In this document: positions 1 to 64,000 of the stretch, piece by piece | Position numbering within the stretch: the first letter of the stretch is position 1 | Layout of the letters: each line of letters begins with the position of its first letter | Source: Methanohalophilus levihalophilus | GTDB taxonomy: Archaea; Halobacteriota; Methanosarcinia; Methanosarcinales; Methanosarcinaceae | Length of the DNA: 64,000 nt | Direction: 5' to 3' | NCBI RefSeq assembly: GCF_017874375.1 | Contig: NZ_JAGGLK010000002.1 | Coordinates: forward strand, 372,001-436,000 | Notes under the pieces: model-generated | Seen by the model: only the letters and a program-made list of their open reading frames with translations | Databases searched by the model: none | What the model was told of the DNA's origin: nothing | Translations under genes and position numbers: made by a program

Positions 1-126
1 TCCGGATGAACTGTAGCGCTGGCCAGGTGCACTATGTGCCTTCTCTGCATCTGCTTTTTTAACCTTAATAACGTTTCCTTTCCTTCCTTTGACTTTTACC
101 CATTCAATACTTCCGGTTTTGCCCAT
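1..126 (-). CDS. DUF5350-like small basic protein, 3' part cut by window edge
   Basis: The minus-strand frame opens with ATG at 124-126 and stays open to base 1, giving 42 residues that begin [20 protein letters not shown] and continue lysine-rich toward a PGQRYSSSG end. The pattern (short, basic, GKTGS start, PGQRY motif) resembles the small DUF5350 proteins of methanogens as I remember them; their function is unknown. The stop codon lies outside the window. It is divergent from nurA, with about 175 bases between the two starts. Moderately sure of the gene, less so of the family. Confidence 0.65.
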
Positions 127-261
127 TATGAGTCCTCACTTGATAAGTATGATTTTTAAATTAAGCTAATGTGGTTTCCCATACATGTGATGCTACTTAT
201 TAAAGGTTGCGGAAATTGTAACCGTTTAGGAAAAGAGAATCAATTAAACTCGCCAACCCCC

Positions 262-279
262 TGAACAAATATTATATCC
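262..279 (+). promoter_or_regulatory. Probable nurA-herA promoter (TATA box)
   Basis: An AT-rich TATA-like stretch (aaatattatatcc) lies about 30 bases before the nurA ATG at 304. No Shine-Dalgarno sequence sits between it and the start, so the mRNA is probably leaderless or nearly so. Inference from spacing only. Confidence 0.4.
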
Positions 280-303
280 ACAAAAAACAAGAGTATTATC
301 GAA

Positions 304-1557
304 ATGACTCTCGAACCGGTTCACATCAGGGCAATAGCAGATCTTGCAAGCCGTATAGATGCGGACTTTGAAACACCGGAAGAAAGCGAGGTGGATGATA
401 TTCTCCCCCTCCTGCAGGAATTGAAACATGAGTCGAAAATCGTCCTGAAAGCGCTGGGTAGGGTATTCAGAGGTAAGGTTAATATTGAACAAATGGCTTC
501 CTGCAACGATCCTGTCTCACGGACTTTTGCATGTGACAGCGGAAGTACCAATCCACGTAATTTTGAAGCAGGGGTAACGGTTGATTTCTGCCATTGTGCC
601 CTTGCATGCACTCCTTCTGATCTTGATGTCCATGCAAAACGTACTATTGTCGCAGCTACATATTCCCCTTCCTGGAAATGCTCCATTAATACTACTGAAG
701 GCTGGACATCTTTTGATAATGAGGAAGGCAGATCAAAAATAGTCCGCATAAAACCCGGGCTCCTGCAAACAAGAGAAAAACGCATGGTGCACAATGTTGC
801 CCTTTACCTTGCGGAATCCGAACACATGCTATGGCTTAAGGATATTCCTTCAACAAATGATATTTTCATGATGGATGGTCCTCTTTATCCAAAACAGCTA
901 ATGTACTGGATGGTCGTTCCGTCAGGCGAAGTCCAGATTCGCTATGATCCTCATGCAAAGAAAATATTACAGAACTACATTGACATCGTTGATCATTTCA
1001 TGAAGCAGCAAATTCCTGTGATAGGATTTGTCAAAAATCCCGAAGACAAACAGGTAGTTCAGGCATTGCGGAAGCAGGAAACTGATCTTGACATCCCGTG
1101 GATGGCAGATGCCCAGCTTTTCAAATCCATTCTCAGGCCACCGGAGAAAGAAGCCAGGAATTGCATTACTTACACCAATTGGTTCATGCATCCCAATCAA
1201 TTCTATGAAAGTATGCTGGATACGACTACTCCATTAATGGATGAATCCCTACAACATGTTTTTGAGGCGGAAGATTATGCATTAACCTTCTTTGTGGTTT
1301 TTGTTCCCTCAATGAATGTATTGTTTAAAGTAGAGGCGCCTTATGGTCTTACAAAAGACGAGAAAATGCGATCCCTAATCACAAAAAAAGTGCTTTATGA
1401 TATTTCTGTAAACGGCTTGCCTATAAGTCTTTCCAAGGCAGATAGTCTGGGAAAAATTCGGAAAACAGAAAGGGCACAGATATTGAAACAATTCAGGAAA
1501 CTGGATCCTGATACTACCTACAATGAGTTGCGGTGGAGTGATATGAATGAGTCTTGA
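304..1557 (+). CDS. nurA: DNA double-strand break repair nuclease NurA
   Basis: A 417-residue protein of the NurA family, the 5'-3' nuclease that works with HerA and Mre11-Rad50 to resect DNA ends. The metal-binding motif I is visible as CDSGST at about residues 77-82, where NurA proteins have a catalytic aspartate. Length suits archaeal NurA. Its last ten or so bases overlap the herA start (ATG at 1547), so the two are translationally coupled and probably form the helicase-nuclease complex. The start at 304 has no Shine-Dalgarno site and lies close behind a TATA-like box, as in leaderless archaeal genes. Mre11 and Rad50 are not in the window. Confidence 0.9.
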   Translation: MTLEPVHIRAIADLASRIDADFETPEESEVDDILPLLQELKHESKIVLKALGRVFRGKVNIEQMASCNDPVSRTFACDSGSTNPRNFEAGVTVDFCHCALACTPSDLDVHAKRTIVAATYSPSWKCSINTTEGWTSFDNEEGRSKIVRIKPGLLQTREKRMVHNVALYLAESEHMLWLKDIPSTNDIFMMDGPLYPKQLMYWMVVPSGEVQIRYDPHAKKILQNYIDIVDHFMKQQIPVIGFVKNPEDKQVVQALRKQETDLDIPWMADAQLFKSILRPPEKEARNCITYTNWFMHPNQFYESMLDTTTPLMDESLQHVFEAEDYALTFFVVFVPSMNVLFKVEAPYGLTKDEKMRSLITKKVLYDISVNGLPISLSKADSLGKIRKTERAQILKQFRKLDPDTTYNELRWSDMNES

Positions 1558-3373
1558 TGATTTTGATGATCTGTTAAAGGTAGGGGAAAAATATGGTGAA
1601 GAGAAACGTGAAACCAATGAAGATGTAACTTCACCTTCCGAAAGTTCCCGTTTTGAAGAATACAACCCTGAAGATACAGCTAATTCTTCATCTGTGGATG
1701 CAGTCGATTCTGCTTTCGGAACAATCATTTCAGGCCTGGAGCCAATTGAGATTACCGAATCAGGAGCACGGATTACGGGTTATATAACCTCAGCACGCAG
1801 ATCCGCTGTCAGGTTGGGAACGTATGTGATTGTTCCATATGGTAACGAAGATTTGTTTGCAAGGGTCTGGAAACTCCAGTATATGCAGGAATTCGAGGTT
1901 GATGATGCTACTGAACTTCATTCCCGACGGATGCTGAAAAGCAACACAACTGATGAGGTGGATTACAAGTTCCTTGCTTACCTTGATCCAATTTGCATCC
2001 TCTATTCAAAAGAGGGCAAACTCATGCGGAGGATGACCGACAGGCTTCCCCGTCCGAACACGCTAATCCTCCCGGTGGATGACAAGATGAAAATCCAGAC
2101 CGGACTCAACATGCCAACTGAGGGTATTTTCCTCGGTCATCTAAGTGTTGGAGGTGAGCTTGTCCGCACGCATGCTTCTCCACCGTCAGTGGCCTACTAC
2201 ATGCGAAACGACTACCTGATGGGTGACCCACTCATTTTCAGACACATGCTGGTATGCGGAAGTACGGGAACTGGTAAGACTTTCCTGACAAAAAATATCC
2301 TGCGCCAATTCCTGAAAGAAAGCAACCGCTATGTTGTCAGGGATGAAATCGGGCAGGGAACCAAAGGCAAATTACCGTGTCTTGTGGTAATGGATCCGCA
2401 GGATGAATATTCGCAGTTGTTTGAGGAGAATGGTGACCTTTCCTCTGAAGATGAATTCGTATTCCAGTCCGAAGATGTTGAATATGGTGCTTATCAGGAT
2501 ACCCGTACTTTCATTGCGAAGGTTGACGGACACCCATACAGCGGTAAATCAAGGGCAACACAGATGGAATTCACAATTCCGTTTGAAATGGTAAGGCACA
2601 ATTCCTGGCTCATAGCTGCAGCCGAGCTGACCGAGAACCAGCAGATGGGAATTGAAAGGCTTCTTGATGATTATTTCAGGGAACTGGGTGCGCACACATA
2701 CCACGGATTTGTTGAATTCGTAGAAGATCCGATGAATAGGGCAGAGTATGTTGACAGCGGCAAACTCCATGAATCTTCATATGATGCCATTGCGAGGAAA
2801 ATCAATAATCGATCATTTGCGGCTGTTTTTGATCAGGCTGCAACGCCTGTGACTGAAATACTGGATGAGGTTTTCAAACCCGGCAGGATTAGCGTGTTCC
2901 CGACTGAATATGTGAACAATGTCCGTATCCGTGATCTCATAACTCTTGCACTGATGACAATTACGGTAGATAATAAGCTAAGCACTTCAGGTGATGTGGC
3001 AGTAAAGAATACTCCGGTAATATTGGCTCTTGACGAAGCCCACAGGTACCTTTCGGATGCAACCTCGGCACATTCTAGAAGAATTATCTCAAGGTTTGCA
3101 GATGCTGCACGTCAGGGACGAAAGGAAGCACTGGGTCTATTCCTGATTACACAGGATCCACAGGACATCGACTCAACTGTTCTCAAGCAGATTAATACGC
3201 GTGTAATCCTGAACCTCTCCAACGATGCTGCGATAAAAGCTCTTAATGTCCCACTTTCCCATGAGAAGAGAATCCCGTATCTTAAGAAGGGGCAGATGAT
3301 TGTTCACAGTCCGGATAACAGTGATACCGTGGAAATTACAGGACTTTCAACTTGTGTTGTCAAGCATGTTTGA
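1547..3373 (+). CDS. herA: DNA double-strand break repair helicase HerA
   Basis: A 608-residue hexameric FtsK/VirB4-like ATPase. An acidic N-terminal stretch is followed by a beta-barrel (HAS-like) region at about 60-180, Walker A GSTGTGKT at 238-245, a VVMDPQDEY segment, and Walker B in ILALDEAHRY near residue 490. The sensor-like segment LFLITQDPQDI follows. HerA is the DNA translocase partner of NurA in end resection. The start overlaps the nurA stop by 11 bases and GGTGGAG just upstream can serve as ribosome binding site. The 608-residue length is somewhat above many HerA proteins because of the acidic N-terminal extension. Confidence 0.92.
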   Translation: MSLDDFDDLLKVGEKYGEEKRETNEDVTSPSESSRFEEYNPEDTANSSSVDAVDSAFGTIISGLEPIEITESGARITGYITSARRSAVRLGTYVIVPYGNEDLFARVWKLQYMQEFEVDDATELHSRRMLKSNTTDEVDYKFLAYLDPICILYSKEGKLMRRMTDRLPRPNTLILPVDDKMKIQTGLNMPTEGIFLGHLSVGGELVRTHASPPSVAYYMRNDYLMGDPLIFRHMLVCGSTGTGKTFLTKNILRQFLKESNRYVVRDEIGQGTKGKLPCLVVMDPQDEYSQLFEENGDLSSEDEFVFQSEDVEYGAYQDTRTFIAKVDGHPYSGKSRATQMEFTIPFEMVRHNSWLIAAAELTENQQMGIERLLDDYFRELGAHTYHGFVEFVEDPMNRAEYVDSGKLHESSYDAIARKINNRSFAAVFDQAATPVTEILDEVFKPGRISVFPTEYVNNVRIRDLITLALMTITVDNKLSTSGDVAVKNTPVILALDEAHRYLSDATSAHSRRIISRFADAARQGRKEALGLFLITQDPQDIDSTVLKQINTRVILNLSNDAAIKALNVPLSHEKRIPYLKKGQMIVHSPDNSDTVEITGLSTCVVKHV

Positions 3374-3384
3374 GGCAGAATTGA

Positions 3385-3861
3385 ATGCCTTTTACTCCTT
3401 TTCACCTTGGTCCGGCCCTTCTTTTGGGGGAGGTCTTTGAAAAACGGGTAAATATGGCAGCAATTATGCTTGGCAGCATCATTGTTGATGCTAGGGCATC
3501 CTATTGTTTTTTCACAGGCTGTCAGCCCATTCATGGGCCATTGCATACTTATTTAGGAGCGACTTTTCTGGCCTTTTTAGTTGTTATTGGAATTTATGGT
3601 GAAAGGTATAGTCTAGAAAAAGTCACTTCTCGTTTGAGAATGAAACAAGACTACTCTCTGTATTCCATTATTTTTGGTGCGTTAATTGGAACATGGAGCC
3701 ATGTTTTACTAGACTCTTTCCTGTATACAGACATTGTTCCTTTTTGGCCGATGGCCTTGAATCCATTTTACGGCTTGTTAATCTCGAGTGCAGTTTATTC
3801 ATTATGTATTGCTTGTTTTATTTTTGGCAGTTCGATTTGTTTTTATGAACTCCATCGCTGA
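3385..3861 (+). CDS. Membrane protein of the YdjM/DUF457 metal-dependent hydrolase-like group
   Basis: A 158-residue protein with about four hydrophobic segments. The N-terminus MPFTPFHLGPALLLG, the HGPLHTYLGA motif and the later TWSHVLLDSF motif are the histidine/aspartate signatures of the LexA-regulated YdjM-like membrane hydrolase group; the substrate is unknown. It starts 11 bases after herA and could be read from the same transcript. No catalytic activity should be assumed. Confidence 0.6.
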   Translation: MPFTPFHLGPALLLGEVFEKRVNMAAIMLGSIIVDARASYCFFTGCQPIHGPLHTYLGATFLAFLVVIGIYGERYSLEKVTSRLRMKQDYSLYSIIFGALIGTWSHVLLDSFLYTDIVPFWPMALNPFYGLLISSAVYSLCIACFIFGSSICFYELHR

Positions 3862-3887
3862 ATAGTTTCTTTTTTATCATCATCCAT

Positions 3888-3903
3888 CCGAAACATATAT
3901 ATC
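3888..3903 (+). promoter_or_regulatory. tRNA-Lys promoter (BRE/TATA)
   Basis: The segment ccgaaacatatatatc combines a CGAAA BRE-like element with a TATA box and ends about 36 bases before the mature tRNA-Lys start, the usual archaeal arrangement with a short leader. Confidence 0.6.
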
Positions 3904-3938
3904 ATGAAAATACGTATGAGAGCCAGTTCCAATAGTAT

Positions 3939-4012
3939 GGGCCGGTAGCTTAGTCAGGCAGAGCGATGGACTCTTAATCCATCGGCCGAGGGTTCAAATC
4001 CCTTCCGGCCCG
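3939..4012 (+). tRNA. tRNA-Lys (anticodon CTT)
   Basis: A complete cloverleaf of 74 bases: acceptor stem GGGCCGG/CCGGCCC with discriminator G, D arm GCTT..GAGC, anticodon stem ATGGA/TCCAT around the loop CTCTTAA (anticodon CTT), and a T arm with loop TTCAAAT. No intron is visible, and CCA is not encoded. Confidence 0.95.
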
Positions 4013-4121
4013 CTATCTCTCTTTTTCTTGTTTCTGTAATCCTTTTATAGCATTTTATGCAATATGATCTTGTGGAATGGGGTAACTGAAAGTCCTGTTT
4101 CACGGTATTGGGGGTTAGAAA

Positions 4122-4388
4122 ATGCTATTTATGGAAATTAGTACTTGGGAACCTGAAAACAGGGATAAGGTAGTCGAACATTTCAAGAAATTAAAAATGC
4201 CATCAGGCATCAAAGTCGTGAATCAGTGGATTGATCTCACTGGTTGTCGCTATTTCATGCTTTACGAATGTGATGACGCAGAGACTTTCGGAGCTTTCAA
4301 TCTCCCCTGGTCTGACATCTGCTATATCGATACTGTTCCCGTTATGGAATCAAAAGAGTTCATCAAGTTGATGATGACCAAACATTGA
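4122..4388 (+). CDS. DUF3303-like small protein
   Basis: An 88-residue protein resembling DUF3303 proteins of methanogens: a ferredoxin-like alpha-beta fold is suggested by MLFMEISTWEPENRDKVVEH at the start and a central aromatic strand (RYFMLYECDD). The family has no known function; dimeric alpha-beta barrel folds of this type often bind small molecules, but nothing here shows that. It stands alone between tRNA-Lys and a ribbon-helix-helix gene. Confidence 0.75.
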   Translation: MLFMEISTWEPENRDKVVEHFKKLKMPSGIKVVNQWIDLTGCRYFMLYECDDAETFGAFNLPWSDICYIDTVPVMESKEFIKLMMTKH

Positions 4389-4484
4389 TTGGCCTGCACT
4401 ATGCAGGATTTTTTTCTTTTTCTTCTTCTCTATGTATTATATATCTTGTATTACCTAAATCTGGTAAACACAGGAGATGTTTTA

Positions 4485-4655
4485 ATGCCTAAGGTAAGTG
4501 TGGATATTCCCCAGGAGCTTCTGGATGACTTGAATGCACATGTAGGTGTGGATAAAAAATTCATTAGCCAGGCAGATGCAATCAGGACTGCTGTCCGCAA
4601 ACTCCTTGACATGATGGATGATGTGGATCGAAGACACGGTAGGCTAAAAGAATAA
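4485..4655 (+). CDS. Ribbon-helix-helix (CopG/MetJ-like) DNA-binding protein
   Basis: A 56-residue protein starting at ATG 4485, chosen because AGGAGAT lies just upstream; the longer open frame from 4389 has no such signal and begins with low-complexity residues. The N-terminal strand PKVSVDIPQELLDDL and the helix-turn-helix QADAIRTAVRKLLDMM are the ribbon-helix-helix signature of small transcription factors or antitoxins. No toxin-like gene is adjacent, so a regulator is more likely. Target unknown. Confidence 0.75.
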   Translation: MPKVSVDIPQELLDDLNAHVGVDKKFISQADAIRTAVRKLLDMMDDVDRRHGRLKE

Positions 4656-4722
4656 ATACAATTATATATAATAATTCAAATACCTTCTTTTGTTAAGCTG
4701 GAAAGATGTAATGGGGGTTTGC

Positions 4723-5319
4723 ATGGGTCTAAAAATTGTATTCTTGCTGCTTGTTGTACTTGCTTTTGCTTTAGTTGGATATATGAATTATTCCGATATT
4801 CAGGAAATTGCCAGCGGGTATTCCCAAACAACCGATGCTCAGGAAGACTTACCTGAGGTAGCTGTTACTTCTCACGCAGGCACTTATGAGGATCCGGTAA
4901 TTCTGGGCGAAGCTGCCAAATGTACTTCTCCGCTTGCTACATATTTTGTTTCGGCGACCGATGTCATCCGGGGAGTTGAAGCAAATGACATAGTACTTTC
5001 CGGAAGCGAGTTTAATGATCTGGCTCCCGAGGGGTATGAGTATTTTTTGGTAAATGTGAGCGTGAAATACGGGAACGGTGAAAATTCCGTTATCATGAGC
5101 AGCAAGGATTTCAAAGCATTCTGTGAAGGAGTTGAATGCAATCTGTCCTATGCGCTATTACCTGATGACATGCAGAAATTCTCAAAAGGCGGGATAGCTT
5201 CTGATGGAAAGAAGCATGGCTGGCTTGTATACCTGATTCCCCAAAACAAAACTGTTTTGCTGGAATTCAACCCAGTTGAACTGCCTTCAAAAAGCTGTTA
5301 TATAGATACAGGTGCCTGA
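4723..5319 (+). CDS. Membrane-anchored DUF4352-like extracytoplasmic protein
   Basis: About 198 residues from ATG 4723; other in-frame starts are ATG 4711 and TTG 4690, and I cannot decide firmly. The first 20 residues (GLKIVFLLLVVLAFALVGY) form a signal anchor. The remaining domain has the pattern of DUF4352 beta-sandwich proteins, with a PVILGEAAKC beginning, a YEYFLVNVSVKYGNG strand and a WLVYLIPQNK strand. These domains face the outside of the cell and are of unknown function. The gene is single and converges with the minus-strand operon ending at 5345. Confidence 0.6.
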   Translation: MGLKIVFLLLVVLAFALVGYMNYSDIQEIASGYSQTTDAQEDLPEVAVTSHAGTYEDPVILGEAAKCTSPLATYFVSATDVIRGVEANDIVLSGSEFNDLAPEGYEYFLVNVSVKYGNGENSVIMSSKDFKAFCEGVECNLSYALLPDDMQKFSKGGIASDGKKHGWLVYLIPQNKTVLLEFNPVELPSKSCYIDTGA

Positions 5320-5344
5320 GCAGAGGATTTTTTCCTATTGGGGA

Positions 5345-6112
5345 TTACTGGATACTTTTCAGGAAATCCACGCATTTTCGTCCTTCACCAAGATCCTTCA
5401 TTTCAGTAACCATAAACCCGTCAAAATCAGCTAATTTTCCAAGAACCGTTTTCCAGTCTATATCACCCTCGCCAACAGGCAAATGCTCATCGTGTTTACC
5501 CTTGTTATCGTGGATATGGCAATGTGCAATTATGTCTTTGCAATTATCAAGAAATTCATCAACAAGTCTGGTGGTGTTTGCATGGCCGATGTCCAGGGTC
5601 ATTTTCAGGTTCTCATTTCCTGCTTCCTCGATAAGTGAGCGCATATCTTCCGGAGTTCTTCCGAAAACCATTGGGAATTCCGGCATATTTTCCACGGCAA
5701 TAAGAATTCCATATTCTTCACCGGTTTCTGCGAGCTCTTTCAAAGACTGGACGCATGCAATACGCGCTTTTTCGGGAACCTGCGCCCCGTAGGGTGAAAG
5801 GTATCCGGGATGCACAACTGCAAGTTCTGCTATCCCTGCAGCATTTTCTAGTGCTAATTTCATCTGTCTCAGGACTTCATGATGCAGATTCTTGTTGAGG
5901 CCCGCAAGATTCATGTCGGAAAAAGGAAGGTGTAGTGAAATTCCAAGATTTGTTGTATCTGCGATATCTTTCACAATCCGGATGTTCTCAGGAGTAAGCT
6001 CTTGCTCACCTTCATGGACAATTTCCCATCCTTCATACCCGATATCCTCCAGATGGTATGCCCAATCAAAAACTTCTTTGCACGAAGCCCGGCTTGAGAA
6101 ACTTAGTCGCAT
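5345..6112 (-). CDS. Sugar phosphate isomerase/epimerase family (xylose isomerase-like TIM barrel)
   Basis: A 255-residue TIM-barrel protein of the AP endonuclease 2/xylose isomerase-like superfamily. Metal-ligand positions typical of the fold are visible: AVENMP, LDIGHAN, HCHIHDN and VTEMKDLGEG near the C-terminus. Substrate cannot be told from sequence; family members range from sugar epimerases to endonuclease IV. It is the last gene of a minus-strand cluster after the UPF0201 gene (11-base gap), suggesting co-transcription. Confidence 0.8.
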   Translation of the reverse strand: MRLSFSSRASCKEVFDWAYHLEDIGYEGWEIVHEGEQELTPENIRIVKDIADTTNLGISLHLPFSDMNLAGLNKNLHHEVLRQMKLALENAAGIAELAVVHPGYLSPYGAQVPEKARIACVQSLKELAETGEEYGILIAVENMPEFPMVFGRTPEDMRSLIEEAGNENLKMTLDIGHANTTRLVDEFLDNCKDIIAHCHIHDNKGKHDEHLPVGEGDIDWKTVLGKLADFDGFMVTEMKDLGEGRKCVDFLKSIQ

Positions 6113-6123
6113 AACAACACCTT

Positions 6124-6549
6124 TTAGTTTTGAGGCATGGGGTTTTCAAAAAGTGGATTGCCTTCTTCGGTAGGTGGCGCAAGCCAGTCAATTACTTCTT
6201 CAAGCTTTGCTTTTGAATCATCGATAACGCGAACATGAATTGTTCCCAGCACTCCCGCATCTGCCGGGAAGCTGGCTTTTCCTGCATAAGCTGCCTGCTT
6301 GTTCAACCTGAATGTGAATGAAGTCTTATTATCCTCAAGGTTTGCTGACATTGGAATTCTGGCACTGTCAAGAATTTTCTCTTTGCGCAGCATTTTGTGT
6401 AATTTGAGCAGGGAATCAAGCTTTCCTTCTCCCCTGATATTGTCGTCCAGAATTTCCAGATCTATTGTCAGGACATTTCCAATGGCTTTCTTTACCTTTT
6501 CCATATCTTCTGTTGGAAAAAGCTCAGCCCATACTTCAACGGTTACCAT
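6124..6549 (-). CDS. UPF0201 family RNA-binding-like protein
   Basis: A 141-residue archaeal protein of family UPF0201, with a fold related to ribosomal protein L5-like RNA-binding domains. The N-terminus MVTVEVWAELFPTEDMEKV and the stretch TSFTFRLNKQAAYAGKASF are typical. It overlaps the end of the UPF0200 gene by 14 bases, the gene order commonly seen for these two families in methanogens. Function unknown; an RNA role is inferred from the fold only. Confidence 0.8.
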   Translation of the reverse strand: MVTVEVWAELFPTEDMEKVKKAIGNVLTIDLEILDDNIRGEGKLDSLLKLHKMLRKEKILDSARIPMSANLEDNKTSFTFRLNKQAAYAGKASFPADAGVLGTIHVRVIDDSKAKLEEVIDWLAPPTEEGNPLFENPMPQN

Positions 6550-7090
6550 TCAGGCTCTCCAGGGTAGTTCTGATCTTGTCCCTCAAATCAGAAAGGGTGG
6601 AAGTATTATCAATTGTGATGTCTGCAGCTTCAATGGCTTCAGGCAGTCCCCATTTCAGTTCCCTCTCGTCCCTGCGCTTCAGGTCTTCAGGACTATTCAT
6701 ATCATCATCGCTGCGTTTCCTTTGACGTACACGCTCAAAACGCATTTCCAGAGGCGTATTGAGGAATATGAGGGAGAATTCGTCACCAAATTCTTCTTTG
6801 AATAACTTCACTTCGGCAATTCCCCTGACTCCGTCAACCACTACGACTCCATCACCGGCTTGTCTAATTTTAGGGATGCAACGAATTGCCACTGCGTTCA
6901 TACCTTCTTTGGCGCGAAGATCATTTGCCACGGCACCGGTGTTTGCATCGGTTGGCTCAAGGCCCCGGCGTTTGACTTCTTCCCGGATTACATCTCCCAT
7001 GTTGATGACATCGATTCCCATTTCACGTACTACTTTTGATGCTTCGGATTTACCGGAAGCCGGCATGCCGACAAATGCTATTATTTTCAT
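6536..7090 (-). CDS. UPF0200 P-loop kinase-like protein (dephospho-CoA kinase-like)
   Basis: A 184-residue nucleotide kinase-like protein. Walker A is GMPASGKS at residues 8-15, and a DGVRG motif fits the substrate-binding region of dephospho-CoA kinase-like enzymes. The start is ATG 7090 (MKIIAFVGMP); an upstream in-frame extension to 7138 would overlap the preceding gene and add an unusual leader. The family is UPF0200; the substrate is not established. It lies 40 bases after the amber-containing gene and overlaps the next gene, so the cluster is likely an operon. Confidence 0.8.
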   Translation of the reverse strand: MKIIAFVGMPASGKSEASKVVREMGIDVINMGDVIREEVKRRGLEPTDANTGAVANDLRAKEGMNAVAIRCIPKIRQAGDGVVVVDGVRGIAEVKLFKEEFGDEFSLIFLNTPLEMRFERVRQRKRSDDDMNSPEDLKRRDERELKWGLPEAIEAADITIDNTSTLSDLRDKIRTTLESLNGNR

Positions 7091-7130
7091 GTTTTTCCTA
7101 ACCTTCAAACGTTTGAATTCAGTTAATAAA

Positions 7131-7433
7131 TTACTCATTCAGGGCTTCAGAAGCCATTTTCAGAAGTTCTGAAAGAATTTCTTTTGCTTCTTCCACATCA
7201 TCCACTCTTCTGGCAATTACCTATCCGCTTTTGAAAAACTTCATTTCTACGTTTTTATGGGTAATCATCATCATGTCCAGCATTTTTGAATATGATGTGA
7301 CCAATTCTTCCCTGTTTTTCAGTTTATCATAAAGTACGGAATAATCAGGTTTCTCGTCAAGATAAGCAATTACCCTGAATTTATTGGGATCTGAAGGGCA
7401 GGGCAGGATTTTTTCTATCTTGCTGATTTCCAT
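7131..7433 (-). CDS. Conserved hypothetical protein with an in-frame TAG, probable pyrrolysine codon
   Basis: Read through one amber codon this is a 100-codon gene. Residues 1-70 start MEISKIEKILPCPSDPNKFR and end at KSG; the TAG is at 7221-7223; the same frame continues with VIARRVDDVEEAKEILSELL and stops at TAA 7131-7133. The part after the TAG is amphipathic and charged, like real protein, and resembles the DDEEDA-helix ending of small archaeal proteins that share this N-terminus, as I recall them. Nothing in the window uses TAG as its stop. I infer pyrrolysine insertion at residue 71. Alternatives are a recent nonsense mutation or programmed two-product decoding. It heads the UPF0200-UPF0201 cluster. 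Confidence 0.7.
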
Positions 7434-7632
7434 TTTAAACCCTCAAAAATCGTTCCATATTCGATTTTCAGTTTTGATTTCAAGTTTATGTAGATAATAC
7501 ATACAGCTTTTTATCTTTTTATATTTCGGCATTTTCTACTTTTACATTCAGGTTTTAAGGGAGACCCGCAGAATTGAAATGTGAAGATGGACAAACCTTA
7601 TCAAATAAAGCGCAAACTAAAGGCAGCCAAAT

Positions 7633-8052
7633 ATGAGAAAAATACGAGCTCACCACTTGCTTTGCATGCAGGGTTTCCACGGACACGGCTATAGTCCGAC
7701 TTTTATTGAAAGGATGAAGACCATTCTTGCAATAATGAAATTCAAACCGGATGAAGAGATAGAGCTTGTAGCTTGCTGTGATGATATATGCACCTGTTGT
7801 CCTCACAACGTTGATAGTATCTGCCAGAAAACCGGGGATAATGGTGTGCAAATCCGGGATACGGACTTATTAATCCTAAAAAAGCTTGGATTTGAAGAGG
7901 GATATAGCGGAACTTACAATCATCTGGTCGATTATATGAAAAATCAGCTTAGCAGTGATGATATTTTTGAAATATGCGGAGGATGTTCCTGGAAAAGTAA
8001 GTGCCTATGGTATCTGGAAAATCTGGGCTTAAAGGGGCTTAAAGATACCTGA
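7633..8052 (+). CDS. DUF1284 cysteine-rich protein
   Basis: A 139-residue protein of family DUF1284. The start MRKIRAHHLLCMQGFHGHGY is diagnostic for the family. Nine or more cysteines fall in groups (CCDDICTCCPHN, SICQK, CGGCSWKSKC), suggesting one or two iron-sulfur clusters, though none has been shown here. It is followed 24 bases later by the tRNA-dihydrouridine synthase gene, so the two may be co-transcribed. Function unknown. Confidence 0.8.
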   Translation: MRKIRAHHLLCMQGFHGHGYSPTFIERMKTILAIMKFKPDEEIELVACCDDICTCCPHNVDSICQKTGDNGVQIRDTDLLILKKLGFEEGYSGTYNHLVDYMKNQLSSDDIFEICGGCSWKSKCLWYLENLGLKGLKDT

Positions 8053-8076
8053 GATTCATTCGGGAATTCTGGCAAA

Positions 8077-9033
8077 ATGCAATCCAAGAACACTTTTTTT
8101 CAGGGGAAGTTAATTCTCGCCCCTATGGCTGATGTTACAAACCGGGCTTACAGGATCCTCTGCAAAAGGTATGGAGCCGACTATTGCATTACGGAAATGG
8201 TGAATGCAGATGCCATTTTGCATGCTGATTCCGGAGCACTTGGCAGGGCGGAATCCGCTGACGAAGAAGGCCCCTACGGAATACAGCTGTTTGGCAGCAA
8301 TCCGGAAACAATGGGGGAGGCCGCTGCAATTCTAACTGAGAAATTCATGCCTTCAAGTATTGACATCAATTTCGGCTGCCCGTCTTCCGCTATAATGAGT
8401 TGTGGTGCAGGCTCGGCTCTTCTGGGGTCTCCGGATAAAATCTATTCTATTGTAGAATCTGTTTCAGAAGCTACCGAGATTCCGATAACTGCGAAAATAC
8501 GAATTCTTGACAATATCGATGATACGCTGGAAATTGCCAGAAAAATCGAATCTTCCGGTGCATGTGCACTGGCCGTTCATGGCCGGACTGCAAAAATGGG
8601 TTACTCGGGAGTTGCGAATCATGAGTTTACCCGCCGGATATGTGAGGAAGTTTCAATTCCTGTTATTGCAAACGGGGATATTGTGGATGGTCCGAAAGCT
8701 GCAGAGGTACTTGAATATACAGGTTGTCAGGCATTGATGATCGGGAGGGCTGCCATGGGAGATCCTGATATTTTCCATCGAATCGGCTCTTATCTTGAGA
8801 ATGGTGAAATTGTTCAGGCCCCTGCTTGTGAGGATAAATTGACCTGCCTTTCAGAGTACCTCAAGTTGCTTGAGGAGTTTGATCTTGTCTCCCATGTGAA
8901 TCTGCAGGCACATTCGGGATGGTTTTTGAAGGGGCTCAAAGGTGCGAGGAAAATGCGTTCATCTTTGCAGGGTGTACGAGACCCGGAAATAATTCTGGAG
9001 AATCTTAGAAGGATATGCTCTGAAGGTGTCTAA
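8077..9033 (+). CDS. tRNA-dihydrouridine synthase family protein
   Basis: A 318-residue FMN TIM-barrel enzyme of the Dus family, which reduces uridine to dihydrouridine in tRNA D loops. Diagnostic segments: LAPMADVTNRAYR, TEMVNADAI, IDINFGCPS (the catalytic cysteine in GCPS), VHGRTAKMGYSG, VIANGDIVDG and MIGRAAMGDP. Archaeal paralogues of unclear position specificity exist, so no symbol is given. Starts at ATG 8077, 24 bases after the DUF1284 gene. Confidence 0.88.
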   Translation: MQSKNTFFQGKLILAPMADVTNRAYRILCKRYGADYCITEMVNADAILHADSGALGRAESADEEGPYGIQLFGSNPETMGEAAAILTEKFMPSSIDINFGCPSSAIMSCGAGSALLGSPDKIYSIVESVSEATEIPITAKIRILDNIDDTLEIARKIESSGACALAVHGRTAKMGYSGVANHEFTRRICEEVSIPVIANGDIVDGPKAAEVLEYTGCQALMIGRAAMGDPDIFHRIGSYLENGEIVQAPACEDKLTCLSEYLKLLEEFDLVSHVNLQAHSGWFLKGLKGARKMRSSLQGVRDPEIILENLRRICSEGV

Positions 9034-9078
9034 ACGACAGTCTGAAATGATAGGAGTGTTTATCATCTGTTCTTAGAT

Positions 9079-9095
9079 CACAATTCTCAATTGTG
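9079..9095. repeat. Short perfect inverted repeat CACAATT-CTC-AATTGTG
   Basis: Seven-base arms with a three-base spacer, 45 bases after the dus stop codon. It could be a weak hairpin or an operator; no run of T follows directly. Nothing further supports a role. Confidence 0.35.
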
Positions 9096-9158
9096 TGTAT
9101 TTTGCCTTGGTTTAATTCATTGAAGCTTTCTATTGAAATTATGGGGGTTATAGCAAGT

Positions 9159-9176
9159 CCCCGAAATATATTTATT
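9159..9176 (+). promoter_or_regulatory. Candidate promoter for the 9.2-9.5 kb transcript
   Basis: The segment ccccgaaatatatttatt contains a strong BRE-TATA pair (CGAAA then TATATTTA). Transcription would begin near 9200, ahead of the mini-ORF and structured element and more than 500 bases before porC. This is the best TATA box in the 680-base gene-free stretch. Confidence 0.45.
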
Positions 9177-9330
9177 CAGTCACCTATTTATTGATCAATG
9201 TTATCATTGTGTGGAGGTTACATTTAGTATCGGCATAGAGATCAGCATTTTAAGTCTTCTTATGAACTTGATTTCGAGGTTTTTGTCTCATTTTAAGTTC
9301 AAACTTCAAAACGTACATGGAGGAATAAGA

Positions 9331-9384
9331 ATGATTGCAAAATTGGTTTCTGAATTGAGTAGGGGCGTCGGCGCGGAGGTATAA
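9331..9384 (+). CDS. 17-residue mini-ORF with a strong ribosome binding site (possible leader peptide)
   Basis: ATG at 9331 is preceded by GGAGGAATAAG, the best Shine-Dalgarno sequence in this intergenic region. The peptide would be MIAKLVSELSRGVGAEV, ending at TAA 9382-9384, inside the loop of the first small hairpin of the structured element. The overlap of the ORF end with base-paired RNA is what one expects of a leader peptide that could affect folding, but the ORF could also be chance. Confidence 0.3.
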   Translation: MIAKLVSELSRGVGAEV

Positions 9385-9497
9385 AACCTCCCTATTCATT
9401 CTTTATGCTAGGTATTAATTGTGACAAGCCACGTTCGACGCCCACTTCGGTGGAGCAAGAGGGCTTCAAAGCCCTCCTCCGCACAAATCATCTTTTT
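9363..9497 (+). ncRNA. Structured RNA element or IS200/IS605-type PATE relic with T-run
   Basis: Nested pairings are visible: GGGCGTCG (9363-9370) pairs perfectly with CGACGCCC (9436-9443); GGAGG (9375-9379) pairs with CCTCC (9387-9391); CCAC-TTCG-GTGG (9442-9453) is a UUCG tetraloop hairpin; GAGGGC (9459-9464) pairs with GCCCTC (9471-9476). GCGGAGG (9373-9379) can instead pair with CCTCCGC (9476-9482), excluding the second stem. Six T follow at 9492-9497. It may be a small RNA, a leader attenuator, or a small palindrome-ended transposon remnant; subterminal hairpins are typical of IS200/IS605 ends. No transposase is present. Confidence 0.5.
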
Positions 9498-9545
9498 TAG
9501 TTGGCAAGGAATCTATCCCGATTCCTATTTCAGTTTGATGTATAT

Positions 9546-9562
9546 GGTAGATTAATCTTACC
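9546..9562. promoter_or_regulatory. Near-palindrome GGTAGATTAATCTTACC, possible operator
   Basis: GGTAGATT and AATCTTACC are complementary apart from one unpaired base. It lies about 45 bases before the likely porC promoter. A regulator site is possible but unproven. Confidence 0.3.
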
Positions 9563-9590
9563 AATTCAAAATATTCGAACGTTGTCATCA

Positions 9591-9608
9591 CCGAAAGACT
9601 AAATAGTA
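9591..9608 (+). promoter_or_regulatory. Candidate porCDAB promoter
   Basis: CCGAAAG followed by ACTAAATAGTAA gives a BRE-like and a weak TATA-like element, placing a transcription start near 9630-9635 and a leader of about 90 bases before ATG 9727. The TATA match is imperfect, so the upstream promoter near 9160 may also feed the operon. Confidence 0.35.
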
Positions 9609-9726
9609 ATAATGATTGTACACCATTAAACATTGCAGATAGGAGTCCCTAACATTTTTTGACATGTGGCGAGGCTCTGATGTAATATTATCAATCTAAT
9701 TTCCGTTATTATTGTGGAGAGTTAAC

Positions 9727-10272
9727 ATGAAAGAAATTCGGATACACGGAAGAGGAGGACAGGGCTCGGTAACTGCTGCTGAGTTATTGGCCGTTGCTGC
9801 TTTTGAAGATGGCCAGTTCAGCCAGGCCTTCCCAGCCTTCGGTGTGGAGAGGCGTGGTGCTCCGGTTCAGGCCTTCACTCGTATAAGTGATGTTCCTATC
9901 AGGCTCAGGAGTCAGGTTTACGAACCAGATTACGTAATTGTACAGGATCCAACTCTGCTTGAAGTCGTGGACATTGCAAGCGGTGCCAAAGATACTGGTG
10001 TTATCATCATCAACAGTGACTTTGACCCAGAGGAATTTGACCTTAATACAAAAGCAAAAGTCATGACTGTAAACGCTACAAAAGTCGCTCTTGACATTAT
10101 TGGCAGACCAATTGTTAACACTGTTTTGCTCGGTGCATTCGCAGGTGCAACCGGTGAAATCCAGCCGGATTCCATTGTGCGTGCAGTCAAGGAAAGGTTC
10201 CCGGGCAAGATCGGGGACAAAAACGCAGAGGCTTTACTTGAAGCTTACAACCAGATCAGAGGTGATGCATGA
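9727..10272 (+). CDS. porC: Pyruvate:ferredoxin oxidoreductase, gamma subunit
   Basis: A 181-residue gamma subunit of the 2-oxoacid:ferredoxin oxidoreductase family. The start is ATG 9727 with TGGAGAG upstream; an in-frame TTG at 9712 is not needed. The segments [20 protein letters not shown] and [16 protein letters not shown] are family hallmarks. It is the first gene of four overlapping genes encoding the gamma-delta-alpha-beta pyruvate synthase of methanogens, which makes pyruvate from acetyl-CoA and CO2 with reduced ferredoxin. Substrate is inferred from subunit sizes and order; a related 2-oxoacid enzyme is less likely. Confidence 0.9.
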
Positions 10273-10532
10273 TGAGTATCAGGCTTGGCGGAGTTTGCGA
10301 ACCAGGTTCTACCCGCGTAAACAAGACCGGTGGATGGAGAACATTCAGACCCGTGTATGATTATGACAAGTGCATCAAATGCAAATTGTGTGAACTGTTA
10401 TGCCCTGACATGTCAGTACTTGAATGGGAAGACGGTTATTTCCAATTCGACTATGATTTCTGCAAAGGATGCGGCATTTGTGCAAATGAATGTCCAAAAG
10501 ATGCAATCTCCATGGTACTGGAGGAGAAATAA
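10269..10532 (+). CDS. porD: Pyruvate:ferredoxin oxidoreductase, delta subunit (2x[4Fe-4S])
   Basis: An 87-residue ferredoxin-like subunit with two CxxCxxCxxxCP motifs: [12 protein letters not shown] and [12 protein letters not shown]. It carries electrons between the thiamine-diphosphate centre and external ferredoxin. The N-terminal [15 protein letters not shown] is typical of PorD. The start overlaps the porC stop in ATGATG (10269); a second ATG follows at 10272. Coupled translation with porA (TAATG at 10530-10534). Confidence 0.92.
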
Positions 10533-11746
10533 TGGCAGTTATTCGTGATCTTAACAAGGATAAAATGGATGTTGTGGAAGGTTCCTATGCGGTTGCTCAC
10601 TCTGTAAAAGTGTGTAAACCAAATGTAATCTCAGCATATCCAATCACTCCACAAACTCACATTGTGGAAGACCTGTCACAATTCATGGCCGACGGTGAAA
10701 TACCAAACTGTGAATATATCATGGTAGAGTCCGAATTCTCTGCACTCTCCGCTCTGGTTGGTTCCGCGGCAGTAGGTGCAAGATGTTACTCTGCTACCAC
10801 ATCACAGGGTCTGGAACTCATGCATGAGATACTTTTCAATGTATCCGGTATGAGGCTTCCAATCGTCATGACAATTGCCAACAGGGCTGTTAGTGCTCCA
10901 ATCAATATCTGGAATGACCAGCAGGATTCAATCTCCCAGAGGGATACCGGCTGGATACAGCTTTATGCTGAAGATCTTCAGGAAGCTTCTGACATGACTG
11001 CACAGGCATATAAGATAGCTGAGGACAAGGACGTCATGCTTCCGGCAATGGTCTGCATGGATGGTTTCATTCTTTCTCACGTTTATGAACCTCTGGTGCT
11101 TCTTGAGCAGGATCTCGTGGATGAATATCTTCCTCCATACAATCCTGAATTAACACTTGATTCAAAGAACCCAATGACTTTCGGAGCATTTGCTGATCCG
11201 GAGAGCTACACTGAATTCAGGTATCTCCAGCAGAAGGCGATGAACAATGCTCTTGCCAAGATTGAGGAAGCTGCAAGCGACTTCCAGAAGGTCTTTGGCC
11301 GTTACTATGGCGGACTTGTTGACGAGTATGAAACCGAAGATGCCGAAATTATCCTGATGGCAATGGGTTCAGTTATCGGAACAATCAAGGATACAATTGA
11401 TGCTCTCAGAGCAAAAGGTGTGAAGGTAGGTCTTCTTAAGGTAAGATCTTTCAGGCCTTTCCCGGTTGAAGCTATCCACAATGTTATCAAAAACGCAAAA
11501 GTCGTTGTTGCAATTGACAAGAATATTTCTCTTGGTCTCAATGAAGGTGCCCTTTTCACCGAAACCAAGGCAAGTCTCTACAACACCAGTATTGATGTGC
11601 CGGTTATCGGCCGTATGATTGGTCATGGTGGCCGTGACATTCCGGTAAGCACCATTGAGAAGATTGTTGATGAAGCAGCAAACGTTATGAAATCAGGTAT
11701 ATCGGTCGAGAGCCAGTATGCTGATTTGAAGGAGGAATTGCTATGA
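10532..11746 (+). CDS. porA: Pyruvate:ferredoxin oxidoreductase, alpha subunit
   Basis: A 404-residue alpha subunit. ATG 10532 overlaps the porD stop and is preceded by GGAGGAG, so the longer open frame from 10490 is rejected. Segments [38 protein letters not shown] and the C-terminal transketolase-like region ([22 protein letters not shown]) are diagnostic. It works with PorB in thiamine diphosphate binding and catalysis. It overlaps porB by four bases (ATGA). Confidence 0.93.
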
Positions 11747-12621
11747 GTTTCCTTTTTGAAGCAGGGCACAGAGGATGTGCAGGCTGCTGTGACGCAATGG
11801 TAGCCAAGTTTGTCCTGATGGCTGCAGGCGAGGACTGTATTGTCATATCCCCGACGGGATGTCTTGAGGTTATGACCACTCCTTACCCTGAATCCTCATG
11901 GGGCGTTCCATGGATTCATTCATTGTTTGAGAATGCCGGTTCAGTTGCTTCAGGTGTTGAAGCCGGACTTAAGGCACTGGGCAAGTTCGAGAAGACAAAA
12001 GTTATCGCAATGGGCGGTGACGGCGCGACTCTTGATATCGGAATGCGTGGTATTTCCGGTGCATTCGAAAGAGGCCATGATATGACCTATGTCTGTATTG
12101 ACAACGAGGCATACATGAACACCGGTGTCCAGAGAAGTGGTGCAACACCATTTGACGCATCCACAACCACCAGTCCTGCAGGTTCCGAATCTTTCGGAAA
12201 CCCACGTCCAAAGAAGGACATGCCTGCTATTATGGCCGCACATGGTTCTCCGTATATTGCAACATGTTCACTTGGTTATCCAAAGGACTTGATCAAGAAG
12301 GTCAAGAAGGCCCTTGAAGTTGAAGGTCCAACCTATATCCATGCACATGCACCATGTACAACAGGATGGGGATTCGATACTTCCAAGACCGTGGAAATTG
12401 CCAAGCTGGCAGTCCAGACCGGTCTCTGGCCACTGTATGAAATGGAAGACGGTGAAATTACTTCAGTGAAGAAAATAGGCAAGCAGAAAAAGCCTGTTGA
12501 GGATTACCTGAAGATGCAGCGCAGGTTCAAACACCTGTTCACAAAAGAAGGCGGTGACGAGGAACTTAAGAAGATCCAGGCACTTGCCGACGAAAATATT
12601 GTTAAGTTCGGGTTAGAATAA
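11743..12621 (+). CDS. porB: Pyruvate:ferredoxin oxidoreductase, beta subunit
   Basis: A 292-residue thiamine-diphosphate-binding beta subunit. The N-terminal CAGC motif ([16 protein letters not shown]), later GCLE and the C-terminal cysteine in PCTTGWG supply ligands of the proximal [4Fe-4S] cluster. The ThDP motif [13 protein letters not shown] with [17 protein letters not shown] is intact. Last gene of the operon; a C/T-rich run follows the stop at 12622-12655 and may act as a terminator. Confidence 0.93.
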
Positions 12622-12655
12622 ACCCGACTCTTCTCTTCTTTTTTCTTTTTCCAGA
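12622..12655 (+). terminator. Pyrimidine-rich terminator of porCDAB
   Basis: After the porB stop the plus strand reads almost only T and C (tcttctcttcttttttcttttt). Archaeal intrinsic termination uses such T-rich runs. No hairpin precedes it. Confidence 0.4.
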
Positions 12656-12764
12656 TTTAATTGAGCTCTGGCTCTGGAAATATCTGAGTTGTTGTTTTTT
12701 GCAAAAAAAGGATGAAAGTGAAGATTTTGGGACAAATGATTTGTTGTCCCGTAGTATAATTTAA

Positions 12765-13058
12765 TTATTCGACTTCTATCTCAATGCCACCTAATTTCCC
12801 GGCTACACCGTTATATATTGGGGCAGTAATTATACCAGCAGCGAACCCCATCACTCCGTAAATAAGTGGAAGCAGGAGAAGTGATCCAATTCCCGGCATT
12901 GTTCCAGCCGCCGTGGTTTCGGGGCCAATGCCAAAACCAATCGGAAATGACATAATGGTCATGTAAATTCCGACTATAACACCCAGGATGCCATGGATTA
13001 TTCCTAAAATCTTCGCAAGGGAAAGAGCACCGATTTTTTTAATAGATACAGCTGTCAT
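12765..13058 (-). CDS. DUF3566-like small membrane protein
   Basis: A 97-residue protein with two long hydrophobic segments (about 12-40 and 57-80) and a short acidic tail. The opening TAVSIKKIGALSLAKILGII and the GAVAGIITAPIYN-like end resemble DUF3566 transmembrane proteins. Function unknown. A single gene with a possible upstream Shine-Dalgarno AGGAGG (complement of cctcct at 13067-13072). Confidence 0.6.
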   Translation of the reverse strand: MTAVSIKKIGALSLAKILGIIHGILGVIVGIYMTIMSFPIGFGIGPETTAAGTMPGIGSLLLLPLIYGVMGFAAGIITAPIYNGVAGKLGGIEIEVE

Positions 13059-13297
13059 TTTTCGTACCTCCTGACTACTCTAATTAAAATACAAATAAAA
13101 TATATTAACCTATTCATAGTAAAAGAATTGGCAAAATTTGTCCCATCCGGACTATATCTCCTAAGGTAATCAATGGAGTTTATTCGCTCATGTTTTCATG
13201 GGCAAAGGGAGGTATTTTCACATTGTTCCCGGCAACCGTTCCAATTGCGGCTATACAGGTGGTTTTGGAGACGTATACTCCGTATTAGAAAAAACGA

Positions 13298-14206
13298 TTA
13301 CTTCGCCTTTAGAAAATCCATTTCTTCCAGAATCATGCCAAGTATCTTGTGACGCACTGTTTCCCTTTCATCAAAAGTTGATCTGTAGTAAGCTGTCAGT
13401 TTTAGTCCGTCACTATCGGAATCCAGCACCAGTTTCATGTTTATGTTCTCAACTTCTCTGGCTTTCTCAACAACACTGGTAATCCTTGTTTTGAGATCCT
13501 TGGGGATTTCTTCCAGATAATAATCAAAAGTTGATTCAAAAGCGCTTACACCATAGTTTTTAATGGGTTTTTCCAGGAATACTTTGTTTGGTATTTTGTA
13601 ATATCCTCCGTGCCTGGATGGATATATTACTACGTAAAAAAGGCCGATATGTTTTACCTGCCCCTCTTCCTCTCCCACATTTATGTAATCCCCAATTTTA
13701 AACGGTTTTTTTGTTAGCAGTATGAACCAGATAAAATATGAAAGGATGACGTCCCTTATGGCAAAAGCAAATCCGGTAGCAATAAGACCCAGGAATATCA
13801 CGATGTTTTGTGAGCTTATTCCAACCTGCCAGAAAATAATGACAGTTGCCAGTACATAAACAAAGGCAATGTATATCTTGCTGAGTAGTATTTTTTCTTC
13901 CCTTTTTCCCACGCTCTCAAACCAGTTTGGAATGATATTCACGGTGAATTTGAGGAATATGGTGGCTAATGCATAGGAAATCAATACAATGTCCACCAAT
14001 TTCAGGAAATCAAGAATAATATCCGGAATTGTTACCCACAATTGACTATCGGCAATAAGAACAATAGATATGGGGAGGATGAAAAACAGGAATATAATTA
14101 TGATATGATTTAGCAATTTATTGGAAATTTTAGTTTTCACATGCTCTTTTTTGAATTTTCTCCGGAACGTTTTCTTCTCGGAGGGGTTCGTTGAATCCAT
14201 TTCCAT
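13298..14206 (-). CDS. MscS-family mechanosensitive channel
   Basis: A 302-residue protein with a basic N-terminus, three or four membrane segments and the MscS pore-lining/beta-domain transition at about 130-200 (GLIATGFAFAIRDVILSYF, then PFKIGDYINVGEEEGQVKHIGLFYVVI). Such channels open under membrane tension to release osmolytes. The start ATG 14206 has GAAGG upstream; ATG 14200 is an alternative. A second, longer MscS-type gene is at 29028. The upstream 13059-13297 region shows nothing firm. Confidence 0.85.
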   Translation of the reverse strand: MEMDSTNPSEKKTFRRKFKKEHVKTKISNKLLNHIIIIFLFFILPISIVLIADSQLWVTIPDIILDFLKLVDIVLISYALATIFLKFTVNIIPNWFESVGKREEKILLSKIYIAFVYVLATVIIFWQVGISSQNIVIFLGLIATGFAFAIRDVILSYFIWFILLTKKPFKIGDYINVGEEEGQVKHIGLFYVVIYPSRHGGYYKIPNKVFLEKPIKNYGVSAFESTFDYYLEEIPKDLKTRITSVVEKAREVENINMKLVLDSDSDGLKLTAYYRSTFDERETVRHKILGMILEEMDFLKAK

Positions 14207-14284
14207 TTGCCTTCTTTTCTTGAAATGACCCTTAATAGCAGTTCTAGTTTAAAAACTAGCGTATTCTTCTCTTCAGAGCAGGAT

Positions 14285-15721
14285 TCAGGAGTGGGAATTC
14301 ACGACAACGTCTTCTCTCTTCATCCTTCTTTCCCTTTCTCTCAGATTAGATTCCAGACGCTCTTCTTCTGCGGTTTTTTCTCCTCCAACCCACCTGTCAA
14401 CAACCGTGCATGCCACAATATCTCCTGTCACATTGACGGAAGTGCGGCTCATATCCAGAATACGGTCTACGCCTATTATGAGAGCAATACCACTTGCCGG
14501 AATGCCTACGCTGTTTAATATCATGGCAAGGATTACAATTCCCACCCCCGGAGTTGCCGGGGTTCCGATGGATGCTCCCACTACGGTTATCATGATTATG
14601 GCGAGTTCCCCAATTCCCAGATCCACACCAAAAACCTGAGCAAGGAATACGGCAGCAACGCTCTGGTACAGTGCTGTTCCGTTCATGTTGATAGTTGCTC
14701 CCAGCGGGATGACAAACTGGGACACAGAAGGCCTGACGTTAAGTTTCTCTTCCGCAGTTTTAATTGAGAGGGGCATGACTGCAGCAGAACTTGATGTGGA
14801 AAATGCCAGCAGGAGCAAGTCACGTACTGATTGTAAAAACTTCATAGGATTCATTTTTGTTAAGACAAAAACAATGATCAGGTAAATCAGCATCATAATC
14901 AGCAGGCCGGCAAGCACTGTTCCCACATACACAGTCATGCCCAGAAGGGTGTCAATTCCCAGATTAATCGTGAATTTTGTCAACAGGCCAAATACAGCAA
15001 ACGGTGCCAATAGCATGCTCCATTTTACAACTGTCATGGTGACTTCCTGTACTGAACCCAGCAGTTCCAGGAGTGGTTTGGAGCTTGCAGGTGCCATGGA
15101 AACAAGTGCGATCCCTATAATTACTGAGAACATGACAACCTGCAGCATTTGTCCTGTCACAAGGGCACTTAACGGATTAGTCGGAAGCAGCGTTCCAACA
15201 AGTCCCTGAACATCGGAAAGCGATGGCATATCCATTTCATTCTGCGGAGTGACATATGCTGAATTTTCCATAGTTGACTGGAGTATGTCACCGCTCAGAA
15301 ACATGCCCGGCTGCACAAGTGTTGCTATGCCAAGACCTATGATGATGGCGATTGCGGTGGTTGCCAGGAAAAATGCTACGGTTCTAAGTCCCATCTTACG
15401 CAATTGCTCCATATTCTCACCGGATGCAATTCCACGGATAATGGATGCAAAAACAAGAGGAACAACGATCATTTGTAGCAATGCCAGGAATATGTAACCA
15501 GGGATGGCTATCCACTCCCCTATTATGTTTGCTGTGTCTGGCGCTATAAATCCAGCCGACGGTCCCAGCAACAGGCCGGCGATAATTCCCAGAAACATCC
15601 CCAACAATATCTTAAGCCATAGTCTCTCCTTGATAAGGGCTTGAAGCTGATAGCTTAGGTTTTTGAGGGAACGTGGGTGTATTACCTCCAGGGGGTGGAA
15701 GATTTTTCGATTCATTTTCAT
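14285..15721 (-). CDS. Dicarboxylate/amino acid:cation symporter (DAACS family)
   Basis: A 478-residue transporter of the GltP/DctA family. Family motifs are clear: the serine-rich re-entrant loop AFSTSSSAAVMPLS, GATINMNGTALYQ (NMDGT-like motif, here NMNGT), and GTPATPGVGIV followed by GVDRILDMSRTSVNVTGD. Eight membrane helices and two re-entrant loops are expected. The long N-terminal cytoplasmic extension (about 35 residues) and the charged C-terminal tail are a little unusual. The driving ion (Na+ or H+) cannot be told. In-frame ATG codons at 15721 and 15715 are both possible starts. Confidence 0.9.
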   Translation of the reverse strand: MKMNRKIFHPLEVIHPRSLKNLSYQLQALIKERLWLKILLGMFLGIIAGLLLGPSAGFIAPDTANIIGEWIAIPGYIFLALLQMIVVPLVFASIIRGIASGENMEQLRKMGLRTVAFFLATTAIAIIIGLGIATLVQPGMFLSGDILQSTMENSAYVTPQNEMDMPSLSDVQGLVGTLLPTNPLSALVTGQMLQVVMFSVIIGIALVSMAPASSKPLLELLGSVQEVTMTVVKWSMLLAPFAVFGLLTKFTINLGIDTLLGMTVYVGTVLAGLLIMMLIYLIIVFVLTKMNPMKFLQSVRDLLLLAFSTSSSAAVMPLSIKTAEEKLNVRPSVSQFVIPLGATINMNGTALYQSVAAVFLAQVFGVDLGIGELAIIMITVVGASIGTPATPGVGIVILAMILNSVGIPASGIALIIGVDRILDMSRTSVNVTGDIVACTVVDRWVGGEKTAEEERLESNLRERERRMKREDVVVNSHS

Positions 15722-15804
15722 TTAACCTATATCCTGAGGAGTTTTAACTATTACCTTCGTTAGCTATTCTTTGAATAGTTGTAACAAAATCCCATATCTT
15801 TATT

Positions 15805-16467
15805 ATGGCATGCGAAGTATGTAATAACATGGTCTCCGACAACCGATCCAATTTTCCCGCTATCTGGGAGATCCTGCAAAATGAATACCCTAATCCCCAA
15901 CCTGCACTTCATTTTAACAATCCTCTTGAGTTACTTGTTGCAACCATTCTGTCCGCCCAGTGCACCGATGCGCAGGTGAACATGGTTACAGAGAAGCTTT
16001 TCAAAAAGTACAGGTCTGTAGAGGATTTCGCGAATGCCGATCAGGAAACCCTTGAAAAGGAAATCTATTCCACCGGTTTTTACCGCAACAAGGCGAAACA
16101 TGTCAGGGAAAGTGCACAACTCATCATCACGGAATTCGGCAGTGAGGTCCCAAACACCATGGAAGACTTGCTGAAACTTCCGGGAGTTGCCCGCAAGACT
16201 GCTAATATTGTGCTTGCACGGGGTTTTGGGGTTGTTGATGGTGTGGCAGTTGATACTCATGTTAAACGTCTCTCAGGGAGGCTTGGATTTAGCAAAAACA
16301 AAGATCCTGTGAAAATCGAGCAAGACCTGATGCAACTCACGAGGCGGGAAGAATGGGATGATCTTTCCATGACCCTAATCCTGCACGGGCGCAATGTCTG
16401 CGATGCCCGCAAGCCGAAGTGCGATATTTGTAAGATTAGTGAGCTTTGTCCTTCGAGTCTGGTTTGA
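15805..16467 (+). CDS. nth: Endonuclease III (DNA glycosylase/AP lyase)
   Basis: A 220-residue base-excision repair enzyme for oxidised pyrimidines. The helix-hairpin-helix LPGVARKTANIVLA includes the catalytic lysine, and VAVDTHVKRLSGRLG carries the catalytic aspartate. A C-terminal [4Fe-4S] loop is present as C-x6-C-x2-C-x5-C (CDARKPKCDICKISELC). Length matches the family. ATG 15829 is an alternative start, giving the more usual N-terminus. Confidence 0.93.
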   Translation: MACEVCNNMVSDNRSNFPAIWEILQNEYPNPQPALHFNNPLELLVATILSAQCTDAQVNMVTEKLFKKYRSVEDFANADQETLEKEIYSTGFYRNKAKHVRESAQLIITEFGSEVPNTMEDLLKLPGVARKTANIVLARGFGVVDGVAVDTHVKRLSGRLGFSKNKDPVKIEQDLMQLTRREEWDDLSMTLILHGRNVCDARKPKCDICKISELCPSSLV

Positions 16468-16517
16468 ATAGCTACGCATGTACTACAAACCAAATCACAT
16501 TTACTACATTTGCACTA

Positions 16518-16532
16518 TAAAGATTATATTTT
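16518..16532 (+). promoter_or_regulatory. TATA box of the lipoprotein gene
   Basis: The sequence aaagattatattttt lies 20-25 bases before the hairpin at 16545, so the transcript would begin close to the first base of that hairpin. Confidence 0.4.
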
Positions 16533-16544
16533 TATAATGTAAGC

Positions 16545-16575
16545 ACTTCTACTCCATTACTTACGGAGTGGAAGT
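16545..16575 (+). promoter_or_regulatory. 5' UTR hairpin that hides the ribosome binding site
   Basis: ACTTCTACTCC (16545-16555) pairs with GGAGTGGAAGT (16565-16575), 10 of 11 positions, with a nine-base loop. The 3' arm holds the GGAG Shine-Dalgarno sequence and ends exactly at the ATG (16576). Folding would block ribosome access, so control by temperature, a ligand or a protein is possible. Confidence 0.5.
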
Positions 16576-17709
16576 ATGAATATACAAAATTTAACGCTAA
16601 TTTTATTGATCACAGCCGTCCTTCTTTTTTCCGCGGGATGCGTCGGCGAAGATAGCACTGCTGAGCAAATTGCTGAGGAATATGAACAAAGACAGTCTGA
16701 GATAGAGGACTATTCTGCTACAGTTCATGTTACGGCATCTACGGCTACGCAGGAAATGGTGTCTGTAAGCGAAATAATCTACAAAAACCCTGGCAAGGTA
16801 AGAGAAACGATCAAGGAGTTCTCTTATACTGAAAAAGAACCTGAACAACTTTCAGCAGACACTTTCACTTTTTTTTATAATTCATGGCAAAATGAAGGTT
16901 CGGTTGTTGCTTCCAATGGGGAAACCATGTGGATATTTGATCAGGGGCAGAATGCTGTAATTGTTGGAGAAGCAGACCCAATGGCTATTTATTATGGATA
17001 TCGTGTGGACTCGTTTGAATTAGTTGAATTGTTAATTGATGAGAATGATTTCACTCTTGAAGGAACTTCCAGCATCGATGGTAGAGAAACTTACGTAATT
17101 CACGGAAGTCCTAAAGACGATTACCCCATCGAAATGAAAGCATGGATTGACACAGAAACGTGGATGCCACTAAGGTTTGAAATGCATGGTACAGAGTCAT
17201 CATTTGACACGATTATCGAATACAGGGATCTGGAACTTAACACAGGAATCCCGGATTCTGAGTTTGAGTTTGAAATTCCGGAAGGGGTTGAAGTCATAGC
17301 CTTTGATGAATATGTCAATGCAGCCCCACAGGGGCCAACTATTGATGAAGCACAGGAACTGATTGAAAATGATATTCAAGTGCCTTCATACATTCCAGAA
17401 GGATTTGAGTTCTATAGCGCTTCTGCAGATACTTTTTCGTCCGGCAGCATTCAGGAAATCACGTTCCTTAGATATAGTAATGGCTCTGCATTTATCTCAA
17501 TACATGAACAATTCTTTGAAAATGAAATAGGTTTTGAAATTGAATATGAGGGAGCGGAAGTTGATATCAATGGAGCGACTGGAAAACTTAAGGTGGATGA
17601 AGAAGATGGATCTGTATCTCTTTTCTGGGTTGACGGGAATGCAATGATCATAATCAGTGGCCAGATTGGCTCAGATGAGATTCTCAAAATTGCCAGATCA
17701 ATGGAGTGA
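16576..17709 (+). CDS. Secreted lipoprotein, LolA-like domain plus C-terminal DUF4367-like domain
   Basis: A 377-residue exported lipoprotein. Residues 1-22 form a signal peptide with lipobox LFSAGC. Residues 25-250 resemble LolA/LolB-like lipoprotein-carrier folds (YSATVHVTAS, VIHGSPKDDYPIEMKAWID, WMPLRFEMHG). Residues 265-377 have the PSYIPEGFEFYSAS and IIISGQIGSDEILKIARSM pattern of DUF4367, also found in anti-sigma-like bacterial proteins. It probably faces the outside of the membrane; substrate unknown. Its last 12 bases overlap the convergent TspO-like gene. Confidence 0.75.
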   Translation: MNIQNLTLILLITAVLLFSAGCVGEDSTAEQIAEEYEQRQSEIEDYSATVHVTASTATQEMVSVSEIIYKNPGKVRETIKEFSYTEKEPEQLSADTFTFFYNSWQNEGSVVASNGETMWIFDQGQNAVIVGEADPMAIYYGYRVDSFELVELLIDENDFTLEGTSSIDGRETYVIHGSPKDDYPIEMKAWIDTETWMPLRFEMHGTESSFDTIIEYRDLELNTGIPDSEFEFEIPEGVEVIAFDEYVNAAPQGPTIDEAQELIENDIQVPSYIPEGFEFYSASADTFSSGSIQEITFLRYSNGSAFISIHEQFFENEIGFEIEYEGAEVDINGATGKLKVDEEDGSVSLFWVDGNAMIIISGQIGSDEILKIARSME

Positions 17710-18516
17710 TGTCTTTTCTTTCACTCTTCCTTTCCTTTTTGAGATCACCAGATAAGCCACAGCGAGAAGCAATAATGCGATACAAACAATTGTTGTATTG
17801 ATTATTGCAGGATATTGATAGCCAAATCCTTCCGGTGAAATATGCTTTAGCAATATTCCTGAGTATGCCCAAACAATAACAAGCCCGTAGGCAATATCCT
17901 TGTTTTTAAGCATGGTTGCAATTGCGATCACAATTCCCAGGAAAATTACTATAATAGCCCACAAGACATCACTCAGGATAAAATCTTTCCATCCTAGACT
18001 GACAAGAAGAATGGTTGCATTTGCAATGGTTGCTACTGTTATCCATCCGAAGTAAACGCTAAAAGGCAATCTAACAAAGAAATATTCCATTTTTGAAAAC
18101 TGTTCTTTTCCTGTAAGCTGATTTATCAGTATAAGGCAAACCAGAATCACAATCATCAGCAACATGGATAATGGGATTATTTCGTAATGCCATGCGAATA
18201 TCCATGATGCATTGGCAATGGAAGATACAGAGAACAGGATTCCAATTTTATTAATGAGCTCAGTTTTGTAGGTGTTTGTTTTTCCCTGAAAAATTCCAAG
18301 CTGGTAGAGCGTGTAACCTGCCAGTAACAGGTATATAAGCCCCCAGATGGCAAAAGTCGCTCCTGCTGGAGCAAAAAGATTTTGATACGAGTCTGATACC
18401 TGTCCAGCAGTGACGCCATTAATCGGGAGGGCGTTGGCCAGGAAATTGACGAAAACCATTATTAAAAAGGTGGCTAACGTGACAATTTGAATAATTTTTC
18501 TCTGATCTGTGTTCAT
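17698..18516 (-). CDS. TspO/MBR-like tryptophan-rich membrane protein
   Basis: A 272-residue protein with about eight hydrophobic segments. Conserved features of the long TspO/MBR-related family are FAPAGATFAIWGLIYLLLAGYTLYQ-like sequence near residue 50 (given in part), the ANASWIFAWHYE segment and LPFSVYFGWITVATIAN. TspO proteins bind porphyrins and other ligands, but this longer archaeal form has no assigned role. It converges on and overlaps the lipoprotein gene by 12 bases. Confidence 0.7.
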   Translation of the reverse strand: MNTDQRKIIQIVTLATFLIMVFVNFLANALPINGVTAGQVSDSYQNLFAPAGATFAIWGLIYLLLAGYTLYQLGIFQGKTNTYKTELINKIGILFSVSSIANASWIFAWHYEIIPLSMLLMIVILVCLILINQLTGKEQFSKMEYFFVRLPFSVYFGWITVATIANATILLVSLGWKDFILSDVLWAIIVIFLGIVIAIATMLKNKDIAYGLVIVWAYSGILLKHISPEGFGYQYPAIINTTIVCIALLLLAVAYLVISKRKGRVKEKTSLH

Positions 18517-18603
18517 TCCATCATCTCCCCTATTTCTCCCCAGTCAATGCGAATACAATTATTGTTTAATCTATTACTTCATTATATACACAACTAGCGA
18601 GGT

Positions 18604-19983
18604 GTGGAAGTGGGGAAATATGCGAAATCACTTTTTGTTTTCAGGCGCGACTTCCGTGTGGATGATAATACCGGTTTGATAAGTGCCCTGCAAAATTCAG
18701 AGGAAGTAATTCCATGCTTCATATTTGATCCGGGACAGACTGAAAAGAACCGATATTTCAGCAGGAATGCATTCCAGTTCATGGGGGAATCACTGCTGGA
18801 TCTTGAGGTTCAACTTGAAAGCAGGGAAGGCAAATTACACATTTTTCAGGGGAAGGCACATGATGTCATTGGACAACTGATTGAAAATCAGCAAATAGAA
18901 GCCGTATTTGTAAACAGGGACTATACTCCTTTCAGTAGCAAAAGAGATTCTCTGATTGAAGAAGTGTGCAATAAGCATCAGGTAGGCTTTTTTGCGAGTC
19001 CCGATATTCTTCTCAATGAACCTGAAGACATAGCGACTAAAGACGGAAAAAAGTATTCTGTTTTCACTCCTTTCTTCAAAGCATCACGCAGCTTTCCTGT
19101 TGAGTATCCTTCCATGGTGGAATCAGGAAACTTTTTCAAAGGCAATATAAAAGGTGAGGATCGAGGTATCCTGAAACACATTCTGAAAGATCGTAATGAA
19201 AACCTTTACTCAAAGGGTGGCCGGGAAAACGGATTAGAGATCCTCGACAATCCGAAGCGTTTTGAAAACTATCAGGATGAAAGAGATTATCCTGCACTTG
19301 ACGCTACCACCGGGCTTTCGGCTCACAATAAATTCGGCACGGTTTCTATCAGGGAAGTCTATCATTGCCTAGCTGATGAGTTTGGTAAAAATCATCCACT
19401 GATTACCCAGCTCTACTGGCGTGATTTTTTCACCCACCTTGCTTACAACAATCCGCATGTGTTCGGCCATTCGTTCAGGAAAAAATACGATTCATTGAAA
19501 TGGATTGATGATAAGGACAGCTTCAGGAAATGGTGTGAAGGAAAAACGGGTTTCCCGATAGTTGATGCCGGAATGAGGCAGTTGAACACCACCGGCTACA
19601 TGCACAACCGGGTAAGGATGATTGCAGCATCTTTTCTTGTAAAGGACTTGCACATCGACTGGAGGTGGGGGGAGCGCTATTTTGCCCAACATCTTGTTGA
19701 TTACGATCCCTGCGTAAACAACGGCAACTGGCAATGGGCAGCATCCACAGGTGCGGATTCCCAGCCATACTTCCGAATTTTCAATCCATGGCTGCAGCAA
19801 ACAAAGTTCGATAAAGATTGTGAATACATCAAAACATGGGTTCCTGAACTGGCGGATGTTGATCCAAAGCGTATTCACAGGCTTGGGCATGATGAAAAAC
19901 ATCGCATTCCGGATTATCCGGCACCGATTGTTGATCACAGCAGGGAGAGGGAACAGTCCTTATTCATGTTTAAATCAGCATAA
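18604..19983 (+). CDS. phr: Deoxyribodipyrimidine photolyase (class I CPD photolyase/cryptochrome family)
   Basis: A 459-residue flavoprotein that repairs UV-induced pyrimidine dimers with blue light. The N-terminal antenna-binding Rossmann domain opens with SLFVFRRDFRVDDNTGL, and the FAD-binding domain has QLYWRDFFTHLAY, GFPIVDAGMRQLNTTGYMHN and VNNGNWQWAASTGAD. The start is a GTG: 18604 as given, or GTG 18610, which has GAGGTG at a better distance. It stands alone on the plus strand, divergent from the TspO-like gene. Confidence 0.92.
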   Translation: MEVGKYAKSLFVFRRDFRVDDNTGLISALQNSEEVIPCFIFDPGQTEKNRYFSRNAFQFMGESLLDLEVQLESREGKLHIFQGKAHDVIGQLIENQQIEAVFVNRDYTPFSSKRDSLIEEVCNKHQVGFFASPDILLNEPEDIATKDGKKYSVFTPFFKASRSFPVEYPSMVESGNFFKGNIKGEDRGILKHILKDRNENLYSKGGRENGLEILDNPKRFENYQDERDYPALDATTGLSAHNKFGTVSIREVYHCLADEFGKNHPLITQLYWRDFFTHLAYNNPHVFGHSFRKKYDSLKWIDDKDSFRKWCEGKTGFPIVDAGMRQLNTTGYMHNRVRMIAASFLVKDLHIDWRWGERYFAQHLVDYDPCVNNGNWQWAASTGADSQPYFRIFNPWLQQTKFDKDCEYIKTWVPELADVDPKRIHRLGHDEKHRIPDYPAPIVDHSREREQSLFMFKSA

Positions 19984-20086
19984 TATGGGTTGAATCCTGA
20001 AGATATTTCCTGAATCCGGTTACTGAGGTAAAATTGATAAACCATCTAACAAATATTTATTTGAAATAGATTTCAGGAGGTAAAAG

Positions 20087-20227
20087 ATGGTTTACAAATG
20101 CGGGGAAAAACCCGGAAAAGGAACATATATCTGTTTGGTGTGTGGCACAAAAGTAACGCTTGATGACGATGATGATGTTTTGCCACCATGCCCGACATGT
20201 GGAAATTGTGAATACAAAAAGGAATAA
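20087..20227 (+). CDS. 46-residue zinc-ribbon protein
   Basis: ATG 20087 is preceded by AGGAGG at ideal spacing, and the frame ends at TAA 20225-20227. The peptide starts MVYKCGEKPGKGTYICLVCG and carries CLVCG and CPTCGNC motifs, a four-cysteine rubredoxin/zinc-ribbon knuckle pair, with an acidic DDDDD loop between. Such tiny zinc ribbons are frequent in archaea and bacteria and mostly uncharacterised. An AT-rich TATA-like stretch (aaatatttattt) is about 35 bases upstream. Confidence 0.8.
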   Translation: MVYKCGEKPGKGTYICLVCGTKVTLDDDDDVLPPCPTCGNCEYKKE

Positions 20228-20424
20228 TTTGCTTTTGGGCAGGTTTTTCCTTCCCAATTCTATTTCTCAGGGGGGATTTGATTTCAAATATTGGATCACC
20301 GGGATTGAAGATTCGGTATTTGAGATTCCTGAAAATGTGATGGTAATCACTTTTGAGTTATTAAGTGGTTGGCTTTTGAAAGACGATATGTTCTTCTCAC
20401 ATGTGGATTTTTCAAGCTACACAA

Positions 20425-22989
20425 TTATCCTTCATGTGTTTGTTCTGGAATCGTAATTTTTGAAGAAATTCCTAGTTGACTATTCAGACGTTGTCTATCT
20501 GCGTATGTTATTCTATTCAAAGTGCAGTAGTTAATAACCATTAGTCGAATAGCTTTTTTTGCTATAGCTGAAAAACTATCTTCATTGTTTTTCCCTGCAA
20601 TTTCGGAGATTCTTACATTTTTGTTGTATTCCATTAAGATGCCATGTTTTACCAGAAATGATGCAGGTGTATCAACTTCATCGCAAACCTTTTTAACAAT
20701 TTCAAGCAATTTGTCAGATCCTAGTGAATGAATTATTTTTTCAATAAATCCACATACAACAAAATAGTTAATGTTCCAAAATAGTTTATTAGCCATCTCC
20801 TTTTTTTCTTCTAGATTTGGTTTGTTGTGCGTATCCTTGATTTCTTCTAGATGATCCATCCGCTCAGCTATAAAATCCACAATTTCATTTTGATTTGTCT
20901 CGTCTTTAATTAAATCAAAGAAAGCTGATAAAACTCTCAAGTGGATATCCATTCCGTCTTCAAATAATTTCTCTAGCTCTGCTTTTTTCAGTGAACCCGC
21001 CCTATTTTTTATGATACATCCCATCACTTCTACTGTTTTTACAGCTCTCCTTAATTCGATAGCGAAATTATCATTTTCAGGGAATTCATCACTCTGTTCT
21101 ACGCTTTCATTGGATTGTTCGAGTTCGTCCTGAAGGGTTAGCAGCTCCATTCTTTCCTTTTCGGGATTATTATTAGATGGTGGTAAGACTGCTTTTACGA
21201 TATTATGTGCTTGAGCATCGAAAAATTTGGTCTCTTTTTTTGTTAATGTTGCAGGCCTATATTTTTTAAATAGCGAAAGTGCCACACCTTCTATTTCCTC
21301 AAATATTCTATTATTTTTGGAGTGGTGGGTTAGAAAAATAGATATGTATGCATTTTTGTTTTGATGGAGATTGTTTAGTATTCTTTTAATTTCTTCTATC
21401 ACCTTTGTATCATCGATGTGATCTGAAAGATATTTGGCAACAAAGTAATAATAGAAATATGGGTATCTAAATGAATAATTTCTGAAACTATCAATTGACA
21501 CAATTTCGCTTAGGTTGGAAAGTACAATCTCTTCTTTTATTGGAAGATTATAAGTTTCTTGATATGAAACCATAAACTGAGCAAAGTCTTCAGGACTTAG
21601 TTCTTCTTTATTTTCTTCGTGAATGTGGTATGCCAGCTCGGTTAAAAAATTAATATAAATATCAATTTCATCGTTTTTCACACCATTTCTTCTTAAATAG
21701 AAATATATAAACGCTTGATAGCAGTAACCTTGCGAGGTTATTTCTTGGTCAAGAGAAATTGAAAATGTTTCGTATGCAAGTATAGTTGATAGTATGAAGA
21801 AAGGGTATGCAGGCATGATTCCTTTTCCAATGTTTTTGCCTAAGGTGGAATTGATAAGTCCCGTGTGCTTGTCAATACTTTGATAATCGGTAACAATATC
21901 GTTATCTGACAAACTTACCCATTTTTTGACCAATCCATATCTCAGAGAAGGTTTTAATTCTTTTATCCTAAAGTTTGCAAATGAGGAAATCAGCGTTTCA
22001 TCTTCAATGTTCAATCCGAAAATATCGTCGACAACTAGGATGGAGTGTGTATAATTCAATAAATTATCAATATGTTTTTCCTTGTTTTTGGCATAGTGAA
22101 AATCATCTACTATTGGAATTATTCTATTCTTGTCAATTTCAATATTCTCAAAATTCTCATATTGTTCATCTAATGAAGCGGAGATGAAATTTTCGATTTT
22201 ACCTACAAATCTATTCCTTTTGTCAGAAATATAAACAGGAATAAGGTTCAAATCCCTAAGATCTGAGTATATTTTCTTACACAAAGTTGTCTTGCCTGAT
22301 TGGGCTTCTCCAGATATGATGATCCTTTTGCATTCTAATAGGTTGTCTACTAATAAATCAGAACTAACTTTTTCATCTACCTTATAATCAACATACTTTT
22401 CTAATTCAACTGGAACAAAAATATCATCCAAGAAGAGTTTTTCCTTTTTTGAGTTTGCTTTTGTTAGCATCTCAGTATCTTGCAAGAAATTTTTGAAATC
22501 ATCTTTTAATGCAAGATGCTTTATTTTCAGTTCATTCATAGCTATATTTTTTAATCGAGTGTACACTTCATGCCATGCCTGATCTGAGTTTGAAAAATCT
22601 GAAACCGGTTTTCCATCTTTAGGAGTTGCTAATAAATCTGAAATCCCTTTGTTATCTAGCCATCCACATGGGGATAAAATGATTGGAAGTACCGAAACCA
22701 TCCTTTTGCATCTTAACTCGAGAGCTTTTTCTTTTTCGATTCTGCAATTTTCAGAGCTCAGAAAATTCGCCGACACAAATAAACAAATAATATCTGCATT
22801 CTCCAATTTTTGATCAATTTGTTGTTGGTACTCGCCAGATAATATATTTCCATCATACCATTCATCTATTAGCCCTTCTGCTTTGAGGGGAGCGATATGG
22901 TTTAGGAAATTGTCAATATGTGGAGAATTGGGTTCATTGTCTTTGTGCGAATAGCTAAGGAAAACCTTCAATCCATTATTATTTTGCAT
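20425..22989 (-). CDS. TIR domain-STAND NTPase, probable antiviral immune protein
   Basis: An 854-residue protein. Residues 6-150 are a TIR domain (KVFLSYSHKDNEP, SANFLSSENCRIEKE); Glu85 sits where NADase TIRs have the catalytic glutamate. A linker leads to a STAND/NACHT-like ATPase with Walker A GEAQSGKT at 227-234 and Walker B IIPIVDDFH near 290-298. The roughly 350-residue C-terminus is helical with no clear repeats and could be the sensor. The architecture matches NLR-like bacterial immune proteins in which ligand-driven oligomerisation switches on NAD+ cleavage; I infer this role. The gene is markedly more AT-rich than dinB next to it and has no partner gene, suggesting horizontal transfer. 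Confidence 0.75.
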   Translation of the reverse strand: MQNNNGLKVFLSYSHKDNEPNSPHIDNFLNHIAPLKAEGLIDEWYDGNILSGEYQQQIDQKLENADIICLFVSANFLSSENCRIEKEKALELRCKRMVSVLPIILSPCGWLDNKGISDLLATPKDGKPVSDFSNSDQAWHEVYTRLKNIAMNELKIKHLALKDDFKNFLQDTEMLTKANSKKEKLFLDDIFVPVELEKYVDYKVDEKVSSDLLVDNLLECKRIIISGEAQSGKTTLCKKIYSDLRDLNLIPVYISDKRNRFVGKIENFISASLDEQYENFENIEIDKNRIIPIVDDFHYAKNKEKHIDNLLNYTHSILVVDDIFGLNIEDETLISSFANFRIKELKPSLRYGLVKKWVSLSDNDIVTDYQSIDKHTGLINSTLGKNIGKGIMPAYPFFILSTILAYETFSISLDQEITSQGYCYQAFIYFYLRRNGVKNDEIDIYINFLTELAYHIHEENKEELSPEDFAQFMVSYQETYNLPIKEEIVLSNLSEIVSIDSFRNYSFRYPYFYYYFVAKYLSDHIDDTKVIEEIKRILNNLHQNKNAYISIFLTHHSKNNRIFEEIEGVALSLFKKYRPATLTKKETKFFDAQAHNIVKAVLPPSNNNPEKERMELLTLQDELEQSNESVEQSDEFPENDNFAIELRRAVKTVEVMGCIIKNRAGSLKKAELEKLFEDGMDIHLRVLSAFFDLIKDETNQNEIVDFIAERMDHLEEIKDTHNKPNLEEKKEMANKLFWNINYFVVCGFIEKIIHSLGSDKLLEIVKKVCDEVDTPASFLVKHGILMEYNKNVRISEIAGKNNEDSFSAIAKKAIRLMVINYCTLNRITYADRQRLNSQLGISSKITIPEQTHEG

Positions 22990-23118
22990 TGTGCGAACCT
23001 CTTCATTATCTTGAGTTTTTAAAAATAGAATTAAACCTGCACAATGCTCGAATCAAAACATCTCTCCAAAATACCAGATCCACAAACGATAAAACCCCTG
23101 CAAACCATCTCTTTTGCA

Positions 23119-24207
23119 ATGTCCCGCATCGTTGCTCATGTTGACATGGATTACTTTTACGCAGCCGTTGAGGAGCGGGAAGACCCTTCCCTGCGTGGCA
23201 AACCCGTGGTGGTCTGCATGTATTCCGGCAGGGGTGAGGGCGGCTCGGTGAGCACCAGCAACTATGTGGCCCGGGAATTCGGGATACATTCCGGGATGCC
23301 CTGCTCGCGTGCCAGGCAACTCAATTCCGATGCTGTTTACCTCCCGGTGCGCAAGGAATTCTACACGGAAGTTTCCGACAGGATTATGGGGATAATCGAA
23401 AGCCATGCGGATTCGCCGGATTTTTTTGAGCAGGTAAGCATTGACGAGGCTTTCATTGAGATTTCGGAACACTGCAACGGCGATTTTGGCTGTGCCGAGG
23501 AGATTGCACAGCAGATCAAGCAGGAAGTTCTGGAGCATGAAAAACTGACATGTTCTGTGGGTATTGGTCCCAACAAGCTCATTGCCAAAATGGCCTCCTC
23601 GGAGCAGAAGCCTGACGGCTTGACTGTTATCACGCCGGATGCAGTTGCTGACTTCCTGAACGATAAACCTGTGGGAAAGTTATGGGGTGTGGGGAAGGTC
23701 ACCGCTTCAAAGCTTGAGGAAATGAATATCAGCTCCGTTGGTGAGCTGGCAAAATATGATGCTGTGGAACTGGTTTCAGCTTTTGGTAAGAACCGGGGTG
23801 CATGGCTTAAGGCTTCGGCGCAGGGCATTGATGAATCCCCGGTGAATCCACGTGGAGGAACGGACCAGATCGGCAGGATTGCAACATTATCCCGCAATTC
23901 GTCGGATGTCGGGGAAATCATGCAGGAAATTGAAAAGCTCTCAAACGATGTGATTGAAAGGCTTCATGAGCGTAAACTTTCGTACAAACAGGTTTCAATA
24001 ACCATCATCACGTCACATTTTAAAACCTATAGCAGGAACAAAACACTAAACCTGCCGTCCTCGGAAAAAGAAATAATCATTACCACCGCACGCTCGCTGT
24101 TTTCACAATTTCTTGAAGAAAACAATGTTGAAGTCCGCAGGGTCGGGGTCATGGTCTCAGGTTTGCAGGAAATGTCATCCCAGACAACTCTCTCAAGCTA
24201 CTTCTGA
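23119..24207 (+). CDS. dinB: DNA polymerase IV (Y family, Dpo4-like)
   Basis: A 362-residue translesion polymerase. The start ATG 23119 gives MSRIVAHVDMDYFYAAVEER, the usual archaeal N-terminus; an in-frame ATG at 23044 would add 25 unrelated residues. Catalytic carboxylates are in HVDMDYF and SIDEAF, and the steric-gate region FYAAVE is intact. The C-terminus ends QTTLSSYF, a perfect PCNA-interacting (PIP) box that links it to the PCNA at 52701-53438. GC content is clearly higher than in the neighbouring TIR gene. Confidence 0.93.
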   Translation: MSRIVAHVDMDYFYAAVEEREDPSLRGKPVVVCMYSGRGEGGSVSTSNYVAREFGIHSGMPCSRARQLNSDAVYLPVRKEFYTEVSDRIMGIIESHADSPDFFEQVSIDEAFIEISEHCNGDFGCAEEIAQQIKQEVLEHEKLTCSVGIGPNKLIAKMASSEQKPDGLTVITPDAVADFLNDKPVGKLWGVGKVTASKLEEMNISSVGELAKYDAVELVSAFGKNRGAWLKASAQGIDESPVNPRGGTDQIGRIATLSRNSSDVGEIMQEIEKLSNDVIERLHERKLSYKQVSITIITSHFKTYSRNKTLNLPSSEKEIIITTARSLFSQFLEENNVEVRRVGVMVSGLQEMSSQTTLSSYF

Positions 24208-24215
24208 AAATCGAA

Positions 24216-24674
24216 TTAAAGAAGAGTGTCAAAGACTTCCGCACCTTCGAGTCTTTCGGGGTTGATTGCTTCCGCCTCCAGAATTTCCTCACTCATGTAG
24301 ATTGGTATCTTCGCCCTGAGGGCAACTGCAATACAATCACTTGGGCGGGCGTCAAATTCCATATTCACTCCGTTCTTCCGGATAGTGATGCTTGCGTAAA
24401 AGATTCCGTCTATCATTTCGTCAATGATGACGTTCTCGACACTGATCTCATTTCTCTGGAGGATATTCATCAGGAGATCATGGGTTAAGGGGCGGGGAGC
24501 CATCTGGTTATTGAATGCCTGGTTAATTGAGAGGGCTTCCAGATGCCCAACATAAATAGGAACGAGGTTTCCACTCTTGCTTTCAAGAATGATTGCCGTA
24601 GCCACGCCCTCTGTAACTTCAACAAGGTAAACTCCCTTTACAGAGAGTTCACAAATACCCTCGCATCCCTCCAT
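24216..24674 (-). CDS. Bifunctional nuclease (DUF151) family protein
   Basis: A 152-residue protein of the BFN/DUF151 family: PIYVGHLEALSINQAFN, RPLTHDLLMNILQR and the RPSDCIAVALRAKIPIYMSEEIL motif are characteristic. Plant and bacterial members have been reported to act as DNase/RNase, while many archaeal members are untested. It converges with dinB, with only eight bases between the two stops. A possible ribosome binding site AGGAGG-like sequence (complement of cctccta at about 24689-24695) supports ATG 24674. Confidence 0.85.
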   Translation of the reverse strand: MEGCEGICELSVKGVYLVEVTEGVATAIILESKSGNLVPIYVGHLEALSINQAFNNQMAPRPLTHDLLMNILQRNEISVENVIIDEMIDGIFYASITIRKNGVNMEFDARPSDCIAVALRAKIPIYMSEEILEAEAINPERLEGAEVFDTLL

Positions 24675-24724
24675 GTTTTATTTTTTAGGAGGTATTCTAT
24701 TAATAGCTACTTATGGACTATCGA

Positions 24725-24877
24725 TTAAAAGGATGTCCATATCCCGATGATCAGGAGAATAATCGCAAATATAAACAGGTATTTGGTGTATTTGCATCCC
24801 CCCGGGGCCAGTATGCTGCACTTGGGAGTGTCTTGTTCGGAATTTTCGTCCTGCGTTTTTTCAGTTATTTCATCCAT
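24725..24877 (-). CDS. Small single-pass membrane protein (50 residues)
   Basis: The minus-strand frame from ATG 24877 gives MDEITEKTQDENSEQDTPKC, then a Gly-rich cysteine pair (CSILAPGGCKYTK) and a C-terminal membrane helix YLFIFAIILLIIGIWTSF. GGAGG lies 13 bases upstream; a TTG at 24883 would sit at a better spacing. A TATA-like catatataaa lies slightly further up. The acidic head plus C-terminal anchor look like a true tail-anchored peptide. A plus-strand frame over the same bases is rejected because it has no such signals. Function unknown. Confidence 0.5.
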   Translation of the reverse strand: MDEITEKTQDENSEQDTPKCSILAPGGCKYTKYLFIFAIILLIIGIWTSF

Positions 24878-24948
24878 ACTCAATTGAATGCCTCCGTTTT
24901 CTGATTTATATATGAAAAAGCCTGAATTAAAATCTTCTGTCTCTGGGG

Positions 24949-25497
24949 TTATTCTTGCATCCTGGCAGTGATATAAGGTCCAGGATCCAGTAATCCATCC
25001 GGAACTCCTTCTTCAAACCAGTTGCCTCCAAGATAATCAGGAGGAGATGTACAAGGCTCTTTATTCCACAATTCAAAATGCAGCATACTCGGATTTCTGT
25101 TTTTCAGATCCTGTATGTATAAGGGGGCAGTCTCATCGATTTTTTCAGGATTCAGCACCATTCCCACCTTCCCGATGAGATCTCCTTCCTTTACTTCCTC
25201 TTGAATTCTGACTGAAGTCTCCCCAAGTTCCGCATACTTGCAAAACATGCCGCTCGCAGTTTTCACTATAACGTAATGGGTCTCATTCCAGTAAGAAAGG
25301 ATGTCTGGAGAGGTCATGATTCCGATATCAACAACAATGCCCTCTTCAATTGCCAGTACTTCGGTCCCTGCCGGAGCGTAAATATCAATGCCGCAGTGTA
25401 TCCTGTCCTTCCGGTCTTCAAGAAAAGATCCACTTTCACCTTTTTCCGGCAGGCAAACTTTGTGATCCGGAAACAAGGTACACTTATTGTCTTTCAT
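24949..25497 (-). CDS. M23-type (LytM) metallopeptidase domain protein
   Basis: A 182-residue protein resembling M23 peptidases: HCGIDIYAPAGTEVLAIEEG has the HxxxD zinc-ligand motif and LHFELW gives the second histidine of the HxH motif, although the first position is Leu here (MLHFELW), so zinc binding may be altered. No signal peptide is evident. Methanogens of this family lack murein, so the substrate is unclear. ATG 25497 is preferred; upstream in-frame TTG/GTG codons (25533, 25530) exist. It lies just after purF and is probably co-transcribed. Confidence 0.7.
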   Translation of the reverse strand: MKDNKCTLFPDHKVCLPEKGESGSFLEDRKDRIHCGIDIYAPAGTEVLAIEEGIVVDIGIMTSPDILSYWNETHYVIVKTASGMFCKYAELGETSVRIQEEVKEGDLIGKVGMVLNPEKIDETAPLYIQDLKNRNPSMLHFELWNKEPCTSPPDYLGGNWFEEGVPDGLLDPGPYITARMQE

Positions 25498-25537
25498 GTA
25501 TATGATCCCGGGATGATAAACTCCAGACACCAAATAT

Positions 25538-26953
25538 TCAGAAATCGTTCATAGTAAGCTGCCTGCAGTGACATTCTTCACCAGGCACCTCTATGGGATA
25601 AATACTTGTAAGACAGCCAAGACACAACTCTTCACGATCAATGCCAATTGCCTTAACAAGGCCATCAATACTCAGGTATCCAAGGGAATCTGCGTTGATT
25701 GTGTTTTTGACGGTTTTGATTTCTTCACCGGCTGCGATAAGTTCTTCGCGGGTAGCCATGTCAATTCCCATGTAACATGGTGCAATTATTGGAGGGCTTC
25801 CGATTCTTGCATGTACTTCGGAAGCACCGGCTTTTCGGACCATGTTTATGATTTTGCGTGATGTTGTTCCCCTGACAATGCTGTCGTCAATAAGGATTAC
25901 TTTTTTGCCTTTGATATTCTGAGCAATCGTATTCATCTTAAGACGAACTGCGGTTTCACGCATTGCCTGTCCGGGGAGGATAAAAGTCCTGCCAATATAC
26001 CTGTTTTTCATCAACCCTTCTTCATATCGAAGACCTGACTCATATGAATAACCAATTGCTGAAGTAATTCCCGAGTCGGGTACCGGGGATACTACATCAG
26101 CATCTACGGGATGTTCTTTTGAAAGCTCCCTTCCGATTCTTTCCCTGACTTTGTAGACAAGCCTGCCATCGATAATAGAGTCAGGTCTTGCAAAATAGAT
26201 ATATTCAAAAACACAGTGGGATGAGCGTGAATTTTTGTAAATCTGGTGGCTTTCAAACTCCCCGTCTTTGAAAATAATAACTTCGCCGGGTTTTACATCA
26301 CGGATGAGTTCCCCGTTAAGGGTATCAATTGCCACACTTTCAGAGGCCACTACAAGACCGCCGTCGATTCTTCCAATACATAGCGGCTTAAATCCAAGGG
26401 GATCTCTTACAGCTATTAACTGGTCATCAATCATTATTGCCAGTGAATACGATCCTACGAGTCTTCCCATTACGTTTTTTATGGCCTCAATAGGGTCGTG
26501 ATGCAACAGTTCTTTTACAAGCAGATGGGCTATAACCTCTGTGTCGGAGTCAGTTATGAAGATTCTTCCTTCTGCTTCGAACCTGTTCCTGAGCTCTTTT
26601 CCGTTTACGAGGTTACCGTTATGGGCAATTGCCACAGTTCCGCTTTTGTAGTTTACAATCAAAGGCTGGCAATTCTCAATCCTTGAATCGCCGGTTGTGG
26701 AATAACGAACATGACCGATGCCGACTTTTCCCTTGAGGTTGATTATGTCCTCCCTGGAATAGACTTCAGGAACAAGACCCATGCCTTTGATAGAGCGAAC
26801 GCTCTTACCATCATGGATCGTTATGCCGGTAGATTCCTGCCCCCTGTGCTGCAAGGCGTAGAGGGCATAATATATCTGAAGTGCAGCAGTATCGCTCTGG
26901 GGTTCCTCGTTCATCAGAACGCCCACGACACCACATTCTTCTTTCATTTGCAC
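25538..26953 (-). CDS. purF: Amidophosphoribosyltransferase
   Basis: A 471-residue enzyme for the first committed step of purine synthesis (PRPP + glutamine to phosphoribosylamine). The class II glutaminase domain begins KEECGVVGV, where Cys would be the nucleophile after loss of a few leading residues. The PRPP-binding loop VILIDDSIVRGTTSRKI and C-terminal cysteines (ELCLGCLTS, EECHC) suggest an Fe-S form like that of Bacillus. ATG 26953 (MQMKEEC) or 26947 are both possible. It lies 18 bases downstream of the L37e gene in the same direction. Confidence 0.95.
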   Translation of the reverse strand: MQMKEECGVVGVLMNEEPQSDTAALQIYYALYALQHRGQESTGITIHDGKSVRSIKGMGLVPEVYSREDIINLKGKVGIGHVRYSTTGDSRIENCQPLIVNYKSGTVAIAHNGNLVNGKELRNRFEAEGRIFITDSDTEVIAHLLVKELLHHDPIEAIKNVMGRLVGSYSLAIMIDDQLIAVRDPLGFKPLCIGRIDGGLVVASESVAIDTLNGELIRDVKPGEVIIFKDGEFESHQIYKNSRSSHCVFEYIYFARPDSIIDGRLVYKVRERIGRELSKEHPVDADVVSPVPDSGITSAIGYSYESGLRYEEGLMKNRYIGRTFILPGQAMRETAVRLKMNTIAQNIKGKKVILIDDSIVRGTTSRKIINMVRKAGASEVHARIGSPPIIAPCYMGIDMATREELIAAGEEIKTVKNTINADSLGYLSIDGLVKAIGIDREELCLGCLTSIYPIEVPGEECHCRQLTMNDF

Positions 26954-26971
26954 CTCAGCAAAAAAAGGAGT

Positions 26972-27142
26972 TTAGTATTTGCACTTCAATTGCCATTTGT
27001 AACTTCTCATTCTGGGAGTCCTGCCGAATCCACAGGATGTGCACTGCTTTGTGTGAATGTTAAGTGATACGCTTCCACAGCGCCTGCATTTAGCATGGGT
27101 ACGCTTCTGTCTCTTTCCCCTTGAGGGAGTACCTTTTGACAT
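26972..27142 (-). CDS. rpl37e: Ribosomal protein L37e
   Basis: A 56-residue ribosomal protein starting [20 protein letters not shown]. Two CxxC zinc knuckles, CRRCGS and CTSCGFG, are intact. The basic N-terminus and the ending [13 protein letters not shown] fit the archaeal L37e. It lies 80 bases downstream of lsm, an order conserved in many archaea, and upstream of purF. Confidence 0.93.
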
Positions 27143-27222
27143 CTCTTAGTCACCTTCTGTATCTCTATAATTGTGATATAATAGTGAGGGATCAGCCTTG
27201 ATGTTCCTATTATTCATATAGG

Positions 27223-27447
<225 letters not shown>

Positions 27448-27542
27448 TTACCCCGAATTTAAAATTGTGTAATAGATTGTAGTATAATCAATAATCATCC
27501 ATAGGCATAAAAGCCATTGGTGTAACTCTCTTTTGTTGCAAA

Positions 27543-27557
27543 TACTATATATAAAAC
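27543..27557 (+). promoter_or_regulatory. TATA box of thiDN
   Basis: The strong TATA sequence tactatatataaaac lies about 50 bases before the thiDN ATG (27603), predicting a start of transcription near 27575 and a short leader containing GCAGGTG. No TPP riboswitch-like structure is evident in this leader. Confidence 0.5.
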
Positions 27558-27602
27558 TATCGAAGATAAAGTGCATTATTCTGATTATTGCAGGTGTAAT
27601 TA

Positions 27603-28931
27603 ATGGTTGGATCAAAGGTTTTACTGACAATTGCAGGCTCGGATTCCGGCGGGGGTGCGGGCATTGAAGCGGACATAAGGACATTTGCAGCTCTGGGGTA
27701 TCACCCTTCGTGCGCAATCACTTCAGTCACTTCCCAGAACACTACAGGTGTACTGGACACATTTGACATTCCGGTCTCTCACATTACTTCGCAAATAGAT
27801 GCAGTATGCACTGATATGCGCGTCAGGTGGGCAAAAACTGGCATGCTTTCGAACAATGAAATCGTAGAATCAGTTGCAGAAACCATAAAAAGACAAGGGT
27901 TGAAAGTTGTGGCAGATCCGGTTATGGTTGCCGAATCTGGTGGTAAACTTCTCAAAGAAGACGCAGTTGACGTAATGCGTGACATCCTGCTTCCGGAATG
28001 TCTGGTTACAACTCCAAATATAATGGAAGCAGAAGCACTTTCCGGTGTTTCCATAAAATCATGGAAAGAAGGGAAAAAAGCTGCCCGCAGGATTGCAGAT
28101 TGTGGAATCAATAATGTAATAATAACAGGTGGCCATCTTGATGCCTCCGATCTGGTTTATGAGGCTGAGAGTGATCGCTTTACTACGATTCCCGGCAGAT
28201 TTGTAAAAGGTGGAACCCATGGTTCCGGATGTACTTATTCCTCTGCACTGCTTGCATATCTTGCAAGGGATCTGGATATGGCGGAAGCCGCAAGATGCGC
28301 AAAGCGTTTTGTCGAAAATGCAATTTCCGGAAGTCCACATGTTGGCAGTGGCAAATCCCCGGTAGATCCTCTGGCATCCCTCAGGACTTCTGCACATCGC
28401 TACAATGCGCTAAAGGAAGTCATGAATGCTTCAGAAATGCTGGTTTCAGAAAACTCTTTTACAAAACTGATTCCGGAAGTTGGTACCAATATTGCCATGG
28501 CTATTCCAGGCGCCTCGACTGTTTCTGATGTTGCGGGTATTACGGGTCGCATAGTGCGCTCAGGCAACAAACCGGAAATGGCCGGTTATGTGGATTTCGA
28601 AGCAAGCAGCCATGTGGCACGAATAATCCTTGCTGCAATGGAGCAGGATCCACGCTTCCGGGCGGCTATGAATATCAAGTATTGTAGGGAAGTCCTGACA
28701 GTGTGTAGCCAGATGGGGCTTGGAGTATCTTCCTTTGATAGGGAAGAAGAACCCGAAGAAACCCATACCATGGATTGGGGTGTATCCTATTCCATTGAAA
28801 AATACGGGCGTGTTCCCGAAATAATCTATGACGAGGGAGGTATTGGGAAAGAACCTATGATCCGTATCCTCGGCAGGGATGCAACAGCTGTAGCTTCCAT
28901 TGCGCTGGAGATTGCGGGCAGGCTCAAGTAA
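27603..28931 (+). CDS. thiDN: Bifunctional HMP/HMP-phosphate kinase - thiamine phosphate synthase ThiDN
   Basis: A 442-residue fusion. Residues 1-260 are ThiD, a ribokinase-fold kinase that phosphorylates hydroxymethylpyrimidine twice (LLTIAGSDSGGGAGIEADIRTF, ADPVMVAESGGKLL, TGGH, FVKGGTHGSGCTYSSALLAYL-like C-terminal motif given in part). Residues 265-442 are the archaeal ThiN domain (GTNIAMAIPGASTVSDVAG, ASSHVARIIL, NIKY), which condenses HMP-PP with thiazole phosphate in place of ThiE. With the Thi4-type thiazole synthase at 48633, both branches of thiamine synthesis are represented. Confidence 0.93.
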   Translation: MVGSKVLLTIAGSDSGGGAGIEADIRTFAALGYHPSCAITSVTSQNTTGVLDTFDIPVSHITSQIDAVCTDMRVRWAKTGMLSNNEIVESVAETIKRQGLKVVADPVMVAESGGKLLKEDAVDVMRDILLPECLVTTPNIMEAEALSGVSIKSWKEGKKAARRIADCGINNVIITGGHLDASDLVYEAESDRFTTIPGRFVKGGTHGSGCTYSSALLAYLARDLDMAEAARCAKRFVENAISGSPHVGSGKSPVDPLASLRTSAHRYNALKEVMNASEMLVSENSFTKLIPEVGTNIAMAIPGASTVSDVAGITGRIVRSGNKPEMAGYVDFEASSHVARIILAAMEQDPRFRAAMNIKYCREVLTVCSQMGLGVSSFDREEEPEETHTMDWGVSYSIEKYGRVPEIIYDEGGIGKEPMIRILGRDATAVASIALEIAGRLK

Positions 28932-29027
28932 CCTTCTCCACTACATCTAAGTTTAAATACCGTAGGAAACAAATCTGTATTAGAGGAGCAAACTGCTTCT
29001 CTCAATCCGACGGGGGTTTTAGGCATC

Positions 29028-30263
29028 TTGCAAATAGAGTTGTTCTATACGAGTGTTGCAATTTTTGTGTTTACGGTAGTTCTTGTTCTTTTTCTTCAGC
29101 GCCTTTTCAGGAGAATTTCTTTTTTAAAATCATATTCTCTTGTAAGGAATACAGTACTTATATTAATTGGATTCATAGGATTTTTGTTTGTACTGTTTGC
29201 TCTCCCGATATCAGGTGAATCAAAGCAGGTTATTATCAGTGCAATTGGTATTGTGGTAGGTGCCACCGTAGCTCTTTCTTCAACAACATTTGTATCCAAT
29301 GGTATGTCAGGTATTATGCTAAGGCTTGCTCATCCTTTCAGTGTGGGTGACTACATACGCAGTGGTGATGTCTTTGGAAGGGTTTCAAGGACAAACCTCC
29401 TTTATACAGAGATACAATCCATAGACAGGGATATAGTAACAATACCTAACCTGAAACTTATGTCAACCCCTCTTACAACGATATTGTCTTCCGGTACTAT
29501 TATTTCCACCAATGTTTCACTTGGATATGATATACCTCACGAGAGCATAGAGCAAGCTCTTCTCGATGCAGCTAAAAAGGCTGGATTAGAAGACCCTTTT
29601 GTCCATGTTCTCGAGCTAGGTGATTTTTCTGTAACCTATAAGGTAGGAGGATTGCTGAAGAACATAGCTTCCCTTCTCACGGACAAATCAAACTTCAACC
29701 GGTTAATTCTGGACAGTCTTCATGAATCACAGATTGAGATCGTGTCTCCCACATTTATGAATCAAAGGGTTCTTTCGGAGGAACGCCTTTTTGTCCCCCC
29801 TGTCATGAAAGAAATTGAGATCCATACTCCGGAAGAGGACTACATGATTAAGAAAAGTCCTGAAGATGTTATCTTCGATCTTGCGACAGAGGCCGAAGTT
29901 ATAGACAAAGCCCAGAAACTGGTATTGGATTTTGGGGATCAGATCAAAGATCTGGAGGAAAAATTATCCGGTCTGCCGGAAGATATCCTTCTTGAGAAAA
30001 AACAGGAAATTGAAATTCTGAAAAAGAAAGAAAAAGATATTGAAAAAATGCTTGATGCTATCAAGGAGACGTCTCATCCTGAAAAGTTAACCAAGTCTGA
30101 GGGAATAATACGCTTAAAAGCACTTGAACATTTGAGGTCGATTGTAGAGTCGGTAAATTCTGAATTCACAATTCTGTGTGATGATGTTGGCAAATTATGT
30201 CTTCTTGAGGAGTCTGACGAGTCAGATTCGGACAATGAGGCAGATTCAAAGCGACTTGAGTGA
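29028..30263 (+). CDS. MscS-family mechanosensitive channel with long C-terminal coiled coil
   Basis: A 411-residue protein. Three N-terminal membrane segments (about 5-95) lead into the MscS pore helix and beta domain (VGATVALSSTTFVSNGMSG, then PFSVGDYIRSGDVFGRVSRT). Residues 250-400 are highly charged and coiled-coil-forming (LEEKLSGLPEDILLEKKQEI and beyond), longer than in E. coli MscS. The start is probably the TTG at 29028, since no ATG occurs before the channel core; GGGGG lies upstream. It is followed 40 bases later by marC-like gene. Confidence 0.85.
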   Translation: MQIELFYTSVAIFVFTVVLVLFLQRLFRRISFLKSYSLVRNTVLILIGFIGFLFVLFALPISGESKQVIISAIGIVVGATVALSSTTFVSNGMSGIMLRLAHPFSVGDYIRSGDVFGRVSRTNLLYTEIQSIDRDIVTIPNLKLMSTPLTTILSSGTIISTNVSLGYDIPHESIEQALLDAAKKAGLEDPFVHVLELGDFSVTYKVGGLLKNIASLLTDKSNFNRLILDSLHESQIEIVSPTFMNQRVLSEERLFVPPVMKEIEIHTPEEDYMIKKSPEDVIFDLATEAEVIDKAQKLVLDFGDQIKDLEEKLSGLPEDILLEKKQEIEILKKKEKDIEKMLDAIKETSHPEKLTKSEGIIRLKALEHLRSIVESVNSEFTILCDDVGKLCLLEESDESDSDNEADSKRLE

Positions 30264-30304
30264 ATCAGGTGGTATGAGACTTTGATTTTAAGGGAGTCAG
30301 TAAC

Positions 30305-30940
30305 ATGGATTTATTGAGTTATTTCATCTATTCCCTTGTTTCTCTTTTTGTTATTGTTAGTCCCATTGGAGTACTCATAACATTCATATCGTTAACCAGC
30401 AACATGACTCTGCAGGAGAAAAACCATATCGCAAAACGTGCTGTTGTGCTGGCATGTGTGATAGCCCTGTTTTTTGCTGTAACGGGTGATAGTATCCTGG
30501 ATTTCTTTGGAATAGGCGTGGATACTCTCAGGGTTGCCGGAGGCATTCTTCTTTTCAAAATTGCTTTTGATATGATGCTGGCTCACGTTTCCCGTGAAAG
30601 TATCACTGAAGGGGAAATCAGCGAATCCATGGATCGTGAAGACATCTGGATATTCCCGATTGCAATGCCAATGATGACCGGCCCGGGTACTATTACAACC
30701 GTAATCCTTCTTTCAGGAAGTTCAGAGTCAATTCTTCATCAAATGGTGGTAATACTTGCAATCCTGCTGACCTTCGTGATATGCCTTTTTACACTGTATT
30801 TTTCCAGAAGGATTTACAAATTCATTGGATATTCTGGAACACTTGTGGTAAGCAGGTTACTTGGATTGTTTTTGGCAGCCCTGGCTGTAGATTTCATTAC
30901 AAAAGGGGTATGGAATATTTACACAGGGTTCTTGCTTTGA
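30305..30940 (+). CDS. MarC family integral membrane protein
   Basis: A 211-residue protein with six hydrophobic segments of the MarC/UPF0056 family. Signatures are VIVSPIGVLITFISLT, IFPIAMPMMTGPGTITTVIL and a C-terminal DFITKGVW. The function of MarC proteins is unsettled despite the old multiple-antibiotic-resistance name. It follows the MscS gene and may share its transcript; it converges with valS 18 bases later. Confidence 0.88.
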   Translation: MDLLSYFIYSLVSLFVIVSPIGVLITFISLTSNMTLQEKNHIAKRAVVLACVIALFFAVTGDSILDFFGIGVDTLRVAGGILLFKIAFDMMLAHVSRESITEGEISESMDREDIWIFPIAMPMMTGPGTITTVILLSGSSESILHQMVVILAILLTFVICLFTLYFSRRIYKFIGYSGTLVVSRLLGLFLAALAVDFITKGVWNIYTGFLL

Positions 30941-30958
30941 ACCCCTGCGAATCTTGTT

Positions 30959-33550
30959 TTACCGTACAATTACAACAAGCACTTTTCCAAATTCAAGGAC
31001 GTCTACTGCTCTTCCGGCTGAGGTTACTTCTCTTTCAACTTCCACAGCATCGGATTCGAGTTCAAACGTCTCATCACCAACTGCAACAGTAACTTTCCCT
31101 GCTTCAATCATGTCAGCAACTTCAGCAGGATCAAGGGCTTTGAGTGCACCGATAATCTGACCGGCCTGTTTCCTGTACTTCGGTCCGATCACTCCCATGT
31201 TTGGCTTGACTTCTTTTGCCACATGCTCGAATTCAGGTTTGCCTTCAATTACCTCTATTGGTGAGTTTGTGACGCCTGCAAGATCAGTGATGTCCCCGAA
31301 ACCGCCATAGATCTCAAGCTTTGACAGTGGTGCATTAAGCGCAATTCCGTGATCGGATTTGTAGCGGCGAATACTGCTTGCAATCTCCTTGATGAGTTCA
31401 CCCTGCATCTCAGCTTCATCACTTACCATGGCTTCATCTGCCACTGGCCAGTCCTGAACATGCACGCTTCCGTTTCCGATGTGTGAATAAACTTCCTCAG
31501 CAAAGAACGGAGCAAAGGGCGCAAGCATTCTGGTAATGGCATCGAGTGTAACATAAAGTGAGTACTTTGCAGCCTTTTTACCAGCTTCATCATCGCCATA
31601 CAATCTTGACTTTGCCAGCTCGATATAGTTGTCAGCAAGAGTTTCCCATGCAAATCCGCGTATTGCCTTGTAGGCTTCATCAAACTGATGCTTGTCCATG
31701 CTGTCTGTAACATCATCGATAAGACGATTCAGTTTGCTGAGCAGCCACAGGTCAACTGCTCCAAGTTCAGCAGGTTTGGTAATGTCATCAAGTGAACCTT
31801 CCAGATGGTTCATTGAAAAGCGGAAAATACTCCACATCTTGTTGAAAAATCTGGAACCTGAGACTACATCCTTCCACCTGAACATAACATCTGAACCAGG
31901 TGAACCACCGATTGCAGCCCATTGCCTGAATGCATCAGCACTGTATTCCTTTGTAACTTCTTCAGGTGAGATGATGTTTCCTCTGGACTTGCTCATTTTG
32001 TGTCCATCTTCTCCCAGCACCATTCCGTTGATGAGAATTGATTCCCATGGCTTGCTGTCCTGAAGTGCTTTTGCCCTGAGAATACTGTAGAATGACCAGG
32101 TACGAATGATATCGTGACCCTGTGGACGAAGCTGTGTTGGAAGTCTCATTTCATGATCGCTGAGCCATCCGGATACGTGGAGGGCTGTCAGTGATGAATC
32201 CATCCATGTGTCAAGGACATCTTCCTCTGCTTCAAAGTCTGTGGCACCACATACACATGCTTCCGGTGGCTGGGTCTGCGTAGGATCAAGAGGTAACCAT
32301 TCTTCTTTTGCAACCTTTGTTTCCCCGCACTTCTTGCAGTACCAGACCGGAATAGGGGTTGCGAAAATCCTCTGCCTTGAAATACACCAGTCCCATTCCA
32401 TGGTGTTTGTCCAGTTCTGGAGACGGATTTTCATGTATTCGGGAATCCACTCGATTTCGTCAGCGGTCTCGAGGATTTCATTATTTTCAATTTTTACGAA
32501 CCATTGGCGTTCTGAAAGAATCTCGATTGGTGTCTTACATCTCCAGCATGCACCTACATTCTGCTCGAGGGGCTTCTGGTCGTACATGTAGCCTTCTGCT
32601 TTAAGGTCCTCAATAATTGCTTGCTTGCATTCGGAAGCGGACATGCCCTCGTACTTGCCGGCAATTGCAGTCATCTTTCCATTGCGGTCAAAGGCTTTTC
32701 TTAGTGGCAGGTTGTGTTCAACCCACCATCTGACATCCTGCTTGTCACCGAAAGTACAGATCATGACTACACCTGTACCAAATTCAGGATCAACTTCCTT
32801 GTCAGCAATAATTGTTACTTCGTGGCCGAAAATAGGAACTTTTAATTTTTCACCCACATTCTTGTTGTATCTCTCATCATCAGGGTGAATTGCAACTGCC
32901 ACACAGGCTGCAATGAGTTCAGGCCTTGTGGTGGCAATGTCTACTTTATCAAAATGTACAAAATTGAGGCTGGAATCCCTTCCCTCATATTCCACTTCAG
33001 CAAATGCAATTGCGGTTTCGCAGCGTGGACACCAGTTAACCGGATGGTCTGCCTGGTAAATCCTGTCCATGTCTTTCATTTTCACAAAAGAGCGCTGGGT
33101 CTTGACGTAGTAATCCGGGTTCATTGTGATGAACTCGTTACTCCAGTCAGTTGAGAAACCAAGGCGAAGCATGGTTTTCCTCATCTTGTCGATATTACCG
33201 GCAGTAAGTTCCTCACAAAGCTTCCTGAATTCCATCCTCGGGATCTGGTTCTTTGTAATTCCGTGAATCTCTTCTACTTTTACTTCAGTAGGAAGGCCAT
33301 GGCAATCCCAGCCCTGCGGGAACATGACATTGTAACCCCTCATGCGCCTGTAGCGAGCCTCAAAATCAATGTAACACCAGTTAAGAGCATTACCGATATG
33401 GAAATTACCGGTAGGGTATGGTGGTGGCGTGTCAATAATGTACTGTGGACGAGTATTATCTTCCCAGTCAAAATGGTACATGGATAAATCCCATGTATTC
33501 TGCCATCTTTCCTCAAGCTCGCTGGGGTTGTATTCTTTTGGAATTGTCAT
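30959..33550 (-). CDS. valS: Valyl-tRNA synthetase
   Basis: An 863-residue class I synthetase. The HIGH signature is FHIGNAL within [11 protein letters not shown], and KMSKS is present in [10 protein letters not shown]; an editing (CP1) domain lies between, and cysteine pairs CPRC, CWRC, CKKC and CVCG mark zinc fingers. The start is ATG 33550 ([16 protein letters not shown]) with CGGAG eight bases upstream; the longer frame to 33628 adds a Cys/His-rich leader with no support. Single gene, convergent with marC. Confidence 0.96.
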
Positions 33551-33883
33551 CGGGGTACTCCGGTTATGATGATGGATAATATGCAGCTGGAACCCGGTTC
33601 CAGATGCTGGGTAACAAGGATACTGCATTGTATTTGCAGCGAAATTTGAACAACATCTTATCTAATCCTATATAAGTTGAATGGAATCTTGAACTCATGC
33701 TAATTTTTCTGTTCATTCCCGGAAGCTTTGGCTTTTTGCAAAGAAGCCGTGCGCCTTGCCAGAATAGTCCGGTTATAGGGCAGGTCACCAAAAGGTACAA
33801 CTACATTTTGATTAGATTATAATTGACCATCATAAATCCTGGAGCATAATGGTTTATGCTGGATCCACAAGAGGTGAATTTGT
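33551..33883. other. Intergenic region between valS and the peroxiredoxin gene
   Basis: About 330 bases with no convincing gene. It contains AT-rich stretches on both strands that can serve the two divergent promoters and a hairpin-forming repeat AGCATAA-TGGT-TTATGCT at 33843-33860, 24 bases before the peroxiredoxin start. Confidence 0.5.
33843..33860 (+). promoter_or_regulatory. Inverted repeat upstream of the peroxiredoxin gene
   Basis: Seven-base arms AGCATAA and TTATGCT separated by TGGT. It lies in the probable 5' UTR, ahead of GAGGTG. It could be an operator for a redox regulator or a UTR hairpin. Confidence 0.35.
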
Positions 33884-34558
33884 ATGGAAGATGAAAACCC
33901 AACTATGCCGTTAATAGGCGATGATGCACCGGCTTTTACAGCCAAAACCACACAGGGTGAAATAAAATTCCCTGATGATTACAAAGGGAAATGGGTAATC
34001 CTTTTCAGTCATCCGGCTGATTTCACTCCCGTTTGTACGACTGAATTCATGACCTTTGCAAGCATGCAGGACGAATTCAGGGAATTGAACACAGAATTGA
34101 TTGGTCTGTCAATCGATAGTATCTATGCTCACATTGCATGGCTTCGTACCATCAAGGAAAAAATCGAGTACAAAGGCCTGAAGGATATTGAGGTTAATTT
34201 CCCTGTCATTGAAGACCTTACGATGGAAGTGGCAAAGAAGTTCGGAATGCTGCAGCCAAATGCCTCCAATACACAGGCAGTACGTGCAGTTTTCATAATC
34301 GATCCGAAAGCAAAGGTCCGTTGTATTCTTTATTATCCGTTGAGCAACGGTCGCAATATGGATGAAGTCAAGCGTATCCTGCTTGCCATGCAGAAATCCG
34401 ATGCAGAACAGATAGCAACTCCTGCAAACTGGCAACCCGGAGATGATGTTATCATTCCACCACCCGGTTCCTGTGGGACTGCCAAAGAAAGGGTTGAAAC
34501 TGTGGAAGAAGGAAAATATTGCCTTGACTGGTTTATCTGCTTCAAGAAAGAAACTTGA
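33884..34558 (+). CDS. Peroxiredoxin (1-Cys/Prx6-type, AhpC/TSA family)
   Basis: A 224-residue peroxide-reducing enzyme. The peroxidatic cysteine is in HPADFTPVCTTEF, with the conserved Thr/Pro environment. The C-terminal extension holds further cysteines (PGSCGTAKERV and KYCLDWFICFKKE), as in archaeal Prx6 proteins, where they take part in dimer or decamer disulfides. ATG follows GAGGTG (about nine bases). A strong hairpin terminator follows. Confidence 0.92.
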   Translation: MEDENPTMPLIGDDAPAFTAKTTQGEIKFPDDYKGKWVILFSHPADFTPVCTTEFMTFASMQDEFRELNTELIGLSIDSIYAHIAWLRTIKEKIEYKGLKDIEVNFPVIEDLTMEVAKKFGMLQPNASNTQAVRAVFIIDPKAKVRCILYYPLSNGRNMDEVKRILLAMQKSDAEQIATPANWQPGDDVIIPPPGSCGTAKERVETVEEGKYCLDWFICFKKET

Positions 34559-34559
34559 T

Positions 34560-34588
34560 GAGCAGGCCTTTACCTGCTCTTCTTTTTT
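34560..34588 (+). terminator. Hairpin plus T-run terminator after peroxiredoxin
   Basis: GAGCAGG (34560-34566) and CCTGCTC (34573-34579) form a seven-base stem, followed by TTCTTTTTT. The form resembles a classical intrinsic terminator. Confidence 0.6.
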
Positions 34589-34721
34589 ATTACAAGTAAT
34601 GTTTCATAATTGCTGATGCATTGCAATCTGATTGCTGCCTTTACTGTAAACAACGGCTTTTGCATTCATATTCAATTTATGAATTACAGCTTAGTTTTAA
34701 GATAGGGATTAATCTAAATAT

Positions 34722-34742
34722 CATACAAACAAATGTTGTATG
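34722..34742 (+). promoter_or_regulatory. Inverted repeat CATACAA-N7-TTGTATG before the CMD gene
   Basis: Perfect seven-base arms, with its end 22 bases before the start codon. Position and symmetry suit an operator; there is no second copy that I can see. Confidence 0.35.
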
Positions 34743-34764
34743 TTCATTGAAGTGGGGTATTTTA

Positions 34765-35133
34765 ATGTCAAAACATGAAGAGCTTGAACACGAAGAATTG
34801 ATAGAGAGTATGAGCGAGAAACTGGGCTTCACACCACAGATTCTCAAGACACTTGGGGAATTGGATCCACATTTCCTGAAGAAGTACAACCGTTGTAACG
34901 GCAAACTTCTTACAGACGGTGCCCTTCCGGCAAAAATGAAGATTTTGATGGCTTTGGCAGTTGTTGCATCCAAGCAGTGTGAAAGATGCACTGTGGTGCA
35001 AATGCAGAGTGCTCTTAAGAATGGGGCCACAAAAGAAGAAATCATGGAAACCATGGAAGTGATTTCCATAACTTCCGGTGCACCTGCCGTTGCAGCATGC
35101 AGGGATGCATTGAAACTTCTCAAGGATCAATAA
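34765..35133 (+). CDS. Carboxymuconolactone decarboxylase (AhpD-like) family protein
   Basis: A 122-residue protein starting at ATG 34765 ([16 protein letters not shown]) with a purine-rich AGTGGGG upstream; the longer frame from 34621 has no signal. The CxxC motif in [12 protein letters not shown] with the following helix is the AhpD-like redox centre, and [14 protein letters not shown] is typical of the fold. AhpD-like proteins pass electrons to peroxiredoxins; location next to the peroxiredoxin gene suggests, but does not prove, a joint role in oxidant defence. Confidence 0.85.
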
Positions 35134-35190
35134 TTAAAGTGGAGGGCAAAAATGCCCTTATTCTTTTCTTTTTACAAAAACCGATTTTTC

Positions 35191-35421
35191 TTATCCATTG
35201 TTACCAATGGCTTCCACAGGACAATTGTCCAGCGCAGCCTCACATGCCGCTATCTCTGAATCATTTTCAGGTTGTTTGTATACATATGCCGTTGAATTAT
35301 TATCTGTCATTTTGAAATTGTCCGGAGCGTCGGAAGTGCAAAGGCGGCATGCTATGCATTCATCGTCTACATAATACTCCCCGGGAACATTTTCAGGTAC
35401 TTTGTTATCCTTATCTGCCAT
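35191..35421 (-). CDS. Small ferredoxin
   Basis: A 76-residue ferredoxin with one cluster site, CIACRLCTSDAP in the first half and the distant CPVEAI ligand near the C-terminus. The CxxCxxCxxxxP pattern lacks the fourth nearby cysteine of 2x[4Fe-4S] ferredoxins and matches single-cluster [4Fe-4S] or [3Fe-4S] types; extra cysteines (AACEAALDNC) could form a disulfide. It is strongly acidic. It may serve electron transfer to neighbouring redox proteins but stands alone, with 170 bases upstream free of genes. Confidence 0.88.
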   Translation of the reverse strand: MADKDNKVPENVPGEYYVDDECIACRLCTSDAPDNFKMTDNNSTAYVYKQPENDSEIAACEAALDNCPVEAIGNNG

Positions 35422-35591
35422 TAGTCATCCTCCAAATACGATTTTGAGCTACATGCGTACAACTCTTTAGTTGTAAAACCGCAAGTAATTCCCCGTATTA
35501 ACGAAGATGTTAAAACATATTTAAAACTATTCAACAAATCAGGAAAAGAAGCAAATAGTTCTAACATTTCGGTGTTGAAAACTATCCTTTA

Positions 35592-36659
35592 TTATTCAGA
35601 AGTTTCAGGTGGGTTCCACCCAAATCTCTTCATGACCATTTTAATACGGGCATTGATTTCCCTTTTATCAAAGGGTTTGGAAATGTAATCATCTATTCCA
35701 AGTTCCATGCCCTTCAATTTGTCTTCGACATTGGTTTTGGCTGAAACCATGATAATGGCAATATCACTTGTTTCCCTGACTGTTTTCAGCTTCTCGACAA
35801 CCTCATATCCATCCATGTCGGGCATCATGATGTCCAATAAAAGAAGATCTGGCAGTTCTTTGGTGGCTGTTTCAACAGCTTCTTTCCCGCTGTATGCTAC
35901 CAGGAAATCATATGGTTCGGTTGCAAGAGAGAGCTTGATAAGATCGGGAATATCAGGTTCATCATCCACTACAAGGATTTTAAGCCTGTCTTTTTTGACT
36001 TTCTTCTGTATGTATTCCAGTTCGATTTCGCCCTTGTCAACACTATACCGGAAATCAAGTGTTTTCAATCCGATTTCAGTATGCATCTCACCGGCTTCGT
36101 CAATATTGATTATAACGTCAAAAAAAGATTTCATAGCATTTTCCACTTCAGATGAACCGCCCACATTAAGCATGGAAATAATGCTTCCTGAATGTTCTCT
36201 TGCACTGCGTGTCAGGAATTTTCCGAAATTTTCCACAACCTGCAGGCTGTCTTTCGAAAGCACATTCAGATCATCTATTATAAGCAGGGAGTCCGGATAG
36301 TCGGTGAATAGTTTTCCAACATAGGAGCCTATTTTAATGTAGTCGGTCTGTGAACTGCAATAGAGTGTGTTTTTTGCCGGTTCAACGCCAGGTTTCTCGA
36401 CATCAATAAACCACATTCTATCCAGGAATGATTCGACATCGAGACCATATTCGCTGAATCTGGAGAGTACTTTTTCCCGTGGGTCTTTAAGGCAAAGCCA
36501 GATGATTTTCTTATCATCGATGTTTTCAAGTACTGAAGAAGTGTAAAAATGAATGATGCGTTCACTGAAGACATTTGCAGGCGCAAATAACAATACATTC
36601 TTTCCTTCAAGTTCCCTGCGCAGTGTTGCAAGTATTTCTTCAGTTTGTTCCCCAGGCAT
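35592..36659 (-). CDS. KaiC-like/RecA-fold N-terminal domain fused to a response-regulator receiver
   Basis: A 355-residue protein. Residues 1-220 have the layout of a degenerate KaiC/RecA-like ATPase (KNVLLFAPANVFSERIIHFY, SLLIIDDLNVLSK) but lack a clear Walker A GKT/S motif, so ATP binding is doubtful. Residues 228-345 are a receiver domain: ILVVDDEPDIP with the phospho-acceptor Asp in LLLLDIMMPDMDG, followed by MVSAKT and SKPFDKREI. There is no DNA-binding output. No histidine kinase gene is adjacent. Methanogens have many such orphan receivers; the target is unknown. Confidence 0.8.
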   Translation of the reverse strand: MPGEQTEEILATLRRELEGKNVLLFAPANVFSERIIHFYTSSVLENIDDKKIIWLCLKDPREKVLSRFSEYGLDVESFLDRMWFIDVEKPGVEPAKNTLYCSSQTDYIKIGSYVGKLFTDYPDSLLIIDDLNVLSKDSLQVVENFGKFLTRSAREHSGSIISMLNVGGSSEVENAMKSFFDVIINIDEAGEMHTEIGLKTLDFRYSVDKGEIELEYIQKKVKKDRLKILVVDDEPDIPDLIKLSLATEPYDFLVAYSGKEAVETATKELPDLLLLDIMMPDMDGYEVVEKLKTVRETSDIAIIMVSAKTNVEDKLKGMELGIDDYISKPFDKREINARIKMVMKRFGWNPPETSE

Positions 36660-36740
36660 CGGATCCCCTTCCTGATCGCTACCTGCTCTATTTGTTTTCT
36701 AATAATATTAATGTTTGGGGAGAAAAAAGAAAGGGGTAGC

Positions 36741-39524
36741 TTAAGCTTTCCCCTGTATTTGTGAAGCGAGTGTTTTCTTTCCTGCATCGAGTGCTTCTTC
36801 GATCTTAGACGGATCGGTTCCTCCACCCTGTGCAAGATCCGGTTTGCCACCGCCTCCTCCTCCAACAATAGCGGTAACTTCACGGACAATAAGACCGGCA
36901 TTAGCACCCTTTTGTATTGCATCTTTGCCTGCTGAAGCTGCGACTTTCACGCCGCCATTGTCGCTAAGCAGGAGGGTAACAAGATTGCCATTTTCAGCGG
37001 AAAGCTGTTTTACCATTTTTGCAAGACCTTCAGCGTCTGCACCGGGAATGAATTCTGTAATCATCCTGACTCCGGAAACATCTTCAGCTCCATCTACCAG
37101 CTGGCTAACTCTTGAAGCAGCAAGTTCTTCCTTGAGTTTTTCGTTCTCTTTCCTCAGGTCTTTCCATTCCTCAAAGAATCGTTCTGTGGTTGCAGGAAGC
37201 TGTTCTGCTGGAACACGTAGTGTGTCTGCGGATTTCCTGATCAGGTTATCCATTTGCTGCATTGCCAGGACAGCTGCTTCTCCCGCAGCGTATTCTATCC
37301 TTTCAACACCATCCTGAATCCTTTCGGTCTTGAGAATCTTAATCGGCCCTATCTGACCGGTGTAAGTGCAGTGAGTACCAGCACATGCTTCGATGTCATT
37401 TCCGACATGTAAAACCCTGATTTTCTGTCCAGGTGGCACGCCTCCCTGATACAGTCCAAAGCCGTATTTCTGTTCGGCTTCAGTCCTGTCCATCCACTCG
37501 CTGAGAACTCTTTTGTTCTCCATTACCATACGGTTTGCAAGGATTTCGATCTGCTCAATCTCTTCCTGGGAAATGCGCTTGTAGTGTGAAAGATCAAGTC
37601 TTGCACGGTCGGTGAATTTCTGGGCTCCAGCCTGCCAGATGTGATCGCCAAGCACTTCCCTCGCAGCGTCATTTACGACATGTGTTGCAGTGTGGTGCCT
37701 TGCGTGTGCCCACCTTCTTTCATCATCAACTTTACCGTGGACCAGATCTCCTTTCCTGATATGGAGTTCGTCCTCGATTTTGTCGATGGTGTGGATTACA
37801 ATCCCATTGATCATCTGGACATCCACGACATTGAGTAAGGCGTCTTCCACTGTGAGTGTTCCATGATCCGCAGGTTGTCCGCCACCCTCTGGATAGAAAA
37901 GAGTGTTGTCAAGGACAATATTATTTTCAAACATGTCAAGAACAACCGCTTCAAAATCAAGCCTGTGAGGTTCGTCGTAGAAAAGGCGCTTGGTTTCCGG
38001 CAAATTGCGGATCCTGTCAGCAAAAGGCGATTCTTCTTTTTCTTCCTTTGTACTCTTGCTGTGCTTATCAGCTACAAGGGAGTAAAAATTGTCAGGAAGA
38101 TCCACTTCCACACCAACTTCTGAAGCAGCATCTTTTGAGATTTCCGGTGGAATCCCGTGGCTATCATACATTTCGATGATAGCATCAAGGGGCATTTTCT
38201 CATTGTTTTTCTTGTAGTGTTTTGCTGACTTCTGGATCATTTTCCTTCCGCGATCCAGCGTTTCCTGAAACTTCTTTTCTTCGCCTTCAAGGATTTCCTG
38301 AATCACATCAAAACGCTCTTCAAATTCGGGATATTCCGGAAGGTTGCGAATGTGCATCTGTACAATTTCAGAAAGCGGAATGCGGATGTCACGATCCTGC
38401 ATCATTTTCAGGGTTCTCCTGATAACAAGACGTGCAAGGTAGCCTGCTTTCACATTGGATGGGATAATACCGTCTCCAAGCATGAAAGTCAGGCAACGGC
38501 TGTGGTCGGCGATTGCGTATACATCTTCCACAGGTTCCATGATAGTAGCCAGTTTGTCAACTGTGATTCCAATATCTGAAGCTACTTGCTTTCGAAGTTC
38601 GAAGAGATTTGCTTTCTCACTGATGTCCATGAGTCCTGCAAGCCTTGCGTTCTGGGAGAGGATATTTGAGTATTCTTCGTCTTCAAGGCGATGTTCAACG
38701 CCTGCAAGTTCCATCAATTCCTCAACAACGTTGGGGAAAACAGCATCATAAATGGTAGGCGAGCCCTTTGAAGCCCACACAAATCTTTCCAGCCCATAAC
38801 CGGTGTCAACTATATAGTTGTCCATTTTTCGGTATTGGTCGCCTTTAATAGTTATGTCTCCGGTTTTGTGCTGCTGGAGATCCATGAACACAAGAGTTGC
38901 AACCTCCAGTCCGCCAATAAGGGTTTCCACACAAGGGCCAGCGTTGCCTCCACCTGCCCATGGTTCTTCCTTATAAGTTACTTCATAAGGGTCTGCGCCC
39001 AGCTTATTAAGGAAACCATCACAGAGTTCAAGGGTGTGCTCTTTCCAGTAAATCTCATGATCCCTGGTGTTGAATGCGTGATGAGCCATCATCTCAAAGG
39101 TTGTGAGGTGCCTGCCGCTACGGCCCACAGCATCAAGGTCAGGAAGCCTTATGCACGGCTGTGAAATTGTAAGGGGGTTTGCTGGTGGGGGGACCTGTCC
39201 TGATGTCACAAAAGGCTGGAAATCTGCAATTGATGCAATTGTAAGATATATATCATCTCTCCAGCGTGCAATTACAGGGTAGCGTTCGATACGTGTATGG
39301 TCGTTTTCCTCGAAAAATGACAGGAAAAGTTCCCTCATGTCAGCCAGATCGTGGCTCTTCTTGAAAATAGGATTTCCGATGAATGTGTACGGGTCACATG
39401 GAGCGTCACCGCATGTTTCTCTTTCCATGTCCCTTGTCCAGAAAAATTTCCCACATTTTGGACATTGTTTACGGGTAAATCCGTTTTCCTTGAAAAAATC
39501 AATTTGATATTCCTCTTCCAGCAT
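36741..39524 (-). CDS. alaS: Alanyl-tRNA synthetase (archaeal type)
   Basis: A 927-residue class II synthetase. The archaeal N-terminal zinc element CPKCGKFFW is present, followed by motif 2/3 regions (RYPVIARWRDDIYLT, GGGNAGPCVETLIGG) and the editing domain with HTATHVV and CAGTHC. The C-terminal oligomerisation/C-Ala region ends GGGGGGKPDLAQGG. ATG 39524 begins MLEEEYQIDFFKENGFTRKQ, typical for archaea. Confidence 0.96.
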   Translation of the reverse strand: MLEEEYQIDFFKENGFTRKQCPKCGKFFWTRDMERETCGDAPCDPYTFIGNPIFKKSHDLADMRELFLSFFEENDHTRIERYPVIARWRDDIYLTIASIADFQPFVTSGQVPPPANPLTISQPCIRLPDLDAVGRSGRHLTTFEMMAHHAFNTRDHEIYWKEHTLELCDGFLNKLGADPYEVTYKEEPWAGGGNAGPCVETLIGGLEVATLVFMDLQQHKTGDITIKGDQYRKMDNYIVDTGYGLERFVWASKGSPTIYDAVFPNVVEELMELAGVEHRLEDEEYSNILSQNARLAGLMDISEKANLFELRKQVASDIGITVDKLATIMEPVEDVYAIADHSRCLTFMLGDGIIPSNVKAGYLARLVIRRTLKMMQDRDIRIPLSEIVQMHIRNLPEYPEFEERFDVIQEILEGEEKKFQETLDRGRKMIQKSAKHYKKNNEKMPLDAIIEMYDSHGIPPEISKDAASEVGVEVDLPDNFYSLVADKHSKSTKEEKEESPFADRIRNLPETKRLFYDEPHRLDFEAVVLDMFENNIVLDNTLFYPEGGGQPADHGTLTVEDALLNVVDVQMINGIVIHTIDKIEDELHIRKGDLVHGKVDDERRWAHARHHTATHVVNDAAREVLGDHIWQAGAQKFTDRARLDLSHYKRISQEEIEQIEILANRMVMENKRVLSEWMDRTEAEQKYGFGLYQGGVPPGQKIRVLHVGNDIEACAGTHCTYTGQIGPIKILKTERIQDGVERIEYAAGEAAVLAMQQMDNLIRKSADTLRVPAEQLPATTERFFEEWKDLRKENEKLKEELAASRVSQLVDGAEDVSGVRMITEFIPGADAEGLAKMVKQLSAENGNLVTLLLSDNGGVKVAASAGKDAIQKGANAGLIVREVTAIVGGGGGGKPDLAQGGGTDPSKIEEALDAGKKTLASQIQGKA

Positions 39525-39632
39525 AATTATCCCAGTTGAGTTTTATTAATATGAGTTTTGGTAAATCAGTATTCTATCACGTAAAGTAGCAAGCCATAAA
39601 AACATTTCCTAAAGGCAGATGTGTGTCCAAAC

Positions 39633-39749
39633 ATGCTGTATCTTAAAACCTTTTCGGCATCTCTCATTTCCCACGTGTACATGATTGAGACGATCTTTGG
39701 AGCTTTTGTGTTCATGGGACTTTTATCGGTGTCCATAACTAACGACTAA
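39633..39749 (+). CDS. Possible 38-residue membrane peptide
   Basis: ATG 39633 to TAA 39747-39749 encodes MLYLKTFSASLISHVYMIET followed by a hydrophobic IFGAFVFMGLLSVSIT segment. It ends 18 bases before the next gene. The ribosome binding site is weak. It may be a true small membrane protein or chance; nothing else is seen in 39525-39767 apart from promoter-like AT-rich sequence. Confidence 0.25.
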   Translation: MLYLKTFSASLISHVYMIETIFGAFVFMGLLSVSITND

Positions 39750-39767
39750 TTGTAAAGGTGAATAAGG

Positions 39768-40040
39768 ATGCAAGATATAACCTACATGTCATTGGTCTTT
39801 AGAGGCGCTGTTGAAGATTACGAAAAAACAGGTGTTCACCCTTCCGTTTTCATGGATGGGTCAGGAGATTTACAAATATACCTTTGTGATCCCATTATTG
39901 ATGATCCGGAATTTGAAGAAGATACTACCATGAACAACTGCGAAGTGAATGGTGGTCAGTTCTCAGAAGGAATTTTCAAAGGTCCGGAATTCCAGAGCGT
40001 TAAACCCAACAAGCCACTGCAGGCTACTATAGAAGACTAA
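39768..40040 (+). CDS. Hypothetical 90-residue acidic protein
   Basis: An unrecognised protein, MQDITYMSLVFRGAVEDYEK at its start, with many Asp/Glu (DDPEFEEDTTMNN) and no membrane segment or known motif. AGGTGAATAAGG upstream of ATG 39768 is a good ribosome binding site, and a strong hairpin terminator follows 30 bases after the stop, so it is probably a true single-gene transcript. Confidence 0.6.
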   Translation: MQDITYMSLVFRGAVEDYEKTGVHPSVFMDGSGDLQIYLCDPIIDDPEFEEDTTMNNCEVNGGQFSEGIFKGPEFQSVKPNKPLQATIED

Positions 40041-40069
40041 AAAACGAACTTGCATCCCGTACACCTTCG

Positions 40070-40092
40070 GGTAATTCCTTTACGGAATTACC
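40070..40092 (+). terminator. Nine-base stem-loop terminator
   Basis: GGTAATTCC (40070-40078) pairs perfectly with GGAATTACC (40084-40092) around TTTAC. C/T-rich sequence follows and ends in two T-runs at 40124-40138. Confidence 0.6.
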
Positions 40093-40204
40093 TCCCTCCT
40101 CCATCCCCTCAATCTCCTCCGTTCTTTTTTCTTTTTTTAATTTGGTTTTGAGCTTAAGCTATACCATATGTTTAAGGCTTGTTAGAAATTAAGTAGGTTC
40201 TTAG

Positions 40205-40993
40205 ATGTCAAAAAAAATTCTTCTGACCAATGATGATGGTGTTTACGCCGCCGGGATACGTGCTGCTTACAGGAGTGTAAGTCCTCTGGGAGACGTGACT
40301 ATCGCAGCTCCTGCAATCCAGCAAAGCGGTGTTGGAAGGTCAATTTCCATTTTTGAGCCACTTCGCATTCACAAAACAATAGTTGAAGGCGTGGATGCTT
40401 ATGCTGTAGGGGGAACTCCTACTGATTCAGTTATCCTTGGTATTTTTGCAATACTGAAAGAAAAACCCGACCTGCTTGTTTCGGGTTTTAACATCGGTGA
40501 GAATATAAGCACGGATACTGTTACCACATCCGGCACTGTGGGTGCAGCACTTGAAGGGGCAAGCCATGGCATTCCGGCAATTGCGGCGTCTATACAGGTC
40601 ACAGAAGAAGGCCTGAAGTTTGATGACCTCAGGCACCATGAGCATGATTTTGATGTGGCCATAAAGGTTGTAAGAAATATTGCAGATAAAGTCCTGAAAT
40701 ACGGTTTGCCTGAAAATGTGGATGTACTCAATGTTAACATTCCACATGATGTTGAAGACGATCCGGAAATAGAGTTCACAAGGCTTTCAAGAAAACTTTT
40801 CAGAACAGACGTGGAAGAGCGTCATGATCCCAGAGGCAGGCCATATTACTGGATTGCCGGCGATCTGGTACCTTTTGGGGAAGAAGGTACGGATGTGCAT
40901 GTTGTGGCACAGAAAGGGAATGTATCCATAACTCCCCTAACACTGGATTCAACTGCTAGAATAGATTTTTCGGAATTGGAAAAGCTGGTTTGA
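40205..40993 (+). CDS. surE: 5'/3'-nucleotidase SurE
   Basis: A 262-residue metal-dependent phosphatase of nucleoside monophosphates. The metal-binding LLTNDDGVYAAGI motif near the start, the VSGFNIGEN motif and TSGTVGAALEGASHGIPA are intact. It is divergent in function but not in location from its neighbours; it converges with the moaA cluster with three bases between stops. AT-rich TATA-like sequence (ataccatatgttta) is 35-45 bases upstream. Confidence 0.93.
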   Translation: MSKKILLTNDDGVYAAGIRAAYRSVSPLGDVTIAAPAIQQSGVGRSISIFEPLRIHKTIVEGVDAYAVGGTPTDSVILGIFAILKEKPDLLVSGFNIGENISTDTVTTSGTVGAALEGASHGIPAIAASIQVTEEGLKFDDLRHHEHDFDVAIKVVRNIADKVLKYGLPENVDVLNVNIPHDVEDDPEIEFTRLSRKLFRTDVEERHDPRGRPYYWIAGDLVPFGEEGTDVHVVAQKGNVSITPLTLDSTARIDFSELEKLV

Positions 40994-40995
40994 AG

Positions 40996-41145
40996 TCACT
41001 TTTTAAGGCTGACTTCCATCCTGGCCCAGTCTTCTTCGACTCCGTGAAGGCTTTCAGCGGATGCACTAACAAGATTTCCAAGAATTTTCTGGACAAAATC
41101 ATTCAGTTCAATGTCTTTCCCGTCAACTGTGAGAACTACTTCCAT
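40996..41145 (-). CDS. Small conserved protein coupled to moaA (49 residues)
   Basis: The frame from ATG 41145 encodes MEVVLTVDGKDIELNDFVQK followed by an amphipathic helix and ends with VSLKK at TGA 40996-40998. The ATG overlaps the moaA stop codon (TAATGG), so it is translated after moaA on the same transcript. I recall very similar 50-residue peptides in other methanogens; no function is known. Confidence 0.75.
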   Translation of the reverse strand: MEVVLTVDGKDIELNDFVQKILGNLVSASAESLHGVEEDWARMEVSLKK

Positions 41146-42056
41146 TAGTCTTTCCTCCTGTTGTAGGGTACCCTTTTCTGCACTGCTTCCTTAAAAAGTT
41201 CACGCAACTCTTCAATAGATGCGCCCTTTGTGTCCACAAGATTCTCATTGGTGAGCAGACAGGGTTTTAGTTTTCCGTCGGCGGTAACTCTTAATCGATT
41301 ACAGCTGGCACAAAACTCAGTGTTATCAACCGGGCGAACCATTTCCACTTCCGCGCCGTCAATTATGTACTTGCGTCTCCTGTGCATCTTTCGGACTCTC
41401 ACTTCATTTGCCTTCTCCTCAAGCATTTTTTCGATGCTTTCAGCATCCACCTGGAAACCGGACGTATCGTTGAAGTCCATTAATTGTATTAACTGAAGGA
41501 CTACAGTGCCATCATATTGCCGGGTAAATTCCAGCATATCGTCAATCTGGTCGTCATTAACTCCTTTCAGTAAGACCATGTTGAGTTTCACCGGAGTAAG
41601 TCCCGCTTCCACTGCTGCATCGATTCCTTCAAGGACTTTCCTGTGCAGATCAGGGCTTCTTCCGGTAATCTTTCCATAGCACTCAGGATCAAGGCTGTCC
41701 AGGCTGATGTTCACTCTGTCAAGCCCTGCTTCCTTCAGGCTTTTTGCCCTGTCCCTGAGATAGATTGCATTTGTTGTAACTGAAACATCCTTAAGTGGAG
41801 GAAGCGCTTTCAGGATTTCCTCGAAATCCTCTCTCACAAGTGGTTCACCACCTGAAAATTTAACCTTTCTGACTCCGTATTCTGCACCAACCTTTACAAT
41901 GTTGGCTACTTCTTCAGGAGTCATTTCATTAGGACTGCCTTCGCTCCCTTCGTTATGGCAATAAATACAATCCAGATTACATCTTTCTGTAATAGATATG
42001 CGCAGGCTTGTTACAGGTCTGCCGTAAGAGTCCTTGAGTTTGATAATAGGCTGCAT
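41145..42056 (-). CDS. moaA: GTP 3',8-cyclase MoaA (molybdenum cofactor synthesis)
   Basis: A 303-residue radical SAM enzyme that makes the first intermediate of molybdopterin from GTP. The radical SAM motif is CNLDCIYCHNEG (CxxxCxxC), and the second, GTP-binding cluster ligands occur as CASC near residue 248 with a third cysteine in LKPCLL. The protein is a little shorter than bacterial MoaA and its end does not show the classical GG dipeptide, as in other archaeal forms. Methanogens need the cofactor for formylmethanofuran dehydrogenase. Confidence 0.9.
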   Translation of the reverse strand: MQPIIKLKDSYGRPVTSLRISITERCNLDCIYCHNEGSEGSPNEMTPEEVANIVKVGAEYGVRKVKFSGGEPLVREDFEEILKALPPLKDVSVTTNAIYLRDRAKSLKEAGLDRVNISLDSLDPECYGKITGRSPDLHRKVLEGIDAAVEAGLTPVKLNMVLLKGVNDDQIDDMLEFTRQYDGTVVLQLIQLMDFNDTSGFQVDAESIEKMLEEKANEVRVRKMHRRRKYIIDGAEVEMVRPVDNTEFCASCNRLRVTADGKLKPCLLTNENLVDTKGASIEELRELFKEAVQKRVPYNRRKD

Positions 42057-42096
42057 GGGTTTCAGGAATGGTTTGTGGGAAAATTGATGGTAATTG

Positions 42097-42110
42097 CTAT
42101 ATATAAAATA
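42097..42110 (+). promoter_or_regulatory. TATA box of the CbiA/CfbB gene, leaderless spacing
   Basis: The segment gctatatataaaat is a strong TATA box. Its centre lies about 24 bases before ATG 42127, so the start of transcription should fall on or next to the start codon. There is no Shine-Dalgarno sequence. Confidence 0.6.
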
Positions 42111-42126
42111 AACTCAATTGCTCCCC

Positions 42127-43446
42127 ATGAAACGTTCCATACTTATCGCAGGCACCCACAGTGGAGTAGGTAAAACCACGGTTTCAATGGGTATTATGGC
42201 GGCTTTGAGGCGGAGAGGCCTTAATGTGCAGCCATATAAAGTAGGCCCGGATTATATCGATCCTTCCCATCACAGGGCAATCTGCGGACGCCCTTCACGC
42301 AATCTTGACACATTCATGATGGGTGAAGAGGGCGTGCAGAACAGCATGAAATGCACCTATGGGGATGCTGACATTGCTGTTGTTGAAGGCGTAATGGGTC
42401 TCTTTGATGGTATGGAAGCCACTGAAATCGCAAGTTCTGCCCATGTGGCAAAATGCATGGACATCCCTGTTTTGCTGGTTGTTAATGTCCATGGCATGTC
42501 CCGAAGTGCAGCGGCAATGGTCAAAGGTTACTCTGAATTTGACAGCGGTGTAAATGTTGCCGGTGTTGTCCTCAACCGCATTGGAAGCCCCAGGCACAAA
42601 TCCATGATCGTTGATTCGCTGGGGGATATTCCAGTGGTAGGAGCTCTTCCGCGGAATCAGGATATTTCTGTTCCTTCACGTCATCTTGGTCTTCACATGG
42701 CTGAAGAGCAGGATTATGATGTCGACATGCTCGCGGATTTTATCGAGGAAAATATTGATCTGGATGCAGTACTGGAAATTGCTCAGGAGCCAAAAATTCC
42801 TGATACAATAGGGGTAGATGATTCCCCAATTGAGGCGGATGTAACCATCGGAATGGCCCTGGATCATGCATTCTGTTTCTACTATCAGGACATGTTTGAT
42901 GCATTCAGGCGTGCGGGAGCGGAAGTGAAGTTCTTCAGTCCTCTTGAAGGCGAAGTTCCTGAAGTTGATGGCCTCTATTTTGGAGGCGGTTATCCAGAAC
43001 TGCATATATCCGAGCTTGAAAAATCAAAAACCACTCACAAACTCAAGGAATTCTCTGCTGACGGAATGCCAATCTACGGTGAATGCGGTGGTCTGCAGTA
43101 TCTGGGTAAATCTTACGAGATAGATGATAAGGTCTATAAAATGGCAGATCTGTTCTCATCGGAAACTGTCCAGACAAAAAGATTGCAGGCACTTGGTTAT
43201 ACCAGAGGGCATGCGGACAGTCCGTTGTTTAAGGGTGAGGTTCGTGGGCATGAGTTCCACTACTCACTTACTGATTGTGCACCAGACAGCAGGCTTGCAT
43301 ATACGATGCAGCGCGGTAAAGGAATAGTTGATGGAAGGGACGGAATCTACGAACATAATTCCCTTGCAAGTTACATGCATGCACATCCGGCCACTTTCCC
43401 GGTCAAGGAATTTGTGGAAATGTGCCGCAAGTACAATCGCAGCTAA
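42127..43446 (+). CDS. cfbB: Cobyrinate / Ni-sirohydrochlorin a,c-diamide synthase
   Basis: A 439-residue ATP-dependent amidotransferase. The N-terminal DTBS-like domain has P-loop GTHSGVGKTTVSMG, and the C-terminal glutaminase domain has the nucleophile in YGECGGLQYL. The enzyme amidates the a and c side chains of nickel-sirohydrochlorin (coenzyme F430) and/or cobyrinate (corrinoids); in methanogens one protein may serve both, so the symbol is the methanogen choice and cbiA is equally possible. ATG 42127 is preferred to the in-frame TTG 42118. Confidence 0.88.
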   Translation: MKRSILIAGTHSGVGKTTVSMGIMAALRRRGLNVQPYKVGPDYIDPSHHRAICGRPSRNLDTFMMGEEGVQNSMKCTYGDADIAVVEGVMGLFDGMEATEIASSAHVAKCMDIPVLLVVNVHGMSRSAAAMVKGYSEFDSGVNVAGVVLNRIGSPRHKSMIVDSLGDIPVVGALPRNQDISVPSRHLGLHMAEEQDYDVDMLADFIEENIDLDAVLEIAQEPKIPDTIGVDDSPIEADVTIGMALDHAFCFYYQDMFDAFRRAGAEVKFFSPLEGEVPEVDGLYFGGGYPELHISELEKSKTTHKLKEFSADGMPIYGECGGLQYLGKSYEIDDKVYKMADLFSSETVQTKRLQALGYTRGHADSPLFKGEVRGHEFHYSLTDCAPDSRLAYTMQRGKGIVDGRDGIYEHNSLASYMHAHPATFPVKEFVEMCRKYNRS

Positions 43447-43453
43447 TCCAAAA

Positions 43454-44260
43454 TCATTCTTTCTTGTCAAAGCTGCCTGTACGGTAGCCTTCCAGATCAA
43501 GGGTTATGTAAGACACATCCAGTTTGCGGAGTTCTGGCATAATCCTGTCCATTTTTGAAACAAGATCCGGAATGTCGTTTTTGGGTATTTCAATGCGTGC
43601 AATTTTTCCCTCGTTATGCAGGCGCATTCTGCATTGCCGGAATCCCTCTCTATAAAGAATGATTTCGCCGGCTTCAATGATGGAAAGCTTATCTAGATCG
43701 AGTTTTTCATTATATGGAATCCTTGATGCGAGGCATGCCGAAGAAGGAACGTTCCAGAATTCCAGATCCATTTCCTTTGCAATCCGGCGTACATCTTCCT
43801 TGTTGATACCGGCTTCAACAAAGGGGTGTAAAATTCCTTCTTCTTCGGTGGCCTTATTACCGGGTCTATACTCTCCAAGATCAGAGAGGTTTGTGCCGTC
43901 AACAATGGTTTTAATTCCCTTGCTTTCAGCAATCTGCTTCAATGTGTGACAGATCTTCTTTTTGCAGTGATAACACCTGTCTTCAGGGTTATTTCCGATT
44001 TCCGGGATCTGGAAAGGATCAAAGTTTACCACTTTCAGGTTTATGCTGAACCTGTTTGCAAGTTCATGGGCACGCTCAACATCCCTGCGTGGCACAAGGG
44101 GCGAATCAATTAACACACAGAGAAGCTTGTCACCAAGGATTTCCTTGGAAATAACAGATAGCAGTGAACTATCCGTGCCGCCGGAATAGGCTATGAGCAT
44201 CGAATCCTGTGCAGCAATGAAAGCCTTGAGGTCATTGAGTTTATCTTCAGGCAAACTCAT
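43454..44260 (-). CDS. larE: LarE-like ATP-dependent sulfur transferase
   Basis: A 268-residue PP-loop protein: SGGTDSSLLSVI is the ATP pyrophosphatase loop, and RCYHCKKKI, PSSACLASRIPYNE and FRQCRMRLHNE are typical of the LarE family. Lactobacillus LarE gives up a cysteine sulfur to make the nickel-pincer cofactor; archaeal family members may instead serve other thiolation reactions. No larB or larC is in view. It overlaps the upstream ThiF-like gene by four bases, which makes a sulfur-carrier link likely. Confidence 0.85.
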   Translation of the reverse strand: MSLPEDKLNDLKAFIAAQDSMLIAYSGGTDSSLLSVISKEILGDKLLCVLIDSPLVPRRDVERAHELANRFSINLKVVNFDPFQIPEIGNNPEDRCYHCKKKICHTLKQIAESKGIKTIVDGTNLSDLGEYRPGNKATEEEGILHPFVEAGINKEDVRRIAKEMDLEFWNVPSSACLASRIPYNEKLDLDKLSIIEAGEIILYREGFRQCRMRLHNEGKIARIEIPKNDIPDLVSKMDRIMPELRKLDVSYITLDLEGYRTGSFDKKE

Positions 44261-44991
44261 TTTTCGTCACAACTCCCGCAGATTTCACAGGAGGGATTGC
44301 GACATACTTTGAGCTCTTCGGTAGTACCGTTTTTTCCGTCCCAAACAACCAGTCTGCCTGTATACAGGTTATCTTCGCCAAGCAGGTACTTGATTGCTTC
44401 GTTTGCCTGCATAGTTCCCACAACTCCGGCACTGGCTCCGATTATAGGGAAGAGTTCCTTGGGAGGTTTTCTTTTGAAAAGGCACTCAAGACATGGTGTT
44501 TTTCCGGGAACGATTGTTGTCATTTGTCCATGGAAACCATGGACAGCACCATGAATAAGGGCAATCTTGTTCCTGACGGCAACCCTGTTGAGCAAAAATC
44601 GTGCTTCATAGTTGTCCAGTGCATCTATTATGATATCTGCGTCACTGAGCAGTTCCTCTGCATTATCTTCGGTGATCTTTGTCGCAATTGTCTCGACGGT
44701 TATGTAGGGATTTATTTTTTCGAGTTTTTCCCCGGCAGAGCGGACTTTGTCCTTCTCGATATCAGTATGCCAGTGAAGGATTTGACGGTTCAGGTTACTT
44801 ATTTCCACACTATCCATATCTATAACCCGGATGTTTCCGACACCTGCAACTGCAAGATATGTAACTATGGGGGAACCTAACCCTCCGCATCCTGCAATAA
44901 CCGCTTTTGAGCTTTTCAGGCGATTTTGCCCCTCTTCACCGATCATCATAATCTGGCGACTGTACAACTCCTTCTCTTCATCGGAAAGCAT
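44257..44991 (-). CDS. ThiF/MoeB/HesA family adenylyltransferase
   Basis: A 244-residue E1-like enzyme that adenylates the C-terminal Gly of ubiquitin-like sulfur carriers. The ATP-binding loop AGCGGLGSPIVTYLAVAGVG, RQILHWHTDI (Arg finger region), and two zinc-binding CxxC pairs (CLEC; CEICGSC at the end) are seen. ATG 44991 (MLSDEEKELYSRQI) follows AGAGG at ten bases; TTG 45012 is less likely. Coupled to larE. A perfect 18-base palindrome lies 64 bases upstream. Confidence 0.87.
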   Translation of the reverse strand: MLSDEEKELYSRQIMMIGEEGQNRLKSSKAVIAGCGGLGSPIVTYLAVAGVGNIRVIDMDSVEISNLNRQILHWHTDIEKDKVRSAGEKLEKINPYITVETIATKITEDNAEELLSDADIIIDALDNYEARFLLNRVAVRNKIALIHGAVHGFHGQMTTIVPGKTPCLECLFKRKPPKELFPIIGASAGVVGTMQANEAIKYLLGEDNLYTGRLVVWDGKNGTTEELKVCRNPSCEICGSCDEK

Positions 44992-45054
44992 TGGTTTTAA
45001 TCCTCTTGTCAAGAATCGTTTTCTTCTTTTTATTCTTGTTGAATGTAAATCGAA

Positions 45055-45072
45055 TATTCACAATTGTGAATA
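45055..45072. promoter_or_regulatory. Palindromic operator, site 1 (thiF-larE promoter side)
   Basis: TATTCACAATTGTGAATA is a perfect 18-base palindrome. Its core TTCACAATTGTGAA recurs at 45579 and, with small changes, at 45133 and 45593. It lies upstream of the minus-strand thiF-larE genes. Confidence 0.65.
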
Positions 45073-45132
45073 GTAAGACATATTCCATGCTTTTAATGTT
45101 TTTGATGGGATTTCCAAATGAGCAAATTGTTA

Positions 45133-45146
45133 TTCACGATAGTGAA
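45133..45146. promoter_or_regulatory. Palindromic operator, site 2 (HTH gene promoter)
   Basis: TTCACGATAGTGAA matches the site-1 core except at two central positions. It lies 55 bases before the HTH regulator start (45202), where it would overlap or abut the core promoter and suggests autoregulation. Confidence 0.6.
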
Positions 45147-45201
45147 CTATTTATTCAGGGATGTTCATAGCCTAACAAAATGAAGTTTATCTGGAATCTC
45201 T

Positions 45202-45528
45202 ATGAAAGTAAAAACACCTTGTGAAGTAGTGGTTTGGGAAATCCTCCCTGCTATCCGTGCGGCACTCGCAGCTGAACTTGTGCAATCCGGAGTTTCGCAG
45301 CAGAATGTAGCAACTCTTTTTGGAATGGCTCCCTCAGCGGTTTCTCAGTACCTTACTAAAAAAAGAGGCTATAAAATTGAATTTGACGATGAAATCAAAG
45401 ATGCTATAGCCGAGCTTTCAGGCGAGATTAAGGAAGGAAAGGATGTTGACATTCCTTTAAGGTTTTGCCAGATTTGCAGACAACTTCGCTCTGAAGGCGA
45501 AAGATGTCCGGCAGATGGCGAAATTTGA
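45202..45528 (+). CDS. HTH transcriptional regulator with C-terminal cysteine motif
   Basis: A 108-residue protein. Residues 28-55 form a helix-turn-helix (GVSQQNVATLFGMAPSAVSQ), close to archaeal XRE/Fis-like regulators. The C-terminus has RFCQICRQLRSEGERCPADG, a possible metal or Fe-S site with CxxC and a third cysteine. The gene is flanked by palindromic sites in its own promoter, in that of thiF-larE and in that of metY-metX; I infer that it binds them and senses sulfur or methionine status. Direct evidence is lacking. Confidence 0.75.
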   Translation: MKVKTPCEVVVWEILPAIRAALAAELVQSGVSQQNVATLFGMAPSAVSQYLTKKRGYKIEFDDEIKDAIAELSGEIKEGKDVDIPLRFCQICRQLRSEGERCPADGEI

Positions 45529-45578
45529 AGCCTTTCTTTTTTACCTGTTACATAGTTTTTTTATACTATAAGCCTATA

Positions 45579-45606
45579 TTCACAATTGTGAATTCACAAT
45601 AGTGAA
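45579..45606. promoter_or_regulatory. Tandem palindromic operators, sites 3 and 4 (metYX upstream)
   Basis: TTCACAATTGTGAA (45579-45592) is directly followed by TTCACAATAGTGAA (45593-45606). Two abutting copies allow cooperative binding of a dimeric regulator. They lie 220 bases before metY, so a long leader or another promoter may intervene. Confidence 0.65.
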
Positions 45607-45797
45607 TTTCACTGGCAGGGTGGCGAGTATTCTACATCGGTTCACAGCAACGGATTGTTAATGCTCGATTCAGCCCCGCCTATTCAGGAAGATATGATCC
45701 AAACCTAACAGCAAAACCAGAGGTTACTTTCGGAATTGAACCGGAAGGAAAATCATTATCTTTCCTCAACTACAAAATAAATTGTAAAGACATATGA
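45606..45797 (+). pseudogene. Coding-like fragment without start codon
   Basis: One frame runs from a TGA at 45603 to TGA 45795-45797 and reads as plausible protein: GWRVFYIGSQQRIVNARFSP, then GRYDPNLTAKPEVTFGIEPE and a short hydrophobic end. No ATG, GTG or TTG is in frame at the head. It may be the relic of a gene cut off by the operator region, or a gene with an unusual start. Family unrecognised. Confidence 0.35.
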
Positions 45798-45824
45798 ACT
45801 CAATGTCAACTGAGGTGTAAATAA

Positions 45825-48577
<2,753 letters not shown>

Positions 48578-48632
48578 CAGCTTTTCTTTCCTGATTTATT
48601 CGAAAAAAATGGATTGTTTGTGAGGAACTCAA

Positions 48633-49415
48633 ATGCAGGAATATTTTGCAAAAGCGTCTGAAAAAGACATCACTCGCTCGATTGTTGAAGAATTTACTAC
48701 CGAATTCCTTTCCTATGTGGAATCTGATGTAATTATCGTGGGAGGAGGCCCCAGTGGCCTGACAGCAGCCCGCGATCTTGCCAGCAACGGAATAAGGACA
48801 GTTGTCCTTGAAAGCAACAACTACTTCGGTGGTGGATTCTGGTTGGGCGGTTACCTCATGAACAAGGCTACTGTACGTGCTCCGGGCCAGAAGTTTTTCG
48901 ATGAACTCGGTGTTCCATACAAGGAATATTCCGAAGGTCTTTATGTTGCAAGTGCACCATCCGCATGTTCCAAATTGATTTCCGCAGCATGTGATGCAGG
49001 TGCTTTCATGCTGAACATGAATAAATTTGATGATGTGGTTACAAGGAACGGAAGGGTTGCCGGTGTTGTAACTAACTGGACACCTGTTTCCGCATTGCCA
49101 CGTGCAATTACCTGTGTGGACCCTGTAGCACTTGAAACCAAATGTGTCATTGACGCTACCGGCCACGATGCAGTGGTTGCAAACACTCTCAGATCCAGAA
49201 ACATGCTCGAGCTTGAAGGCTTCGGACCAATGGATGTTCCAACCTCCGAAGACCTTGTTGTTGAGAAAACCTCTGAAGTTTTCCCGGGTCTCGTACTTAC
49301 AGGAATGGCAGTAGCAACCGCATACGGTCTTCCAAGAATGGGCCCAACCTTTGGTTCAATGCTTGAATCAGGCCGCAGGGCTGCAAAGATTGCTGAGGAA
49401 ATTGTTAAGGGATGA
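48633..49415 (+). CDS. thi4: Thiazole synthase (Thi4 family)
   Basis: A 260-residue FAD/NAD-binding fold protein. [18 protein letters not shown] is the dinucleotide site, and [30 protein letters not shown] and [18 protein letters not shown] are Thi4 hallmarks. It makes the thiazole moiety of thiamine from NAD and glycine. Residue 161 is Cys (ITCVDP), the place of the sulfur-donating Cys of yeast Thi4; sulfide-using archaeal enzymes such as that of Methanocaldococcus have His there. Some archaeal members are mislabelled ribose-1,5-bisphosphate isomerase. Confidence 0.9.
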
Positions 49416-49830
49416 GAGTCCCCTTTTTCTCCTTTCTTTTTACCTGTTTTTTAGCTTATTTTAATATGGTGAATAGCAAAAGCTCTGTAGAACTGCTCAC
49501 AAGAATAATGTAACCACAGAGGACACAGAGTTCACAGAGGATTTTCACTTTTCTCTGTGTTCTCTGTGAACTTTGTGGTTTATATGTGATGTCTAGCTTT
49601 TCTATAAAGCCAAACCGAATACAGAAACAAGAATAGTTCTTGGAGTTATGTTTTGTTGTTGAAATCCAGAGAGTTAGCTCATAATCTTGTTGGAAAGAGG
49701 AACGCTATTGAGTTTATCAATCCTTCTTTCAAAAGGTTTTGGCATTATATGATTTAGTCGAAATCCTATTTAAGGAAAAACTGAGGAAATGAAGTTCCTG
49801 TTATTGAATAAAAATCAATTGATAGCAGAA
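49416..49830. other. Intergenic region with a large inverted repeat
   Basis: About 415 bases between thi4 and the exonuclease-HNH gene. Apart from the inverted repeat at 49512-49581, no gene with a start signal is seen; the stretch is AT-rich. Confidence 0.5.
49512..49581. repeat. Long imperfect inverted repeat (intergenic hairpin)
   Basis: Arms beginning AACCACAGAGGACACAGAG and ending GAACTTTGTGGTT are complementary over about 29 bases with few mismatches. The AGAG/CACAGAG-rich unit is a type of dispersed intergenic hairpin seen in many prokaryotic genomes. It may be a small non-autonomous element or an RNA hairpin after thi4. Confidence 0.7.
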
Positions 49831-51399
49831 TTATCTGTCTGTTTCAGAGCTATTATCAGAGTAGTGTTTTTTCCAATCTTCATAGTTTTTAAATGCTGTA
49901 CGATAAACCTGACCATCAATTACTATATGCCAGAGCTTCCATTCAGCGCTTTCTATTTTTTGAGAGGTGTATATGAAATAACCGTTGAAGGGTTGAGAAC
50001 CAAACCTCCAGTAGTTTTTACCATCAATCACTTTCTTCCTTGGAGGAACTACATAATGTTTTCTGGTACTTAGCTTACAAACTGATTCAAAAGCCTGACA
50101 ACGAATTGGTAATAAATATTTATCTCCATTTGTGTTCGTTATTATGTTTGAACCATCCAATTCATATTTTTGTTCTTCGGCCCAATTTTTAATAAGGTAT
50201 GAATCAATATCGTTTCCCGCAAATTTTGTTAGCCATTCCCAATCACCTATGTTTATAGGGTCATCAATTTCATAAGGATGTGCTGATTCTAGTACATATT
50301 CCGCTATTCCCATTTTTCTCAATATTTTTTCTCCATCAGATAATATTTCAAAGCCGGCTTTTTTAAGAACTGAATTTCCGTAACTGATTATTTTTTCAGC
50401 AGACTCTTCAGCTACTTTTCCATCCTCTACAAGCATTTGTAAGCGACCTGAATGTATGTAGTTGTGACAATATGGGCATAATGCAACAATTTTTTTTAAT
50501 TCACCCCTGCCTTCAGCATAATCAATATCAAAAATTTCATGTGCTTCTAGCCATTTATTTTCCCCCAATACTTCATATCTTGAAATACCACATGCCCAAC
50601 AGCACTGATTATTTTCAATATATGCAAGTCTTCTTTTTTTATCCCACCATTCTTTACCTTTTACAGTTCTTGGATTCAAACCATGCAATGGTTTTGGAAG
50701 AGTTGGATCATTAAGTATCGTTGGATCTGTAAACAAAGGTAAGCCCCAACGAGGGATTACGGGAACTATCCACGTTTTTTCTTCATATAGCCGCTTAAGG
50801 TATTCTACATCTTCGATGCAATGTTTAATCAATTGCTTGAGGGTAGCCCGCTTTAAATTGATGTTTTCTTTCTTGCAATTATAATGAGTCTGCATCATTT
50901 CTTCTAGCGATGGCCACTTTTTATTGTTACCATAGGGTCTAAGAGCAACAATCGCTGATAAGAGATCATATGAATCAAAATCAACAGGTTTTCTACATCC
51001 TTTTCTGTCTAAATTTAATCTCAATAGACTATTTTCGAGAAGTTCCTTTTCTGGAATTTTCAATTTCTTTTTATGAGATTTTTTTACTAATTCTAGTCCA
51101 TATTTTTCTAGAACAAAAAAGTCAAACCCTTCACCATTATAGGAAACAATGTGCTTGTGTTTTTTTATTTCACTGACAAAATCGGTTGGTTTTTTAAACA
51201 CCTGCATGTTTTTCTGATCATAACTATAAATAACGCCACAGCGGAATTTTCTTTCCCTTTTAGACTTCATGGAACGAATATCACCAAAATCGGTTTCTAC
51301 ATCAATAATTGCTACTCCTTCTCGTGCACCCCATGGATTGGAGACAAAATCGTTTGCAAATTCATGCTGGGAAAATTCGATACTCTCTAAAAATTCCAT
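49831..51399 (-). CDS. DEDDh 3'-5' exonuclease domain fused to an HNH endonuclease
   Basis: A 522-residue two-domain nuclease. Residues 25-205 have the RNase H-fold exonuclease motifs: ExoI IIDVETD (Asp33, Glu35), ExoII SYNGEGFD (Asp93) and ExoIII HCIEDVEYL (His193, Asp197). Residues 260-320 have a Cys4 zinc site (CWAC at 267-270; CPYC at 308-311) around an HNH core with LEAHEI (His287) and CHNYIHSG. The C-terminal 200 residues are unrecognised. The AT-rich composition differs from both flanks and suggests transfer. A defence role is possible but inferred only from the nuclease content. Confidence 0.7.
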   Translation of the reverse strand: MEFLESIEFSQHEFANDFVSNPWGAREGVAIIDVETDFGDIRSMKSKRERKFRCGVIYSYDQKNMQVFKKPTDFVSEIKKHKHIVSYNGEGFDFFVLEKYGLELVKKSHKKKLKIPEKELLENSLLRLNLDRKGCRKPVDFDSYDLLSAIVALRPYGNNKKWPSLEEMMQTHYNCKKENINLKRATLKQLIKHCIEDVEYLKRLYEEKTWIVPVIPRWGLPLFTDPTILNDPTLPKPLHGLNPRTVKGKEWWDKKRRLAYIENNQCCWACGISRYEVLGENKWLEAHEIFDIDYAEGRGELKKIVALCPYCHNYIHSGRLQMLVEDGKVAEESAEKIISYGNSVLKKAGFEILSDGEKILRKMGIAEYVLESAHPYEIDDPINIGDWEWLTKFAGNDIDSYLIKNWAEEQKYELDGSNIITNTNGDKYLLPIRCQAFESVCKLSTRKHYVVPPRKKVIDGKNYWRFGSQPFNGYFIYTSQKIESAEWKLWHIVIDGQVYRTAFKNYEDWKKHYSDNSSETDR

Positions 51400-51413
51400 G
51401 GCAATATACCAAT

Positions 51414-51620
51414 TTAAAACATTAAATCTATATCGATTTTTTTAAACTGGATTTTTACGTTGTATTTATCCAAAAGATTATGTAAGGGATTAAATTCGAA
51501 CCGGTCTGTGTCTAAGGGATATCCAAAAAAACGCAGTGGCTCATAAAAAACCAGCCACTTCCAACGCCCCATTTCTGGATTAGCAGAACTCTTGTGGATA
51601 AAAAAAAGAAAAGATATCAT
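51414..51620 (-). CDS. Hypothetical 68-residue protein overlapping the priL stop
   Basis: ATG 51620 overlaps the priL TGA (ATGA), and the frame runs to TAA 51414. The protein, beginning MISFLFFIHKSSANPEMGRW, is aromatic and basic with no known motif. Composition is AT-rich as in the exonuclease-HNH gene 15 bases further on. It may be a genuine translationally coupled gene or the remains of the sequence disturbed by insertion of the next gene. Confidence 0.4.
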   Translation of the reverse strand: MISFLFFIHKSSANPEMGRWKWLVFYEPLRFFGYPLDTDRFEFNPLHNLLDKYNVKIQFKKIDIDLMF

Positions 51621-52696
51621 TCTTCTGTCTTTCCATCCCCGGAATCTTTCACCACTTCTTCTTTTTTCTCTGAACTACGGTTTCTCTGTTTCATAAACCA
51701 CATCTTCCGACGATAGTAGTTCAAAGGATGGTTAATCCGCTTGCAGAGATCATCAGCACCGTGGCAGTTTCCGTAAGTTTTCATTGTACTGCATGACGGG
51801 GGGGTATACTGGTCTCCCGAGGAACCTGCGATGTGCTCAATCTGGTAACGCGTTTTTTCCTCGTCAAAATCAGGTGAGACGTTAAAAAGATCAATAATTT
51901 CATCAACTGTCATTCCGGCAGCCAGCAGAAAGGAAGTCATCGCGAAACGCATTGAATGAGCAAGGTTGATTCCTCCCCTGACATTTGCAATTGCGTATTT
52001 GATGCAGGGCGGGAATTGTTCTACACTAACTTCTCCGAATTCATTTCCATCGTAATCTCCTTTCTTCTCCTGCAATACTTCACGAATCTCCGTAAGCTGC
52101 GGCGTACAGGTCGTGCAAATTGCTTCAGGTACTTTTAGTGGAAGGGAGCCAAGAATATGTTTCTTGACAGCTTCCTGCAGAAGACGGTTGAAACCCTCTC
52201 GTGGAATAAAGACCTGTCCGTGCTCGATCCTCTGGTTAATGAGCTTCCACTCAAGGGCTTTCAGGGTAGTGGCATACTTCAGGAAATCCGTGAAATGCAT
52301 CTGAGCTGCATTATCCTCAAAAATTGCATTGATTTCAAACTCAGCCCCGAATTCCCGGAGGAAACTATTATCCTCTTTCTTCAGGGTAGAATGCGCAGCC
52401 TCCGCTTCGGCGTGGGCGTATTTGCGGGTAAGATAGGGATCGTTAAAACAGGATACAAGAATTCTTGCATAAGGATAGGAAAGAAGTTCAGTCAGGACTT
52501 TCCCCTCATCGGAGCTTGTGAGGGAAGGCTTCTCAATTATCCCGTTGATGGATTGAATAACCCTTTCCTGACCTCTTTTCCGGGCAGCTTCAAAAGCCCT
52601 CGACTCAATTAGCCTCTCAAGGCTAAACCCCATTTCCTGCACATAAGTTGCTGCCTGGGGTACAAATGGATAGAGTGCAAGGGCTGATTCTTCCAT
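51617..52696 (-). CDS. priL: DNA primase large subunit PriL
   Basis: A 359-residue regulatory subunit of the archaeal primase that hands the RNA primer to the polymerase. The C-terminal Fe-S domain has its four cysteines in FPPC, PPSC, GNCHG and DLC. The start is ATG 52696 (MEESALALYPFVPQAATYVQ), four bases after the PCNA stop; the longer frame to 52771 lies inside pcn. It has an extra charged tail (SSEKKEEVVKDSG) after the cluster. Confidence 0.93.
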   Translation of the reverse strand: MEESALALYPFVPQAATYVQEMGFSLERLIESRAFEAARKRGQERVIQSINGIIEKPSLTSSDEGKVLTELLSYPYARILVSCFNDPYLTRKYAHAEAEAAHSTLKKEDNSFLREFGAEFEINAIFEDNAAQMHFTDFLKYATTLKALEWKLINQRIEHGQVFIPREGFNRLLQEAVKKHILGSLPLKVPEAICTTCTPQLTEIREVLQEKKGDYDGNEFGEVSVEQFPPCIKYAIANVRGGINLAHSMRFAMTSFLLAAGMTVDEIIDLFNVSPDFDEEKTRYQIEHIAGSSGDQYTPPSCSTMKTYGNCHGADDLCKRINHPLNYYRRKMWFMKQRNRSSEKKEEVVKDSGDGKTEE

Positions 52697-52700
52697 AGTA

Positions 52701-53438
52701 TTAATCTGATTCAATACGTGGAGCAAGCAGGTATCCGATCTTTCCGTTTCCGCCTGCAATTGAGAATCCAATTTTCACAGGGAAGTCGTTTCCAAGCTGG
52801 AGCGTGACTTCGCTTGCTTTGGATGCGGGCTTGACGATGTCGGAAAGATAGTCAAGTGAGAATAGGGAACGAGTTGTACCGGGGCGAATATTAATAAGTT
52901 CTTCGCGCCCCATTTCCTGTCTCATGCGATCGGTATCCCCTTCTGCTTCCATGAAGAATGTCTCACCGTCTACTCCAAGGGAAATGTGGTCGCTGATTTT
53001 CTCGGCAGCTTTGACAGATTTCATAAGATCCTTGCCGTTGAGTGCAACTTCTGTGGGCAACTCCAGTTGTGGGATTCTTGGTTCTGCACGAATTGTGGAT
53101 GGGTCAAGGAGGCTCAGAGTATAGGAAATTCCGCCAATCTGGATAGCAAGTTTGCGGGATTCCTCGTTGAGCTGCATTTTGACCTGATCGGATTTTTCTG
53201 CAACACCAAGGACATCTGCGACGCGGGAGAGATCCAATCCGATTTCCCCTTCCTCTGCACTGAACTCCTCGAATGCAGCTGCTTCCAGTTCAAAGCTTAC
53301 CATTGCTACATTTGCCGGATCTACAGCCCGGACGGTAAGTCCCTCAGGGGAAAGCCTTATTCTGGCTTCGTCTACCAGTACTGAAAGTGATTCAATGGAA
53401 TCCTTCAAAAGAGTTGCATCTATTGTTGCCTCAAACAT
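52701..53438 (-). CDS. pcn: DNA polymerase sliding clamp (PCNA)
   Basis: A 245-residue clamp of the archaeal homotrimer type. MFEATIDATLLKDSIESLSV, the centre loop SDHISLGVDGETFFMEAEGD and the C-terminal PVKIGFSIAGGNGKIGYLLAPRIESD pattern (in part) are diagnostic. Four bases separate it from priL, so clamp and primase are made together. The PIP box of Dpo4 elsewhere in the window would bind it. Confidence 0.96.
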   Translation of the reverse strand: MFEATIDATLLKDSIESLSVLVDEARIRLSPEGLTVRAVDPANVAMVSFELEAAAFEEFSAEEGEIGLDLSRVADVLGVAEKSDQVKMQLNEESRKLAIQIGGISYTLSLLDPSTIRAEPRIPQLELPTEVALNGKDLMKSVKAAEKISDHISLGVDGETFFMEAEGDTDRMRQEMGREELINIRPGTTRSLFSLDYLSDIVKPASKASEVTLQLGNDFPVKIGFSIAGGNGKIGYLLAPRIESD

Positions 53439-53507
53439 TTTGTTGCTCCGCCTGATTATTTAACTGAATTAGATTATGCTAAGGGGCTTATATAGGTTTT
53501 CATAATG

Positions 53508-53822
53508 TTAATCGTATTCTCTCCAGGTAGCTGCGCATTTTACACATTTGAAAAAACGGGTTTCAGATTCATCAGCTGATCTTAGCTGGCGCAGCCACCA
53601 GTAAGCAACATTATGGCCGCATTCCGGGCATCGGGCTGCAGTTGTCGGAAGTCCCTGATCAAAGTTTTCCTCAAGAATTGTTACTTCCCTGTCATCCTGC
53701 TTGGCTTTTGAAACCATATCTTCGGTTGCAGCTCCCTGCTCTTTTGTGTATCCACATTTCCTGCATTCTATATTCCCTGCGCCTGGAAACATCATGCTCT
53801 TACATTTCGGACAGAATTCCAT
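53508..53822 (-). CDS. tfs: Transcription factor S (TFS; TFIIS/Rpb9-like)
   Basis: A 104-residue zinc protein that stimulates RNA cleavage by stalled RNA polymerase. The N-terminal ribbon is CPKC/CRKC, the C-terminal ribbon [14 protein letters not shown], and the acidic [12 protein letters not shown] hairpin holds the catalytic DE pair. The start is ATG 53822 (MEFCPKC); longer frames into the nudix gene are rejected. It overlaps the nudix gene end by 23 bases. Confidence 0.92.
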
Positions 53823-54216
53823 TAATTTTATCTCCTGCATCTCGTATGATTTTCTCGTGGTCAAAGGCGAGTTCGGGTAAATTCTCCAGTGAAAACAAAC
53901 GGACATCTTCTGCGTCAGTGTCCGCCTTGGGGGTGCCTTCTCCTGTAGCAAGATAAACAATTGAAACAGTGTGACCTCTCGGATCCCTGGAAGGATCAGA
54001 ATAAACGCCCACCAGATCAATTATTTTAATGGAGAGGCCAGTCTCCTCTTTTGCTTCCCTTTTCACCGCCTCCTCGGTTGTTTCGCCAATTTCAACAAAA
54101 CCTCCGGGGAGAGCATATCCACCTTTGTAGGGTTCGTTTTTTCTCCTTATAAGTACGAGCTCCCTGTTTAAGACAATTACGGCATCAACTGTAAGCTTAG
54201 GTGTTATTGGTTCCAT
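53800..54216 (-). CDS. NUDIX hydrolase
   Basis: A 138-residue pyrophosphohydrolase. The NUDIX box is [20 protein letters not shown] followed by ETGL (G-x5-E-x7-REUxEE pattern). It has the ADP-ribose/8-oxo-dGTP type length. Substrate unknown. It starts the nudix-tfs-pcn-priL cluster and overlaps tfs by 23 bases, so the stop lies inside tfs. Confidence 0.9.
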
Positions 54217-54281
54217 GTCGATAAAACCTTAATATGATAGCCTTTATATTATATACGGATACTTATTAAGGTGTTTCCAAA

Positions 54282-55100
54282 ATGATAGAATACGCTTTAT
54301 GGTTCGCATTGGGATTGATGGCTCTTTCGGCTGTCATACCAAGCTCCCGTTTTTTCAGAAAGCCGATTGGTGCCCTGGGGTGGGTGTTTTTTGGCATACA
54401 CTGGGCATACCAGCCCATCCATTATCTTGAGATCCATGATTATTTCAATGTGATTCTTACGATACTGGTCGCTATTTTCTGTTTCTTCCTCGCATATACG
54501 ATGGTGGATGAATACAGGAGGCGGGATTTCACTCTTGAATCAATAGACGTAACTTCAATGGTTACTGGGGTGGCTGCCATAGGTTCACTTTTCTATTTCC
54601 CGTTCCTGCAAATGGAGTCACTTAACCACTGGATAATATCGACGGTAACTTCCAATACGGTTTTTACTCTCCAAACCCTTGGTTATTCGGTTACTTCAAC
54701 CTGGAACACTATCTCACTTTACGGTTACACTGTGGAAATCATCCTTGCATGTACTGCAATTGAGAGCATTGCCCTGTTTATGGGTTTAATCACCTCTGTG
54801 AAAGCACCCATGAAAAAAGTTGTATCCGCATTCATGGTATCTGTACCGGTAATTTATTTCCTGAATGTTCTTCGGGATGCTTTTGTAATCGTAGCCTATG
54901 CAGAACAGTGGTTTGGAGTCTCAAGTTTTGAGATTGCCCACCACGGGATTGCAAAATTTGGCTCACTTATTGCTTTGTTTGTAATCGGATATGCTGTCTT
55001 GAAGATTCTTCCGGAGCTCTTTGATTTAATAGACGGTGTATTTGAACTGGTGACAACCTGGATGAGAAGTGTCACCGAAAAGCTTTCAGGGATAAGATAA
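54282..55100 (+). CDS. artA: Archaeosortase A
   Basis: A 272-residue membrane protein with seven or eight hydrophobic segments. The catalytic triad of archaeosortases/exosortases is visible: Cys in EIILACTAIESIALF, Arg in LNVLRDAFVIVAY, and His in EIAHHGIAKFG. ArtA removes the C-terminal PGF-CTERM signal of surface proteins and links them to a prenyl lipid. It is directly followed by the archaetidylserine decarboxylase (0-base gap) and synthase genes, as in haloarchaea, where those lipids are needed for anchoring. Confidence 0.92.
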   Translation: MIEYALWFALGLMALSAVIPSSRFFRKPIGALGWVFFGIHWAYQPIHYLEIHDYFNVILTILVAIFCFFLAYTMVDEYRRRDFTLESIDVTSMVTGVAAIGSLFYFPFLQMESLNHWIISTVTSNTVFTLQTLGYSVTSTWNTISLYGYTVEIILACTAIESIALFMGLITSVKAPMKKVVSAFMVSVPVIYFLNVLRDAFVIVAYAEQWFGVSSFEIAHHGIAKFGSLIALFVIGYAVLKILPELFDLIDGVFELVTTWMRSVTEKLSGIR

Positions 55101-55724
55101 ATGCTTGCAAAAGGCTCCTATTTGTGGATACTCAGCCCTGCAGTTTGTGCGTTGGCCCCTTTTTTCCTGTATCTTTACACCCAATTGACTGCTCTGCTTT
55201 ACCCTACAGGTTTCTTTTCACTTGTTACAGTATTTTTCATAATTTTTTTCAGGGACCCTGTAAGGGATGTTAAGGTTTGTAAAAACTGCATCTTGTCCCC
55301 AGCAGACGGAAAAGTAGTGGATATCAGGGGTAACACTATTTGCATTTTCATGAATGTGCATAATGTGCACGTTAACAGGGCTCCGTTTAACGGTACTATT
55401 GTTTCGGTGGAGCACAAAAACGGAAGTCTCTTACCCGCTTTTTCAAAGGATTCGTGGCGCAATGAGCGCACCGAAATTGCTATGAGCACGGCAATTGGGG
55501 ATATTAAGGTTACCCAGATTGCAGGAATGCTTGCCAGAAGGATAGTTTCTTATGTAAAGGAAGGTGATGAAGTTATACAGGGCCAGAGGATTGGAATGAT
55601 TCGTCTTGGTTCAAGAGTGGATGTAACAGTCCCGGATGACTTTGAAATCAGCCGTAAGATTGGCGACAAGGTTCTTGCAGGCCAGAGCCGTCTTGCCATA
55701 GCAAAAGACTATTCGAAGGAATGA
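55101..55724 (+). CDS. asd: Archaetidylserine decarboxylase
   Basis: A 207-residue membrane-associated pyruvoyl enzyme. N-terminal hydrophobic segments (ILSPAVCALAPFFLYLY, FFSLVTVFFIIFF) are followed by the decarboxylase fold: LSPADGKVVDI, FMNVHNVHVNRAPFNG, and the self-cleavage motif LGSRVDV where Ser becomes the pyruvoyl group. It makes archaetidylethanolamine from archaetidylserine. It starts immediately after the artA stop. Confidence 0.9.
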   Translation: MLAKGSYLWILSPAVCALAPFFLYLYTQLTALLYPTGFFSLVTVFFIIFFRDPVRDVKVCKNCILSPADGKVVDIRGNTICIFMNVHNVHVNRAPFNGTIVSVEHKNGSLLPAFSKDSWRNERTEIAMSTAIGDIKVTQIAGMLARRIVSYVKEGDEVIQGQRIGMIRLGSRVDVTVPDDFEISRKIGDKVLAGQSRLAIAKDYSKE

Positions 55725-55728
55725 ACGA

Positions 55729-56412
55729 ATGAAAATTTTCAGGACAGTTGGTATTCCAGATGTTGCTACATTAATCAACGCTTCACTGGGATTATCTGCG
55801 ATTTTTGCAGCCCATGAAGGTTACTTCTCTCTTGCCTTTGTCCTGATCCTAATGGCTGCGGTCGCAGACGGGGTAGATGGTTATCTTGCCCGCATGAATT
55901 GCAGCAGTCCGCTTGGGGAATACCTTGATTCCCTTGCAGATGTCATCTCATTTGGTGTCGCTCCTGCCTGTGTTGTGTATTTCCTGTACTGCGGCGAGTT
56001 GTGCATTCCGGCCGCATTGATAGCGGTGATCTACCTTTCAGGTGGCATCCTGAGGCTTGCCCGCTTCAGTACAAAACAAAAAAGTATTCCGGATTTTGAG
56101 GGGCTTCCAATAACCGCATCGGCAGTTGTTATTTCATCTTATATGCTGCTTTTCCCGCGATATGTATACCCATATTTCCTTTTCAGCATGATGCTACTCC
56201 TCGCATACCTTATGATCAGCGATCATCCGTATCCAAAGCTCAGAGGTACAAGGGCATTGGCATTTGTCACCGTTCTTTTCTCGGCAACGATTGTTTCCTA
56301 CCTGCTGCCTGAGATTTTCCTGCACGTGTTTTCTACAATGCTGTTCCTTTCACTGATGCTTTATCTTGAATCCCCGATTATGAAGATTCCACGGCAGTAT
56401 TATGAGGAGTGA
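55729..56412 (+). CDS. pssA: Archaetidylserine synthase (CDP-alcohol phosphatidyltransferase)
   Basis: A 227-residue membrane enzyme. The CDP-alcohol motif D-G-x2-A-R-x8-G-x3-D-x3-D is seen as DGVDGYLARMNCSSPLGEYL followed by DSLAD. It condenses CDP-archaeol with serine. Six to eight membrane segments. Last gene of artA-asd-pssA, starting four bases after asd. Confidence 0.92.
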   Translation: MKIFRTVGIPDVATLINASLGLSAIFAAHEGYFSLAFVLILMAAVADGVDGYLARMNCSSPLGEYLDSLADVISFGVAPACVVYFLYCGELCIPAALIAVIYLSGGILRLARFSTKQKSIPDFEGLPITASAVVISSYMLLFPRYVYPYFLFSMMLLLAYLMISDHPYPKLRGTRALAFVTVLFSATIVSYLLPEIFLHVFSTMLFLSLMLYLESPIMKIPRQYYEE

Positions 56413-56595
56413 GTTTCTCTTCAAAAAATTCAGTTAAATCCAATATGCCAAGTCATTTTCTAATACAATTAAAATGTGCTATGCAGCAGAATTAATAAAA
56501 AAAAGCCCTATCTTTATGGAAAAGTATATGAATAATAATATTACACCATTAACTAGGTGTAACTTGTTGCATTTGGCGTGTTTTATACAAGTTGC

Positions 56596-56715
56596 AATAA
56601 ATCATAAAAATGCGGCCGGGATGGGATTTGAACCCATGAATGCCTGGAGGACATTATAACTGGTCTTAAGCCAGCCGCTTTAGACCACTGAGCTACCCGG
56701 CCGTTATGATTTATT
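56596..56715. repeat. Perfect 12-base inverted repeat flanking the tRNA-Leu gene
   Basis: AATAAATCATAA (56596-56607) and TTATGATTTATT (56704-56715) are exact reverse complements and enclose the tRNA. In the precursor RNA they would extend the acceptor stem as a second helix. The outer end touches the stop codon of the upstream gene. Confidence 0.85.
56613..56702 (-). tRNA. tRNA-Leu (anticodon TAA), with discriminator G
   Basis: A class II cloverleaf of 90 bases: acceptor GGCCGGG/CCCGGCC, three-base D stem (GCT/AGC), anticodon stem GCTGG/CCAGT around loop CTTAAGA (anticodon TAA), a long variable arm (AATGTCC..AGGCATT) and T arm ATGGG-TTCAAAT-CCCAT. The discriminator base is G, whereas leucine tRNAs usually have A73; the base before position 1 is C and could pair with it. 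No promoter is clear. It may be an unusual or decaying tRNA. Confidence 0.85.
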
Positions 56716-57195
56716 TCAAAACGTAATAACTGGATTATTGTTGCTTGTGTTCTTTTTAAATCTGTATGCCTTAAAACGTCGATTTCCAGTTTTCTTCTTT
56801 TCTTCTACCCATACTCCATTATACTTATCCGCAATGAATTCTCTAGCTTGACGTATTAGGGAGATTGTTTGTTGATATATTTCCTTGTCATTCCGTGAAC
56901 TAAGAGGTCTCCCAAAAAAGTGGTTGTGTATTGCAGCATTATCGTGCAAAAAATCATTTTTACTAACAATGAACTTGATAATTTCATCAATTTCAGGAAT
57001 TATTATATCTTGTTCATCTTTTTCACTGACACTTTCTGTTGGTAGTGCATACTGTTTCCCAGATTTTCCAATTTGATTTTTGGATACGGAAATGGTGATT
57101 CCATTTTCATCATATGTCATTTCGGGGGCAGAGTCTTCATTTCCATATGTTATTGTTATGCAACCTGGTTTGTACTGCACTTTAATCATTCTCAT
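56716..57195 (-). CDS. Hypothetical 159-residue protein next to tRNA-Leu
   Basis: Not recognised. The protein begins MRMIKVQYKPGCITITYGNE, has an acidic central helix region (SEKDEQDIIIPEIDEIIKFI) and a basic C-terminus (EEKKKTGNRRFKAYRFKKN), which could bind nucleic acid. The AT-rich composition and isolated place between tRNA and tandem repeats suggest an acquired gene. The stop codon is 13 bases from the tRNA 5' end, so the tRNA may be co-transcribed. Confidence 0.55.
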   Translation of the reverse strand: MRMIKVQYKPGCITITYGNEDSAPEMTYDENGITISVSKNQIGKSGKQYALPTESVSEKDEQDIIIPEIDEIIKFIVSKNDFLHDNAAIHNHFFGRPLSSRNDKEIYQQTISLIRQAREFIADKYNGVWVEEKKKTGNRRFKAYRFKKNTSNNNPVITF

Positions 57196-57754
57196 GACCT
57201 CTCAAAATAATGTCATTTGCATTTAAAGATAGATCTTTGATGTATTAATAGGTTTTCATTGGTGGTTTGAATTTGTATGATTCGTATGAAAATACATTCT
57301 GTGGGGCGGCATCGGTATGTATCCAGAAAAACGCAATCAATGGCTATTGTTATTGCCGGTGTGTCGTTGATTATGCGAAAGAATCTGCAAAATGATGTTC
57401 GAAATGGTGCGCATAATTTGCACAAAATATACAAAAAAAGCATCTGGGACGGTGGGTAGAATTTTTCCAAGATGTACACGAAAAAGGTTATACAATATAT
57501 ATGAGTGAAAACTCTTCAGAAACGTATGCAATAAAGGTTCTAATTGTATTTATGAAATATTTGCACAAAAAATATGTGAGAAAATTATACAAAATATGCG
57601 CGAAAAAGTTACACGAAATATACACGAAAAGGTTATACAAATCATTCTTTGAAAAGGTTATATGAAATACATGCGAGAAAAATACACAAAATACATACCA
57701 AAAGGCGATTCAAGAAATTCGCGTAAAAATTATAAGAAATCATGTGCAGGATAA
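57196..57754. other. AT-rich intergenic region with decayed repeat units
   Basis: No gene is supported here. From about 57400 on, segments such as gaaaaaggttatacaa, gaaaaagttacacgaaatat and gaaaaggttatatgaaatac recur every 24-27 bases, becoming more alike toward 57755, as expected for an ageing minisatellite. Confidence 0.6.
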
Positions 57755-57935
57755 GTTACACAAAATATACACAAAAAAGCTACACAAAAAAGCTACACAA
57801 AATATACACGAAAAAGTTACACAAAATATACACGAAAAAGTTACACAAAATATACACGAAAAAGTTACACAAAATATACACGAAAAAGTTACACAAAATA
57901 TACGCGAAAAAGTTACACAAAATATACACGAAAAT
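57755..57935. repeat. 24-bp tandem repeat array
   Basis: Units gttacacaaaatatacacga + aaaa repeat with exact 24-base spacing at 57792, 57816, 57840, 57864, 57888 and 57912, nearly identical (one unit has tacgcg), after an earlier unit at 57755 and a short 13-base unit. Related degenerate units extend upstream to about 57400. There are no spacers, so it is not CRISPR. It lies just after clpB in an intergenic stretch. Confidence 0.85.
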
Positions 57936-57962
57936 TAAAAACAGTAAAAGCAAAAAGAGAGA

Positions 57963-60635
57963 TCAGATATGCTCTTCTCCCTTTTTGACTTCAAAAGTAA
58001 CTCCGCGATCATCGACATCAACGACGACGGTGTCTGATTCCATAACTTCTCCACTGACGATGAGTTTTCCAATTGCGGTTTCCAGCTCATTCTGGATCAC
58101 TCTCTTAAGAGGCCTTGCACCGTATGTCGGGCTGTAGCCGGCATCGCCGAGATATTTCTTGGCTTCTGGAGTGATCTCAAGATCTATTCTGCGCTCCTTG
58201 AGCCTCTGGACAAGATCTGCTGCCTTGATATCCACGATGTGAGTGAGCTGCTCTTTTGTAAGAGCACGGAATATGGCAATCTCATCCACACGGTTAAGGA
58301 ATTCGGGACGGAAGTACTTGCTGAGTTCGTTCAGGGCGATTTCCTGCATCTTGCCATAGTCTTCCACCTTTTCTCCTTTTCCATGAGCTGCATCGAAGGG
58401 GTCGGCCACATCATGAGGTGTGGTTTCACCCTCTCCGAGTTTCCGGGTCAGGTATTCCACACAGATGTTGGAAGTCATGATGACAATTGTGTTCTTGAAA
58501 TCCACAGTTCTTCCTTTTGAATCGGTGAGGCGGCCGTCATCCAGCATCTGCAGCATGATGTTGAACACGTCGTGGTGTGCCTTCTCAATCTCATCAAACA
58601 GGACTACTGAATACGGATTTCTCCGGACTGCTTCTGTGAGCTGTCCGCCTTCATCGTGCCCAATGTACCCTGGCGGTGCACCTATCATCCTCGCAACGGT
58701 GTGCTTCTCCATGTACTCTGACATGTCGATGCGGATCATGCGATCCTCGCTATCAAAGAGTTCCATTGCAAGAGCCTTTGCAAGTTCAGTCTTACCCACG
58801 CCGGTTGGGCCGAGGAAAATAAAACTTCCGATTGGCCTGCGTGGATCCTTGATGCCTGCATGTGCACGAATAACTGCATCAGCAACTGCCTTTACAGCTT
58901 CATCCTGTCCGATGACCCGCTTGTGAAGGTTATCTTCGAGGTGGATGAGCTTCTCCCTTTCACCTTCCATGAGTTTGGTAATCGGGATTTTAGTCCACTC
59001 ACTGACAACATTTGCGATATCTTCTTCGTCGACTTCTTCCTTGAGTAGCATAGTGGTCTGCTTTTCCTGCAGCCTTGCCTCCTCTTCCGCATAGTCACGC
59101 TGGAGAGGTACCAGTTCACCGTATTTCAGGCGGGATGCAAGTTCGAAATCACCTTCATTCTCGGCAAGTTCAAGTTTTGTTTTAGTTTCATCGATCTGCT
59201 CTTTGAGAGTATTCAGGTGCGCAATGCTCTGCTTTTCATTCTCCCAGCGGGTACGCATTGCATCGGATTCAGCCCTGATTTCCGCAATTTCCTTCTCAAG
59301 GTTCTGCAGCCTTTCCTTTGATGCAGCGTCTTTTTCGGCTTTCAGGGCTTCCTTCTCAATCTCAAGCTGGAGGAGTTTCCTGTCCGCTTCATCGAGATCA
59401 GCAGGTTTGCTGTCGATTGCTGTCTTCACCTTGGAAGCAGCTTCGTCCAGCAGGTCGATTGCCTTGTCAGGCAGGAACCTGTCGGAAATGTAACGGTCAC
59501 TTAATACTGCGGAAGCTACGAGTGCACTGTCTTTCAGACGGACACCGTGATGTACTTCGTACTTTTCTTTCAGTCCCCTGAGGATGGAGATGGTTGCTTC
59601 CACGTCAGGAGCTTCCACTGTCACAGGCATGAACCTGCGCTCAAGGGCAGCGTCCTTTTCGATATATTTGCGGTATTCATCAAGGGTGGTTGCACCGATA
59701 CAGTGCAATTCACCACGTGCAAGCATTGGTTTGAGGAGGTTTCCCGCATCCATTGCGCCTTCTGTGGCACCTGCACCTACAATTGTATGCAATTCATCAA
59801 TGAACAGAATAATTTGGCCTGCGGATTCGGCTACTTCGTTGAGGACTGCTTTGAGCCTTTCCTCGAATTCCCCGCGGAATTTTGCACCTGCAATAAGTGC
59901 TCCCATGTCAAGGGCAACAATCCTCTTGTTTTTCATCGCATCAGGGACATCCTTCTTTGCAATACGCTGGGCTAATCCCTCTACGATAGCAGTTTTACCC
60001 ACGCCGGCTTCACCGATGAGGACTGGGTTGTTTTTCCTGCGTCTTGAAAGGATTTCAATGGAACGTCGGATCTCATGATCCCTGCCGATAACCGGATCAA
60101 GCTTACCCTGTGAAGCACGTTCTGTGAAGTCGATTCCGTATTTTTCCAACGGTTTGTATGTATCTTCTGGATTCTCGGATGTCACGCGACGATTTCCCCT
60201 GATTTCCTTGATGGCTTCAAGAAGTGCTGCTTCATTCACGCCTGCTTCATCAAGTAAGCGCTTGCTTTCTCCTTCTTTCTCCTTTACGAGCGCAAGGAGG
60301 ATGTGCTCAACACTGGTGTACTCGTCTTTCATCTTCTTAGCTAAGGATGTAGCATTGTCGAGTACACGAATGGCACGCTGGGTATAGTAAACGTTCTCGC
60401 TTCCAGGTCCTGAAACCTGTGGTAATTGTGAGAGTTTGTCTTCCAGTTTGTCCTGCAAGTCGGAAGGCTCAGCACCCACCTTTTCCAGTAATGAAGGTAC
60501 CAATCCCCCGCTCTGTTCCAATAATGCAAGAAACAGGTGTTCAGAATCAATCTGCTGGTTGTAATACCTTGCAGCAATTGTTCTTGAAGCCTGGATTGCT
60601 TCCTGTGCCTTTTGTGTAAATTGGTTAATATCCAT
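57963..60635 (-). CDS. clpB: ATP-dependent chaperone ClpB
   Basis: An 890-residue disaggregase that works with DnaK. The Clp N domain opens [23 protein letters not shown]1 has GEAGVGKT, the middle coiled coil spans about 400-530, and NBD2 has [13 protein letters not shown]. The Clp-type C-terminal domain ends at GEEHI. The start ATG 60635 has GGGGA nine bases upstream; ATG 60650 is less likely. In archaea ClpB is patchy and thought to be taken from bacteria. A divergent winged-helix regulator gene lies across a 240-base region. Confidence 0.95.
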
Positions 60636-60877
60636 AATCTTGTTCCCCATTTGGTAGAATATTTGCCTGTCTGCTTGCTGTTTCCCCGATCAGCAGCAAG
60701 ACAAGTCGAATTTGATAGTAGCAATGTTTAACTTTTCATTAAATTAGTATTTGCACATCTAATCAGATTTTATTATATATAAACGTTATGCAAATCATTC
60801 AGTTAATATATGTTTTATAGATATGATATCGACAATTCAGAATAAGGTATATATAGCATTACTTCCAACCTTCTTCC
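60636..60877. promoter_or_regulatory. Divergent clpB / regulator promoter region
   Basis: A 240-base AT-rich region with TATA boxes on both strands (ttatatataaacg near 60775, and ggtatatatag at 60846-60856). The latter is about 25 bases before ATG 60878, so the regulator mRNA is probably leaderless. Heat-shock control through this region is inferred from the neighbouring genes. Confidence 0.5.
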
Positions 60878-61285
60878 ATGGCTAGACAGATAGTCCTGGT
60901 AAACCTGGATAAACCCCGGGAAAAAACCCTTGAAAAGGATGTCTATTGGCTTTGTGACAGTTTCGGCTTATCGTCAGGAAGAGATGTGGATAACATGGCT
61001 ACTCGTATAGTCATGAGCCTGCTTGATAACATTTCTGAGAAAGAACGTATTTCTTCCGAAATGATTGCAGATTCCCTTGGTGTCAATCCTTCAAGGGTGA
61101 ATCATCACTTAAGAAACCTCATTAATTCCGGTCTTGTTTACCGGGAAAAACGAAAACTGTACCTCCGTGGAGGAAGTCTCAAGGCTGCAGTTCAGGAAAT
61201 GCGGAAAGATTCACAGCGCATGTTCGATGAACTCGAGGCTATAGCTGCGGAAATAGATCAGGAAATGGGGATTCGGAACAGGTAA
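60878..61285 (+). CDS. Winged-helix transcriptional regulator, possible heat-shock regulator
   Basis: A 135-residue protein with a central winged helix at about 55-100 (ISSEMIADSLGVNPSRVNHH, then LINSGLVYREKRKLYLRGGS), followed by a helical tail. It resembles ArsR-like archaeal regulators. It is read away from clpB, and the divergent arrangement makes clpB a likely target, by analogy with heat-shock regulators of the HSR1 or Phr type. It is leaderless by its TATA spacing. Confidence 0.75.
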   Translation: MARQIVLVNLDKPREKTLEKDVYWLCDSFGLSSGRDVDNMATRIVMSLLDNISEKERISSEMIADSLGVNPSRVNHHLRNLINSGLVYREKRKLYLRGGSLKAAVQEMRKDSQRMFDELEAIAAEIDQEMGIRNR

Positions 61286-61327
61286 TCTGATATGTTGCTG
61301 GTCGGGAAAAAAGGAACTAATAAAAAA

Positions 61328-61621
61328 TCAATCAAAGAACTTTTTCAAATCTTCAATATTGATGGATACATCAAAATCTTTCAGCCGGAAGAATTTCTTT
61401 GCTCGCATATCATCGTCTTCAAGACGGAGATCGCTTTCTACAAAACCGGCTTTTTCAAGCCTTTTCAGGTGCAGGTATAGTACCTGACGTGAAACGTTCA
61501 GCTCTTTTGCAAGTTCGTATACATACCACTCTCTTTCTGAAAGCATGCACAAGAGCTTAAGCCTAAGGGGATGGGAAATAGCTTCTCCTATCGATACTAT
61601 CTGCTGCATTGTTTTTGCCAT
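61328..61621 (-). CDS. ArsR-family winged-helix regulator
   Basis: A 97-residue regulator. ISHPLRLKLLCMLSEREWYV and YELAKELNVSRQVLYLHLKR form the typical ArsR helix-turn-helix, followed by a wing (VESDLRLEDDDMRAKKFF). No metal-binding ELCVC motif is present, so it is not an arsenic-type sensor. It lies last in a minus-strand group of envelope proteins and may control them; a symmetric site at 62797-62813 is a candidate operator. Confidence 0.82.
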   Translation of the reverse strand: MAKTMQQIVSIGEAISHPLRLKLLCMLSEREWYVYELAKELNVSRQVLYLHLKRLEKAGFVESDLRLEDDDMRAKKFFRLKDFDVSINIEDLKKFFD

Positions 61622-61663
61622 AGTGGTCAGTTTAATGGTCAGATATAGGAAGCTTGAATAATC

Positions 61664-61873
61664 TTAGATCTCTTCCAGCTTTTCCTTGATTTCCTCGACA
61701 GTCTTTTTAATTTCAACAATATCCTTTTCCATTGCAACCAACTTCTCATTGTTTCCTGTATTCATGAGGCCGGATCGACTGAGGAATGCGATGGCTATCC
61801 CCAAAATCAGTAATATGAAAAGGATTTGCACAATATAATCCAGAACTCCAAAGGTATTGTAATAGTGCATCAT
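61664..61873 (-). CDS. Small membrane protein with coiled-coil tail (69 residues)
   Basis: MMHYYNTFGVLDYIVQILFI starts a single membrane helix (to about residue 32), followed by a charged coiled coil (EKLVAMEKDIVEIKKTVEEI). It shares its layout (MM-Tyr/Gly start, helix, heptad tail) with the gene at 61944, so the two may be distant paralogues. Function unknown. Confidence 0.65.
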   Translation of the reverse strand: MMHYYNTFGVLDYIVQILFILLILGIAIAFLSRSGLMNTGNNEKLVAMEKDIVEIKKTVEEIKEKLEEI

Positions 61874-61943
61874 GGTTCTTCGTAATATGTTTTTATTTTC
61901 ATATTAATCTTTACCAATTCTTATTCTGGTAAATATCATGGGT

Positions 61944-62162
61944 TTATTCCAGTTTTTTCAGTATCCTGTCCAAAGTTTCCCGATTGCTCTCTACCTGCCT
62001 TTCAATGCGTGACAGGCGCTCATCCGGGTTATTATTGTTACATGTTCTGTTATTGAAATATGAAGATATTGCCCAGATCAGGACAAGCAATATTATCAGA
62101 TTGAATATCATGCTAAAGACTCCAAAACTCCCATATCCTCCATAAAATCCGTATCCCATCAT
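61944..62162 (-). CDS. Gly/Tyr-rich small membrane protein with coiled-coil tail (72 residues)
   Basis: The N-terminus MMGYGFYGGYGSFGVFSMIF is Gly/Tyr-rich, followed by a membrane helix (LIILLVLIWAISSYF) and a coiled coil (RLSRIERQVESNRETLDRIL). It may interact with the similar 61664 protein through the coiled coil. Upstream lies a long hairpin (62208-62265). Unknown family; SHOCT-like small proteins have comparable layouts. Confidence 0.65.
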   Translation of the reverse strand: MMGYGFYGGYGSFGVFSMIFNLIILLVLIWAISSYFNNRTCNNNNPDERLSRIERQVESNRETLDRILKKLE

Positions 62163-62207
62163 GGTATCATCCCGGTATCAAAAAATAAGACAAAGAGTAA
62201 GTTTGTG

Positions 62208-62265
62208 GAAGTCCCTGCCATCTGTGGTGGTGGTAGTCAATATCTTTTGAAATGACAGGGACTTC
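62208..62265. terminator. Intergenic 14-base stem hairpin
   Basis: GAAGTCCCTGCCAT (62208-62221) and ATGACAGGGACTTC (62252-62265) pair at 13 of 14 positions around a 30-base loop. It lies between the secreted PepSY-like gene and the small membrane gene and may terminate, attenuate or stabilise the mRNA. No T-run follows on the minus strand, so termination is not certain. Confidence 0.5.
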
Positions 62266-62279
62266 ACACCATTTTATCG

Positions 62280-62750
62280 TTAGCGATACACACCGCCATA
62301 GCCCATTCCCGGACCATAGCCGTAACCATGCATCATGCCGTATCCGTATCCGCGTCTTGCAGGAGCATAATTATATGTCTGGCTTGTGCTATCAACAACT
62401 TCTCCAGTGAAAGCGTCAATGTAGCTCTGCATTACGACACCGTCATCGTTTGTGTAATACACAACCCACCATCTGCCCATCTGGTAGATGTTGTCCTCTT
62501 TTACATCAGGATCAATCTGATCCTGCGCTATTTCAAGAGCATCATCGAGAGTTTCAACGGCCAGATCATAATTGGTGGCTGTGCCTGTTATCTGGTTGTA
62601 TACAGGGCAACCTCCAATTCCGGACATTGGACCGTATCCATATGCAGCCTGAACTTCTTCAGTTTGCAATGTGAGGGCAACCATTCCTGCACCTGCAAGA
62701 AGTACTGCTCCAACCAATAGCATGTTTAGCGTCTTTTTCATATTGCTCAC
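62280..62750 (-). CDS. Secreted PepSY-like protein with Gly/Tyr-rich ends
   Basis: A 156-residue exported protein. Residues 1-35 are a signal peptide (MLLVGAVLLAGAGMVALTL, ending near VQA-A). The mature part starts AYGYGPMSGIGG, has a PepSY-like fold (LDDALEIAQDQIDP, RWWVVYYTNDDGVVMQSYID) and ends in Gly/Tyr/Met repeats (GYGYGMMHGYGYGPGMGYGG). The Met/His/Tyr-rich tail could bind metal ions such as copper, but this is a guess. It is the first gene of the minus-strand group ending in the ArsR regulator. Confidence 0.7.
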   Translation of the reverse strand: MSNMKKTLNMLLVGAVLLAGAGMVALTLQTEEVQAAYGYGPMSGIGGCPVYNQITGTATNYDLAVETLDDALEIAQDQIDPDVKEDNIYQMGRWWVVYYTNDDGVVMQSYIDAFTGEVVDSTSQTYNYAPARRGYGYGMMHGYGYGPGMGYGGVYR

Positions 62751-62796
62751 CTTCTCACCAGTTAACTTATGTTAGTTTCATTCAATATATGTAGCC

Positions 62797-62813
62797 TACA
62801 TGTTACACATGTA
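62797..62813. promoter_or_regulatory. Symmetric site TACATGT-TAC-ACATGTA, candidate ArsR operator
   Basis: A perfect seven-base inverted repeat with a three-base spacer, 47 bases upstream of the PepSY-like gene. On the minus strand a TATA-like ctttatatcc (62821-62830) lies about 20 bases ahead of it, so the site would cover the start of transcription. Confidence 0.5.
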
Positions 62814-62934
62814 CTTGCAAGGATATAAAGATTGTGATCAAACTACACACAACCAGATTTCGGAGATATTGATCAAAGTAGAGAGCTACTGTTATTCAAA
62901 AAGAAAAAGAATATGCATAGACACGATTTATGCT

Positions 62935-64000
62935 TTACTTCCGGATCATATGCTGGATGTCTGAAGCCATTGTCGGGAATACGTAAACTACCTTTTTGAA
63001 TTCATCAAGGGTTATTCCCAGGCGCATTGCCATGGCAAAAATATTGATAACTTCAGCAGCTTCCGATCCAAGTAGGTGTGCCCCGGCAATTTTGCCTGTT
63101 TCCTTTTCCACAATGACTTTGGTTGCCGAAATATTCTCCTGCAGTCTTCTTGAAGTGTACCAGTCACTTGTATCGTGGAAGTACACGTCGTATTTTTCAT
63201 CAGCCTTTTCAAGGGATATTCCCACGCTTGCAAGGGTTGGGATTGTGAAAACAGCTGAAGGAACGCCGTTGTAGTCAACAGTTTTGGTATTTCCTGAAAG
63301 GATATTTGACGCAGCAACCGTTCCCTGAAGACTTGCAATGGGTGTCAGAGGTGCACCGATTTTGACACAATCGCCACCGGCATAGACCTTCGGGTTCGAA
63401 ACGCTTTGCATGAATTCGTTAACTGCAATACCACCGTTTTCAAGTTCCACATTTCCTTTTTCCAGATCCATTCCCTCGAGTGCCGGAATCCTGCCCGATC
63501 CGTGAACCACGAGGTCACAGATGAACGTTTCCTCCCCCGCGGGTGTGGCGGCAGTTACAACATATTCATTCCCCACTTTATCCACAGCTATTACAACATG
63601 CTCAGTATGGATTTTTATGCCTGCTTCCTCACTTGCTTTTGTAAGCAGGTCTGTCATGTCAGAGTCAAAATGTTTGAGAATATGTTTTCCTCTCTGGAGG
63701 ATTGTGACTTCGGCCCCTGCCCTTGCAGCAACGTGTGCAAATTCGAAGGAAATATAGCCTCCTCCTGCAAAAAGAATCCTTTTTGGCAGAGTTTCAAGCT
63801 CAAGGAAATCTTCGCTTGTTACAAGATGCTCATGTCCCTTGAATTCAAGGGGTTTTGGGATTCCTCCGGTTGCGATGAAAATGTATTTTGCCTTAAGCTG
63901 TTTGTCGCCGATGGTAATTGTATCGGGACTGAGAAATCTTGCCTGTCCGTGATAAGTGTCAATGCCCTTCTGTCCATATTCGGCTTCTTTTTGGGCAGGC
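62935..64000 (-). CDS. FAD-dependent pyridine nucleotide-disulfide oxidoreductase family protein, 5' end outside window
   Basis: The frame is open from the right window edge to TAA 62935, giving 355 residues of the C-terminal three quarters. IFIATGGIP, the NAD(P)-binding RILFAGGGYISFEFAHVAAR, VHGSGRIPALEGM, VYAGGDCV and a dimerisation domain (GISLEKADEKYDVYF, AHLLGSEAAEVINIFAMAM) mark the glutathione reductase/mercuric reductase/Lpd group. The redox-cysteine motif lies beyond the edge. The last dimer-interface His-Pro-Glu/Thr motif is replaced by VFPTMASD, so a typical Lpd is unlikely and the substrate is open. Confidence 0.88.
   Translation of the reverse strand, partial: PAQKEAEYGQKGIDTYHGQARFLSPDTITIGDKQLKAKYIFIATGGIPKPLEFKGHEHLVTSEDFLELETLPKRILFAGGGYISFEFAHVAARAGAEVTILQRGKHILKHFDSDMTDLLTKASEEAGIKIHTEHVVIAVDKVGNEYVVTAATPAGEETFICDLVVHGSGRIPALEGMDLEKGNVELENGGIAVNEFMQSVSNPKVYAGGDCVKIGAPLTPIASLQGTVAASNILSGNTKTVDYNGVPSAVFTIPTLASVGISLEKADEKYDVYFHDTSDWYTSRRLQENISATKVIVEKETGKIAGAHLLGSEAAEVINIFAMAMRLGITLDEFKKVVYVFPTMASDIQHMIRK

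Follow-up and report, generated by a model that had tools for sequence, protein, structure and literature searches.

Does an amber codon inside a small archaeal gene end the protein, or is it read as pyrrolysine (Pyl)? The question was raised by a minus-strand frame in the window, a 64,000-nucleotide stretch of the genome (G000) of the halophilic methanogen Methanohalophilus levihalophilus. Upon translation, the frame at 7131-7433 (-) gave methionine and 69 further residues, TAG, 29 residues and TAA. The layout of the original prediction, with TAG at 7221-7223 after 70 sense codons and then 29 codons to the TAA at 7131-7133, was thus exact. The features of the locus, with the evidence for each, are:

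7131-7433 (-): complete gene for a 100-residue protein of the TATA-box-binding protein (TBP) half-domain type, one in-frame TAG (translation, homologues, predicted fold)
7224-7433 (-): codons 1-70, 5' of the TAG (translation, predicted fold, best match of the HMM for the family's N-part, E 3.7e-19)
7221-7223 (-): codon 71, in-frame TAG, putatively pyrrolysine (translation, homologue alignment)
7134-7220 (-): codons 72-100, 3' of the TAG, predicted to form the final beta strand (71-77) and a C-terminal helix (80-99), conserved among homologues (homologues, predicted fold, HMM)
7131-7133 (-): true terminator TAA (translation)
7440-7444 (-): GAGGG, resembling a ribosome-binding site, 6 nt 5' of the ATG (direct sequence reading)
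6536-7090 (-): adjoining gene for an AAA_17-type nucleotide kinase, given as context and outside the claimed function (domain match; order kept in the sister species)

Stop usage was counted in a 395-kb sample, consisting of the window and 331 kb of other stretches (19% of the genome). TAA and TGA together made up ~3.6% of its triplets, at which frequency an open run of 29 codons occurs by chance in about one case in three. The length of the extension was therefore dropped as evidence, and the case depends on homology. A separate gene for the tail was ruled out, as GTA directly follows the TAG, no start codon is present there, and the homologues are single chains.

Homology on both sides of the TAG

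Profile HMMs of the N-part and of the tail were built without the two TAG-bearing sequences and searched against the window. Each half of the gene independently came out on top of its search. The best match of the tail HMM was exactly 7134-7220 (-) at E 0.0038, a modest value of its own owing to the shortness of the tail, followed by a next match at E 2.3 (1,863 stop-to-stop pieces in the window). Alignment of the homologues, as suggested in the original prediction, showed that they run past residue 70 and retain the conserved tail. About 25 TAG-free homologues from Methanolobus, Methanomethylovorans, ANME-2 and Methanoperedens relatives have the tail in common and are uninterrupted at this column, where they carry Q, K, R or N. 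Their codons at the site are CAG, AAG, AAA, AGG and AAT, mostly CAG or AAG/AAA, and TAG was found in the sister species only; CAG and AAG are each one base away from TAG.

The sister genome (Methanohalophilus sp. DJKA121_NP-J24_bin.30, G037) has TAG at the identical codon and the same gene order beside the kinase. Amino acid identity between the two species was 49/70 residues 5' of the TAG and 17/23 directly 3' of it, as against 11/23 and 12/23 when the tail is read in either of the other frames, both of which contain stops. For the part 5' of the TAG, pS was 0.69 and pN 0.14; for the 23 codons 3' of it, pS was 0.53 and pN 0.18, and the synonymous excess in the tail gave p 0.003 in a Fisher test on rounded counts. 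This pattern of substitutions indicates purifying selection on both sides of the TAG between the two Methanohalophilus species. The shared TAG also bears on a sequencing or assembly error, which has in its favour that a single codon is concerned and nothing further. It is refuted by the same codon in G037, which was assembled separately and differs by ~25% at the DNA level, and its probability is negligible.

G037 additionally contains a second, TAG-free copy of the gene with AAA (Lys) at the site, and the M. levihalophilus genome has the TAG-bearing copy only. Conservation of the TAG was considered as proof of a Pyl-specific role and rejected: the encoded residue is the same in both species at ~71% of the codons (66/93), so that retention of any single codon is nothing unusual.

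Distribution in the genus

Two genomes of the genus carry the TAG, and the TAG-bearing small gene is missing from the other six Methanohalophilus genomes. The locus was inspected in four of these six; no remnant of the gene was found there, and dusB directly adjoins the kinase gene. In G000 and G037, the TAG gene and a divergent DUF1284 gene (together 7131-8052 of the window) lie side by side between the kinase gene and dusB, and in the four other genomes inspected both are missing from this interval.

Absence from the six genomes, together with the default role of UAG as a stop, speaks for a reading of the TAG as a true terminator, with the gene either decaying or shortened, or encoding a functional 70-residue protein, and with the tail as a remnant. 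This is highly improbable in view of a TAG that is common to two species at near-saturated synonymous divergence, and of a tail that shows neither frameshift nor second stop and is under purifying selection. Furthermore, the cut would land inside the predicted fold, and internal TAGs occur in other conserved genes of the genome (both described below).

Pyrrolysine machinery

The M. levihalophilus genome (2.12 Mb, 98.8% complete) was searched for pylTSBCD, the first check named in the original prediction, and the complete set was found. Matches to pylS, pylB, pylC and pylD each exceeded the NCBIfam equivalog cut-offs, and a tRNA-Pyl with the anticodon CTA adjoins these four genes, ~57 kb from the TAG gene. 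Two mtmB genes with the classic in-frame TAG are also present. In Methanohalophilus portucalensis, which uses methanol and methylamines as its sole growth substrates, Pyl has been identified by mass spectrometry at the UAG of MttB (PMC4928046).

A third MtmB homologue, at L131:4379-5854 (-) (G000:C1:629393-630742), has no TAG and carries Met instead of pyrrolysine. Its motif at the catalytic position is MALMGPG vs MAVOGPE, so that this member of the MtmB family is free of Pyl.

The pylB gene itself terminates at TAG in G000, in G037 and in G020, a further Methanosarcinaceae genome, at L049:1124-2299 (-), L050:8312-9364 (+) and L105:3489-4601 (-), and the TAG is followed by an open extension of 39-42 codons that overlaps pylC in G000. 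Where UAG is read as Pyl, this codon could extend PylB; a TAG at the end of pylB has been described in relatives (PMC2933860).

TAG usage across the genome

Of the 60 non-overlapping window ORFs with >=80 aa, none has TAG as its terminator. In the 395-kb sample, termination at TAG was found for 11/367 ORFs of >=100 aa, with TAG accounting for ~17% of all stop triplets regardless of frame. At least four of these 11 ORFs are internal to larger conserved genes (three genes by Pfam): two lie in a histidine kinase gene with three TAGs, one in the gene of a dCache histidine kinase and one in that of a TPD-domain protein. A fifth is pylB. True TAG stops may be present in some of the 11, e.g. in the ORF of a CxxCxxCC protein, where the extension is 6 codons long, so UAG may still terminate translation in places. 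These counts suggest that TAG is effectively a sense codon in this genome and is hardly used as a stop.

The three-TAG gene encodes a PAS-GAF-GAF-HisKA-HATPase kinase (L077:352-3087 (-), corresponding to G000:C1 about 120352-123087). Its second GAF copy, compared by eye, has Q and H opposite the TAGs of the first copy and so provides a control, within the gene, for the sense reading of TAG. In the TPD-domain protein (L082:190-999 (-)) the TAG falls within the Pfam domain, and in the dCache histidine kinase (L085:9209-11083 (-)) within the sensor domain; both are likely to be further Pyl proteins.

The original prediction also held that decoding could depend on the growth substrate and give two products. 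UAG would then be read in part, yielding proteins of 70 and 100 residues in a ratio set by the supply of Pyl and hence by growth on methylamines. The codon is in principle accessible to the release factor and tRNA-Pyl alike, and in relatives TAG seemingly still stops: several Methanolobus homologues of the small TBP-like protein terminate at TAG, as do 8/60 ORFs in samples of Methanolobus-like genomes. In M. levihalophilus, however, TAG terminators are nearly absent, as expected under efficient reading of UAG, and a 70-residue form would, according to the model described below, lose its final strand together with the C-terminal helix. Moreover, the restriction of M. portucalensis to methanol and methylamines implies that Pyl should usually be on hand (PMC4928046). 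The proposal of two products thus found no support and is considered improbable.

Predicted fold

The structure of the 100-residue product was predicted with AlphaFold2 from a 20-sequence alignment, with Lys substituted for Pyl (pLDDT 90, pTM 0.79). Codons 1-70 are predicted to form strands at 3-12, 15-25, 45-49, 54-59 and 62-66 and a helix at 31-38; from the TAG on, a strand at 71-77, which residue 71 opens, is followed by a helix at 80-99. The tail had originally been likened to the conserved C-terminal helix of small archaeal proteins. A cut at residue 70 would, on the model, leave an incomplete sheet with neither the last strand nor the C-terminal helix.

The model was compared with the PDB using Foldseek. 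The top matches were TATA-binding proteins, over one repeat, with a probability of 1.00 and a TM of about 0.62-0.65, and with E-values that are weak despite the high probability (0.009-0.2, best 0.009). A sequence search of the PDB gave RecA concatemers and myosin as top matches, which were rejected as repeated sub-significant stretches or chance, leaving TBP as the sole sensible match. The Pfam family of TBP (PF00352) matched the TAG-bearing protein below the cut-off (14.8 vs 22.9 bits), the weak match of the G037 protein extends across the TAG, and a related HTH/Fe-S protein from a Methanosarcina-like genome (G079) scored above the cut-off with 27.4 bits. Profile comparison with TBP by hhalign was weak (probability 8.5%, E 0.004); in this weak alignment, residue 71 stands opposite the Lys of the S-G-K motif of TBP. 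In yeast TBP, this lysine presumably contacts the DNA backbone.

A general TATA-box-binding factor would have two repeats; the product has one, in 100 residues, and the genuine TBP of the genome is encoded separately and intact (G000:C3:157300-157824). No MtmB, MtbB or MttB domain was detected in the TAG-bearing protein by Pfam/NCBIfam, which bears out the description of the carrier as a small, non-methyltransferase protein. It is proposed to represent one half of the TBP fold on its own, kin to the middle domain of proteins from the same family of archaea that combine HTH, TBP-like and Fe-S parts.

Such larger proteins were observed at L028, L029 and L030 (268-295 residues) and carry, in addition to the TBP-like domain, an ArsR-type HTH and an Fe-S cluster motif (PF04060). 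They often occur as tandem copies in Methanosarcina-like genomes and are possible redox-sensing regulators.

Proposed reading of the gene

Taken from the sequence comparisons, the gene in all likelihood encodes one 100-residue protein, in which the internal UAG would be decoded by Pyl-tRNA (CUA anticodon) from the genome's own pylTSBCD system. Pyl at residue 71, the core of the original prediction, is supported by the pyl genes, the shared TAG, selection, the homologues and the scarcity of TAG stops. A single base change in CAG (Gln) or AAG (Lys), at a site tolerant of Gln/Lys, would most likely have produced codon 71, and TAG would persist in the gene since it is effectively a sense codon, and rarely a stop, in this organism. 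Fixation was thus probably by near-neutral drift from CAG/AAG to TAG. We infer that the protein is made, with Pyl in vivo, and that it is dimeric and DNA-binding or regulatory; the half-TBP protein would presumably pair as a dimer.

A more specific role is conceivable, in which Pyl replaces the SGK lysine in a TBP-like regulator whose synthesis and DNA contact would both depend on Pyl, making it a sensor of Pyl or methylamine status. This is regarded as very unlikely. Use of Pyl outside the methylamine enzymes by the organism is, by comparison of the genes described above, very likely.

Standard annotation would truncate the protein at residue 70 and drop the last strand and the helix. The scarce TAG stops, the multi-TAG histidine kinase and the present gene together argue for TAG as a sense codon in this Methanohalophilus-type genome, whose genes should accordingly be re-called with TAG as Pyl. 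With this gene, a conserved and apparently non-enzymatic carrier would join the short list of pyrrolysine proteins, and its compact size is suited to asking whether Pyl outside the methyltransferases is functional or merely tolerated.

Comparison with known systems

The protein resembles TBP (PF00352) in its predicted fold and in a motif SG-[K/O]-V that aligns with the SGK of both TBP repeats, and differs from it in its single repeat, where TBP has two, in its low sequence identity and in its score below the Pfam cut-off. With MtmB, MtbB and MttB it shares a UAG-encoded Pyl. Unlike these enzymes, it has no methyltransferase domain and shows no sign of a catalytic Pyl, and its homologues tolerate Gln, Lys, Arg or Asn at the site. 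Kivenson et al. (Science, 2025) reportedly described a 'Pyl code' in some archaea, in which all TAG codons stand for pyrrolysine, with proteomic proof. Such a code, with TAG as a genome-wide sense codon, would predict the present case.

For Thg1 (tRNA-His guanylyltransferase) of Methanosarcina acetivorans, incorporation of Pyl via UAG has been reported (Heinemann et al. 2009, PNAS; PMC2933860, PMC3639795). The two cases agree in an in-frame UAG in a non-methyltransferase gene that is missing from most homologues, which for Thg1 was ascribed to neutral evolution; they differ in the protein, in the TAG being common to two species here, and in a family with Q/K/R/N at the site. In 'Ca. Methanomethylophilus alvus', 16 Pyl proteins beyond the methyltransferases were predicted and 1.6% of stops are TAG (PMC4153887). 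That organism belongs to another archaeal order, and the passages of that account consulted name no TBP-like protein; very low TAG stop usage combined with several non-methyltransferase TAG genes is common to both. By analogy, the near-neutral origin suggested here for codon 71 would match the argument made for both Thg1 and 'Ca. M. alvus'.

Follow-up and report, generated by a model that had tools for sequence, protein, structure and literature searches.

The window (the whole stretch of DNA analysed, 64,000 nucleotides of Methanohalophilus levihalophilus) carries a gene for a 108-aa helix-turn-helix (HTH) protein among genes of sulfur transfer and homocysteine synthesis, with palindromic operators between them. 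The features of this locus are as follows:

43454–44260, minus strand: larE-type ATP-dependent sacrificial sulfur transferase (TIGR00268, NCBIfam LarE, 285.7 bits, cut-off 150)
44257–44991, minus strand: thiF/moeB-like adenylyltransferase
45055–45072, no strand: operator O1, perfect 18-bp palindrome TATTCACAATTGTGAATA
45133–45146, no strand: operator O2, TTCACGATAGTGAA, 55 bp upstream of the HTH start, a candidate autoregulatory site
45202–45528, plus strand: putative HTH regulator, 108 aa
45558–45567, plus strand: putative TATA-like element, about 24 bp before the O3 centre, TATA score 7/8
45579–45592, no strand: operator O3, TTCACAATTGTGAA, first member of a tandem pair with a 14-bp period
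45593–45606, no strand: operator O4, TTCACAATAGTGAA, second member of the O3/O4 tandem
45614–45681, plus strand: apparent decayed tRNA-Cys, 7 bp behind O4, located by local alignment to the tRNA-Cys of locus L041
45825–47129, plus strand: metY, O-acetylhomoserine sulfhydrylase (TIGR01326, 666.6 bits, cut-off 495)
47126–48577, plus strand: metX, homoserine O-acetyltransferase with a C-terminal CBS pair
48633–49415, plus strand: thi4, sulfide-dependent thiazole synthase (TIGR00292, 237.3 bits, cut-off 148.3)

The thi4 gene is probably co-transcribed with the metYX operon; in Methanococcoides and in locus L153 it has operators of its own. With its CBS pair, MetX itself may act as a nucleotide- or SAM-type sensor.

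The pattern TTCACNNNNGTGAA is found exactly four times in the window (45057–45070, 45133–45146, 45579–45592 and 45593–45606, a span of 552 bp), while its chance expectation in 64 kb is 0.04 and four copies were never reached in 100 dinucleotide shuffles. All four sites match TTCAC-N-AT-N-GTGAA. The preliminary description had placed four sites with a common TTCAC-N4-GTGAA core in the promoters of thiF-larE, the HTH gene and metY-metX; the TTCACNATNGTGAA palindromes are indeed exact at all of these positions, and the flanking genes, identified by profile matches, agree with the assignment. O1 lies upstream of the HTH gene (plus strand) and 66 bp upstream of thiF (minus strand), and its counterpart in L041 is TTCACATATGTGAA. 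The position equivalent to O2 is also occupied by a site in Methanohalophilus and Methanococcoides loci, and tandems of the O3/O4 type recur in L041/L159, L045, L091, L140 and L141. Transcription starting from the TATA-like element would begin within O3/O4.

A genome-wide motif scan had been proposed as a check, and it does not reveal random scatter. In the window genome (G000, 2.116 Mb) TTCACNNNNGTGAA has 10 exact copies and its reversed control 3; for TCACAATTGTGA the counts are three and zero, two of the three copies lying in the window and the third on contig C4. When one mismatch was allowed using TCACNATNGTGA, the genome gave 63 matches against 58 for the control, the signal being confined to the exact sites. 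The suggestion of a local regulon proved too narrow: the outlying TCACAATTGTGA on C4 precedes a TusA-family gene (L052:5281-5517; Pfam TusA, 80 bits) by about 200 bp, and C4 also carries a TTCACATATGTGAA site that precedes a second small winged-HTH gene (L052:2557-2859) by about 100 bp. The arrangement in which the operator, often in tandem, precedes a small winged-HTH gene with a TusA-like neighbour is repeated in L140, L141, L142 and L151 and suggests a regulatory cascade. Several further matches were rejected as chance: lone genomic ones in L053, L054 and L056, next to genes without sulfur function; those in L057 and L062, located within reading frames; and those in L144 and L148, within a reading frame belonging to a cobalamin-type gene cluster.

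Across the genera of Methanosarcinaceae, TCACAATTGTGA recurs in front of HTH orthologs and of sulfur and cysteine genes, as the autoregulated sulfur regulon of the preliminary description predicts for orthologous loci that retain the regulator. In Methanohalophilus and Methanococcoides, the palindrome stands on both sides of the HTH ortholog, on the upstream side at a distance of 50–150 bp, and the flanking DNA otherwise aligns poorly; in the remaining genera examined the operator takes the form TCACAATTGTGA. The consensus of 78 non-redundant sites collected with TCACNATNGTGA is TTCACAATTGTGAA, with frequencies of 0.69 for the inner A and T and 0.76 for the outer T and A. Two groups depart from this picture. 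Methanosarcina-like genomes (this name, like “Methanolobus-like”, is our own assignment, made from gene content among other criteria) have only a degenerate site at the HTH start, for example TCTCAATTGTAA, with good sites at least about 200 bp away, at iscS. Methanotrichales-like genomes (f7) have related CAATTG-centred palindromes (TAACAATTGTGA and others) at HTH promoters only in part, and the regulon proposed below is confined to Methanosarcinaceae.

The genes adjacent to the sites are nearly all sulfur or cysteine genes. When the nearest genes were grouped by similarity, the clusters comprised the HTH gene itself (25 loci), cysteine desulfurase (iscS/nifS, 11), MetY (8), SepCysS (7), ThiF (6), Thi4 (5) and CysK (4), with CysRS, LarE, MetX, a ThiS-like protein and TusA found once each. 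Sites detected by the motif alone add, in Methanococcoides and relatives, TusA together with the small winged-HTH gene, and further Thi4, ThiM and SepCysS; one site stands between a PAPS-reductase/ATP-sulfurylase pair and HcyBio, the enzyme of sulfur incorporation into homocysteine. In genome G150 (5,751,492 bp), the three copies of TCACAATTGTGA are all clustered within 4.3 kb, in the region of metY, iscS2, the HTH gene and cysK. By our identification this gene order presumably is that of MA2715–MA2720 in M. acetivorans C2A, where MA2719, judged by its position, would be the ortholog of the HTH gene.

A further target is the gene for tRNA-Cys(GCA), the carrier on which SepRS and SepCysS build cysteine in these archaea. 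In at least four genera, most tRNA-Cys copies seen begin 5–50 bp behind a site; the gaps are 62 and 133 bp in the exceptions (L080, L044, L109), and copies in L077, L090 and L097 are without an exact site. The sites are usually tandem, with a spacing of 14 bp in Methanohalophilus and Methanococcoides and about 20 bp in Methanosarcina-like genomes, and a TATA-like element directly precedes the operator pair. This operator cannot control all tRNA-Cys in G109 (of the same genus as the window), because three further tRNA-Cys copies are present in that genome. Two local arrangements were also seen: in the Methanolobus-like loci L072, L074 and L152, tRNA-Arg(CCG) is divergent beside the operator-controlled tRNA-Cys, and in L077 four tRNA-Cys, two of them with exact operators, are interleaved within 5 kb with corrinoid-protein-like genes.

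In L041 the gene order is operator pair, about 7 bp, intact tRNA-Cys, SepCysS, metY and metX. The corresponding segment of the window (45614–45681) aligns with the L041 tRNA-Cys at a score of 21, the best of 5536 other window tiles reaching 17.5, and is not called as a tRNA by Rfam or ARAGORN; an Rfam scan of the intergenic region of the window also gave no tRNA, T-box or riboswitch. From the alignment and the failed tRNA calls, the metYX operon of the window appears to have lost tRNA-Cys and SepCysS with the operator retained. The relic folds better than its shuffles (z −3.4), having kept the acceptor-end stem and refolded its interior as a single long hairpin, which could be plain decay or a reused metYX leader RNA. 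SepCysS copies of G000 are found on C4 and C3. None of the 41 tRNA genes in its assembly is typed as tRNA-Cys(GCA), and since the assembly also lacks Trp tRNA and part of the Pro, Arg and Ser tRNAs, gaps or missed genes are likely. As to the proposed sulfur/methionine focus of the regulon, cysteine and tRNA-Cys prove to be as central as methionine.

The 108-aa protein was matched in 170 of the 238 genomes of the class, and its closest named homolog comes from a Methanohalophilus MAG (83% identity). Its AlphaFold model (mean pLDDT 86, about 90 or above across most of residues 11–80) predicts helices at 6–28, 33–40, 44–51, 63–77 and 84–99. Residues 10–54 align with the tri-helical HTH of DeoR, KorB, ParB and TrpR (Z 4.4–6.5), and with this predicted core the protein is probably an HTH DNA-binding regulator. 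Foldseek with the model gave no match at E < 0.2; an XRE/lambda-repressor relationship was represented only by structures at E near 1, with no match to Pfam HTH_3, and a PDB sequence search returned weak HTH matches only. The Pfam scan found neither ThiN nor Rrf2, its sole match being sub-threshold and unrelated. The C-terminal Cys cluster of the preliminary description is present: besides Cys7 near the N terminus the protein has Cys89, Cys92 and Cys102, and in 39 homologs Cys7, Cys89 and Cys92 are invariant and Cys102 nearly so. In the predicted structure the HTH core is followed by two helices, the last of which holds Cys89 and Cys92, and Cys102 sits in a disordered tail. In the tree, the window clade of the family (36 rows, support 100/99) is distinct from a sister clade that includes a second copy from G000 (119 aa). 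Sister-clade genes adjoin iscS in L105–L107, and in L105 and L107 they stand directly behind iscS and iscU, an IscR-like arrangement; paralogs with CxxC pairs occur in L105–L107 and at L134:1438-1797 (G000:C2:303003-303296).

Most likely, Methanosarcinaceae have a cysteine/sulfur regulon under a dedicated repressor, the autoregulated 108-aa HTH protein, which probably senses sulfur or Fe-S status by way of its four conserved cysteines; judging from sequence comparison, we assign this reading a probability of about three in four. We suppose that an HTH dimer would bind TTCACAATTGTGAA and that a tandem spaced by 14 or about 20 bp would be occupied by two dimers. Bound between TATA and start, or against TATA, they would keep the pre-initiation complex or RNA polymerase off. 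A signalled shortage of cysteine or sulfur, perhaps read via an Fe-S cluster on Cys7, Cys89, Cys92 and Cys102, would release the repressor, so that the enzymes of sulfur assimilation, homocysteine synthesis and cysteine formation and the cysteine desulfurase would be made, together with extra tRNA-Cys in most relatives. The breadth of the targets (tRNA-bound cysteine, OAS-derived cysteine, two homocysteine routes, the sulfur relay and thiazole sulfur) suggests that the signal is cysteine or sulfide status.

The same protein and operator could respond primarily to Fe-S cluster or redox status by an IscR-like logic, the cysteine and sulfur genes being the supply side. We consider this possible, if less probable. 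Four conserved cysteines provide the ligand set that an Fe-S or thiol sensor needs and make an Fe-S cluster or metal-thiol centre plausible, the sister clade lies behind iscS-iscU, and iscS is recurrent among the targets. However, the cluster is putative, comparable Cys sets bind Zn too, and the targets (tRNA-Cys, metY/metX, HcyBio, cysS, thiM) exceed Fe-S assembly.

As to the mode of action, the preliminary description had left both a repressor and an activator open. An activator bound next to TATA would recruit TBP/TFB and keep the regulon on while bound. In the window, the site belonging to the HTH gene precedes that gene's likely TATA box, a position compatible with repression or activation, and O2 is directly followed by a TATA-like stretch, in Methanococcoides too. 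Yet at the tRNA-Cys, SepCysS and f4 HTH promoters the palindromes come after TATA, over the probable start, which is the usual position for a repressor. Operators between TATA and the transcript start would block initiation, which speaks for the repressor half of that proposal and renders an activator unlikely.

It is somewhat more doubtful still that the protein is a MetJ-like methionine/SAM repressor with metYX as the core and the remainder incidental. MetJ-type regulators control methionine biosynthesis genes, and here also metY/metX are targeted in several genera and HcyBio in another; but several loci target tRNA-Cys, SepCysS, iscS or thi4 with no met gene nearby, and the present protein differs from MetJ in its HTH fold and its broader cysteine/tRNA-Cys regulon.

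The assignment of the operator to the HTH repressor is supported by their joint distribution among genomes of the window family (HTH orthologs called at E of at most 1e-20). The 79 genomes with an ortholog contain 223 exact sites against 22 for the reversed control, and the 33 without it contain 11 against 6. The association of at least one site with the ortholog has a Fisher p of 3e-12, which ignores kinship and therefore overstates independence. Four genomes without the ortholog have kept metY (66–69% identity) and show no operator in the 1.5 kb or so to each side of it; five more have lost metY as well. Operator and regulator are gained and lost together, except for G171 (7 sites with no ortholog found in a 75% complete genome) and G087 and G090 (one site each), and with the operator kept at the HTH promoter and at the targets across genera this strongly supports the autoregulated sulfur regulon. 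That an unlinked regulator serves the palindrome, the HTH gene being another target only, agrees with the upstream sites of the second small HTH gene (L052:2557-2859) in several genera, but is improbable because site counts track the presence or loss of the HTH ortholog and the promoter of this ortholog itself carries sites in most of the genera examined, of degenerate form in the Methanosarcina-like ones.

Among known systems, the bacterial Rrf2-family regulators CymR and IscR are likewise small proteins that control cysteine/sulfur or Fe-S supply genes through palindromic operators; the candidate described here is archaeal, uses a different HTH with no Rrf2 match, and has a tRNA gene in its regulon. 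ThiR, the archaeal thiamine regulator, is similarly a small-HTH regulator of a sulfur-linked biosynthesis and differs in combining its HTH with ThiN. The clade VII SepCysS is known to adjoin tRNA-Cys and sulfur metabolism genes (PMC5424206), the same association as found here; the main text of that paper does not contain “regulat” and describes no regulator or operator. The iscSU2 genes of M. acetivorans (MA2717/MA2718), which we take to be those of the G150 locus, matter when cysteine is the sulfur source (PMC7585200), and the main text does not discuss the adjacent HTH gene and operators. We found no published regulator or operator for the tRNA-Cys/SepCysS/sulfur-gene neighbourhood in the open-access literature, and an earlier description elsewhere is possible. 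It looks as if the neighbourhood is known and its candidate repressor and operator are new.

Methanogens need much sulfur, and a search of the open-access literature found no transcription factor for its assimilation in them. The analysis offers a candidate regulator with a defined operator and target list, testable in the genetically tractable Methanosarcina acetivorans. We see about an even chance that a sulfur- or Fe-S-sensing archaeal repressor draws tRNA-Cys into an amino-acid biosynthesis regulon because in these methanogens tRNA-Cys itself is the scaffold for making cysteine. If this is true, a dedicated repressor would here control a single tRNA gene, which is uncommon, and the tRNA-dependent cysteine route would be tied to sulfur supply, which raises the question of whether the tRNA-Cys level limits cysteine synthesis.
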